Positions 1 to 40,114 of a stretch of DNA of 40,114 nucleotides are shown in pieces. The stretch's first letter is position 1; every line of letters starts with the position of its first letter. The stretch is taken from the NCBI GenBank assembly GCA_020432165.1, contig JAGQGU010000041.1, positions 1 to 40,114 on the forward strand, given 5' to 3'. The stretch is from Thermomicrobiales bacterium (lineage in GTDB: Bacteria > Chloroflexota > Chloroflexia > Thermomicrobiales > UBA6265). The position numbers were made by a program, and so were the translations under genes. Below the pieces are notes generated by a model. The model searched no databases and had not been told where the DNA came from. It worked only from the letters and a program-made list of their open reading frames with translations.

Positions 1-27
1 CCCATCACTAGGGCGAGAGATGCCAGC

Positions 28-125
28 CGATCTGCTTCCAGATCGATGTCCGTTTGGTTCTGTGAACCTGATCAGGACACCCGTGGCTCCTCTCAAACCT
101 CCACGCTCTTCAGCGCAGCGGACAT
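28..125 (-). other. Putative structured RNA element (leader of a gene beyond the left edge)
   Basis: Several nested inverted repeats crowd into about 100 bases. An outer pair ATGTCCG (46-52) / CGGACAT (119-125) encloses small hairpins CGCT/AGCG (104-115), GTGG/CCAC (83-86 with 101-104) and GGTTC/GAACC (56-68). A 7-bp hairpin CGATCTG/CAGATCG (28-45) lies outside. A minus-strand promoter-like pair sits just upstream of this in the leftward direction. The closed multi-branch layout is what riboswitches and other cis-acting leaders look like, but I do not recognise a known class. The helices are almost strand-symmetric, so the strand rests only on the promoter. Function is unknown. Confidence 0.3.
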
Positions 126-126
126 G

Positions 127-156
127 AATTTATCACGCCCCTACAGACTTCGTCAA
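127..156 (-). promoter_or_regulatory. Possible sigma70-type promoter, leftward
   Basis: On the minus strand a TTGACG hexamer (156-151) is followed after about 17-18 bases by ATAAAT/TAAATT (133-127). It would transcribe the structured element to its left and then a gene outside the window. The -35 matches well and the -10 moderately. Confidence 0.35.
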
Positions 157-422
157 GGGCTTCATCCGCATTTCTTCGGATTCATTCCCCCCTGACGTCA
201 CTGTCAGGTTGCCACCCGGTTTCCCGAGGGCTCCGCAAATATAACCCTGGCAAAATGGAGTGTCAAGGAGAATTTGGGGGCAATTTCACGATTCCTCAAT
301 ATTCGTCCAAAATGCCCACAAAACAGGCAAAATCACCCCAGCCTGGTAGCCGAAATTTCAACCTCTGGCATACTTGACGGAGTGATATGACCTACCCAGG
401 TATAGAGAGAAGGAGAAAACCC
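157..422. other. Intergenic region upstream of ridA
   Basis: No gene is supported here. It contains a 6-bp hairpin CCTGAC/GTCAGG (191-208) without a T-tract and otherwise nothing recognisable. A TTGACG at 373-378 could be a -35 for ridA, but no convincing -10 sits at the right distance. Confidence 0.4.
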
Positions 423-812
423 ATGGCGGCGTTCAAGGCAGTGACATCCAGCAAGGCACCGGCGGCGATCGGTCCATACAGCCAGGCGATTGTGGTCAAC
501 GGTATGGTCTATACCTCTGGGGTGATTCCTGCCGATCCGGCTACTGGCGATATTGTCGGTGAGGACATCACTGCGCAGGCGACACGCGTCTTCGAATCGA
601 TGAAAGGACTGCTTGAAGATGCGGGTTCCGGAATGGACATGATCGTGAAGACGTCCTGCTTCCTGCAGGACCTCAACGATTTTGCGACCTTCAATGAAAT
701 CTATGCATCGTTCATGACTGGCGAAACGACCCCGGCCCGTAGCACCGTGCAGGTAGCGAAGCTGCCGAAGGCCGTGCTGGTGGAAGTCGAAGCCGTCGCG
801 CTGCTGAAGTAG
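423..812 (+). CDS. ridA: RidA family reactive enamine/imine deaminase
   Basis: A 129-residue protein of the YjgF/YER057c/UK114 (RidA) family. Members hydrolyse reactive 2-aminoacrylate-type enamines and imines released by PLP enzymes, and act in the cytoplasm as trimers. Family hallmarks are visible: IGPYSQA near residues 16-22, the YTSGVIP strand near 30-36, the conserved active-site Arg at about 106 (PARST) and Glu at about 121 near the C-terminus. The reading frame is open from an ATG at 387, but a strong AGAAGGAG ribosome site sits just before the ATG at 423, and that start gives the usual family length. A strong hairpin terminator follows the gene. Confidence 0.93.
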   Translation: MAAFKAVTSSKAPAAIGPYSQAIVVNGMVYTSGVIPADPATGDIVGEDITAQATRVFESMKGLLEDAGSGMDMIVKTSCFLQDLNDFATFNEIYASFMTGETTPARSTVQVAKLPKAVLVEVEAVALLK

Positions 813-820
813 AAGCACGT

Positions 821-850
821 ATTGGCCGGGGAGATCCCGGCCAATATTTC
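821..850 (+). terminator. Rho-independent terminator after ridA
   Basis: A perfect 10-bp stem ATTGGCCGGG (821-830) / CCCGGCCAAT (836-845) with a 5-base loop is followed by ATTTCCTTAT. It lies 9 bases after the ridA stop codon and only 10 bases before the next start codon. Confidence 0.7.
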
Positions 851-855
851 CTTAT

Positions 856-1209
856 ATGAAGATCACCCACTTTGCCCATGTCAACAATCCACCGGAAGCC
901 GTCGCTGCCGCCGCGAAAGCGTGGCTGATCGAAGAGAGCGAGGGCATTGAGCCGACGATTACGCGTGATGCCGAGAATCGCCAACTCCTTATGATTGAGA
1001 CCGAGGTCGATTGCGTTCTCATCACGACCGGTTACATCGTCTCGCCCGCGGATACCGGCACCGATGTTCGCTTTCTCCTTGAGATGCGCGGGACCACCAT
1101 GCTGAGTCGATTTCGCAATCTCGGGATGAACATCGCCCGGAAGGTTGTGGCGCAGGGGACCGAGGCATCGTTTCGGCATTTCATCGACGAACTGACCGAA
1201 TCTCAGTAA
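856..1209 (+). CDS. Small protein, possibly SRPBCC-like
   Basis: A 117-residue soluble protein. The opening VNNPPEAV stretch followed by a helix, several beta-strands and a long C-terminal amphipathic helix is compatible with a SRPBCC (START/polyketide cyclase-like) helix-grip fold, but I do not recognise a specific family. Codon use looks like the neighbouring genes, which supports it being real. No Shine-Dalgarno sequence precedes the ATG, and the ridA terminator hairpin ends 10 bases upstream, so translation is either leaderless or depends on an unrecognised signal. There is no signal peptide or membrane segment. Confidence 0.6.
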   Translation: MKITHFAHVNNPPEAVAAAAKAWLIEESEGIEPTITRDAENRQLLMIETEVDCVLITTGYIVSPADTGTDVRFLLEMRGTTMLSRFRNLGMNIARKVVAQGTEASFRHFIDELTESQ

Positions 1210-1257
1210 CTATTTCCGAAATCTGTTATTACGCACTTCCTGATATCAGGAGAATTC

Positions 1258-2109
1258 ATGCCAGCACCCTCATCCACACCATCTCTCAGACACCTTCAGG
1301 CCACGCGCTTTATCCAGCCACTTAAAGAGGGTGGATCCGTGCCGGGATTGTTTGAGGCGAGTGATGATGGCCTCTATGTGGTGAAACTCCATGGTGCGGC
1401 GCAGGGTCCGAAATCGCTGACAGCCGAGTTGATTGCCGGCGAGATCGCCCGCGCATTGGGCCTCAACGTGCCCGAACTGGTGCTCATTGATCTGGACAAG
1501 ATGCTGACCGTCGCGGAGCCTGATCCCGAAATACAGGATCACCTGCAGCGATCCGTCGGCCTCAATCTGGGCCTGGACTTCCTGCCGGGTGCGCTTCCAT
1601 ACGATCCTGCCACGGCGATGTTTATGGATCCAGTTTTGGCGGCGGATATCGTTTGGCTTGATGCGTTCATCGCGAATGTTGATCGCACGACACGCAATCC
1701 CAATATGCTGTTGTGGGGCGATGAGGTCTGGCTGATCGATCAGGGAGCATCGATCTATCCGCATCATCGCTGGACCAATCCGGCGGAGCAAGGTCGACGG
1801 TCATTCCCGGCGATCAAGGATCACGTTCTCCTGACGCAGGCGGGCTCGCTGGTAGGGGCGGATGTCCGCCTCGCACCGAAGCTGGACGACACGGTGCTAT
1901 GGAGCATTATCGGGAGTGTCCCCGATGAGTGGCTGCCAGAGAATGAGATGGGCGATGCCGGCGCGCAGCGGCAGGCCTATCTGGAGTTCTTTCTGGCGCG
2001 TCTCGAGGCACCGCGACCTTTCATAGAAGAAGCCGAACGCTGCCGACTCGCACAGAACGCCGGTGCCATCGACCCGGATCGCGAAAATCGAGGTCGGCGC
2101 CGTGAGTAG
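1258..2109 (+). CDS. HipA-like serine/threonine kinase
   Basis: A 283-residue protein with the C-terminal-lobe motifs of HipA-type kinases. It has an ATP-site Lys at about 43 in VVKLHG, a helix with Glu at about 57, the catalytic loop NVDRTTRNPN (Asp142, Asn147) and the metal-binding Asp161 in LIDQGAS. It is much shorter than the roughly 440-residue toxin HipA and lacks the N-terminal subdomain. This matches the compact 'HipA family kinase' group encoded beside DUF3037 proteins rather than beside a HipB antitoxin. A ribosome site AGGAG precedes the ATG. Its stop codon overlaps the next start, so the two are probably co-translated. Protein kinase activity is family knowledge; the substrate is unknown. 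Confidence 0.85.
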   Translation: MPAPSSTPSLRHLQATRFIQPLKEGGSVPGLFEASDDGLYVVKLHGAAQGPKSLTAELIAGEIARALGLNVPELVLIDLDKMLTVAEPDPEIQDHLQRSVGLNLGLDFLPGALPYDPATAMFMDPVLAADIVWLDAFIANVDRTTRNPNMLLWGDEVWLIDQGASIYPHHRWTNPAEQGRRSFPAIKDHVLLTQAGSLVGADVRLAPKLDDTVLWSIIGSVPDEWLPENEMGDAGAQRQAYLEFFLARLEAPRPFIEEAERCRLAQNAGAIDPDRENRGRRRE

Positions 2110-2497
2110 CGTGCCCTATCTCTATTCCGTATTGCGGCTGGTACCTGATATCGAGCGGGCTGAGGCCATTAACGTCGGCTTGGTGGTGTTCTGTCGACCA
2201 CAACGATTTCTGCAGCTGCGGTGGGAGATTGATGCCAAACGGATAGCAGCATTCGCTTTACCGGTACCGCTCGATCTTGTGCGCTCGCAATTGGAATCGC
2301 ACACGCTCATCGCCGCGGCAGATGCAGCAGGCGGTCCGGTGGCGGCACTCGATATCGGCGAACGCTTTCATTGGCTGACCAATATCAGCAATACAATGAT
2401 CCAACCGGGACCGGTGCATCCGGGATTGACCGAGGATGTGACACTGACATTTGAACGACTCTACGACCGCCTGGTAGCGCCAAATCGCGTAGAATAG
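2102..2497 (+). CDS. DUF3037 family protein
   Basis: A protein of about 131 residues with the DUF3037 signature: an opening YSVLRLVPD strand, then ERAEAINVGLVVF and a CRPQRFL segment. DUF3037 genes regularly accompany short HipA-like kinases, and that is the arrangement here. I place the start at the GTG at 2102, which overlaps the kinase stop codon by eight bases and gives the family's usual N-terminus. An in-frame ATG at 2063 would add 13 residues with no family resemblance. The biochemical role is unknown; the strict pairing suggests it works with, or regulates, the kinase. Confidence 0.8.
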   Translation: MSSVPYLYSVLRLVPDIERAEAINVGLVVFCRPQRFLQLRWEIDAKRIAAFALPVPLDLVRSQLESHTLIAAADAAGGPVAALDIGERFHWLTNISNTMIQPGPVHPGLTEDVTLTFERLYDRLVAPNRVE

Positions 2498-2510
2498 CAG
2501 CAGCTAACCA

Positions 2511-2595
2511 GCCGGGTTGGTGAAATTGGCAGACACGCCAGACTTAGGATCTGGTGGCCTTAACGGCTGTGCAGGTTCGAGTCCTGTACCCGGCA
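2511..2595 (+). tRNA. tRNA-Leu (anticodon UAG)
   Basis: A complete cloverleaf with a 7-bp acceptor stem GCCGGGT/ACCCGGC, a D-arm, an anticodon loop with TAG (in CTTAGGA), the long variable arm typical of tRNA-Leu, and a T-arm with GGTTCGAGTCC. The discriminator is A. The terminal CCA is not encoded (CCG follows). The tRNA sits at the edge of an AT-richer accessory island, a position commonly used as an integration site. Confidence 0.96.
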
Positions 2596-2635
2596 CCGAA
2601 GAGATACCCAGATGACCTTACTCGAACACATCTCA

Positions 2636-2660
2636 GTACGCGAAAGTAGAAAATGCGTAC
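2636..2660 (-). terminator. Weak hairpin at the 3' end of the Avs-like gene
   Basis: An inverted repeat GTACGC (2636-2641) / GCGTAC (2655-2660) with a 13-base loop lies in the 76-base gap between the tRNA and the end of the giant gene. There is no T-tract, so terminator function is uncertain. Confidence 0.3.
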
Positions 2661-2671
2661 ACACTCAACTC

Positions 2672-5600
2672 TCATTGTGATTCAGCCACGGGGAGTGGTC
2701 GGACTTCTTCGTGAGTTCGCTCAAGACCAGGCTGGTCATCGCTCGCCTCAATACTTCGCGTAGAGATAGCCTTGTATTGCAACGGGCCGTATCGATCCTG
2801 CAATGACATGATCGCTGGGGCCGAAGCTAATACTAACCACCCCTCTCCGACTATATTGGAAGGTGCAGCCCACCCAGTATCGATGATTCCATCCGTCCAC
2901 CATAAACTCCGCACCATTTCATCACCGTTGACATCGACCCACGTTGGCAAAAGCGCATTTTCCACAAGATGCCAATCCATACTCATTCCTAACCTCGGAC
3001 TGAGTGCTAACCAGCTTGATGACGGAGTGTCATATGCATTGCATTCTGTATTTTCGATGACCATTGGCCGATCACTATCGACTTCAAGATTGCTTGAATA
3101 CTCATTAAGTGCAAGTCCATATACGCGTCCCACACCGCTGATTAGCCCTGATCCTGCGGGTGATCTTCCGATATCCTCAGCCCAAATGCTACCGCGTTCA
3201 CTAGGATAACGCTGTGTCGTCTGTCGGAATTCGGTTCGCATCGCGAGGATAGTGAGACCGCTTCTTTCAAGATCTCCAAACTGCGACTCAGATGCTTGCC
3301 CAACTTTACTCACCCATGCAGAATCAGTATTCTGTCCATACCCAAGCTCGTCCATTGGACTGAGCCATTCAGGGCGTTCAGATGGTTCGAGGAGTATCAT
3401 TGCCGGATCATGGACTCTTAGCCAGAACCGGAATCTCCCAATATCTTGCTGATCAATATCACCAGAATCCATAAGTTCGGCAATCACCCTAAAGAGTGCC
3501 GAACGCGCCGCTTGTACCCTTGGTCTCCTGCATGGAAGGTGAATTCGCACATTGTGAATCATTCGAAACAAGTTGTTCTCAGCAGTTGACGACCAAAGCG
3601 TCGGCTCCACTATCTCGTTCATGAGCTGAGTCATGCGCGCGGCAATTGCTTCTTCGGAGAGCATTGCGAGTCTGGCAATTATGGCAATGTGATCCTCAAA
3701 TGGCCGCACCAGGTGAAGAGGGCCGGGAGGCAGCTCTAGATCATATGAGACTGGTCTTGAAATCTGTTGGATTGCTTGGGATTCCCAGCTCATCATATGG
3801 CAGATCGATCGTGCTATGGATCTGACTGCAAAATCAGGAGAGTCGGACAACTCAATGACAGAAGCCTTGAATGGACTCAATGCCGTAGTGTCTTCAAGCA
3901 ATACAGCATCAAGAAGCTGCAATACCGGTAGCTGTATCTCAGATGGCCCTCCAAGTGCTGATTCCACAACCATTTGTGCGACGGAATCCGCTCGCAGAAC
4001 CCCGAGCGCACAAACACGTTGAGCTCCCTGAGCAATCTCAGAAACAGGGTGATTCAACAGCAGGGTCAGCAGCTCAGCTAGACCATATTCACTTGTGTCC
4101 CGGACTGTCGGTTCGGATAGCCAGTCCAGTCCGTCCAGCGCTATATCATGTGCAGCAAACATGGATCTTACAAATCGCTCGACTTCGGGCCAAACCATTT
4201 CGATAAGTGACTGGTCGCCGAGAAGCCCGGCAATCTCATGCAAGTTTCGAGCGATCAGACCATATCGGCCACTCTCTCCAGTCAGATAATCTATAAGGCG
4301 GTCTAACACTTGAGGGCTTGCCCGGTCTCGGTCGAGCTCAATCAGGTGGTAGGCCGCGTCAAGATTAGTTCCGCGACCCCACGATCGATCCCATCCTAGT
4401 CCTTGATCTGAGTCGAGAACATCAATCAACAGACTCTTTGCCAGACCATGCTCGTTTCTCTCCATCAAAATCTTGGCTATGAAAACCTCTATGCGCCCTC
4501 GCTCGCTTCCACGGTGATGCTGAATTCTCTTAACGAGTCCAATGAGGTCTTCAGTTGTTGATGGTTGTGCTACGCTTTTGATCACCGGCCACCAGGTGAA
4601 GAAAGAGTCATCCGCTTCCTGATCAAGCAGCTCCAGAACTCTCGATATTGATTGGGCGTCGCATAGGACACTACTCACATCATGTTCGGTACCATCACTT
4701 AACTTCAGAAGTGCGCGAGACGCTGAACTGGTCTCACTATCTGGACCAGAAAAGATCCTATCCAGATCCACTTCAGTACGATCAATGCCTATGGATTCAA
4801 ACGCCTGTGCTAGCGCGTGCCCCCAACCTCGTCGTAGTGTGGGCAAGGCGCGACTGGCCGCCTTTTTCGCAAGTAGGCCGGCGACACCGACTGCTCTCGA
4901 CTTACCGCCTTGCTGCTTCTCTATCGAAAGTAACCGCTCAATAAGTCTTCTCGGGACTCCATCCATCGATATCGGAAGAATCACTTCCGCCACTATGGAA
5001 GATAGTGACTGTACCGGACAATCATCAGCATCAAGAGTCCCTTCCAATATACTTATCAACGCGTCGTCAAATGGGACCATCTGTTGGTCAAGGAACCACG
5101 AGAGCAACCGTGTCGACCGTCTCGGACTCCATTGGAACGACGCTCCTATCAATGACAGAGCAGCCGTCCTGTCTGCACCTTCCTCGGTCGTTTGCTCCAG
5201 GACCAAAATTGCCCCGGCAAACCAACGGACCAGCTCGCCAGCATTGTGAGAATCAAAACCCAACGCCTCTGGCAACCACTGGTCAATCCAGTTAGCCAAT
5301 TGGTGATCCTTCCGGAATGCAATCGAGCTGGACTCAAGCAATAATCGTTGAAGCATTGACCGGGCATGGTCACTCTGACCCAGTTCCATCCATGCTTCGA
5401 TCTGATATCGACAGTCGTCGATCCTTTCGATCGTAAGCTTGTCATTGAATAGAGCTGACTCGAGATCGCCAAGAACTGCATTCGCCCATGTGGCAGGAGC
5501 TCCAACCTGTTTGAATGCAACAATCGCGGATCTCTGATCGTCACTGCTCCATGGAATCTCGCCCCAGGATTGCTCCAGCAAAGTTCGAACTGCACTTACT

Positions 5601-8600
5601 GCAGCATCACCGTGCAATGCGACTGCGCGAATGAGACGTTCAACCAGCCCTGCCCGTGCCCTCTCAACACCAAACCACGAAGTCCCCATTGCAGTGCGAC
5701 CTAGTTGGCGATCCAGAAGATACATGTGTGGCTGAATCGCAACAGAAAGCTCTCTCGGACTATGGAGGTCTCCACGCCAACTGGCACCTTCTATACGAGC
5801 AACCAATTGGACGAATCGCTCGAATCGCTCGATTCCCGACTCGGTAATTTCCGACTGCATGGATTCATAGCTAAGAGCTTCGGTATTTCTATCTAGGGCA
5901 TATTTGATGCGAGTGTGTGCATAGAGTTCGTCAAAAGGGCGGAACGCCCCATCTACACCAAAACTCAGTATATCGACGCCCGGTCGAGGAACATCTTCGA
6001 TCCATCGCCGGGCAAGTACTTCATCTTCACTTATCCGAAACGCCGCTGTCGCGATTGCGATCCGTGCCTTTGGATCAATGTCATGTGGCAGGAATCTCCC
6101 ACCTACAGCGCCTACCAGAGTGCGCGCCCTGTCAAGATCAACCTTCGCGGCCATTCTCCAAGCGTTTGCGTGAACCCATAGCCACCAGTCCCTATCAAAC
6201 TCGTTCTCTGGATTGAAACTCTCCGCGATATCATCGATATCACTCCAACGCCGTTGAAGAATCAGTCCCATTGCGGTGCGGAAGATTAATTTGTTCTGGA
6301 AAGTACGAATTTTCTTTTCGGGGGATTCGCGATCCCACTGCTGCGGAGCGACTGACAATCCCCTAATGATCCCGATGATCTTATTTACAGCATAAAAACG
6401 CGATGCCACTTCAGCCCATGCACAAAGGAGAGAGCCTTCTTCACTGTGCGAGGCGGTATTTACTGGTGTGTCTGGCCGAAGAAGCTCGAGCGGTTCCGCC
6501 AAGTCGAAGATTCGAGCCGCCTCTGTGTATAGGCCAGCATCAAAAAGGTCGGGAATGATCTCTAGGGCTTTGTCCCGAGCGATGCGAAGACGGCTACCTT
6601 CTCGTACATGTTCAACCGCGATTTCGGGCCTTCCTAGATCAAGTAACAAACTAATGAGGGGAACCTGTTCAAGATGTGATTGCCGTTGTTCGAGTTCCGC
6701 TCCAGCGAGGCTCAACCGACAGAACGCCACTAGGTTCTTCTGCCGAACAGCAGCCCTTATAGCAAGATTGACATCATCTTGAATCGCCGAGATCGATCGC
6801 AATGCAAACACTTGATTCCGGAAGTACTCCTGAGATGCTCTCTCACATACGACCTCATCCTGTCTTGCATGGACACGATGGTATAGCTCCTCCCAAGCCA
6901 ACCAGGAACCACTTTGTTCTTGAGAACATCGATTAGCGAGGTCACGATGGAGTCGCGCATCGCGTTCGGGATCAACGTGTCCCGGCCAGGTCTCACTCGT
7001 GCGCTCAGCAAGAAACACTCGAAAGCTATCGTGAAAGAAGTATGAGCGACCTCCTGATTCATGGCGAAAGAAGTGCCCAAAATGTCGCCTCAGTTTGCGC
7101 AGTGGTTCAAAACCTAGCCATGACTCTAGCCACGCCAGTGCAACTTGTCCTCGCATTCTCGCTGCATAGCCAAGAGCCTCGACTACGCTGTCGTCGGATG
7201 CGATCTGACTCCACGCTTCGTGATACCGAATCCCTATATCACCTGAAAAAACAGGAGTATCACTAAAAACAGCAACAACCTCTTCGAGATTTTCCGCCTG
7301 GCTAATGGAGTTGAGGAGATACACTAGGGCTAGTGGGTGCCCGGCCGAGAGTTCTACTAGGCGAGCTTTGTGAGCATCTGATTTCGAGATAATAGGATTA
7401 ACGCGTTCGGTTAAAGACAAAATCTCGCTTCGACTGAGTGGCTGCATCTCAACCCGACGCTGCTGGTCTCGCACCGCCATGATGATCGAATCAGGCAAGA
7501 CTATATCAGTCTGACTACCCAGTATGAAAATCACACCCTCTGGAAGTGAAGCGGGATTAGGCAAATCCTCCAAGAAAGAATGAACTGGGATATTCCCGCG
7601 TGAAACATGGTCGAGCCCGTCAACAAGTATGATTGTTTTGCTGCCGTTGACACTCCAGTCGTCACCAAGCATATGCAATTGATTATGGAAACGTTCGCGC
7701 AGCGCCAATCGATCATAACTAATTGTGCCGTGACCGCCTGAGAAGCCTTCATTGTGAAGTGCTAAGACCAGGTCATGAAGAAAGTTCTCAGATTCGCCTC
7801 GGCCGATACTCAATCCAGTGCTTTCTGGAACAAACGCATAGTACCTGATAACGCGATCTGACCTGAATCGCAACGAGTGAGTGAGAAGTGTTGACTTTCC
7901 AGAGCCAGGCGAGCCAAAGACACCGAGATATCCTCCGGTGATCGCATCGAGCTTCTCCTCTAGCTCATGCACACTCTCATCAATCGGCTGATACAGGGCC
8001 TCGTCAACAGGAAAGACGTGAGAGTTGCGAGGTCTAAAACGATCCGTCCACCCCAATCGCTCCAATAATTGCTGACGCTCTATATGCACTGGAGCAGGCT
8101 CGCGCGCTGCAAGATCAAATATGACGTGACGAATATGATCGATATCAGCGACAGTTTGCTGGACATCACGAGTGGCATTAAGGTCAAGCAAAGTAGTCGG
8201 CTCAACCATGAACTCCAATTTGCAACTTCGCACAAACTGGTGGAAAGTGTCGGGATCGAGACCAGAGGCAACTCTTAATTGCTCCCAAGCAGGTACCCAC
8301 TTATCAGGGAGAACAGTGGGAAGATAGGGCGCGCCCTGTTGGTTCGGAATCCAGACCTCATCGATAAATGCTGTCAGATGACGTGGGCCAGACGCAGCTT
8401 CGGCAACTCTAAGTCTGTCATGGCTAGATGCCGGAGCATTGGTCATAAGGTGGACTGTAGTGCCTAGACCGTGGGATTCACGAAGTAGTTGCCATCCTTC
8501 AGCCAATTGCTGAATCAAACAAGGGTTTTGACGGGAATCGTCCGATTCATCCATGTTCAGAGCATCAATGGTGCTTGCATCTCGCGAACCCGACGGTGCC

Positions 8601-8839
8601 GCTACAACCAGGTCTCGAAACGTGAAGCCTCCTGATGCACGATGCTTGAACTGATATGCTTTCACACGATTGTCTTGACATAGGACGAAGTCATCAACCC
8701 GTCCGGCATTAATGTCCTTTATCCGGACCCAGTCAAGGTTTCCATGCAGTAGCCCCTTGAGAACAAGGGTCGCGCTCGCCATATATTGGTAGTGGTAGCC
8801 AGCCACAGCGGCACCTTCTCCAGCTGCTGGAGCATGCAT
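2672..8839 (-). CDS. Avs-like antiviral STAND NTPase with N-terminal Cap4/DUF4297-type nuclease
   Basis: A single 2055-residue protein. Residues 1-220 look like a DUF4297/Cap4-type dsDNA nuclease: a GYHYQY motif at 14-19, an acidic pair Asp49-Asp50, then QFK (Gln63, Lys65), the PD-(D/E)xK core. Residues 285-560 form a STAND/NACHT-type NTPase with Walker A GSPGSGKST (309-317), Walker B ILVDGLDHV (404-412) and a GHPLAL helix. The remaining 1400 or so residues are helical and repeat-like, without recognisable catalytic motifs. This order, nuclease then NTPase then giant sensor, is that of Avs proteins. In those, the C-terminus binds a conserved phage protein such as terminase or portal, and assembly switches the nuclease on. 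The gene is intact and AT-richer than its neighbours. A weak AGAGAG site precedes the ATG. It lies next to tRNA-Leu and downstream of a small HTH gene. The subtype and phage target cannot be told from here. Confidence 0.82.
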   Translation of the reverse strand: MHAPAAGEGAAVAGYHYQYMASATLVLKGLLHGNLDWVRIKDINAGRVDDFVLCQDNRVKAYQFKHRASGGFTFRDLVVAAPSGSRDASTIDALNMDESDDSRQNPCLIQQLAEGWQLLRESHGLGTTVHLMTNAPASSHDRLRVAEAASGPRHLTAFIDEVWIPNQQGAPYLPTVLPDKWVPAWEQLRVASGLDPDTFHQFVRSCKLEFMVEPTTLLDLNATRDVQQTVADIDHIRHVIFDLAAREPAPVHIERQQLLERLGWTDRFRPRNSHVFPVDEALYQPIDESVHELEEKLDAITGGYLGVFGSPGSGKSTLLTHSLRFRSDRVIRYYAFVPESTGLSIGRGESENFLHDLVLALHNEGFSGGHGTISYDRLALRERFHNQLHMLGDDWSVNGSKTIILVDGLDHVSRGNIPVHSFLEDLPNPASLPEGVIFILGSQTDIVLPDSIIMAVRDQQRRVEMQPLSRSEILSLTERVNPIISKSDAHKARLVELSAGHPLALVYLLNSISQAENLEEVVAVFSDTPVFSGDIGIRYHEAWSQIASDDSVVEALGYAARMRGQVALAWLESWLGFEPLRKLRRHFGHFFRHESGGRSYFFHDSFRVFLAERTSETWPGHVDPERDARLHRDLANRCSQEQSGSWLAWEELYHRVHARQDEVVCERASQEYFRNQVFALRSISAIQDDVNLAIRAAVRQKNLVAFCRLSLAGAELEQRQSHLEQVPLISLLLDLGRPEIAVEHVREGSRLRIARDKALEIIPDLFDAGLYTEAARIFDLAEPLELLRPDTPVNTASHSEEGSLLCAWAEVASRFYAVNKIIGIIRGLSVAPQQWDRESPEKKIRTFQNKLIFRTAMGLILQRRWSDIDDIAESFNPENEFDRDWWLWVHANAWRMAAKVDLDRARTLVGAVGGRFLPHDIDPKARIAIATAAFRISEDEVLARRWIEDVPRPGVDILSFGVDGAFRPFDELYAHTRIKYALDRNTEALSYESMQSEITESGIERFERFVQLVARIEGASWRGDLHSPRELSVAIQPHMYLLDRQLGRTAMGTSWFGVERARAGLVERLIRAVALHGDAAVSAVRTLLEQSWGEIPWSSDDQRSAIVAFKQVGAPATWANAVLGDLESALFNDKLTIERIDDCRYQIEAWMELGQSDHARSMLQRLLLESSSIAFRKDHQLANWIDQWLPEALGFDSHNAGELVRWFAGAILVLEQTTEEGADRTAALSLIGASFQWSPRRSTRLLSWFLDQQMVPFDDALISILEGTLDADDCPVQSLSSIVAEVILPISMDGVPRRLIERLLSIEKQQGGKSRAVGVAGLLAKKAASRALPTLRRGWGHALAQAFESIGIDRTEVDLDRIFSGPDSETSSASRALLKLSDGTEHDVSSVLCDAQSISRVLELLDQEADDSFFTWWPVIKSVAQPSTTEDLIGLVKRIQHHRGSERGRIEVFIAKILMERNEHGLAKSLLIDVLDSDQGLGWDRSWGRGTNLDAAYHLIELDRDRASPQVLDRLIDYLTGESGRYGLIARNLHEIAGLLGDQSLIEMVWPEVERFVRSMFAAHDIALDGLDWLSEPTVRDTSEYGLAELLTLLLNHPVSEIAQGAQRVCALGVLRADSVAQMVVESALGGPSEIQLPVLQLLDAVLLEDTTALSPFKASVIELSDSPDFAVRSIARSICHMMSWESQAIQQISRPVSYDLELPPGPLHLVRPFEDHIAIIARLAMLSEEAIAARMTQLMNEIVEPTLWSSTAENNLFRMIHNVRIHLPCRRPRVQAARSALFRVIAELMDSGDIDQQDIGRFRFWLRVHDPAMILLEPSERPEWLSPMDELGYGQNTDSAWVSKVGQASESQFGDLERSGLTILAMRTEFRQTTQRYPSERGSIWAEDIGRSPAGSGLISGVGRVYGLALNEYSSNLEVDSDRPMVIENTECNAYDTPSSSWLALSPRLGMSMDWHLVENALLPTWVDVNGDEMVRSLWWTDGIIDTGWAAPSNIVGEGWLVLASAPAIMSLQDRYGPLQYKAISTRSIEASDDQPGLERTHEEVRPLPVAESQ

Positions 8840-9003
8840 TTACATCTCTCTGATCGTGATATCACGCCGTCATCGGCGAACGTGTCGCAACCTAATATCG
8901 AGACCTTTCTGATATACCATTGTAGTTCAACAACCCTAGGTCAGGATTGATTACGTCCGACCCGCTCTAGCTATCGGCTCAGTCACGTCGACAAAGTTTA
9001 ACT
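8840..9003 (-). promoter_or_regulatory. Intergenic region upstream of the Avs-like gene
   Basis: 164 bases separate the HTH gene from the Avs-like gene. On the minus strand a TACAAT hexamer could be a -10, but there is no good -35 at the usual spacing. No other structure is recognised. Confidence 0.25.
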
Positions 9004-9489
9004 CTAGCTTTCCGACCGCCGCGTACTATGGAGCCTCATACTCACACCGCGCTCTCGCAGCACTCTGCGGATCGTGCCAATTGGATGCTCCACTTGCTTT
9101 ACCACTTGTCTAACTGTCAAACCGCTCTCATAAAGCTGCACGGCCAGATCTATGTCTTCTGAAGTTATGGAGTGTTCTCGAAACTGAACCACCTCAGTTA
9201 CAAGCAAGTCACGTAAAGCCGACTCCGATACGCCGAACTCTTTACTCAACGCCCTAACGGTTTCTCCGGTTTTGTGACGCATCGAGAGCGCTTCTCTGGT
9301 CTCTGGCGAGAGGCGTCGCTTGATATTTCTAGGAAGGGTGTGTCGTTCAATTATACTGGGGTGGTCGGGAAGGTTTTTTCGAGACTGATCGGCCAGTTTC
9401 GCAATCTCTTCCGACGTTGGGGATACCAGCTTCGATTTGTTCAAGTGGCTGTCTACACTGCGCACCCATAGAAAATCATGTCCCTGCAA
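9004..9489 (-). CDS. Two-HTH DNA-binding protein of mobile-element type
   Basis: A 161-residue protein with two consecutive helix-turn-helix units: one around residues 60-98 (LSPETREAL..., SKEFGVSESALRDLL) and one around 110-152 (AVQLYESGLTVRQVV..., GTIRRVLRERGVSMR). This tandem layout is typical of small HTH proteins related to the C-terminal DNA-binding part of serine recombinases, common on mobile elements in Actinobacteria and Chloroflexota. There is no recombinase catalytic domain. The likely start is a TTG at 9489, directly after the stop codon of the upstream GNAT remnant; a GGAG lies 10 bases before it. It is on the same strand as the Avs-like gene, 164 bases upstream. It could be its regulator or a leftover of the element that delivered the island. 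Confidence 0.6.
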   Translation of the reverse strand: MQGHDFLWVRSVDSHLNKSKLVSPTSEEIAKLADQSRKNLPDHPSIIERHTLPRNIKRRLSPETREALSMRHKTGETVRALSKEFGVSESALRDLLVTEVVQFREHSITSEDIDLAVQLYESGLTVRQVVKQVEHPIGTIRRVLRERGVSMRLHSTRRSES

Positions 9490-9626
9490 TCATATTGAGC
9501 TCCAGAACTTCTCTGCGGCAGGTATCGCGGGGTTGGGGTGGAGATAGACTCTGGCATATCCCAGAGTCTGCGCCACGAACTTCTGAGCAGCGGCTACAAG
9601 TGCTCGTGTGGCACGTTCCGATACTC
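9490..9626 (-). pseudogene. Truncated GNAT acetyltransferase remnant
   Basis: The frame from about 9623 down to a TGA at 9490-9492 encodes a stretch (ATRALVAAAQKFVAQ..., AEKFWSSI) that closely matches the middle of the intact GNAT gene at 10683-11237 (AARALVAAAQAFVAE..., AEKFWRSM). DNA identity includes runs such as CTCCAGAACTTCTCTGC. The N-terminal half and the last 29 or so residues are missing. Similarity stops where the AT-richer island begins, so the remnant looks cut by insertion or rearrangement. Confidence 0.75.
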
Positions 9627-9731
9627 TGACAGAACCTCTCCAACTACTTCCCCATACCCTCAAAACCGGTGCTACAATGCGGTCGGCAAACCCGCCACGC
9701 ACCAATCCCGGAAAGGAAGCCCCGGCACGAG

Positions 9732-10601
9732 ATGAACAACAATCTGGCCATATCAACGTACTCCTACCATCGCTTCGGTTCCGGTCCGGAAGGTGCCGAT
9801 CTGCCCACGATGGAAACCATGATCAAGCGGACTGCTGCCTACGGTATCCAGGGTCTGGAAATCATCGGCAACCATCTCGATCAGCTCGGTCAGGCAGACA
9901 CCGCCTCTCTCCACCAACTGAAGCAGCTCATGGCTGCGCATGGCGTAGCACCAGTCTCGGTCTCGGCCCATCACAACTTCGTTCAGCCCGATCCTGCAGT
10001 GCGAAACGAGCACATCGCCAGGCTAAAGCAGTGGATCGACGCCGCCTATGAGATTGGGGCACCGTTCGTGCGGGCGTTTGGTGGACGTTGGGGCACTATG
10101 ACGAACTTCGGTGAGTTCATGGCGGCCGGTGGTAACGAACCGCCGATCGATGGCTACACGCTCGACGATGCTTTCCAGTGGACGATCGATTCTTTCATCG
10201 AGTGCGCTGCCTATGCATCCGGTAAGGGGGTGACGATTCTGCTGGAGAATCACTGGGGACTCACCGGCACCGCTGCAGGCACCCTGCGCATCTTCGAGGG
10301 CGTCAACTCACCCTGGCTGAAACTGGTGCTCGATACCGGAAACTTCATCCAGGAGCCCGATCAGTACGCCGAGATGGCGCTCATGCTGCCCCACTGCGCG
10401 CTGATTCATGCCAAGACCTATATCGGCAAGTCGCTCTACTTCGACGAGTTCGATCTGGATTACGCCCGCATCGCCCGATTGTTGAAGGATGCCGGGTATC
10501 AGGGTTATCTGTCGATCGAGTTTGAAGGGAAAGCGCATCCAGATGAGGGCATTCCCGCCAGCATCGCACAGGTTCGTGCTGGCCTGGCTGCAGTCGACTA
10601 A
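9732..10601 (+). CDS. Sugar phosphate isomerase/epimerase (xylose isomerase-like TIM barrel)
   Basis: A 289-residue cytoplasmic TIM-barrel protein of the AP-endonuclease-2/xylose-isomerase-like superfamily. Metal-site motifs are visible along the barrel: ILLENHWG with Glu, LVLDTGNF with Asp, ALIHAKTY with His, and LSIEFEGK with Glu near the C-terminus. Members epimerise or isomerise sugars, inositols or related keto compounds; the substrate cannot be assigned here. I choose the ATG at 9732 because an AAGGAAG ribosome site precedes it. The frame extends to an ATG at 9669 without support. A strong terminator follows. Confidence 0.85.
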   Translation: MNNNLAISTYSYHRFGSGPEGADLPTMETMIKRTAAYGIQGLEIIGNHLDQLGQADTASLHQLKQLMAAHGVAPVSVSAHHNFVQPDPAVRNEHIARLKQWIDAAYEIGAPFVRAFGGRWGTMTNFGEFMAAGGNEPPIDGYTLDDAFQWTIDSFIECAAYASGKGVTILLENHWGLTGTAAGTLRIFEGVNSPWLKLVLDTGNFIQEPDQYAEMALMLPHCALIHAKTYIGKSLYFDEFDLDYARIARLLKDAGYQGYLSIEFEGKAHPDEGIPASIAQVRAGLAAVD

Positions 10602-10625
10602 TTCGTTCCCGGATCGGGAAGAATC

Positions 10626-10663
10626 AACAGCCGCCGTCCGGAGCATCGGACGGCGGCTGTTGT
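10626..10663. terminator. Bidirectional terminator between convergent genes
   Basis: A perfect 15-bp stem (10626-10640 with 10647-10661) with loop GAGCAT. It lies between the isomerase gene and the convergent GNAT gene. T-rich tails are short, but the stem is very GC-rich. Confidence 0.75.
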
Positions 10664-10682
10664 ACATCACACGATGTCAGGC

Positions 10683-11237
10683 TCAGGATGTCTCAGGAAT
10701 ATCAAGCTCAAAGTGGATAGCGCGCATTCCGTCTTCTCGGATTCCAAGATCATCGTAGACCTCGACCGTGGGCATCGATCTCCAGAACTTCTCTGCCCCT
10801 GGTATCTCCGGGTTGGTATGGAGATAGATGGTGGAATAACCAGGTGTTTCTGCGACAAAGGCCTGGGCAGCGGCTACAAGTGCGCGAGCGGCGCCTCGCC
10901 GACGATGCTCGCTGGCGATGTACACCCGGAATATCTGGGCGACGTCATCACCTGCATAGCGTTCCGCGAGCCAGGCCGGATGCGGCGGCGATTTTGGGCC
11001 GTCTTCTCGAATGGCGGTGGTACCAATCACCTCTCCGGAGTCGATATCCACAGCAACAAACATGGCCTGTCGCGGGTGATCCACGTACACCTCATGCATG
11101 TGATCAAGATCGCTATGGTATGCAGGATCGATTCCTGTCTTGAGATCCTCTTCCAATACCCGAATGATCACCTTCCGGGCGCCATCAAGGTCCTCATCAG
11201 TCATTGCCTGTCGAACCATAAAACCTGGGTCATTCAT
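10683..11237 (-). CDS. GNAT family N-acetyltransferase
   Basis: A 184-residue GNAT protein. The acetyl-CoA-binding loop EHRRRGAARAL follows the strand with VAQIFRVYIA, and the C-terminal part holds AEKFWRSM, where GNATs bind the acceptor. GNATs transfer an acetyl group from acetyl-CoA to an amine; the acceptor is unknown. The frame opens at 11264, but a strong GGGAGGGGAG ribosome site precedes the ATG at 11237, so that start is preferred. It may be co-transcribed with the flavoprotein gene 60 bases upstream. A damaged copy of its middle part lies at 9490-9626. Confidence 0.85.
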   Translation of the reverse strand: MNDPGFMVRQAMTDEDLDGARKVIIRVLEEDLKTGIDPAYHSDLDHMHEVYVDHPRQAMFVAVDIDSGEVIGTTAIREDGPKSPPHPAWLAERYAGDDVAQIFRVYIASEHRRRGAARALVAAAQAFVAETPGYSTIYLHTNPEIPGAEKFWRSMPTVEVYDDLGIREDGMRAIHFELDIPETS

Positions 11238-11297
11238 CGCTCCCCTCCCGGACATACCTGACACTCAGCGCCCTGGGTCTTAGCCTCGTCGGGTCGC

Positions 11298-12197
11298 CTA
11301 AGCATCGCGAAAGATCAACCACTGATGCGCACTTCCGCCAGCGACAACGCCCGAGGCGGCTGCGACCGTGACCTGGGGCATCGGGCTTGCCACGTCGCCA
11401 GCGGCAAAGACACCCGGGACCGATGTCTGTTGACGCTGATCGGTGCTGATAATCGGACCGGTCGGCCCATCCTCGAATGCGCACCCCAGCTTCTCGGCCA
11501 GTGTTCCCACGGGCACGGTCTGCGGACTCGTAAAGAGCGCGGAGATGGCAATCGTTCTCCCGTCGGCAAGGCGGACTCCGTCCAGATGCGGTGCCTCGCC
11601 AAAGAGCTCGACGACTTGCGAACGCTCAACCTGCACGCCGCGGCTGGCGAGAGCAACAACCTGCTCAGCCGAAGGCTCGAACAGCCCCTGGGTAAAGAAT
11701 GTGGTAGCACCCCAATCGGGCAAGATCATGGCCTGGTGAAATGCCAGCGCGTTGTTGGCAAGCACGCCAAGAGGCTGCTGATTCACCTCGTAACCATGGC
11801 AGTAGGGACAATGCAGCACACTGGTTCCCCATCGTTCCTGCATGCCCGGGATATCTGGCAACAAGTCGCGAACACCCGTTGCCAATATCAGCGTCCTCGC
11901 CATCTCTTCTTGCCCATTCGCCAGCGAAACCCGGAATCCGCGCTCGATCGCAACAGCATTAACAACCTCGCCGTCGCGCACCTCCACTGTGGCGTACCTC
12001 ATCAGCTGTTGCCGCGCCGTCGCGAGAATCTGAGCGGGCGAAACACCATCCTGCCCAAGAAACCCATGCGACGCGGCAGCGAAACGGTTACGCGGTAATC
12101 CGCCATCCACCAGAAGGGTCCGCTGGCGCGCCCGACCTAACTGAAGCGCGGCGGCATGTCCAGCAAAGCTACCGCCGATAACGATTGAATCGAACAT
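11298..12197 (-). CDS. Thioredoxin-reductase-like FAD-dependent oxidoreductase
   Basis: A 299-residue flavoprotein with an N-terminal FAD dinucleotide-binding motif (VIGGSFAG), the ATG motif in LILATGVRD, a redox-active CPYC (Cys130, Cys133) followed by HGYE, and a C-terminal GVFAAGDV FAD-binding motif. It resembles the compact thioredoxin reductase/AhpF-like group often found without an adjacent thioredoxin gene. The NAD(P)-binding glycine motif in the second domain is weak, so the reductant is uncertain. The frame opens at a GTG at 12230; the ATG at 12197 gives the standard N-terminus and has a GGAG about 11 bases upstream. A TTGACA promoter element and a palindrome sit upstream. Confidence 0.85.
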   Translation of the reverse strand: MFDSIVIGGSFAGHAAALQLGRARQRTLLVDGGLPRNRFAAASHGFLGQDGVSPAQILATARQQLMRYATVEVRDGEVVNAVAIERGFRVSLANGQEEMARTLILATGVRDLLPDIPGMQERWGTSVLHCPYCHGYEVNQQPLGVLANNALAFHQAMILPDWGATTFFTQGLFEPSAEQVVALASRGVQVERSQVVELFGEAPHLDGVRLADGRTIAISALFTSPQTVPVGTLAEKLGCAFEDGPTGPIISTDQRQQTSVPGVFAAGDVASPMPQVTVAAASGVVAGGSAHQWLIFRDA

Positions 12198-12263
12198 AAA
12201 CTCGAACACTCCATCAATGCTCATACTCACCGGTTGGCAGTGGTAAGCAACCGATCACAATAT

Positions 12264-12278
12264 TGATACTTTGTATCA
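12264..12278. promoter_or_regulatory. Palindromic operator candidate in a divergent promoter region
   Basis: TGATAC-TTT-GTATCA is a perfect inverted repeat between the divergent flavoprotein and GNAT genes. On the minus strand a perfect TTGACA -35 (12293-12288) places the -10 zone on top of it. On the plus strand a TATACT at 12279-12284 could be a -10. A redox-type repressor site is plausible, but the regulator is not in this window. Confidence 0.5.
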
Positions 12279-12350
12279 TATACTTCATGTCAAATCGAAG
12301 GAAGTGGTATCCCGTATTCCTGATTTTCGGAGTGAATGAGGTAGCCAGCG

Positions 12351-12821
12351 GTGACATTTGACATTCGACCTGCCACCCACACAGACATCCCCCGACTAAT
12401 TGAGCTTTCGACCGCTCTGTCGCAAGAGGATGGTGGGTTGCATGGGGAGGCTATCAATCATCAATGGGCGCAAGATTTTGGGACGAATTCGTTTGCGCGA
12501 TCAATCGACGACTCGAATTCACACATCATCGTGGCCGAGATCGCAGACCAGATCGTCGGGAGCCTGCATGGCTATCTCCGGACCACCCCATCATGGAGAT
12601 CGGTAGATATTGGGGTGATCATCAGCATCTTTGTCGAACCAGCGTTTCGCAGTGCTGGTCTTGGCGCAGAACTCGTCTCGGTATTCAGTTCCTGGGCCAG
12701 GGCATCCGGAGCAGAGAGGCTGGCGGTCACCGCCTTCGCCACCAACCAGGGCGCCATCGGCTTCTATGAGCGCGAAGGATTCCGTCGATTTGAAGTGACA
12801 CTGGAGAAGGAGCTCGCATAA
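12351..12821 (+). CDS. GNAT family N-acetyltransferase
   Basis: A 156-residue GNAT protein. The N-terminal FDIRPATHTDI is the usual first strand and helix, ISIFVEPAFRSAGLG carries the acetyl-CoA pyrophosphate loop, and AIGFYEREGFRR is the classic C-terminal motif. The acceptor is unknown. Translation starts at a GTG at 12351, with ATGAGG about 10 bases upstream; no in-frame ATG is available. It is divergent from the flavoprotein gene and shares the upstream palindrome. Confidence 0.85.
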   Translation: MTFDIRPATHTDIPRLIELSTALSQEDGGLHGEAINHQWAQDFGTNSFARSIDDSNSHIIVAEIADQIVGSLHGYLRTTPSWRSVDIGVIISIFVEPAFRSAGLGAELVSVFSSWARASGAERLAVTAFATNQGAIGFYEREGFRRFEVTLEKELA

Positions 12822-12936
12822 AGTCACACTCCCTCTTTGATGGTGTTGCGAAGCCGGTTACAAGGCGAGCGGCTTATTCGCTAAAAGTCGATGAGCCGCG
12901 TTCTGAGATTCCAATGGCACGGTTTCACAGATACTA
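12822..12936. other. Intergenic gap between convergent genes
   Basis: About 115 bases between the end of the plus-strand GNAT gene and the end of the minus-strand phosphatase gene. No clear hairpin terminator or gene was seen. Confidence 0.4.
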
Positions 12937-13491
12937 CTATCGCGGGGTCTCAACGACCTCATACTCCCAGCCGGCTTGCCATGTTCCGGTTTTTCGCCAG
13001 TCGTTCGCGATCGCATGTTCCCACGTCTGGCCGTTGAGGATAACGTCAAACGCGAGTTGTGGAGCCTGATGTGAGACAAGGGCGATTCGCTTGCCAGCGA
13101 ACAGACGCTGTGCGTCCGCCAGAAAACTGCGCATTCGCAGCTCGACATCACGGTAGCTTTCGCCGCCGAGATACGCCGTATGAATGTAGCGCTGTTCGCA
13201 ATTGGTTTTGAACGCGTCCGCTGGCGCACCGTCAAACTCGCCATGATGGCATTCACGCAATCGCCAGTCGAGAAACAATGGAAACCTGCGACCGAAGAAG
13301 AGTTCGGCGCTATCGACGGCCCGTTTGAGGTCACTGCAGAAGACGGCATCCACGTTGAGGGAACGCATCGCGTCACCCAGTGCTGACGCTTGCTTGATTC
13401 CCTGAGCAGAGAGATCGCCCGGCAGCCAGCCAGTTGCCAGCCCCGCCTCGTTATCAACCGTGGTTCCATGCACAAAGTAATTAATCTTCAT
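12937..13491 (-). CDS. Histidine phosphatase superfamily protein with altered RHG motif
   Basis: A 184-residue protein of the phosphoglycerate-mutase-like histidine phosphatase fold. The second-site motif FCSDLKRAVDSAEL, the acidic LRECHHGEFDG loop and the late ALVSHQAP histidine are all present. The N-terminal motif, normally RHG, reads VHGTTVDNE: the phosphoacceptor His is kept but the first Arg is Val. Histidine phosphatases with this FVHGTT start appear to form a subgroup, so this may be a natural variant and not an inactive enzyme. The substrate is unknown. A GTG six bases upstream (13497) is the alternative start; neither has a strong ribosome site. Confidence 0.8.
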   Translation of the reverse strand: MKINYFVHGTTVDNEAGLATGWLPGDLSAQGIKQASALGDAMRSLNVDAVFCSDLKRAVDSAELFFGRRFPLFLDWRLRECHHGEFDGAPADAFKTNCEQRYIHTAYLGGESYRDVELRMRSFLADAQRLFAGKRIALVSHQAPQLAFDVILNGQTWEHAIANDWRKTGTWQAGWEYEVVETPR

Positions 13492-13509
13492 CGTCACAGC
13501 ATAGCGCAG

Positions 13510-13533
13510 GGGTCACACTATGAAGCATGACCC
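13510..13533. terminator. Possible hairpin after the dipeptidase gene
   Basis: GGGTCA (13510-13515) and TGACCC (13528-13533) flank a 12-base loop between the phosphatase start and the end of the dipeptidase operon. No T-tract follows, so this is a weak terminator candidate. Confidence 0.3.
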
Positions 13534-13563
13534 TCTGCCCATCTATCAGCTCAGCGCTGTCCA

Positions 13564-14604
13564 CTATGCTCCGGTATCCCATACCTCAGCAAAGACACGC
13601 ATGAAGTTGCCCCCGAGGATCTTCGAGGCATCTTCGGCAGAGAATCCACGCTGAAGCAAATGCTTGGTCAAATTCGGCCACTCAGACCACTTGCTGAATC
13701 CTTCGGCGTGCTTTTGCTCGGCAGTGTAGCCGCCGAAGAACGTTGGCAATGTCCGTTTGAAGGACGATCGACCCAGCTCGGCGAAATAGTTGTCTGTCTG
13801 GAAATTATCGGTACCAATACCAACGTGATCGATACCCACCATCTCCGCTACATATTCCATCTGATCGATATAGTCATCAATAGTCGGACGCTTGCCTGGT
13901 GCGCGTTCGATAAAGATGGAATGTGGGCACAGTCCAATCACGCCTCCCTTCTCCGCCATCGCCCGAATATGGTCATCGCTAACCGCCCGCGGATGATCCT
14001 TGAAGTGCTTAACCGCCACGTGTGAATAAATCGGAGGACGCTTGGCATATTTGATGGCATCCATGCTCGTACGGGCACCAACGTGGGATAGATCCAGCAC
14101 CGCTCCCAAAATGCCCATCTGTTCGATCGCCTGTTGGCCGCGGCGAGTCAGCCCCTGATCGTTGGGCTCCATACAGCCGGAGCCGAGTGCATTGTGTTCG
14201 TTATAGGTCAACTGCATAATGCGAACGCCCAGTTTATAGAGCACCCACAGATTGCGTGTGTCCTCACCGATGCAATTCAACCCCTGCGTGCTAATGATCA
14301 TGCCAACGCGGCCCGTTTCCTTGGCCAACCGGATGTCTGCTGAGGTATGCACGGGAATTACCTGATCAGGGAAAGCATCGTAGATCAGGTTTGTATCGTA
14401 GAGTACCTCGATAGCACCATCCATGGTGTAGGGGAAGGAGTCTGGAATCGCCGAGTTGCTGAATGCTGTAACGCCTCCAGCAATCAGGTGCTCGAACATC
14501 ATCCCCGGCACATCCTCTGTGGGCGGAATCGGCTCATCCAAATGGCAGAACAATCCATCGATAACGATGCTATCGGCGTGAACCTGGCTGGAATCCTGGG
14601 TCAT
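13564..14604 (-). CDS. Membrane dipeptidase (renal dipeptidase family, peptidase M19)
   Basis: A 346-residue metallopeptidase of the M19 family, which hydrolyses dipeptides. The first metal motif is HLD (His21, Asp23), His174 sits in DLSHVG, His195 in IYSHVAVKH, and a C-terminal GIGTD holds a conserved Asp. The bridging Glu usually found in an EG motif is Gln here (STQGLN, residue 107), as in one M19 subgroup. No signal peptide is seen, so it probably works in the cytoplasm. The frame runs to 14676, but a CAGGAG ribosome site supports the ATG at 14604. It is the last gene of the operon, 19 bases after the DppC-like permease, and would cleave imported dipeptides. Confidence 0.88.
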   Translation of the reverse strand: MTQDSSQVHADSIVIDGLFCHLDEPIPPTEDVPGMMFEHLIAGGVTAFSNSAIPDSFPYTMDGAIEVLYDTNLIYDAFPDQVIPVHTSADIRLAKETGRVGMIISTQGLNCIGEDTRNLWVLYKLGVRIMQLTYNEHNALGSGCMEPNDQGLTRRGQQAIEQMGILGAVLDLSHVGARTSMDAIKYAKRPPIYSHVAVKHFKDHPRAVSDDHIRAMAEKGGVIGLCPHSIFIERAPGKRPTIDDYIDQMEYVAEMVGIDHVGIGTDNFQTDNYFAELGRSSFKRTLPTFFGGYTAEQKHAEGFSKWSEWPNLTKHLLQRGFSAEDASKILGGNFMRVFAEVWDTGA

Positions 14605-14623
14605 TTCATTGTCTCCTGACGTA

Positions 14624-15526
14624 TTAGCGTGCTCTGCTTCGGGGATCCAAAATGTCCCGCAGACCATCGCCAACAAAGTTCGTCGCTATCACCACAATCG
14701 TGATGACAAGTCCCGGAATCACCGAGATAAATGGTGCATCAAATATGTAGTCCCTCCCTTCGCCCACCATGACACCCCAACTGGAGGCCGGTGGAACAAC
14801 TCCCATACCGAGATAACTGATGGACGACTCAAGCAGAATGAAACGACCAACGGAGTACGTGGTCATCACGATGACTACTGCCATCGCATTGGGAATGAGC
14901 GTGCGTAGCACAATGCGAAAGGTCGTCGCGCCGATGGCTCGGCTCGATTCCACATACGGTTGCGAGCTGATCGCTAATGTTTCGGCTCTTACCACGCGCG
15001 TGAAATCTGCCCAGCCGGTGAGGGCAAGGATGATGGTCAGTGTCAGAATGCTTCTGCCAATAATCGTGGCCAGCACAATCGCAATGAGAATGACCGGCAG
15101 CGCCAATAGCGCATCAACGATCCGCATCGTCAGCGAGTCAATCCAGCCGCCGACGTATCCACACAGCACGCCAATGAGTGTCCCGAAAACGGTCACCAGC
15201 ATTGAGGCACCAATCGCGGTCATCAAGCTGTATCGCCCGCTGTACAGAATCCGCGAGAGCATGTCACGACCAAGGAAATCGGCACCCAGAATGTGATAAT
15301 TCCCGGACCGATCAACCTGAAAGGGTGGCGAGAATCGCGATGACAGGCTGCTTGCCAGTGGATCGTAAGGCAACATACTGGTTGGCCAGGCAGCACCGAT
15401 CAGGAAAGCAAGAAGGATCAATCCGCTAAAGAGAGTGAACCAGTTAGCCCGTATCCATGCTCCATTGAGCGAACGTCGCTTCCTACCCTGTATGCGACCG
15501 TTATGAGCCAACACTTCAGCTGACAT
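14624..15526 (-). CDS. Dipeptide/oligopeptide ABC transporter permease, DppC type
   Basis: A 300-residue inner-membrane permease with about six transmembrane helices. The N-terminal extension and the HILGADFLGRDMLSRILYSGRYSL block are typical of DppC/OppC (Pfam OppC_N plus BPD_transp_1), and the EAA loop near ESSRAIGATTFRI contacts the ATPase. GGAGAAAGGG precedes the ATG at 15526, preferred over an upstream start at 15550. The cognate ATPases are not encoded in this window. Confidence 0.92.
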   Translation of the reverse strand: MSAEVLAHNGRIQGRKRRSLNGAWIRANWFTLFSGLILLAFLIGAAWPTSMLPYDPLASSLSSRFSPPFQVDRSGNYHILGADFLGRDMLSRILYSGRYSLMTAIGASMLVTVFGTLIGVLCGYVGGWIDSLTMRIVDALLALPVILIAIVLATIIGRSILTLTIILALTGWADFTRVVRAETLAISSQPYVESSRAIGATTFRIVLRTLIPNAMAVVIVMTTYSVGRFILLESSISYLGMGVVPPASSWGVMVGEGRDYIFDAPFISVIPGLVITIVVIATNFVGDGLRDILDPRSRAR

Positions 15527-15553
15527 GGTGCCCTTTCTCCTCGGTCGCACTTC

Positions 15554-16477
15554 TCAGGACGCTCGCGCCTGCGGGTTGATAAAGCCGTATGACACATCAA
15601 CAACGAGATTGGTTACGATCACGATCAGGCAGAGGATGAGCACAATCCCCTGAATCAGCGGGAAATCACGGGCGTAGATCGCATCCAGGGCCAACCGACC
15701 GAGACCCGGCCAACCAAAGACCTGTTCCACCACGACGGCGCTGCCAACCAGTTGAGCAGCCTGGATCGCTAACATCGTGATGGGAGCCATCAAGGCATTT
15801 CTGAGTGCATGTCGGTAGACAACACTTCGCTCACCCAATCCCTTGGCTCGAGCAGTACGGATGTAGTCGGCACTCAGTACTTCGAGCATGGAGGAGCGCA
15901 CGAGTCGTGTAAGCAGCGCGATGGTTGGCGTCGCCAGCGTAAACGCCGGCAGCAAGAGATGCTTCCAGGTGCCGTATCCACTGGTCGGGAGCCATCGCAG
16001 CCGTAGCCCAAACAACAACATGAGGAGAATGCCGAGATAGAATCGCGGAACAGCCTGCCCGACAACCACAAACAGCCGAATCAGCGTATCTTCCTTGCGG
16101 TTCCATCGTCGCGCCGCCAACACACCCAGGGGGACGGACACCACCACCGAAATGATCACAGAAGCGGTAACCAGCACCATGCTTGCCATAAGCCGCTCAC
16201 CGATCAGATCCGCTACCGGTCGCGAGTATCGAAGAGATGCTCCCATATCGCCGGTCAGCAGATTGCGGATGTAGTCCCAAAACTGGATCAGCAACGGATC
16301 GTTGAGCCCCCACTGGTCCCGCAGCGCACCGACGGATTCGTTCGTGGCCGCATCGCCTAACATCAACGAAGCCGGATCACCGGTCAGACGTGTGAGGCTG
16401 AAGACCAACACCAGTACGAAGAGCAGCATTGGGATGGTTTGAATGACTCTTTGAAGAACATATTTAGGAAGGTTCAT
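15554..16477 (-). CDS. Dipeptide/oligopeptide ABC transporter permease, DppB type
   Basis: A 307-residue inner-membrane permease. The N-terminal helix with LTRLTGDPASLMLG is the DppB/OppB signature. The central membrane domain follows, with the EAA loop DYIRTARAKGLGE about 70 residues before the C-terminus. It pairs with the DppC-type protein encoded immediately downstream and the binding protein just upstream. An ATG at 16477 is preferred to a TTG one codon earlier; the ribosome site is weak. Confidence 0.92.
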   Translation of the reverse strand: MNLPKYVLQRVIQTIPMLLFVLVLVFSLTRLTGDPASLMLGDAATNESVGALRDQWGLNDPLLIQFWDYIRNLLTGDMGASLRYSRPVADLIGERLMASMVLVTASVIISVVVSVPLGVLAARRWNRKEDTLIRLFVVVGQAVPRFYLGILLMLLFGLRLRWLPTSGYGTWKHLLLPAFTLATPTIALLTRLVRSSMLEVLSADYIRTARAKGLGERSVVYRHALRNALMAPITMLAIQAAQLVGSAVVVEQVFGWPGLGRLALDAIYARDFPLIQGIVLILCLIVIVTNLVVDVSYGFINPQARAS

Positions 16478-16541
16478 CAATCAAGCCCTGTGAATCGGCG
16501 GTTAGCGGAGGTCCTAAGTTCGCGACCTCCGCCTCCGTCCA

Positions 16542-18128
16542 CTAGCTGCTCAAAGAGATATCGTGGAGCAACAATGCCTGATCCTTTCGCGCCACGAATC
16601 CCTGAACGCGGTTCGATACTGCGTGGAAATCCTTGGACCCATAGAGATAAATGGCGTAGGGTTCAGCGTGATCGATGTCCAACATCTGGTGGTAGAGAGC
16701 AGCACGCTTGTCGGGATCGACTTCGGATCGGCTCTCCTCAAATAGCGCCCACCAGTCGTCGTTCCAATCGATCATCGGACCACCACGAACCTCCTCCCCG
16801 TAGGCCATGTAGTTGAAGGTCTCGTTCAAATCGGGGATCAGCAGCAAGCCCACCTGGAAGATATGCCCCAGCGTCTGCTCTTTACGCTGCTTATCGAACT
16901 CACCCCACTCAAGCGGCTTCTGCTCCACCTTGATACCAACCTCCTGCAAGTACGTGGAGATGATCTCTCCAACCTCCTTGTCCTTGGGGTAGCGACCGAT
17001 GGTGTAGGCATAGGTAAGCGAGAATCCATCCGGATAGCCCGCATCGGCGATCATCTGCCGCGCCAGGTCCGGATCATATCCGTAAGAGGAAAGCGTCTCT
17101 GAGAAACCAAACTCGCCGGGGAGCGCGTATTGTCCTTCAAGGCGCGTTGCCTGCCCCTCAAACACAAACTCCACCAAGCCATCCAGATCAACCGCATGAT
17201 TCAGCGCAACTCGCACATTCGGATCAAGCAGGGGTTCGCCACCCTCCATCTTCGCGTTGAAGGCGGAGAGAAACTTGCGCAATCCATCAACCGAATACAC
17301 GGTGGCGGTATCAACACCTTCGAGTCGAGACGCCAATGAGTAGGAAAGGTAATACGCGATATCGACTTCGCCTGCTTCCAGCGCCGCCACGCGGGAGAGC
17401 TCTTCCGGCATCACCCGGAAGACAACGGTGTCAATGGGATGAGGTCCCTTCCACCAATCCGGATTCTTGACGAAGGTGACATCCTGAGCGGCTCGTCGAG
17501 ATTCATAGATAAATGGACCCGTCCCGATTGGCGCCAACCCAAACTCATCTGGCCCAACCTCGGCGTAGTACACCGGTGGCACCATGTACATATAGCGTCC
17601 AAGCAGCGATGGAATTGTTGGCACCGGATTCGGTGTGGTGATAGTGACGGTCAGGTCATCAACGATATCGACACTATAGCCAGCAATCTGCGACGCACTC
17701 TGTGCCATCGTTGGCGATTCCGCCCATGCCTCCAGACTGAACTTGGCTGCTGTAGCGTCGAACGGTTCACCGTTGGTGAATGAGATACCGCTCTTCAGTT
17801 TGATCTGAAAGACTGTTGGTTCAATGTACTCCCACGATTCCGCCAACCACGGAGTCACCTCCAGCGTTTCCGCCTCGAAGAGCGCCAGCTTCTCCAGCAC
17901 CGCGGCAGCTACTGATTCCTCGGCGATATTTGTTGTGGTCATGGGATTGAGAGTCGAGGGATCCAGGTTGAAGGCAATAGTGAGAGTCGAACTCTCTTGT
18001 GCGGCAGCGAAGCGAGTTCCCGAGGCGAGCGCCGCCCCCACCCCTATTGCTCCGGAAGCCCCTATGAGTGCTCGACGTGACGTGGCAGAACTGAGCGCAT
18101 CTTTAGCAACACGATTTGATCCGTACAT
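16542..18128 (-). CDS. Peptide ABC transporter substrate-binding protein (SBP family 5), Tat-exported
   Basis: A 528-residue extracytoplasmic binding protein of the DppA/OppA class (SBP_bac_5). A twin-arginine signal is visible: Arg18-Arg19 in TSRRALIG, a hydrophobic stretch, then AAAQ as cleavage site near residue 43. There is no lipobox cysteine. Family blocks include PWLAESWEY and the later SGISFTNGEPF. A GGAGGG ribosome site precedes the ATG. It is the first gene of an operon with the DppB and DppC permeases and an M19 dipeptidase, consistent with dipeptide uptake. An operator-like sequence lies upstream at 18193-18226. Confidence 0.92.
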   Translation of the reverse strand: MYGSNRVAKDALSSATSRRALIGASGAIGVGAALASGTRFAAAQESSTLTIAFNLDPSTLNPMTTTNIAEESVAAAVLEKLALFEAETLEVTPWLAESWEYIEPTVFQIKLKSGISFTNGEPFDATAAKFSLEAWAESPTMAQSASQIAGYSVDIVDDLTVTITTPNPVPTIPSLLGRYMYMVPPVYYAEVGPDEFGLAPIGTGPFIYESRRAAQDVTFVKNPDWWKGPHPIDTVVFRVMPEELSRVAALEAGEVDIAYYLSYSLASRLEGVDTATVYSVDGLRKFLSAFNAKMEGGEPLLDPNVRVALNHAVDLDGLVEFVFEGQATRLEGQYALPGEFGFSETLSSYGYDPDLARQMIADAGYPDGFSLTYAYTIGRYPKDKEVGEIISTYLQEVGIKVEQKPLEWGEFDKQRKEQTLGHIFQVGLLLIPDLNETFNYMAYGEEVRGGPMIDWNDDWWALFEESRSEVDPDKRAALYHQMLDIDHAEPYAIYLYGSKDFHAVSNRVQGFVARKDQALLLHDISLSS

Positions 18129-18192
18129 CTCGATCCCTCCAAAAGAACCAGCGTTCGACCAATCAGTTTTGGCGTAAGTTCACGCTATCAGA

Positions 18193-18226
18193 TACTTGTT
18201 CACTTGTCTATACCATTGAACAAGTA
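18193..18226. promoter_or_regulatory. HutC/GntR-type operator candidate upstream of the first peptide transporter operon
   Basis: TTGTCTATACCA (18204-18215) differs at one base from TTGTCTAGACCA found upstream of the GntR gene at 26691. It resembles the TGGTCTAGACCA class of sites known for HutC-subfamily regulators such as DasR. It is framed by a perfect 10-bp inverted repeat TACTTGTTCA (18193-18202) / TGAACAAGTA (18217-18226). On the minus strand it overlaps a TATAGA that could be the -10. Confidence 0.6.
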
Positions 18227-18256
18227 GTACACATAATGAGTGTCAGGAGGAATGAA

Positions 18257-18285
18257 AAGCGACCACCATTTACAGGTGGTCGCTT
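18257..18285 (-). terminator. Terminator of the M24-to-S9 operon
   Basis: An 11-bp stem AAGCGACCACC/GGTGGTCGCTT (18257-18267 with 18275-18285), followed on the minus strand by TTCATT. It lies about 60 bases past the end of the S9-like gene. Confidence 0.75.
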
Positions 18286-18343
18286 CCCATGATGTCAGTA
18301 CCAGAGGGCGGGGTCTCGATACCCTCTGGTATCGACCGATAAA

Positions 18344-20239
18344 CTACTCGGCCATGTCCCGCGGCGGGTTACCCGCGCCGGTTCCTGCGGCCACAGGGGC
18401 GCTCGTGCTGGCGCTGCCCACCGTTCCCGACAACTCCAGGTAGGTATGGAAGAACTCGTCCATATCCAGCAGCATCTGGCGCACGTTTGGTGTCGAGACA
18501 ACGTAGTAGGTCTCGTTCGGATACGCCTTGTACTGGAACGTCTTGTACTCGCGCTCCAGCGCAACCTTGAAGTCCTCGCTGGCGGACGATCCCGGCCAGA
18601 TACCATACCCGTGAACCAGGAAACATGGAGTAGTCGCGTTGGCCACCGAGTAGATGGAGGAGCATCGTTTATAGACGTCCATATTCTCCTCCAGCGGACC
18701 AAACTCATACTCCATGAGTTTGACGTGACGCAGTTCCTGCTCGGCTTCCATGTGGACAAAATCGCCATACCCAGACATCGGGATCGAAGCCTGGAAATAT
18801 CCCGGAGCGAACGACACCGCAGCCATGCTCATGATGCCGCCGTAACTGGTGCCGGTGATACCCATCTTGCCCGGATCGACATCGTCGAGCTGCTTCATCA
18901 GCTCGGCCGCGTAGATCACGTCCTGCAGATCACCATGACCCCAGTCTTTATTGTTCAGATCCTCGAATCGCTGACTGTAGCCGGACGAACCCCGGATATT
19001 CGGCAGAATGAGCGTGTACCCCTGGCGCACGAAGTACTGGACCTGAGGCTGGTAGGTATCCATGAACTGACCGGTTGGGCCACCATGGACGAAGACAACA
19101 CCAGCACCGTTCGCTTTTACGCCAATCGATGCGGGGCGATAGAGGTAGGCATGGATCACTTCGCCATCAAAGCTCGGGTAGGAGACCTTCTCCGGCGTGG
19201 CGAGCGCAGCGGCCGTGTTCCCGATCGACGAATCTGTCAGGCGTCGTGTTTCCTTCGTTGCTACATCAACCACATAGAGATCGGCCGCGGACGTGGGCGA
19301 GGCGTAGATGTATGAGATTGACTTGCCATCGGGCGACCACTGCGGATATGAGCAAACACCCATCTCCGGCGCGACCAGGACCTGTGTCTCTCCACCAGCG
19401 GCAGGTACGACGCGAATATCCAGCGTGCCATTGGTGTTGGATGCAAACGCAAACCACTTGCCATCCGGAGACCACGCTCCACCCTCCTGGTCACCTTCCT
19501 GAGGTGACAACTGTCGGGGAGCACTGCCATCGAGACCAACAGCCCAGTAGTTGATCCACCCGGAGCGATGTGAACGGAATAAGACGTAGGCACCATCTGA
19601 GGAGCAGGTTGGATATCCAAACGTGCGCCCGAAATGGTAATCGAACATATTCTCGTCGGTACCGATTACCTGCTGATTGCTGCCGTCCCGGTCCATCAGG
19701 ACGATCTCGTGATCGTACCAGCCATCATTAAGGCGATCGAAGAGAATCTTCCGGCTATCGGGCGTGAAGGTGGCATACACCTCGTAGAAGGAAGAGTTGC
19801 TTACGCGTCGGGTCTCACCTGTCGGGACCTCAACGGTATAGATGTCGTAGACGCCGTATCGATTGGCGGAGATCACCACCGCGCTGCTATCCGGTGCCCA
19901 GGCCAGGGACTCAATTGAGCATCCCAGGCGGGTCAGCTGCTGGTCTGGTCGACCGTCGGCGTGCCACAGATAGACCTCATATTTCCCGGACTTTTGGGAG
20001 ACATACGCAATGTATTTTCCATCTGGCGACGGGGTGAACATGGAGTAAGCCAGGTGGCCGACCGATCCCATCCCTACCGAAAGCCGGGAAGGGCTACCAC
20101 CCATGGGCGAAATCGACCACAAATCTACGCCGCCACCCATACCTGAGGCAAAAATAATATGCTCTCCATCAGGCATCCAACGCGGAGCTTCGCCCCCAAC
20201 AAGAGACTTGATTGCCAATATCTGATCAATCGATATCAT
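18344..20239 (-). CDS. Prolyl oligopeptidase-family (S9) hydrolase with atypical triad
   Basis: A 631-residue protein. Residues about 1-340 form a WD-like/TolB-type beta-propeller, with repeated SPDG motifs. Residues 350-610 form an alpha/beta-hydrolase domain with the nucleophile Ser465 in GTSYGG and an oxyanion HGGP at 385-388. The expected catalytic Asp after HG (here HGYGIWPGS, from 543) and the His after YPxE (here YPNETYYV, 573-580) are not present at their usual places. It may therefore use displaced residues or have a different activity. No signal peptide is visible, so it is cytoplasmic. A GGAGCAGGAA ribosome site precedes the ATG. It is the last gene of the operon, after the MFS gene. 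Confidence 0.85.
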   Translation of the reverse strand: MISIDQILAIKSLVGGEAPRWMPDGEHIIFASGMGGGVDLWSISPMGGSPSRLSVGMGSVGHLAYSMFTPSPDGKYIAYVSQKSGKYEVYLWHADGRPDQQLTRLGCSIESLAWAPDSSAVVISANRYGVYDIYTVEVPTGETRRVSNSSFYEVYATFTPDSRKILFDRLNDGWYDHEIVLMDRDGSNQQVIGTDENMFDYHFGRTFGYPTCSSDGAYVLFRSHRSGWINYWAVGLDGSAPRQLSPQEGDQEGGAWSPDGKWFAFASNTNGTLDIRVVPAAGGETQVLVAPEMGVCSYPQWSPDGKSISYIYASPTSAADLYVVDVATKETRRLTDSSIGNTAAALATPEKVSYPSFDGEVIHAYLYRPASIGVKANGAGVVFVHGGPTGQFMDTYQPQVQYFVRQGYTLILPNIRGSSGYSQRFEDLNNKDWGHGDLQDVIYAAELMKQLDDVDPGKMGITGTSYGGIMSMAAVSFAPGYFQASIPMSGYGDFVHMEAEQELRHVKLMEYEFGPLEENMDVYKRCSSIYSVANATTPCFLVHGYGIWPGSSASEDFKVALEREYKTFQYKAYPNETYYVVSTPNVRQMLLDMDEFFHTYLELSGTVGSASTSAPVAAGTGAGNPPRDMAE

Positions 20240-20271
20240 TTCCTGCTCCTTGTACCCAGGTGAAGAACGAA

Positions 20272-21567
20272 TTAGTCGTCCACCTGAAAGCTGATCACAC
20301 CCGATAATTCGGGCTTCACAAACCAGATCCAGCAGATAGCGCCAATACCGACTGCCACCAGCAGACTACTGACATAGAAGACCGTAGCCAGGCCCATGGC
20401 CGCACCTATGGCACCCAGCAGTATTGGCGCGATCGTATTCCCAATCCCTCCTGTCATTGAGTAAATCCCTATGGCGGCACCGCGAGTGGCGGCCTCGGTG
20501 TTGTCGGTGATGTATGCCTGTGCACTAGCCAGAAAAGCTCCAAACCCAACTCCTTCTATAACAAGGAAGACAACCAGGAGCCTCTCATCGGCAGTCATGC
20601 CCAATCCGGCAACGGCCATCATTTCCAACACCAAGGCACCAAGAACCACCCCACGGGTTCCGATAACCGTTGTCAGCGCCCCACTTGGCAAGCGAATAAA
20701 CGTAGAAGCAATGGCTCGAAACGAGAACATGGAACCGATGGCCGCGGCCGAAAAGCCGAGCGCATCGGCGCGCAGGGGGAAGATCGTGGCTACTGCACCA
20801 CCGAATGCAATTGCGGTGAGGATGTTGCCAATGCCGATGGCGACCAACGACCATTGGCGTCCCACTTGCAGACTCTCGCGCAACGGCACTCTGGCACGGC
20901 CTCCCACACTCTGCCCGTGTGGACCTCGGCGCAGAACACCCTGGATGATCACGAGGGCGAATACACCAACCCCCGCCGCCAGAAGATAGGCTGAACTCAA
21001 TCCACCATGGTCGGCCACGATACCTCCCAGTAGCGGACCTACCGCGAAACCCAGCCCCATAGAAGTCGTGAGCAGCCCAAATGCGAGTCCGCGTTCGGCA
21101 GAGCTGACAATATCGCCAAGATGGGCAGCGGCGATCAGGAATGATCCAATCATCGCTATACCGAGAAGGAACCGTCCCGGGATCAGGAATGCGGGCGACG
21201 GTGCGATGGCCATGAGGAACATAGCCAGGCTGAAGCTCCCAAGCCCAAGGGTGAGAATCTTGACTCGTCCCACTCGATCAGAGAGGATGCCCATCGGCAC
21301 GGATACCAGCAGTCCAGTTAATCCATTGATGCTGGCGAGCACACCGATAAAGACAACGCTGGCACCCAGATTCTCCGCATACAGGGAGAAGGTCGAGGTC
21401 AGGATGCCGCTCATGATATCCGCGCAGAAGACCACCAGGCAGATGGCCAGCACTTCTAGTCTGAGCAATCCTCTGAGCGTCGATTGTGTTGCCGCCTGTT
21501 CCAGCGGCAGCGAATCTCCCTGAGACTCACGTGTTAGAGATTTGGGTGCTGCATCAGATCCTTCCAC
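20272..21567 (-). CDS. Major facilitator superfamily transporter
   Basis: A 431-residue membrane protein with about 12 hydrophobic helices in two halves and the MFS loop motif GILSDRVGRVK between helices 2 and 3. A hydrophilic N-terminal tail of about 35 residues precedes helix 1. The substrate is not evident; the setting suggests an exporter or an amino-acid/drug-type facilitator. It begins with a GTG only two bases after the permease stop codon, so translation is probably coupled. It sits inside the peptide operon, between DppB and the S9-like gene. Confidence 0.88.
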   Translation of the reverse strand: MEGSDAAPKSLTRESQGDSLPLEQAATQSTLRGLLRLEVLAICLVVFCADIMSGILTSTFSLYAENLGASVVFIGVLASINGLTGLLVSVPMGILSDRVGRVKILTLGLGSFSLAMFLMAIAPSPAFLIPGRFLLGIAMIGSFLIAAAHLGDIVSSAERGLAFGLLTTSMGLGFAVGPLLGGIVADHGGLSSAYLLAAGVGVFALVIIQGVLRRGPHGQSVGGRARVPLRESLQVGRQWSLVAIGIGNILTAIAFGGAVATIFPLRADALGFSAAAIGSMFSFRAIASTFIRLPSGALTTVIGTRGVVLGALVLEMMAVAGLGMTADERLLVVFLVIEGVGFGAFLASAQAYITDNTEAATRGAAIGIYSMTGGIGNTIAPILLGAIGAAMGLATVFYVSSLLVAVGIGAICWIWFVKPELSGVISFQVDD

Positions 21568-21569
21568 CG

Positions 21570-22496
21570 CTAATCGACCGAGATTCTTGGATCGATCACA
21601 CCGTAGAAGAGATCGACGATGAGATTCACAAAGACATAGACAATGGCGACAAAGAGCACACCGCCCTGAGCGACGGGGAAGTCCCGACTCTGGAGAGCGG
21701 TAACAAGCATGCGGCCGAGCCCCTGGCGGGTAAAGACGGACTCGATGATGACCGCACCAGCCAGCAAGCCACCGAACTGCAGGCCGACGATGGTTAACAC
21801 GGGAATCGCTGCGTTGCGGAGCGCGTGGCGAAAGATCACTCGCCTCTCCGTCAATCCTTTCGCCCGGGCCGTAACGATGTAGTTATCCCGGAGAACATCC
21901 AGAAGTGATGCCCGCACCATTCTGGCGATAATCGCGGATGCCGCGAAGCCGAGCGCAAAGGCAGGGAGTATCAGCCCGCGCCAGCCTGAACCGCCGATGA
22001 TAGGGAACCAACCCAGCTGGATGGAAAAGACTGAGATAAGGAGCAACCCAAGCCAGAAACTGGGCATAGACACACCGAGCAGCGCAATGAACATGGCGGC
22101 GGTATCAAATACCGTTCCGCGTTTGATCGCGGCGAGCATCCCGAGCGAAATACCCAGCACCAATGCGAACGCCATACTGGCGAGCGTCAGCTGCATGGTT
22201 GCCGGAAGGTTGCGCATGATCATCTCTGAAACCGGCTCATTTGTCCGGATAGAGTTGCCGAGATCCCCTCGCACAGCATTCTTCAGGAAGTTGAGATATT
22301 GCACGGGCAGCGGGTCATTCAGCCCCAACTCATCGCGTACCTTGTCCATCTGTTCTTCGCTCACAGCGGCACCCTGGCCAATGAACATGGCCGCCACCGG
22401 ATCGCCGGGAACAAAATGGAGCATCAAAAATGTGAAGAGTGACACACCAAACATGATGGGCACAGCCAGCACGAGCCGAGTGAGGGCATATCGCAT
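21570..22496 (-). CDS. Dipeptide/oligopeptide ABC transporter permease, DppB type (second system)
   Basis: A 308-residue membrane permease with the DppB/OppB pattern: first helix, then LMLHFVPGDPVAAMFIG, a periplasmic segment with DELGLNDPLPVQY, and an EAA loop NYIVTARAKGLTERR. A GGGAG site precedes the ATG. It works with the DppC-type permease and binding protein encoded upstream on the same strand. As in the first system, no ATPase gene is present. Confidence 0.92.
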   Translation of the reverse strand: MRYALTRLVLAVPIMFGVSLFTFLMLHFVPGDPVAAMFIGQGAAVSEEQMDKVRDELGLNDPLPVQYLNFLKNAVRGDLGNSIRTNEPVSEMIMRNLPATMQLTLASMAFALVLGISLGMLAAIKRGTVFDTAAMFIALLGVSMPSFWLGLLLISVFSIQLGWFPIIGGSGWRGLILPAFALGFAASAIIARMVRASLLDVLRDNYIVTARAKGLTERRVIFRHALRNAAIPVLTIVGLQFGGLLAGAVIIESVFTRQGLGRMLVTALQSRDFPVAQGGVLFVAIVYVFVNLIVDLFYGVIDPRISVD

Positions 22497-22557
22497 GAAG
22501 TTACACTCCCGTAATCTGGAGGCATAGGTTGCGGCCTATGCCTCCAGAGTGACTAAC

Positions 22558-24261
22558 CTACTGTTCCAGATATGCTCCGTAGAACCAGGGGAAACCGATC
22601 TCGTTGTATGCAAGCTGCTGGAGCTTGTTGGAGGCGACATCAAGATTGTCAGACTCCCATCCCATCACTCCAACGACTTCCTGCATGATCAATCCGATAC
22701 ACGGCATCAGGTACTCCCACTGCTCTTCAATGGTGGGGGCGCCAATCGCCTTGTCGATGAGGTCATCGATTTCAGCGTTGGCCAATCCGGTGGTGGCAAA
22801 TGGTTCGCCGGAGCGGAAGAACTCCTGCACCATTCCAACCGCCACGTAACCGGAGTCGGACATGAGCGTCATCTCATAGTCGCCGTTGCTGAAGCTGTCG
22901 ATCCAGTAGTTGATATCGCCAGCCTTGATGTTGAGTTGCATGCCTGCTTCACGCAGGAAGCCATCAATCGGTTCAATCACACCAGCGTCAACATCGCTCT
23001 GCATGACCGACATATCGAAGATCAACTGCACGCCATCCTTCTCGCGAATATCGCCATTGAGAACCCAGCCAGCTTCATCAAGCAGAGCCCTGGCACCCTC
23101 GAGATCGTAGGGAATGTCGTACTGCTCGACCGACGAAAGGTCACCATTCGGCACCATGTTGCTCGGAAGGCAGGCAATGCCAGGTCGACCGAAACCGGCC
23201 CAACCCGGAAGCATCAACATCGCTTCCTTGTCGACGACCATATTGATCGCCTTACGCACGGCCATATCGCTCAGCTTGGGGCTGTTCATGTTGAACAGGT
23301 ACATACGGGTGGTACCGGCCTTGGGGGTGGCGATCACACGGACGTTGTCTTGCCCTTGAACTTCCGGAACATTCGGCGGAATGATGCTGGCCAACTGGGC
23401 TTCATCGGCCAAAACGGACTGAAGCCGGATGTTGGCCTCAGGAACATCGCGATAGATCAGACGATCGAGTGGAGTTGGTCCTGTGAAGCCAAAGGCAGCC
23501 GGTCCACCGGTGTAGTCCGGGTTTCGCTCCAGCGTGACGTGAGACCCCTGGATCCACTCAACAAACTTGAATGGGCCGCTACCGACGAGGGTTGTGCGAC
23601 CATAGTCCTCGCCAGCTTCCGCCATTGCGGTTGGGGAATCAATACCGGTGCCGCCGTCACTCAGGAAGAGCAGGAAGGCAGCGTGCGGAGAGATGAACGT
23701 CACCTTGACGGTGAACTCATCCACGACCTCTGTGCCAGCATAGGCGCTGGCACCCATCGCCCCATAGGTAAATCCTGGGCGGGCTTCAGGATCCATCGTG
23801 TTATCGAAGTTGGCCTTGACTGCTTCCGCATTGAATGGCGTGCCATCGTGGAACATGACACCCTGCTTCAGATGGAAGACGTACTCAAGGCCATCCTCGC
23901 TGATCTCCCACGATTCGGCCAACCATGGGTTGACGCTACCATTCGCCGGATCAACCCAGGTCAGGTTCTCGAGCACATGTCGGGAAATCATTCGAGATGA
24001 TGTCGAACTGCTTCGATGCTGGTTAAGCGTGTCACCAACCGGATTGTTGTAGGCGACCGTCAACTCGCCACCCTGAGGAACATCCTGGGCCATTGCGGCA
24101 CGACTGATGGCGGTGCGATTACCGATACCGGCGGCAACACTGCCGTTGGCGAGAGCAGCGGCGAGCGCTGGAAGCATGACAGACAGGCCGGCAAGCTGGC
24201 GGCGCGACATCATGCCAAACGTCCGGTTTTCGATAGAAGCCGCTTTCGTATCTCTTTCCAT
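22558..24261 (-). CDS. Peptide ABC transporter substrate-binding protein (SBP family 5), second system
   Basis: A 567-residue binding protein of the DppA/OppA class. The twin-arginine motif SRRQLAG (Arg20-Arg21) precedes a hydrophobic stretch and an AMAQ cleavage site near residue 58. There is no lipobox cysteine. The family block PWLAESWEI and the VMFHDGTPFNAEAV stretch identify SBP_bac_5. The frame opens at 24300, but AAGGAGAGAACA directly before the ATG at 24261 sets the start. It lies between the DppC-type and DppB-type permeases. The specificity is probably short peptides, judged from adjacent peptidases. Confidence 0.92.
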   Translation of the reverse strand: MERDTKAASIENRTFGMMSRRQLAGLSVMLPALAAALANGSVAAGIGNRTAISRAAMAQDVPQGGELTVAYNNPVGDTLNQHRSSSTSSRMISRHVLENLTWVDPANGSVNPWLAESWEISEDGLEYVFHLKQGVMFHDGTPFNAEAVKANFDNTMDPEARPGFTYGAMGASAYAGTEVVDEFTVKVTFISPHAAFLLFLSDGGTGIDSPTAMAEAGEDYGRTTLVGSGPFKFVEWIQGSHVTLERNPDYTGGPAAFGFTGPTPLDRLIYRDVPEANIRLQSVLADEAQLASIIPPNVPEVQGQDNVRVIATPKAGTTRMYLFNMNSPKLSDMAVRKAINMVVDKEAMLMLPGWAGFGRPGIACLPSNMVPNGDLSSVEQYDIPYDLEGARALLDEAGWVLNGDIREKDGVQLIFDMSVMQSDVDAGVIEPIDGFLREAGMQLNIKAGDINYWIDSFSNGDYEMTLMSDSGYVAVGMVQEFFRSGEPFATTGLANAEIDDLIDKAIGAPTIEEQWEYLMPCIGLIMQEVVGVMGWESDNLDVASNKLQQLAYNEIGFPWFYGAYLEQ

Positions 24262-24358
24262 TGTTCTCTCCTTTGCGTGACCTCGCCGGTATCCAAACAA
24301 GCACCCGCTTGTCGCAATAGACCGGCTCCAGGGGGATCACCAATGTTGGTTTGATGCG

Positions 24359-25270
24359 CTACCGTCGCAATCGCGGATCGAGCGCATCCTGAAGTGCATC
24401 ACCGAGCATATTGATACCGAGCACGGTGATCATGATCGCCAGACCTGGGAAAGTGGTGTACCACCAGGCCTGATAGATGTATTTCCGACCCAGGGTGAGA
24501 ATCGCTCCCCATTCCGGTGTCGGCGGCACGGCACCGAGGCCGATAAAGCTCAGACCAGCCGCGGTCAGAATGGCGCCGGCAATACCCAATGTCGCGAGCA
24601 CGATGAGTGGCGGGAGGACATTCGGCAGAATGTGTCGCATGGCTATGCGGGCATCACCAGCCCCAATCGATCGTGCGCTCAAGACAAATTCACGATCCTT
24701 GAGAGCAAGGGTGGAACCTCTGGCGACGCGCGTGTAGACAGGAATGGATGCCACACCCACGGCGATCATGACGTTGAAGAGGCCGGGGCCAAGTACCGCA
24801 ATGATGGCCAAAGCAAGAAGAATGCCGGGAAAGGCCAGTAACAAGTCCATGGTGCGCATGATCAGGTTATCCACGAATCCGCCGCGATAACCCGCCAGAA
24901 TGCCCAGGGTGATCCCGATACATCCACCGATCATGACGGAGATCAGTCCAACCCGAAGCGAAATCCTGGCTCCGTATATCACGCGGCTGAACAGATCACG
25001 CCCGGTGTCATCGGTACCAAACCAGTGCTCCACCGAGGGGGCCTGCAGGGCGGCTCGAGGATTCTGCTGATACGGATCGAACGGCACAATCACCGGAGCG
25101 GCTACCGCAAGCAAAATCTCGATGAGGAGAATGGTTGCACCAATCATTGCGGCCCGATTGCGCCGTAACTGGCGCCAGATAATTCCCATCTGGGTTTGAT
25201 GTTTCGAGATCGCCTTTTTTGAGACCGAATCTGCCTGGTCTGCCAACTGAACGGAGGCACTGCCCACCAT
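24359..25270 (-). CDS. Dipeptide/oligopeptide ABC transporter permease, DppC type (second system)
   Basis: A 303-residue membrane permease. The N-terminal OppC_N region, the HWFGTDDTGRDLFSRVIYGAR block, the GYRGGFVDNLIMR segment and the EAA loop SARSIGAGDARIAMRH are diagnostic of DppC/OppC. The start is an ATG at 25270 after a GAAGGAGGGG ribosome site. It directly follows the M24 aminopeptidase gene (57-base gap). Confidence 0.92.
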   Translation of the reverse strand: MVGSASVQLADQADSVSKKAISKHQTQMGIIWRQLRRNRAAMIGATILLIEILLAVAAPVIVPFDPYQQNPRAALQAPSVEHWFGTDDTGRDLFSRVIYGARISLRVGLISVMIGGCIGITLGILAGYRGGFVDNLIMRTMDLLLAFPGILLALAIIAVLGPGLFNVMIAVGVASIPVYTRVARGSTLALKDREFVLSARSIGAGDARIAMRHILPNVLPPLIVLATLGIAGAILTAAGLSFIGLGAVPPTPEWGAILTLGRKYIYQAWWYTTFPGLAIMITVLGINMLGDALQDALDPRLRR

Positions 25271-25327
25271 TCCCCTCCTTCAAAACTCGCGACTATTCGC
25301 TCACCGTTGGAGCGTAAGGCGATCCTG

Positions 25328-26485
25328 TTAGTCGATGATGAAGAGCTCTCGCTCGATCATGCTCATGGGCTTACCACCATCCCTGGTAACCACCACCATG
25401 TCCTCAATGCGGTTAGCAAACCGGTTCTTGTAGACAATGCTTGGCTCCACCGTGAACACCATGTTCTCCCGCAACACGATCTCATCGAGACCATCCAGGA
25501 AGGGAGGCTCGTGAACCGTGACACCAATACCGTGACCAAGACGATGACCGAATCCGTCTCCATACCCGGCATCTTCAATCACCTTGCGGGCAATGCGGTT
25601 GGCCTCGGCGGCGGTGCATTGATCCGCAATCATGGCTGCCATGGCCTCAGCCTGAGACCTGATGACGGTGTCATGAACGCGCAGATATTCGTCCGTGGGA
25701 GATCCGCAGTAGGCAGAGCGGCCAAAGTCCGAGGCATACCCATCAACGAGTCCGCCAAAGTCGAACATGATCGAGTCGCCATATTGGAGTCGGCGCATCT
25801 CTGTGCTGGCCGAAGCTCCCGCAACCTGGTTCTCTGGCGCCCAGAACGTAACGCCGGTCTCAAACGAGGTATATTCCGCGCCCAGGTTGACGAACTGGTA
25901 GTCGATTTCGGACTCGATATCGAATTCCGTCATCCCGACCTTGATCTTCGGCAGGACATTCCGGAAGACCTGATCGGTGAGATCCGACGCCGCCTGCATG
26001 AGGCGCAGTTCCTCGGCGGTCTTGATCATACGCATCGGGGCAATGATTGCGGTGGCGCTGACAAATCTGGTTTCTGGCAGAATGCCAAGCACCCCCATCA
26101 CAAACTGACCCCAGGTTCGATCATCAATGGCGATCGTGTGCTTGCCGTTTTCAAGTCCGAATGACGCGAGCACCTGCTGGAGGACCATCTTGGGTTCCAC
26201 GGGTTCGTTGATCAGCTCAACATCGCTGATCCATGGTCTATCAGCAGCCTGCTTCAACCAGAACTTTCCGCCCATCCGCGCGGCTATCACCTTCACCGGA
26301 CCCTCTTGCGCTATATAGCCGCCACAGAGCCAATCGCCATAACGATTGTGATCCGTGCCATGAACCAACTCGCGTTTGATACCGGCAACGTAGAAGAGAT
26401 TTGCTGAGAGCGGCAAGTACATAAGGTCAATTTCTTGGTCCTTCATTACCTGCTGTATAGCCTGTATGCGCTGCTGATACTGCAT
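25328..26485 (-). CDS. M24 family metallopeptidase (Xaa-Pro aminopeptidase/prolidase type)
   Basis: A 385-residue protein with an N-terminal creatinase-like domain (about 1-150) and a C-terminal pita-bread domain (about 155-385). All five metal ligands are in place: Asp242, Asp253 (SDFGR), His318 (LGHGIGV), Glu347 (TVEPSI) and Glu361 (RIEDMV). HEPPF after His318 is typical of Xaa-Pro hydrolases. These enzymes remove N-terminal residues ahead of proline in the cytoplasm. An AGGAG site supports the ATG at 26485 over a start at 26512. It is the first gene of the operon with the second peptide importer and is divergent from the GntR gene. Confidence 0.9.
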   Translation of the reverse strand: MQYQQRIQAIQQVMKDQEIDLMYLPLSANLFYVAGIKRELVHGTDHNRYGDWLCGGYIAQEGPVKVIAARMGGKFWLKQAADRPWISDVELINEPVEPKMVLQQVLASFGLENGKHTIAIDDRTWGQFVMGVLGILPETRFVSATAIIAPMRMIKTAEELRLMQAASDLTDQVFRNVLPKIKVGMTEFDIESEIDYQFVNLGAEYTSFETGVTFWAPENQVAGASASTEMRRLQYGDSIMFDFGGLVDGYASDFGRSAYCGSPTDEYLRVHDTVIRSQAEAMAAMIADQCTAAEANRIARKVIEDAGYGDGFGHRLGHGIGVTVHEPPFLDGLDEIVLRENMVFTVEPSIVYKNRFANRIEDMVVVTRDGGKPMSMIERELFIID

Positions 26486-26805
26486 ATTCTCTGCTCCTAA
26501 ATAGATGACCACTGCTCCAAATCGACTACACCGATTCAGGAGTCAAATCACAGGAGGCTTGGCCTACAACAGCGGCGTTGAGTGCATGCTCGACACGACG
26601 ACTCGACATAGCGATCTCATTTCCTCCAGGAAAGACACCGTCCGACCACTCGGTTATGGCGTATGCTCAAGCTATCACGGGTGTGGTCCTTTGTCTAGAC
26701 CATGAAATCAATGAGCATGATTGTCGGCATATGGATGCCTGTGAGCAGAGAGAGGGATTGCTAGACTTAGCGAGAATAGAGGCGATTCGTGAAAGGATGT
26801 ACGCT
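26486..26805. promoter_or_regulatory. Divergent control region between the M24 operon and the GntR regulator
   Basis: About 320 bases without a supported gene. On the minus strand a TTGACT (26544-26539) is a possible -35 for the M24 operon; its -10 is weak. On the plus strand TATGCT (26662-26667) could be a -10 for the regulator. The operator-like sequence at 26691-26702 lies between this and the GntR start. The GntR reading frame is open through much of this stretch, but the ribosome site argues against a longer protein. Confidence 0.5.
26691..26702. promoter_or_regulatory. HutC/GntR-type operator candidate upstream of the GntR gene
   Basis: TTGTCTAGACCA has a perfect GTCTAGAC core and matches 11 of 12 bases of the TGGTCTAGACCA sites of HutC-subfamily regulators (established for DasR). 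A copy with one change lies at 18204-18215. It sits 104 bases upstream of the GntR start, consistent with autoregulation. Confidence 0.65.
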
Positions 26806-27576
26806 ATGCAGAACATAGACAGGAACGGTCCGATACCTATCTATCATCAGATCGCGATGCGTCTGGAGCAACAGATTGCTATGGGGAAATATCCCATCGA
26901 TTCGCAAATCCCCAGCGAGCGAACCCTTGCCAGTACCTATGGTACGAGTCGAACCACGATGCGTCAGGCTCTCTCCGTTTTGGAGAAATCCGGGATTCTG
27001 GAACGGCGCCGGCCCGATGGCACCTTTGTGCGGGAGAAACCCGCCAAGCTGTCGCCTACCTTGAGTATTCCCGTAAGCTTCGTCAGATCAATGGTCGAGT
27101 CTGGTCAAAACGTACAGGTCGATCTTCTATCCGTGAAGAGTCTGATCCCTCACGATACTACTGTCACGACATCCCTGGGGCTGCATCACGATCAACCAGT
27201 AACCAAATTCGTGCGTCTGATCCAGAGCGAATCATCACCGATTGCATATGTCGAAGCGTTTATCCCCTTAACATTGTTTCCAGATGTAGGCGAGAAATCG
27301 CTCCCGGGCAATTCCATGCATGAGATGTTGTTCCACAACTATGGCACGATCATTTCAGAGGCTGATCATTCTATTGAGTGCGCACCCGCTACCCCCACAA
27401 CCGCCGACTGGCTCAAGCTCGAGGCAAACACCGCTATCCTCAAGCTGGAAAGCTGCTATTACGATCAATATGATCGTGCCGTTGAGTTCGTCTATACGCA
27501 CTGGCGCGCGGATGTGATGAAGTTGCGGATGAGAACCACCCTGGAACCGCAATACAAGGGAGATATTGCCGACTAG
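26806..27576 (+). CDS. GntR family transcriptional regulator, HutC/UTRA subfamily
   Basis: A 256-residue protein. A winged helix-turn-helix domain (about 5-75) carries the GntR signature PIYHQIAMRLEQQI and SERTLASTYGTSRTTMRQAL. It is followed by a UTRA effector domain (about 90-245) with LLFHNYG and the closing CYYDQYDRAVEFVYTHWRAD. In this subfamily the UTRA domain binds a small ligand that releases DNA. The frame is open from 26578, but GAAAGG nine bases before the ATG at 26806 and the usual length favour this start. It is divergent from the peptide uptake and M24 operon, which it most likely controls. Confidence 0.9.
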   Translation: MQNIDRNGPIPIYHQIAMRLEQQIAMGKYPIDSQIPSERTLASTYGTSRTTMRQALSVLEKSGILERRRPDGTFVREKPAKLSPTLSIPVSFVRSMVESGQNVQVDLLSVKSLIPHDTTVTTSLGLHHDQPVTKFVRLIQSESSPIAYVEAFIPLTLFPDVGEKSLPGNSMHEMLFHNYGTIISEADHSIECAPATPTTADWLKLEANTAILKLESCYYDQYDRAVEFVYTHWRADVMKLRMRTTLEPQYKGDIAD

Positions 27577-27644
27577 GTGGAATCGGGCCTAGATAAAAGA
27601 ACAACCAACTCACCACACCTGATTTCCTCGACAGGACTATTGAC

Positions 27645-28427
27645 ATGACCACCACGTCGGACGAGACGCAAGACCGAACCTTCGAAGAGCTGATCGACCT
27701 TGGCGAGTCAGCAGATGTTACCGGTTGGGATTTCTCCTGGCTGGATGGTCGCGCCACCGAAGAACGGCCACCGTGGGGGTATGCCCGCTTGATGGCGCAG
27801 AAACTCGCTGAAGCGACCGCCTCCCTCGATATTCAGACCGGCGGTGGCGAGGTCCTGGCCGAGGCCACCAGCTTCCCGCCAGTAGCAGTAGCAACAGAAT
27901 CGTGGCCGCCGAATGTCATCAAGGCCACCCGGTTACTGCATCCACGCGGAGTGGTGGTTGTGGCCGATCCGGACGAACCACCACTGCCTTTCGCTGATGA
28001 GGCGTTCGATCTGGTCACAAGCCGACATCCCGCCACGATCTGGTGGGGCGAGATCGCCCGCGTGCTCCAGCCCGGCGGGACCTATTTCGCCCAACACGTG
28101 GGTCCAGCAAGCGGATTTGAACTGATCGAGTTTTTCCTCGGTCCGTTACCGGAGGCGCGGCAGGGCCGTCGCCCAGATAGAGAAGTTGCTGCTGCTGAAA
28201 TTGCTGGACTCGAGATCGTCGATCTGCAAACGGCTCGGTTACGGATTGAGATCTACGATGTGGCGGCGGTTGTCTATCTGCTACGCAAACTCATCTGGTG
28301 GGTACCGGGGTTCACTGTCGAGCAGTATCGAGACAGACTCCTGGATCTCCATAATCAGATTCGGCGAGATGGTGTCTTTGTAGCCCATTCCAGTCGACAT
28401 CTGATCGAGGCCCGGCGGCTCCGTTGA
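27645..28427 (+). CDS. Class I SAM-dependent methyltransferase
   Basis: A 260-residue protein with a Rossmann-type methyltransferase core. Motif I appears as LDIQTGGGEVLAE (about residue 66), an acidic turn follows at VVVADPDE, LPFADEAFDLVTSRH carries motif II/III, and IARVLQPGGTYFAQHVG is the motif preceding strand 5. The substrate is unknown; similarity is to the ubiE/small-molecule type. A CAGGA site precedes the ATG. It stands alone between the GntR gene and the FecB-type binding protein gene. Confidence 0.83.
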   Translation: MTTTSDETQDRTFEELIDLGESADVTGWDFSWLDGRATEERPPWGYARLMAQKLAEATASLDIQTGGGEVLAEATSFPPVAVATESWPPNVIKATRLLHPRGVVVVADPDEPPLPFADEAFDLVTSRHPATIWWGEIARVLQPGGTYFAQHVGPASGFELIEFFLGPLPEARQGRRPDREVAAAEIAGLEIVDLQTARLRIEIYDVAAVVYLLRKLIWWVPGFTVEQYRDRLLDLHNQIRRDGVFVAHSSRHLIEARRLR

Positions 28428-28528
28428 TAACATCAGCGAGCCGGATGCCAATATCCGATCAATTCAGTATGATATGGGAATAGTCGAGATCGTCTCGCTA
28501 TATTCGTCACTCATAAGGGGTATCTGGA

Positions 28529-29485
28529 TTGAGCATCTCTCGCCGCAAACTCATCGCCACATCTGCCGGCGGTGGTATGACCATGATTCTGGCTGGACCG
28601 GTTGGTTACGCGCAGACAGGAACACCGGAAGCCACCACCCGCATCATTGATGCCGCCAATGGGCAAGTCGAAATACCAGTTCATCCGGAGCGAACTGTCG
28701 CCCTGGATTCATACTCAGCGGCGGCCATGGCCGATATCGGTGTCGTCCCTGTCGGCGTGCCAGAATTTGACCTTGATGGCTATATGTTTGTGTACAAGGA
28801 AGCACTGGCCGATATCCCGACAACCGGTCCGGTCAATGAGCCTGATCTCGAAGCGGTGTTGCTGCTGGAGCCGGATCTGATTCTGTGCATCACGGCTCCA
28901 TGGGGCACCGATAACCTGGAAGCACTCCAGGCGATCGCCCCCACGGTGCTGGCCGACTACACCGTCCCCAATGCCTGGAAGGCACTCACCGATATCTTCG
29001 CGGATGCGGCCGGGGCTCAGGAAGGTCTCGACAAGATCAAGGAAGAGTATGCCAACCGTATTGAGGAGCTTCGCACCACCTATCAGGAGACACTGGCCAA
29101 GACAACCTGGGCGGTCGCGATCGGTTGGGGCGTTCAGGATGGTATGTTCTCTCTCTACTTCCCGGATTCCCCTCCGGGCGCGATTCTGACCGATCTCGGT
29201 GTGACCTGGGTGGATGCCGCCAGAGATGGCACGGGCGGAAACGAACAGATAAGTCTGGAAGAAGCCCAGGTACTGGAAACAGCCGATGTCATCCTCACCT
29301 ACGGTACTCGCGATGGTGAAGCCGAGGAAAGCTCGCAGACAATGCTGGATACACCAGGATTCCAGAACCTTCCTGCGGTTAAGAACGACCACGTCTATAT
29401 CTGGCGGCTTGTTGTACCAGCGAGCTATGGCGAAGCGCTCGTCTTCCTCGATCAGATTGAAGGTGTGCTGCAGGACTTGGCCTAA
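28529..29485 (+). CDS. FecB/BtuF-type (iron-siderophore/cobalamin) ABC substrate-binding protein, Tat-exported
   Basis: A 318-residue extracytoplasmic protein of the periplasmic-binding-protein family 2 (PF01497). The signs are the IPVHPERTVALD strand, the VVPVGVPEFD turn, LEAVLLLEPDLIL and a late QNLPAVKNDHVYIW block. An N-terminal twin-arginine signal SRRKLIA (Arg5-Arg6) ends near AQTG at residue 30. There is no lipobox cysteine. The start is a TTG at 28529 with AAGGGG nine bases upstream. No permease or ATPase gene is adjacent. The ligand (ferric siderophore, haem or cobalamin) cannot be told. Confidence 0.85.
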   Translation: MSISRRKLIATSAGGGMTMILAGPVGYAQTGTPEATTRIIDAANGQVEIPVHPERTVALDSYSAAAMADIGVVPVGVPEFDLDGYMFVYKEALADIPTTGPVNEPDLEAVLLLEPDLILCITAPWGTDNLEALQAIAPTVLADYTVPNAWKALTDIFADAAGAQEGLDKIKEEYANRIEELRTTYQETLAKTTWAVAIGWGVQDGMFSLYFPDSPPGAILTDLGVTWVDAARDGTGGNEQISLEEAQVLETADVILTYGTRDGEAEESSQTMLDTPGFQNLPAVKNDHVYIWRLVVPASYGEALVFLDQIEGVLQDLA

Positions 29486-29514
29486 GTTGACACCGTACGA
29501 ATAGCGCACAACGT

Positions 29515-29550
29515 GAGAGGCGAACCGAACGGTTCGCCTCTCTGTGTTTT
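29515..29550. terminator. Rho-independent terminator between convergent genes
   Basis: A 12-bp stem GAGAGGCGAACC/GGTTCGCCTCTC (29515-29526 with 29531-29542) with loop GAAC, followed by TGTGTTTT. It ends the FecB-type gene and may serve the opposing cupredoxin gene. Confidence 0.85.
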
Positions 29551-29559
29551 CCTATACGC

Positions 29560-30441
29560 CTAAACCACTTCGAATGTCGAAATCATGCCCTCCAGCGCGT
29601 GTGGAGGGCCGGAGAAATCGTTCGGCGCGAAGCAAAGCGCACCATATGCACCTGGCTTCAATTCGAAGTCCAACCATATCTGCACACCAGGCGACATGAT
29701 GCCAGAGGCGCCCACCTGGAAGTAGCCGGCATCAATCAGATCGTCGGCACTCTCGGTGGACATGAAGAACTCCAGCAGCTCATCCGGCGTAATCAACTCC
29801 GGCATCGCAATCACCATGATCTCATGCCAGGTAGCACCATGGTTGACCAATGACCAGGTCTGTTCGCCAGCATCCACCGGCTCATCTAACCCGAGGAACC
29901 TCATCTCCACCATACCAACCTCGTGGTCGGCCAGAGGAGCCGGGACGCCCCAGGGATCACCAGAAACCACAAACAATGCTGGTGCCTGACCTCCAAAGAG
30001 ATTGATGGCGAGATACGTGCCCGGCATATAGGTGATATATCCCGTGTTTACTCCGCCTCCAATTGCCGGATAGTCAGGGATTCCAGGGAAATGCTGATCC
30101 CGAAGAAACTCGGGCATCGGCGCTTCCTCATCCGCCATCGCCTGCCAAAGAACATCCATGTCAACATCGTCCGGCAAGCGGAATGTCAGAACATGGGCGT
30201 CCATTGAGGACTGGTTCTCGAACATCACCTTGTTCAGTCCTGCCGGAACTGCATCCGGGAAAATTAACTCGGTGTCTGTCAGGACGACTGCTGTTTCAGG
30301 TGCTTGTCGATACGGACCCAGACCATGCTCATGTGAGGCAGGACTTGCTTCCTGCGCCGCAACATTCTTTCCGAATGAAGCAGCTGTCATCATAGCAAGG
30401 GCCGATCCAACCGCTACTCGTCGATTTGTGATGGTATTCAT
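29560..30441 (-). CDS. Secreted protein with two cupredoxin-like domains
   Basis: A 293-residue exported protein. The N-terminus has a twin-arginine-like NRRVAVG and a cleavage site near AAQE (residue 30). Two similar beta-rich halves follow, about 50-165 and 175-293. The second half carries a complete type-1 copper ligand pattern: His206 (TWHEI), Cys270 (LCFAP), His281 and Met286 (HALEGM). The first half keeps a His83 but no Cys. This suggests an electron-carrier or copper-binding role outside the membrane, but I recognise no named family. A GGAG ribosome site nine bases before the ATG lies inside a hairpin (30449-30476). Confidence 0.75.
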   Translation of the reverse strand: MNTITNRRVAVGSALAMMTAASFGKNVAAQEASPASHEHGLGPYRQAPETAVVLTDTELIFPDAVPAGLNKVMFENQSSMDAHVLTFRLPDDVDMDVLWQAMADEEAPMPEFLRDQHFPGIPDYPAIGGGVNTGYITYMPGTYLAINLFGGQAPALFVVSGDPWGVPAPLADHEVGMVEMRFLGLDEPVDAGEQTWSLVNHGATWHEIMVIAMPELITPDELLEFFMSTESADDLIDAGYFQVGASGIMSPGVQIWLDFELKPGAYGALCFAPNDFSGPPHALEGMISTFEVV

Positions 30442-30448
30442 TTATCTT

Positions 30449-30476
30449 GCTCCAAGTCTCAATCATGAGACGGAGC
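30449..30476 (-). promoter_or_regulatory. Hairpin covering the ribosome binding site of the cupredoxin gene
   Basis: In the minus-strand transcript GCTCC+GTCTC pairs with GAGAC+GGAGC around a 6-base loop, with a 2-base bulge. The GGAGC arm (30453-30449) is the Shine-Dalgarno sequence of the gene starting at 30441. The fold would block translation until opened. Confidence 0.45.
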
Positions 30477-30784
30477 AGACCAATCATAGGAACTATCTCG
30501 CTATGGGTAGTGTCCACTCCGCCCCTAACAACCAGGGGTATGTCAGAGGGCGGGCTACTACAGAAAGCGTACGACGAACATCTTCATCACTGATCACTCC
30601 TTCATGAAGATTCCACGTGCAGTGGATGCAGTGTCGCGAACACCGATCGCATCTCGCACCATATTCAGCAAAGTCGCTGTAATCGCAGAATAGAGCATTG
30701 AATCATGAAAAGCACGCGCAGTAATTACCCATTTTCACGATATGCAGGCATTGCCGGGTATTCTCAGATGCGTATGATGAAATC
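30477..30784. other. Intergenic region without a supported gene
   Basis: About 300 bases between the divergent cupredoxin and oxidase genes. It must hold both promoters, but no clear -35/-10 pairs, repeats or short genes were recognised. Confidence 0.4.
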
Positions 30785-30817
30785 ATGACGCATCGCATCC
30801 ACCGGAGGCCACTGACT

Positions 30818-32053
30818 GTGCACATCGATCCCGATCACGACTCCCTATCCTACTGGCATGCGACACAGGAGCCGATGATTCCTGTGGACGATGTACCTGC
30901 GACCGCTGAGGTCGTGGTCGTTGGCGGCGGTATGCTGGGTGTCTGGAGCACCTACTGGCTCGCAAAGGCCGGGGTACCGGTAGTGCTCCTGGAGAAGTCA
31001 GCCATCGGATGGGGAGCAACCGGACGCAATGGCGGTTTTCTCACCGGTGGCGCGGCTACCGGCTATCCGGCCTTGATCGACCTGCTTGGCCGGGAGACAG
31101 CCAGGCAACTCTTTGCGCTTACCATGCTGGGGCAGGAACTCGCGCACGAGGTGGTCCATGAGGAAGGGATCGACTGTGATCTGCGCCGCACCGGCACTCT
31201 TTCGCTCGCACTTTCAGCATCCGGATTGGATGGTCTGCAGACACACTACGAACTGCTCCGCACAGACGGATTTGCGGGTGAGATGCTGGATCGGCAGGCA
31301 ACACAAGCGCTGATCAACACACCGCTTGCCGAGGAGATTGCCGGTGCCTTTCTCGCGCCAACAGGCGGACTCCTGCATTCCTCACGCTATCTGGCGGGCC
31401 TGGCTCGCGCCGCGCAGGCTCACGGAGCTCGCATCGTGCGGGCAGAAGTCACCGGTATCCACACCGCTGGCGATCACAACTTGATCGCGACCACGGCGGG
31501 ATCGATCGAGGCGGAGCGTGTGATTATCGCCCTCAATGCCTGGACAGATACGTTGGTACCGGAAACCACCAACGTCATCGTGCCGACCCGCGGACAGATC
31601 CTCGCCTACGAACCTCGAGAACCCATCTTCACCACCGCGACCGGTGCCGATATCACGCCAACCGGCGAATACTGGCAGCAGACTCCAGATGGCTCGATTG
31701 TCATCGGAGGCTGTCGTGCAGACGCTCCCAACAAGGACTCTGGCGTAACCGATATGACCGCCACACCAGATGTGATAGCAAAAATCGAAGGAGTATTACC
31801 GCGTCTCTTCCCCAATCTCAGTGACCTGCAGGTCGCCCGCCGCTGGGCGGGATTGATGGCCTTCACACCAGACTACCTACCTGTGGTGGACGCCGCGCAA
31901 TCATCGGTATCCACCTGGTATGGAGGTGGATTCTGCGGTCATGGCATGCCATTTGGACCGATTATCGGTCGGTATCTGGCGCAGGCAGCAGTCGATGGGA
32001 CACTCAGCGATGATGTGGGGATTCTGTCCAGATCACGGCCATCGTTGGCATAG
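30818..32053 (+). CDS. FAD-dependent oxidoreductase (DAO family, glycine/D-amino-acid oxidase type)
   Basis: A 411-residue flavoprotein with the N-terminal dinucleotide motif VVVVGGGMLG at about 32-41, the LLEKSAIGWGATGRNGGF stretch typical of DAO-family oxidases such as GlyOx, SoxB and PuuB, and a C-terminal WYGGGFCGHGMPFGP FAD-contacting block. It oxidatively deaminates an amine or amino acid. The frame opens with an ATG at 30785, but a GGAGG at 30804-30808 sits nine bases before a GTG at 30818, and the usual start of such proteins favours that GTG. It converges on the amidase gene. Confidence 0.86.
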   Translation: MHIDPDHDSLSYWHATQEPMIPVDDVPATAEVVVVGGGMLGVWSTYWLAKAGVPVVLLEKSAIGWGATGRNGGFLTGGAATGYPALIDLLGRETARQLFALTMLGQELAHEVVHEEGIDCDLRRTGTLSLALSASGLDGLQTHYELLRTDGFAGEMLDRQATQALINTPLAEEIAGAFLAPTGGLLHSSRYLAGLARAAQAHGARIVRAEVTGIHTAGDHNLIATTAGSIEAERVIIALNAWTDTLVPETTNVIVPTRGQILAYEPREPIFTTATGADITPTGEYWQQTPDGSIVIGGCRADAPNKDSGVTDMTATPDVIAKIEGVLPRLFPNLSDLQVARRWAGLMAFTPDYLPVVDAAQSSVSTWYGGGFCGHGMPFGPIIGRYLAQAAVDGTLSDDVGILSRSRPSLA

Positions 32054-32104
32054 AAGCATCGCTCTGATCGACATCATCCCTCGAAGGGGAACTGGCGCGT
32101 GTGC

Positions 32105-32143
32105 AGAAAAAGGACCGAGATCTACCAGCCGAGGTAGATCTCG
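32105..32143 (-). terminator. Terminator of the amidase gene
   Basis: An 11-bp stem CGAGATCTACC/GGTAGATCTCG (32116-32126 with 32133-32143), followed on the minus strand by GTCCTTTTTCTG. The stem overlaps the last codons and stop codon of the amidase. Confidence 0.8.
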
Positions 32144-33789
32144 TCGTATGCGGTGTATTCGAGGAACTCGGGTGGGACACGTGCATCCAACAGACGCTCC
32201 AGTTCGGCGGCGAACCGAATGAGCTTCCGTTCGGAGAATGCTGGCCCAAAGAAGTGCAGTCCGCTCGGCATACTTTCGGTATAACCAACGGGTAGCGTCA
32301 AGCTGGGATAGCCGGCGCTCGATGCCAGCTGCGAAGACGCCCAGAAATAGGATGTATTGTCGAAACTGGGTGCAATGGAGCAGGTCGGTGCCACGAAGGC
32401 GTCGAGATCGTATTCGGCAACGGCAGCATCGATACCATGATCACGCGATGCTATGTGCAATTCCTCAAGCCAGCCGATATGGGCTTCACCCCATTCCGGT
32501 GCCGGCCAAAGGGCATAGCTAAAGGCATCGGCATCCCACTGCCAATCTGAGACATCGGGATTCTCTTCATACCAGGCGACCAGATCATACAGGCTTTGCA
32601 CATTGCCATTCGGTGCGTAATCGCGCAGATAGCGTTCGAAGACTGCCGGGAACTCGACTCCCATCGTCTCACCGGCAACATAGGTTGCCCAGAGCTCCTC
32701 GAGTCCAGCAGGGTAGATATCGTCAATGATCTCGGCACCAGCCTGACGCAGCACCTCAAGAGCATTTTCGGCGTGCATATCGGCCTGGGTATCGCCACCC
32801 CACAAGGCGCGAATAACACCGATGCGCGCGCCTTCAAGTCCACCCTCCGTAATAGCGCGGGTGTAATCGCGTGCGCCGGGCTTATGAACCTTGGTTTCAT
32901 AATCGGTGCCTGCCGGAAAGTGGTCGGCATGCTCACCATAGGCCACATCTTCCGGATCCAGACCCGCGACCACAGAGAGCAGCGCAGCAGCATCGGCTAC
33001 CGTCCGCCCCATGACACCCGGTGAATCCATGGTGTAGCCATTACCAAGTCCGCCCTGCCGGCTGGTGAGGCCAACCGTCGGCTTAATACCCACCACGCCA
33101 CATGCAGCTGCCGGACAGATAATGCTGCCATCGGTTTCCACACCAATCGCCACAGGAGCGAAACTCGCAGCCACAGCCGCGGCCGATCCGGAGCTTGATC
33201 CCCAGGTCGTTTGGGTTATCGCGTTCGGATTTCCGGTGAGACCACCACGAGGGCTCCAGCCATAGGTTACAGGTCGATAGCCAGACCATTCCGTCATATT
33301 GGCCTTGCCGAGAATAACCATGCCGGCTTCGCGCATACGCTCGACAATAAACGCATCGCGACTGGCAGGTGTACCTTCCATCGCCAGGGAGCCGGCGGTT
33401 GTCTGCATGCTATCAGCGGTAGCAAAGACATCCTTCACCACAACCGGAACACCATGCATGGCACCGCGGCTACCGCCCGCCGCAAGCTCGGCATCAAGCT
33501 CGCGCGCTATCTCGAGCGCATCGGGATTCACCTCGATAATGGCTGCAATCCAGGAATCTGTTCCCTGAGGATCGTAGGCATCAATGCGATCCAGACAAGC
33601 CTGTACAAACTCGGTAATCGTGAAATCACCGGCGGTATAGGCAGCCTGAATTTCGGCTACGGTAATCTCCCAGGCGATATTGTCTGTTCCATCTTGTGCA
33701 TGCGCGACACGAGACAGGCCTGCCCCAATCAAGGGCACGCTCATGCCCGCCTGCACAAGGTGGCGACGGTTTAGATATGGTCTAGTCAA
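32122..33789 (-). CDS. Amidase signature family enzyme, Tat-exported
   Basis: A 555-residue amidase. The catalytic Lys119 (VVVKDVF), cis-Ser198 (WGSSSGSA) and nucleophile Ser222 (TDGSIICPA) form the Ser-cisSer-Lys triad of the amidase signature family, which hydrolyses carboxamides. The twin-arginine motif LNRRHLVQAG (Arg8-Arg9) and an AHAQ cleavage site near residue 31 indicate export. No ATG gives this N-terminus: the start is a TTG at 33789 with AGGACGGG just upstream, 28 bases after the preceding gene. The frame continues to 33870, overlapping that gene. The ribosome site can pair in a small hairpin GTCCT/AGGAC (33797-33810). Confidence 0.86.
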   Translation of the reverse strand: MTRPYLNRRHLVQAGMSVPLIGAGLSRVAHAQDGTDNIAWEITVAEIQAAYTAGDFTITEFVQACLDRIDAYDPQGTDSWIAAIIEVNPDALEIARELDAELAAGGSRGAMHGVPVVVKDVFATADSMQTTAGSLAMEGTPASRDAFIVERMREAGMVILGKANMTEWSGYRPVTYGWSPRGGLTGNPNAITQTTWGSSSGSAAAVAASFAPVAIGVETDGSIICPAAACGVVGIKPTVGLTSRQGGLGNGYTMDSPGVMGRTVADAAALLSVVAGLDPEDVAYGEHADHFPAGTDYETKVHKPGARDYTRAITEGGLEGARIGVIRALWGGDTQADMHAENALEVLRQAGAEIIDDIYPAGLEELWATYVAGETMGVEFPAVFERYLRDYAPNGNVQSLYDLVAWYEENPDVSDWQWDADAFSYALWPAPEWGEAHIGWLEELHIASRDHGIDAAVAEYDLDAFVAPTCSIAPSFDNTSYFWASSQLASSAGYPSLTLPVGYTESMPSGLHFFGPAFSERKLIRFAAELERLLDARVPPEFLEYTAYDEIYLGW

Positions 33790-33821
33790 AGTACCCGTCC
33801 TATCAAGGACTATTGGTCTAG
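33779..33821. promoter_or_regulatory. Two CTAGACCA sites at the amidase start
   Basis: On the minus strand the 8-mer CTAGACCA occurs at 33786-33779 and again at 33821-33814, 35 bases apart. The first forms TTGACTAGACCAT, one change from the TTGTCTAGACCAT upstream of the GntR gene. Part of this overlaps coding sequence and could be coincidence. Confidence 0.3.
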
Positions 33822-35959
33822 ATCTCCGCCGAATCGAGTTCTGACTCAATCCGGGCAGCGCTCTGGCCATTGTCGAAGGTCTCAGCCAACCTCTGACTCA
33901 CCCGCCGTAATGTGGCGGCCAATGGCTCTGCGGGGGCGCTTAGCTCAATATACGCTACCCCCACGGCATCGAGATCTGTTTTGAGCAGCTCGTATTGCGC
34001 GCGGCGACTCGCGCTCGCGCCTGCTGTAAGGACTAGGACCACTGGAGAATCAATTACTGCACTAAACGTTGCCGGGGTCCTAATTGCGTAGGTATCGGCA
34101 TCGGTTAAAGGCATTCCGAAACGATTCGAAATCCAGTTTCGCCACAGCGGTGTCGCGTTGGCGATTTCAATAGTCCAGTCCACGATCGGGTCGATAGCGA
34201 CGATGGCAGCAAAGTTACCGGGGCGGGCACCAGCGGTCGTCAGCGCCAATGCACCACCCAATCCGACTCCGACAACGCCAATCTTGTCCGCCAGATCGAT
34301 CTGCTTGCCCAGTGCCCTGGCTGCTTCGGCGATATCTGTAATCTCAAGCTCGGTGTTGGCGTAGTCGATCAAATCCTGTTCGACATCAGCACCGAAGCCG
34401 GCGGCACCGTGAAGTACCGGGCTCAGCACCGCCACACGCTCGCCGGCCAATGCTTGCTCCTGCGCCTGGAACGATCCGCGACGCGTGCTCATCGGACCAT
34501 CGGGGAGATAGACCACGCCGCCCAGCAGTCGTTCCGGCTGGTAGAGCAGCCCGGAGAAAGTCTCCTCGGGGCCGACCTGGAACTCCAGCGGTTGTGGCTG
34601 CAGCAGGTTCATTCCGGCAGTAGTGGCTGCAAGCTGTGGCTGGATAACGGTTCGCTCGGACTTGGCATTGTTCTCTTGCACGAAAATCGTGAAAGGCTGC
34701 TGCGGAGCACTGAATGCATAGGCGATCTTCTTGGCAGCACTCCAGCGAGCAAAACTGGCCACACCCTCACCCGGATCGAGCGCTCCGGCGGCGGAGCTAT
34801 GCAAGCTGCGTTCGCAAAGCACACGCGTGAATCCCTCGGTGCGGAGATAGAGCAAGCGCGCTTCGTCCGGGGCGAATCTTGGCTCGGTCTTGTCGCCACT
34901 CTCACGGGTAACAACCCAGCCAGCCTTGTTATCAGCATTGACCACGCTGATACCCTGCCAACCATTTTCGATGGTGACAAAAGCGATCAGATTGCGGCCA
35001 GGCACCCATTCAATGCTGTGACGCATCGCCGGCGACTTCTCACCGGTAAGATTGGTGAGCACGCCTGCCTCGAGGCTGAAGCTCCAAATATCGTGATACT
35101 CTTCGCCACCAGCGATAGGGCGCAGGAAGGCGATGAACTTGCCATCACGACTCCACTGCGGTTCACGGCTAGGTTCGCGACTCCAGGTGAGCATCTCCAT
35201 GCCCCCCGGTTCCGCAGGGGAACCGAGCGCGATCACATCGCGACCATCGACGGTGCTGGTAAAAATGATGATCTCGCCATCCGGCGACCAGCGCGGCGAA
35301 CGATCAGCACCAGCGTGATCCGCCAACAAGAATGCTTCGGGTATGGATGACGGCTCAGCATTCAACTCGGCAGCAGTCTCGGCGATGATGACGGGATCGT
35401 TGGCCATCATCCCTTCGCCGGATGCGGCATCAAGCTGCTCCTGCGTCTCGGCATCGGGTGCCTCATCGGTCTCAGGCTCGGCATGGATTGTGGCTTCAAT
35501 GGCCGCTTCTTCGATCTGTGCCTCATCCTGATCAGCGGATTCAGCGGAGACGGCACCAACTGGCACGATCCAGATGGAGGTGCGATCACCATCGGGATGA
35601 AGGCCGGTGACGGCAATACGGCTGGAATCCGGAGAAAACTGCGGACCTCGCAGCAGACGACCCGTCTCCGGATCGAGATCTTCAACCGGTGTGAATGGCA
35701 GGTCGAATCTGAATGGCTCCGAGCCATCCTCGGTCCCGCTCAGCCAGAGTTCCAGCGCACCCGTTTCGTCTGGCTGCAGCCAGACAAGCCAGTTGCCATC
35801 CGGCGAACACTCGAGTGAGGTGGGATAGCGGAAGGTCTGGGCGTACGCCTCGTCCTGAGGATCAGTGACCGCGGCAGCAGTCACCTCCGCAACAGTTTCG
35901 GTTGTTTCTTCAATCGTCTCTTCGGTAACGTCAGAGGTCGGGTTGTGTGATTCGGTCAT
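33818..35959 (-). CDS. S9-like propeller plus alpha/beta-hydrolase protein lacking the catalytic serine
   Basis: A 713-residue protein. An acidic, Glu/Thr-rich N-terminal tail (1-35) precedes a TolB/DPP-type beta-propeller with recurring SPDG/SRDG motifs, interrupted by an acidic Ala/Glu-rich insert at about 138-205. From about 455 an alpha/beta-hydrolase domain follows. At the nucleophile elbow, where GxSxGG is expected, the sequence is GVGLGG with Gly566. The Asp and His regions are also unrecognisable. It is therefore probably a non-catalytic S9 relative. No signal peptide or membrane segment is seen. The gene is intact. It lies between dapF and the amidase on the same strand. Confidence 0.75.
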   Translation of the reverse strand: MTESHNPTSDVTEETIEETTETVAEVTAAAVTDPQDEAYAQTFRYPTSLECSPDGNWLVWLQPDETGALELWLSGTEDGSEPFRFDLPFTPVEDLDPETGRLLRGPQFSPDSSRIAVTGLHPDGDRTSIWIVPVGAVSAESADQDEAQIEEAAIEATIHAEPETDEAPDAETQEQLDAASGEGMMANDPVIIAETAAELNAEPSSIPEAFLLADHAGADRSPRWSPDGEIIIFTSTVDGRDVIALGSPAEPGGMEMLTWSREPSREPQWSRDGKFIAFLRPIAGGEEYHDIWSFSLEAGVLTNLTGEKSPAMRHSIEWVPGRNLIAFVTIENGWQGISVVNADNKAGWVVTRESGDKTEPRFAPDEARLLYLRTEGFTRVLCERSLHSSAAGALDPGEGVASFARWSAAKKIAYAFSAPQQPFTIFVQENNAKSERTVIQPQLAATTAGMNLLQPQPLEFQVGPEETFSGLLYQPERLLGGVVYLPDGPMSTRRGSFQAQEQALAGERVAVLSPVLHGAAGFGADVEQDLIDYANTELEITDIAEAARALGKQIDLADKIGVVGVGLGGALALTTAGARPGNFAAIVAIDPIVDWTIEIANATPLWRNWISNRFGMPLTDADTYAIRTPATFSAVIDSPVVLVLTAGASASRRAQYELLKTDLDAVGVAYIELSAPAEPLAATLRRVSQRLAETFDNGQSAARIESELDSAEI

Positions 35960-36097
35960 GGAAAGCTGTCTCTTGCTCCTGAACTGCGACTATCGCAGCA
36001 TTTCCAACAATCCGGCGGAGTACACACACGACTCGTAGACTTATCCGCCGAGGGCATCGTTGCATAGTGTAGCGCGTCGTCGCGACACTGTGTGCGG
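35960..36097. other. Intergenic gap between dapF and the S9-like gene
   Basis: 138 bases on the minus-strand side of dapF. No hairpin with a T-tract and no short gene was recognised. Confidence 0.35.
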
Positions 36098-36922
36098 CTA
36101 ACGCATCGCATCCGCGAGAATTGCCCCTCTCGCCACGATCCTGGTTTCACCAGCGAGTAAGATTTGGGTATAAAGATCACCACTCGCTTGCCAACTGGTG
36201 ACGAGCGTCATACCACTGCTCACCTGTACATTGACGGGCTGCTGCACGATACCGTGACGAACACTGGCGATGGCGCTGCAAACAGCTCCCGTGCCGCAAG
36301 CCAGCGTCTCTGCTTCAACACCGCGCTCATAGGTCCGCATGCGAATCGTGTGATCATCGATCTTGTGGACGAGATTAACATTCGCTCCAGCTGGCTGAAG
36401 CTGGGAGTCGTGCCTGATCGCTCTGCCAATTCCATGCAGATCAGTGACGGCATCGGCATCATCTACCCATCCGACCACATGAGGCACTCCAATGAGAAAG
36501 TGATCAAAGGTAACATCGGGGAGAACAGCGAAACGGAGATCGCTCCCCAGGAATTGGGCATCGGGCATGCGGAGCGTCACCTTCTCACCGATGACGGTAG
36601 CCTGGAGCAACCCCACGGCGGTCTCGAAGGTGCATTCTGTTGGAGCAATGCCCATCTCGACTGCGTAGCGCGCTCCCACCATGGCACCATTTCCGCACAT
36701 CTCGCCATCACTGCCATCGGCATTGATGTAGCGCCAACTGAAATCCGCAATGGAGGATTCCCCGATCACGAGCACACCATCGGCACCAATACTGGTGCCA
36801 CGTCGGCACACCCCACGCGCAAATGCCGAGATGTCTTGCGGGGCAGCGGCCGCGGGAATCACGATAAAATCATTGCCACTGCCATGCATTTTCGTATAGT
36901 CAATGGGATCGAATTTACTCAT
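36098..36922 (-). CDS. dapF: Diaminopimelate epimerase
   Basis: A 274-residue enzyme that converts LL- to meso-diaminopimelate in lysine and peptidoglycan synthesis. Both catalytic cysteines are present: Cys76 in EMCGNGA and Cys209 in ETLACGTGA. The N-terminal YTKMHGSGNDFI and the paired half-domains are diagnostic. The frame extends to 36961, but GAGG eight bases before the ATG at 36922 and the standard N-terminus set the start. It is not next to other dap genes here. Confidence 0.95.
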   Translation of the reverse strand: MSKFDPIDYTKMHGSGNDFIVIPAAAAPQDISAFARGVCRRGTSIGADGVLVIGESSIADFSWRYINADGSDGEMCGNGAMVGARYAVEMGIAPTECTFETAVGLLQATVIGEKVTLRMPDAQFLGSDLRFAVLPDVTFDHFLIGVPHVVGWVDDADAVTDLHGIGRAIRHDSQLQPAGANVNLVHKIDDHTIRMRTYERGVEAETLACGTGAVCSAIASVRHGIVQQPVNVQVSSGMTLVTSWQASGDLYTQILLAGETRIVARGAILADAMR

Positions 36923-36983
36923 ATCCGTACCTCGAAACCATAGATGACGACTTTTCGTCACAGTTGTGCCTGTAATTCAGATA

Positions 36984-36996
36984 GTACCTGCGGTAC
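36984..36996. promoter_or_regulatory. Short palindrome upstream of dapF and the cupredoxin-like gene
   Basis: GTACC-TGC-GGTAC in the 250-base divergent region, next to a TACAAT that could be a -10 for the rightward gene. This is weak evidence for an operator. Confidence 0.25.
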
Positions 36997-37170
36997 AATC
37001 GCAACTATTCACGCCTGTCCGTACACCATGTGTTCGCGCAGTCGGTACATTCATTCTCGCATGCTCATCTCTTTTTCGGGATCGTCACGGTGGGGTCGAT
37101 CCGAAACGCAAACAAGCGATGAGCTGTCACGCACAGGTCGCCTACAACCTGCGACATCAAAGGAGAGAAA

Positions 37171-38181
37171 ATGACCATTCGCCTTCGTTCCAGCATTGCA
37201 TCCGTCGGACTCGCCCTCTCTCTCAGCCTCAGCGTCGTTCCTGCGTTCGCAGTCGATGGCACCAGCGGCTCGACGCCAACACCCAATGTCACGTGCGCCC
37301 TTCATCCGGCAGCGCCGATCTCCTCGTTTGGCGCGACTCCTGCTGTAGCTACACCAATCGCTTCTCCCGTCATCGCCACACCGGTGGTAGCCACACCCAT
37401 GGCTTCCCCGGTCTCGCCAGTTGTTGCGACGCCCATCGCCGAAAATGACGAGGTAGAAGCGAGTCCGCTGGATAAGGATTTGGCAGCAGCGGCGACTTCA
37501 ATCCTCGATTGCATGAGTGAAAACAACGCTGATGTCCTCACCGGCATCACGTCCGCTGATTTCCGCGGCTCATGGTTGGGTCTGGGCGGCCCGATAAATA
37601 ATGAAGATCTCGCGGCACTGCTTCCACTCATGCCACAGCTGCCATACGACCTCGTCTCCGTGCAGAACTCAACCAGCAATAGCGATACTGCCACGACCGA
37701 GATTACCTACACTGCAGGCAATCACCTGATCACGGCTACGTGGGACTTTACTCGGGTTAAGGTGGATGGTTCGGAAGTCTGGCGGGTCGATGCGGAAGAG
37801 ATTGTGCCAACTGCGGCACCAGAAGGTGCTGCCACTGTGAAGGTCACGCTTGCCGACGGCTCAATCACCTTCAAACCAGCCACAGTAACAGGTGAGAATG
37901 TGGTTCTGGAGGTCACCAATACGGGTAAGCAGCCACACGAAATCCTGATTCTGCGCGTCCCCAACGGTATGGACGTCGGCGAGATTCTCGCCGCACCCAC
38001 GGGCATCCCGGCTGATGCCACCTTCATCGCGCAATCAAGTGTGCCCGCAGGTGAGTCGGGTACGGTCGTGCTGACCGGTCTCCGCCCTGGTACCTACACA
38101 GTGCTCGATCTGCTACCAGATGATACCGGTATGCCCAATGCGGCTGGCGGCATGGTGACGACATTCAAAGTCGGGGAATAG
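37171..38181 (+). CDS. Secreted cupredoxin-like protein with Ala/Thr/Pro-rich linker
   Basis: A 336-residue exported protein. A Sec-type signal (about 1-28, ending AFA) is followed by a low-complexity linker (about 46-85) built of ATPxASPV-like repeats, a middle domain of about 115 residues without a recognised family (NTF2-like is possible), and a C-terminal cupredoxin-like domain (about 215-336). That domain keeps the first ligand-type His (QPHEI), but the expected Cys is Leu (VLDLLPD), so a classic copper centre is unlikely. AAGGAG precedes the ATG. It converges on the copper-assembly genes. Confidence 0.75.
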   Translation: MTIRLRSSIASVGLALSLSLSVVPAFAVDGTSGSTPTPNVTCALHPAAPISSFGATPAVATPIASPVIATPVVATPMASPVSPVVATPIAENDEVEASPLDKDLAAAATSILDCMSENNADVLTGITSADFRGSWLGLGGPINNEDLAALLPLMPQLPYDLVSVQNSTSNSDTATTEITYTAGNHLITATWDFTRVKVDGSEVWRVDAEEIVPTAAPEGAATVKVTLADGSITFKPATVTGENVVLEVTNTGKQPHEILILRVPNGMDVGEILAAPTGIPADATFIAQSSVPAGESGTVVLTGLRPGTYTVLDLLPDDTGMPNAAGGMVTTFKVGE

Positions 38182-38190
38182 GGACAGAGT

Positions 38191-38218
38191 TAGTGCCGAA
38201 CCCTCGGGTTCGGCACTA
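38191..38218. terminator. Bidirectional hairpin between convergent genes
   Basis: TAGTGCCGAACCC/GGGTTCGGCACTA (38191-38203 with 38206-38218). Its right arm includes the stop codon of the minus-strand gene. There is no T-tract, but the stem is very strong. Confidence 0.65.
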
Positions 38219-38644
38219 GGCACCGGTGACGGTGATGACGACGGATTCGCTGGGATCGACGGTGCAGTCAAACTTGTAGGTGCCTGGCTTGTCGAACTTG
38301 AGCGTGTAAGTCTGCCCTGCCTCGATCACCCATGGTCCGGCCCGATTCATGGTCGTATCCTCATTGATAATGGTGATACTGGCCACATCGTTCGGACCAA
38401 AGCGAATGTCGGTAGGGATATCGATCGCAGAATCCACCGTGGGGATATTCAGCTCCGCGGCCCGACCCTCCGGAATCACAAAGACAAGACCGAGCGGTTC
38501 ATCCTCCGGCCAAAAGGCGGCCACGCCACCGAGCGCACCCACGATCACCAGCGCTGCCACGCTGAGTGCCAATAGCATCAGGCGGGAACGAGAGCGATGT
38601 CGGACTGGTGTCGGTGCAGTATCAGCCATAGAGTCGATTATCAC
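38216..38644 (-). CDS. Membrane-anchored cupredoxin-like protein
   Basis: About 142 residues: a basic N-terminus with RHRSRSR, one transmembrane helix (about residues 22-45), then a small beta-rich domain ending GTYKFDCTVDPSESVVITV, which resembles the last part of a cupredoxin with one Cys. The other usual copper ligands are not clear. A GTG at 38644 overlaps the TGA of the upstream PCuAC gene (GTGA), which favours coupled translation; an ATG at 38629 is the alternative. Being third after SCO1 and PCuAC genes suggests a role in copper delivery or in accepting copper outside the membrane. Confidence 0.7.
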   Translation of the reverse strand: MIIDSMADTAPTPVRHRSRSRLMLLALSVAALVIVGALGGVAAFWPEDEPLGLVFVIPEGRAAELNIPTVDSAIDIPTDIRFGPNDVASITIINEDTTMNRAGPWVIEAGQTYTLKFDKPGTYKFDCTVDPSESVVITVTGA

Positions 38645-39255
38645 TCAGGCGTGGCCAGTGGAGTCGCCGCCGGTGTACTCATGCCATCGAGCTTCGGAGC
38701 CTGGCGCGCCCAGATCTTACCGATTTCCAGGTGGTCGCCCGCCATCACCGGATCGGCAAAAGCATCGTCATCTGGTGCGAGGGCGTAGATCGGCACCGTA
38801 ATCTCGACATCACCGGCATGTTCAAAATGCAGTGTCGCGGTGAACTCTTCACCATCCAGCAGACTCTCGGTCAGCCCTACCATCATCACATGATAACCAG
38901 AGGGCTCCAACACAAGCTCGCCACCGGCGGGAATCTCGACACCATCCGGCTGCGCTTCCATGGACATGACGCCATTATCCATCGTCACGCTATGAATCTC
39001 GAGCGTCTCCGCAGCGTCGCTGGTAATACCCACAAGGGTATCGGCTTCGTCGCCATGGTTGGTCACAGTGAAGTAGAACGCACCGGTCGATGTGTTCATA
39101 TTCGCCGCGGGCGTGGCATCCATATTCATGTGATCGTGATCAGTTGCATCTGGCGTGGAATCCGCGTGGTGATGCTCGTGCTGGGCACTGGCAAAACCGA
39201 ATGAACCAATGGTGAGGAGGGCAGCAATGACGATCAACCCAATACGCTTCTTCAT
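38641..39255 (-). CDS. PCuAC-type periplasmic copper chaperone
   Basis: A 204-residue exported protein with a Sec signal (about 1-24). The PCuAC (DUF461) copper motif is present: His88, Met92 and Met97/99 in IHSVTMDNGVMSM, then His122 and Met124/125 in GYHVMMVGL. The mature N-terminus is rich in His and Met (HEHHH at 26-30, DHDHMNM at 40-45) and could bind extra copper. The C-terminus ends in a TPAATPLATPE tail. PCuAC proteins deliver Cu(I) for cytochrome c oxidase assembly together with SCO1, which is encoded 15 bases upstream. Confidence 0.9.
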   Translation of the reverse strand: MKKRIGLIVIAALLTIGSFGFASAQHEHHHADSTPDATDHDHMNMDATPAANMNTSTGAFYFTVTNHGDEADTLVGITSDAAETLEIHSVTMDNGVMSMEAQPDGVEIPAGGELVLEPSGYHVMMVGLTESLLDGEEFTATLHFEHAGDVEITVPIYALAPDDDAFADPVMAGDHLEIGKIWARQAPKLDGMSTPAATPLATPE

Positions 39256-39270
39256 ATCTGTGTGAATCTC

Positions 39271-39912
39271 CTAATCCCCGTCGAGCAGGTGGCGAATGTC
39301 TTCCGCCATATCAGCAGGATCAAATCCCAATGGATAGGTCAGCCGCAACTGGCCCTTGGGATCAACAACGTAGGTGGAAACATCGTGCGTGACCGTATAG
39401 GTACCATTAGCCGCAGGTGTCTCCTTGATGGCAGTGATACCCCACTGACCGGTGAGAGTGGTGGTGTCCTCAGGGCTCATAGAGACGCCAAAGAATGCGG
39501 GATCCCAAAACTCGATGTACTCTTTCAGCCGCGCCGGAGAATCGCGCTCGGGATCGACAGTGACCATGACAAAGTTGACCTTGGCGGCATCATCACCAAG
39601 CTCGGCCTGAACCTCCCGCCATTCGGAAAGTGTGGCCGGACAGGCATCTGGACAATAGGTGTAGCCAAAGTAGACGAAGATAACCTCGCCCAGGTGATCA
39701 GCAAAGGTGAAGGGATCGCCATTCTGATCAACCGCATTGATCAGCTCGAAGAGTTGACGCGGAGGATCGTAGATACCCCCATGAAACTGGTAGTCGTCAT
39801 CCTCCCACCAGGTGAGCCACCCGGGGAGGGCAGCAGAAGCCGAGGCGGACGATGCCTGAAACACCGCTCCACCGCCGATGGATGCTATTAGTGAACGTCG
39901 GGTAAGAGACAT
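39271..39912 (-). CDS. SCO1/SenC family copper-insertion protein
   Basis: A 213-residue thioredoxin-fold protein. The SCO copper site is complete: Cys87 and Cys91 in YTYCPDACP and His176 in THDVSTYVVD. The N-terminus carries LTRRSLIAS (Arg5-Arg6), a twin-arginine-type signal ending near residue 29. SCO proteins metallate the CuA site of cytochrome c oxidase. AAAGGAG precedes the ATG at 39912; an upstream start at 39933 is not supported. It is the first gene of the SCO1-PCuAC-cupredoxin operon. Confidence 0.93.
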   Translation of the reverse strand: MSLTRRSLIASIGGGAVFQASSASASAALPGWLTWWEDDDYQFHGGIYDPPRQLFELINAVDQNGDPFTFADHLGEVIFVYFGYTYCPDACPATLSEWREVQAELGDDAAKVNFVMVTVDPERDSPARLKEYIEFWDPAFFGVSMSPEDTTTLTGQWGITAIKETPAANGTYTVTHDVSTYVVDPKGQLRLTYPLGFDPADMAEDIRHLLDGD

Positions 39913-39944
39913 GAAGGCTCCTTTGCCTGGCATGTGCGCATGTC

Positions 39945-39957
39945 ACAATTCAATTGT
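39945..39957. promoter_or_regulatory. Palindrome upstream of the SCO1 operon
   Basis: ACAATT-C-AATTGT lies 33 bases upstream of the SCO1 start, next to a minus-strand TACAAT that could be the -10. It is a candidate operator. Confidence 0.35.
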
Positions 39958-40083
39958 AGTACAGGTAGCACTGGTTCCCTATGCCCCGGTGGGGTTTCTG
40001 TGCAGACGGATGCACGAATCAGCTGCCTGCAATACGATACACGCATAGTTAAGCATCTTTGGTTTCATATGAAGGGATCTTGA

Positions 40084-40114
40084 ATGACTACCATACCGGA
40101 GAATCTGGGAAACG
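40084..40114 (+). CDS. Start of a gene running off the right edge
   Basis: An ATG at 40084 follows GAAGGGATCTT, a reasonable ribosome site, and the frame stays open to the window end (MTTIPENLGN). The remainder is outside, so no function can be given. Confidence 0.45.
   Translation, partial: MTTIPENLGN

Follow-up and report, generated by a model that had tools for sequence, protein, structure and literature searches.

The whole 40,114-nucleotide stretch of Thermomicrobiales DNA analysed here, which we call the window, contains a gene for a single protein of 2055 residues (2672..8839, minus strand), and the question is what such a protein does. The reading frame runs from an ATG over about 6.2 kb to its end with no internal stop, as a preliminary description of the sequence had stated, and full-length relatives, 25-29% identical, align over, for example, residues 4-2036. 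The motifs named in that description were also recovered: GYHYQY (residues 14-19), DD (49-50), QFK (63-65), the Walker A motif GSPGSGKST (309-317) and the Walker B motif ILVDGLDHV (404-412). In a family alignment of 37 rows the invariant residues include Q18, D49, D50, Q63, K65, G312, G314, K315, S316, D407, D410, H411, H603, S605 and F606; this invariance, and the near full-length alignment of distant relatives, show that the motifs are not chance occurrences.

Predicted models and structure matches order the protein as an N-terminal effector, a central STAND NTPase and a long C-terminal solenoid sensor. This upholds the nuclease, NTPase and sensor anatomy first proposed: the AF2 model of the nuclease matches Cap4 (7yib, VIA Z 11.8) and HamA (8zue, Z 12.3), and the N-terminal model comprising nuclease and NTPase matches Avs3 (8dgc, Z 17.0 over 450 residues). 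Residues 1-264 thus resemble PD-(D/E)xK nucleases and residues 285-640 STAND NTPases. By this modelled architecture the gene appears to encode an NLR-like immune receptor of the Avs type, in the broad sense of that name.

The effector domain spans residues 1-265 (8045..8839; all features of the receptor gene lie on the minus strand). When its profile alone was compared with the sequences of solved structures it matched HamA (E 9.6e-5), with both catalytic motifs in register: DD (D49-D50, 8690..8695) and QxK (Q63-F-K65, 8645..8653), which aligns with the QVK of HamA. Q18, D49, D50, Q63 and K65 are nearly invariant across the family; D50 is present in all 39 rows and D49 in 38, the sole exception being L039, a relative that bears a protease. 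The Pfam model for Cap4/DUF4297 (PF14130) reached E 0.038, and in one of ten members only, and an LmuA model matched residues 10-77 weakly. On the basis of the predicted fold and the conserved D...QxK pattern, the domain can be placed in the Cap4/DUF4297-like PD-(D/E)xK superfamily, and it very probably acts as a nuclease. The Cap4 nuclease is fused to a SAVED domain, HamA of the Hachiman system is paired with a helicase, and LmuA of Lamassu is paired with an SMC-like ATPase. The window domain has a fold in common with Cap4 and HamA, and the same DD...QxK motif as HamA, but unlike all three arrangements it is fused to a STAND receptor.

The NTPase and its winged-helix region (residues 285-640, 6920..7987) are recognised by Pfam AAA_22 and by the PADLOC Avs1b model (E 5.1e-34), and their structural matches are Avs3, Apaf-1 and plant NLRs. 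Walker A lies at 7889..7915, Walker B at 7604..7630, and an HDSF motif (603-606, 7022..7033) falls in the winged-helix region.

The remaining 1400 or so residues form the sensor. Residues 641-1835 (3335..6919) are modelled by AF2 as an alpha-solenoid, in line with matches to Avs3 (8dgc) and to the Avs1b sensor profile, and residues 1839-2048 (2696..3325) as a beta-rich C-terminal cap. The C-terminus had been described as repeat-like; this agrees with the modelled solenoid and fails for the last 210 or so residues, and no Pfam repeat family was detected in the protein. Comparison of the C-terminus with solved Avs sensors, as originally proposed, matched the sensor model from first to last residue to the Avs3-terminase structure 8dgc (Foldseek E 6.6e-11, TM 0.44, Z 15.1, 936 residues). 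This was the sole outstanding fold match, the next being an unrelated solenoid at Z 9.9, although the global rmsd to Avs3 is 11.8 Å and long alpha-solenoids can score highly by shape alone. The KDHQ motif (1177-1180, 5300..5311) is among the best conserved of the sensor and is in register with KEDQ of Avs1b. The window copy departs from the family consensus at the near-invariant sensor positions S1172, R1489, R1695 and M1867. These changes, and the presence of visibly broken relatives (L037, L024 and L023), would fit a decayed copy whose frame is intact and whose function is lost; against this, 6.2 kb have been retained with neither stop nor frameshift, and every nuclease and Walker residue is intact, so that we regard decay as very unlikely.

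Sequence profiles relate the protein most closely to Avs1b. In profile-profile comparison the family matches Avs1b (AVAST type 1; NF041810, PDLC02159) with a probability of 100 (E 4e-45, 1276 columns), and the sensor alone with a probability of 96.6 (E 6.7e-10, 771 alignable columns), so that the NTPase and most of the solenoid are homologous. The Avs2 and Avs4 control profiles gave probabilities of 4.6 (Walker A only) and 10.7 (NTPase only) on the whole protein, and about 0.1 each on the sensor; by sequence, then, the protein shows no family relationship with Avs2 or Avs4. In an NTPase tree, whose sampled groups contain no Avs3 sequences, the window family and Avs1b come out as sister clades with good support. 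The term divergent Avs type, used in the preliminary description, is apt in the sense of this sister clade. The proteins are of similar length (about 1930 residues for Avs1b), and the KEDQ/KDxQ motif is in register. Avs1b carries an N-terminal trypsin-like protease where the window protein has its Cap4-like nuclease, and Avs1b has partners in Avs1c and the separate MBL pro-nuclease Avs1a, while the window nuclease is directly fused. When four sequences each of Avs1a and Avs1c were compared with the window, none matched. Assignment to Avs1 (AVAST type 1) proper was rejected: with the NCBIfam model NF041810 the protein, although clearly homologous, reaches 100.9 of the 1500 bits required, the N-terminal trypsin-like protease is absent, and avs1a and avs1c are not adjacent.

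The protein could alternatively be simply a sequence-divergent Avs3, with the architecture and size of SeAvs3 (AVAST type 3). SeAvs3 is the best PDB match for both halves, its fold is co-linear along the whole protein, and its Cap4-like nuclease, STAND and solenoid follow one another in the same order. The link is one of fold only, because the family profiles find no match to the 8dgc sequences. Of the Avs models whose use had been suggested, that for Avs1b was detected, in ten of ten family members tested; no Avs3 model gave a hit in PADLOC or NCBIfam. The fold comparison itself does not discriminate between Avs1b and Avs3, since no Avs1b structure was found in the libraries searched, but the position of the NTPase clade beside Avs1b, in a tree lacking Avs3, also speaks against this reading, which we consider rather unlikely. 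Two enterobacterial Cap4-STAND proteins (L130 and L133) were considered as Avs3 representatives and set aside, L130 having no sequence match to 8dgc.

What triggers the receptor is addressed by published work on its relatives. For an Avs1 from Erwinia the activator is terminase (PMC12799240), and a further article states that Avs1-3 sense terminase and Avs4 the portal protein (PMC12724215, citing Gao 2022). A phage target peculiar to the window protein, as had been suggested, finds no support: published work describes both Avs1b and Avs3, whose sensors this one resembles, as sensing terminase, and the class of target is therefore probably shared; the large terminase is the ligand that we somewhat favour. 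The same receptor design might instead respond to a portal protein, another phage signal or a host-derived one. The sensor is the least conserved part of the protein (12-25% identity to the window protein in relatives, against 28-41% for the NTPase), and related Avs proteins vary in their triggers: portal for Avs4, Ksap1 for some Avs2 and a jumbo-phage protein for Avs5 (PMC12931631). Nevertheless, the sensor aligns with Avs1b over 771 columns and matches Avs3-terminase end to end, with no profile match to Avs4 or Avs2 sensors, and a different trigger is unlikely, if a serious contender.

The family comprises 42 loci in genomes and is also present on three viral contigs and roughly a dozen plasmids; its proteins, of about 1900-2200 residues, occur in at least seven bacterial phyla. 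The scan of genome contigs returned relatives with an alignment as query and none with a single sequence. Relatives were absent from the phage collection and from 60 other genomes of the host's order. A sequence search of solved structures, with the single protein or the full profile, gave only short P-loop stretches. Some relatives are broken: L037 is split into two frames, L024 ends beside IS903B and L023 lies beside an IS3 element.

The receptor gene has low GC3, which, like its absence from those 60 genomes, is in keeping with a defence gene. Directly upstream of it lies a gene for a 161-residue protein with a resolvase-type helix-turn-helix (9004..9489, minus strand; Pfam HTH_58, HTH_7), possibly a remnant of a mobile element, and 74 bases past the 3' end of the receptor gene is a tRNA-Leu (2511..2597, plus strand) that may mark an insertion neighbourhood. 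No att-like duplication of the tRNA end of at least 12 bases was found in the window, which leaves a tRNA-borne insertion without support. Around the receptor gene the window carries genes for metabolism and transport, and no defence system was recognised next to it. This setting would suit a STAND protein in a non-defence role, such as a MalT/Apaf-type regulator, and STAND ATPases do include transcription regulators, for example that of the maltose system (8bob). However, defence and mobile genes are more frequent around the relatives than in control regions on the same contigs, contrary to the consistently non-defence context that would have undermined the original proposal; moreover, catalytic nuclease residues are kept across phyla, the distribution is patchy and extends to plasmids, and no DNA-binding regulator domain was found in the protein. 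A regulatory role is thus extremely unlikely. No partner gene is conserved across the relatives' loci, and only recombinases recur, in up to six of them.

Taken together, we infer with high confidence that the protein serves in anti-phage defence. The explanation as a whole, a single-gene NLR-like receptor of an Avs1b sister clade that is triggered by terminase and cuts DNA, is in our judgement probable. In the uninfected cell the receptor would be kept inactive. On infection the solenoid sensor would bind a conserved protein of the phage DNA-packaging machinery, the large terminase subunit being the likeliest candidate; the STAND NTPase would then bind ATP and the receptor may oligomerise, by analogy with SeAvs3. 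The N-terminal Cap4-like nuclease domains would thereby be brought together as active dimers; those of Avs3 dimerise upon activation (PMC12198126). These dimers would cut double-stranded DNA, halting the infection with loss of the cell (abortive infection).

Tied to Avs1b by sequence and to Avs3 by fold, the family suggests that terminase-sensing receptors form a single lineage. As the models tried flag only its NTPase, and that as a weak Avs1b, the family is probably under-counted. Within its clade in the NTPase tree falls L039, from Bacteroidia bacterium SSF10, whose STAND and sensor are 24.6% identical to the window protein (query residues 258-2017). Its N-terminus is a trypsin-like protease rather than a nuclease, and an Avs1a-like gene ends where L039 begins; the chassis is the same, with a protease and an Avs1a-like gene in place of the nuclease, and effectors have therefore been exchanged within the receptor lineage. 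The family may, at a little under even chances, represent an unnamed, phylum-spanning Avs type, sister to Avs1, in which a terminase-sensing chassis carries either a fused Cap4-like nuclease or a protease and pro-nuclease pair, one-step and proteolytic-cascade effectors replacing each other. L039 is a natural effector swap, and with a nuclease-bearing relative it forms a pair for asking if one sensor and NTPase can drive either effector.

The reading frame proposed for the Avs-like receptor in the preliminary description is genuine: it spans positions 2672-8839 on the minus strand, begins with ATG and encodes 2055 residues with no internal stops, and the nuclease and Walker motifs recognized there lie at residues 14-19, 49-50, 63-65, 309-317 and 404-412. 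The predicted structure of residues 1-800 (mean pLDDT 85.7, pTM 0.81) has its best match among solved structures in 8dgc, the complex of SeAvs3 with the phage PhiV-1 terminase (Z 17.0 over 450 residues, model residues 3-528 onto chain residues 2-502). The nuclease part of this model also matches HamA (8zue, Z 12.3) and Cap4 (7yib, Z 11.8), and a sequence search with its profile detects HamA (E = 9.6e-5), the DD and QxK motifs of the two being aligned. The model of residues 861-2055 (mean pLDDT 82.5, pTM 0.77) is an alpha-solenoid until around residue 1835, followed by a beta-rich cap. Foldseek returned 8dgc as the sole outstanding match for this sensor model (E = 6.6e-11), with a TM-score of 0.44, while the other listed solenoids scored 0.05-0.15; VIA aligned 936 residues at Z 15.1 (model 1-1195 onto chain 832-2087), with the next unrelated entry at Z 9.9. 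The rmsd to 8dgc is 11.8 Å, and the curvature of the solenoid therefore differs.

At the sequence level the protein matches Avs1b, the receptor of AVAST type 1, in PADLOC and NCBIfam over residues 291-781 (E = 5.1e-34; 100.9 bits, for a cut-off of 1500), as did all ten family members tested against this model. Profile-profile comparison of the family with Avs1b covered 1276 columns (probability 100), and the sensor alone aligned with that of Avs1b over 771 columns (probability 96.6, E = 6.7e-10); the Avs2-like and Avs4 sets gave only P-loop similarity. A maximum-likelihood NTPase tree (47 rows and 480 columns, with no Avs3 sequences among them) puts the five Avs1b sequences in a clade of their own (100/96) and groups 37 nuclease-bearing members with the Bacteroidia locus L039 in a second (98/98); two further sequences, L067 from Flavobacterium and the archaeal L068, sit unplaced on long branches. 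The profile matches, this tree and the 8dgc matches indicate that the family is close to Avs1b, compared by sequence alone, and, in the predicted models, has the fold of Avs3. Loci L130 (760-4029) and L133 (466-3747), which share 36% identity, represent a separate Cap4-like and STAND group that is only distantly related to the family and has no close sequence relationship to SeAvs3.

An alignment-based scan identified 42 genome loci and three on viral contigs, and a tblastn search of plasmids yielded relatives that are full-length, with 26-29% identity. Record titles name Pseudomonadota, Actinomycetota, Bacteroidota, Chloroflexota, Nitrospira, Brocadiaceae, Zixibacteria, Polyangium and Acidobacteria, and one haloarchaeon, Halorussus (L068, 9299-13801), whose 1500-residue protein combines a Cap4-like N-terminus with a related STAND NTPase and is a distant match over the N-terminal half only. 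Intact members have approximately 1870-2200 residues, and identity to the window protein falls from the NTPase (28-41%) through the nuclease (18-33%) to the sensor (12-25%). Nuclease residues Q18, D49 and Q63 are kept in 38 of 39 rows, and D50 and K65 in all 39; the odd row is L039, which has no nuclease and whose letters in these columns carry no meaning. Members also occur on contigs classed as viral in IMG/VR (L069, L070 and L071), so the system may be carried by phages or prophages; the phage genome collection gave no family matches. Members split into two frames or shortened beside insertion sequences (L037 9977-16122, L042, L024 7854-11102, L023 8944-12018 and L027) occur in Vibrio rotiferianus, P. 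aeruginosa PA7, Klebsiella and a V. cholerae plasmid, a pattern that hints at frequent loss of the gene.

Annotated neighbours of the relatives include Dsr1, a Lit-family protein, an ATPase-helicase pair, AbiE and transposons or IS elements. For 20 family loci, the 120 closest ORFs were set against 120 distant ORFs of the same contigs; at E 1e-15, 43 PADLOC models were matched among neighbours and eight among controls. These are counts of models, not proteins, and a single neighbour may match several (six are Avs2). Among the neighbour models are type I-E Cas, DISARM, Lamassu, Thoeris, Dpd, BREX, Hma, Tmn, Avs2 and Avs1a; those of the controls are limited to methyltransferases, SspH and generic kinase-like models. 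Phage integrases, resolvases and transposases are among the commonest Pfam families of the neighbours and absent from those of the controls. No conserved partner gene was found beside the family loci, in keeping with a system that consists of a single gene.

Within the window, the receptor gene is surrounded by transporters, peptidases and oxidoreductases. The only hints of mobility or conflict are an HTH protein of the resolvase type (9004-9489) and, just before a tRNA-Leu (2511-2597), two overlapping genes (1258-2497), one for a HipA-like kinase (HipA_2) and one for a DUF3037 protein. The receptor gene has this tRNA on one side and an unrelated TIM-barrel gene on the other. The receptor gene has a lower GC content than its neighbours (0.511 against 0.56-0.57) and a GC3 of 0.47, against 0.56-0.70 for genes beyond the tRNA and HTH gene, and was not found in 60 other genomes of its order, several of them incomplete. 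Together with the tRNA-flanked position, these observations suggest acquisition from outside; no duplicated tRNA-Leu end was found in the window.

The Bacteroidia bacterium SSF10 locus (L039, 8097-15079) carries an Avs1a-like MBL gene followed by a protease-STAND-sensor fusion. Residues 201-1867 of the fusion, the family NTPase and sensor, align with the window protein at 436 bits, against 155 bits with the nearest Avs1b over the protease and NTPase. The N-terminal 200 residues of the fusion are trypsin-like, and the MBL gene (E down to 1.8e-55 against Avs1a) ends precisely at the receptor start. Since Avs1a/Avs1b is a pro-nuclease system activated by proteolysis (PMC12799240), one receptor body is paired either with a direct nuclease, as in the window protein, or with a protease cascade, as in L039: the effector has been swapped. 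L039 groups with the nuclease-bearing Bacteroidota locus L051 at support 84/38, and the exchange may have gone in either direction. In L051 (Bacteroidaceae, 4507-15811) a gene more weakly similar to Avs1a lies some 4.3 kb upstream of the nuclease-type member, with a 1425-residue frame (5687-9961) between, all on the same strand.

Avs1 is activated by terminase (PMC12799240), as are Avs1-3 generally (PMC12724215, citing Gao 2022), and the nuclease domains of Avs3 dimerise upon STAND activation (PMC12198126). Because the sensor is homologous to that of Avs1b and Avs3-like in its modelled fold, terminase is a somewhat favoured candidate for the ligand. Most likely, taking each step beyond the anatomy from published Avs proteins, the ligand would bind within the solenoid sensor, the receptor would oligomerise in an ATP-dependent manner and the nuclease would become active, leading to abortive infection. 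The family has no name in the models tried here, and its clade may already figure in the trees of Gao et al. (2022); it is a variant of an already known kind, the Avs receptors, with their modular build and exchangeable effectors.
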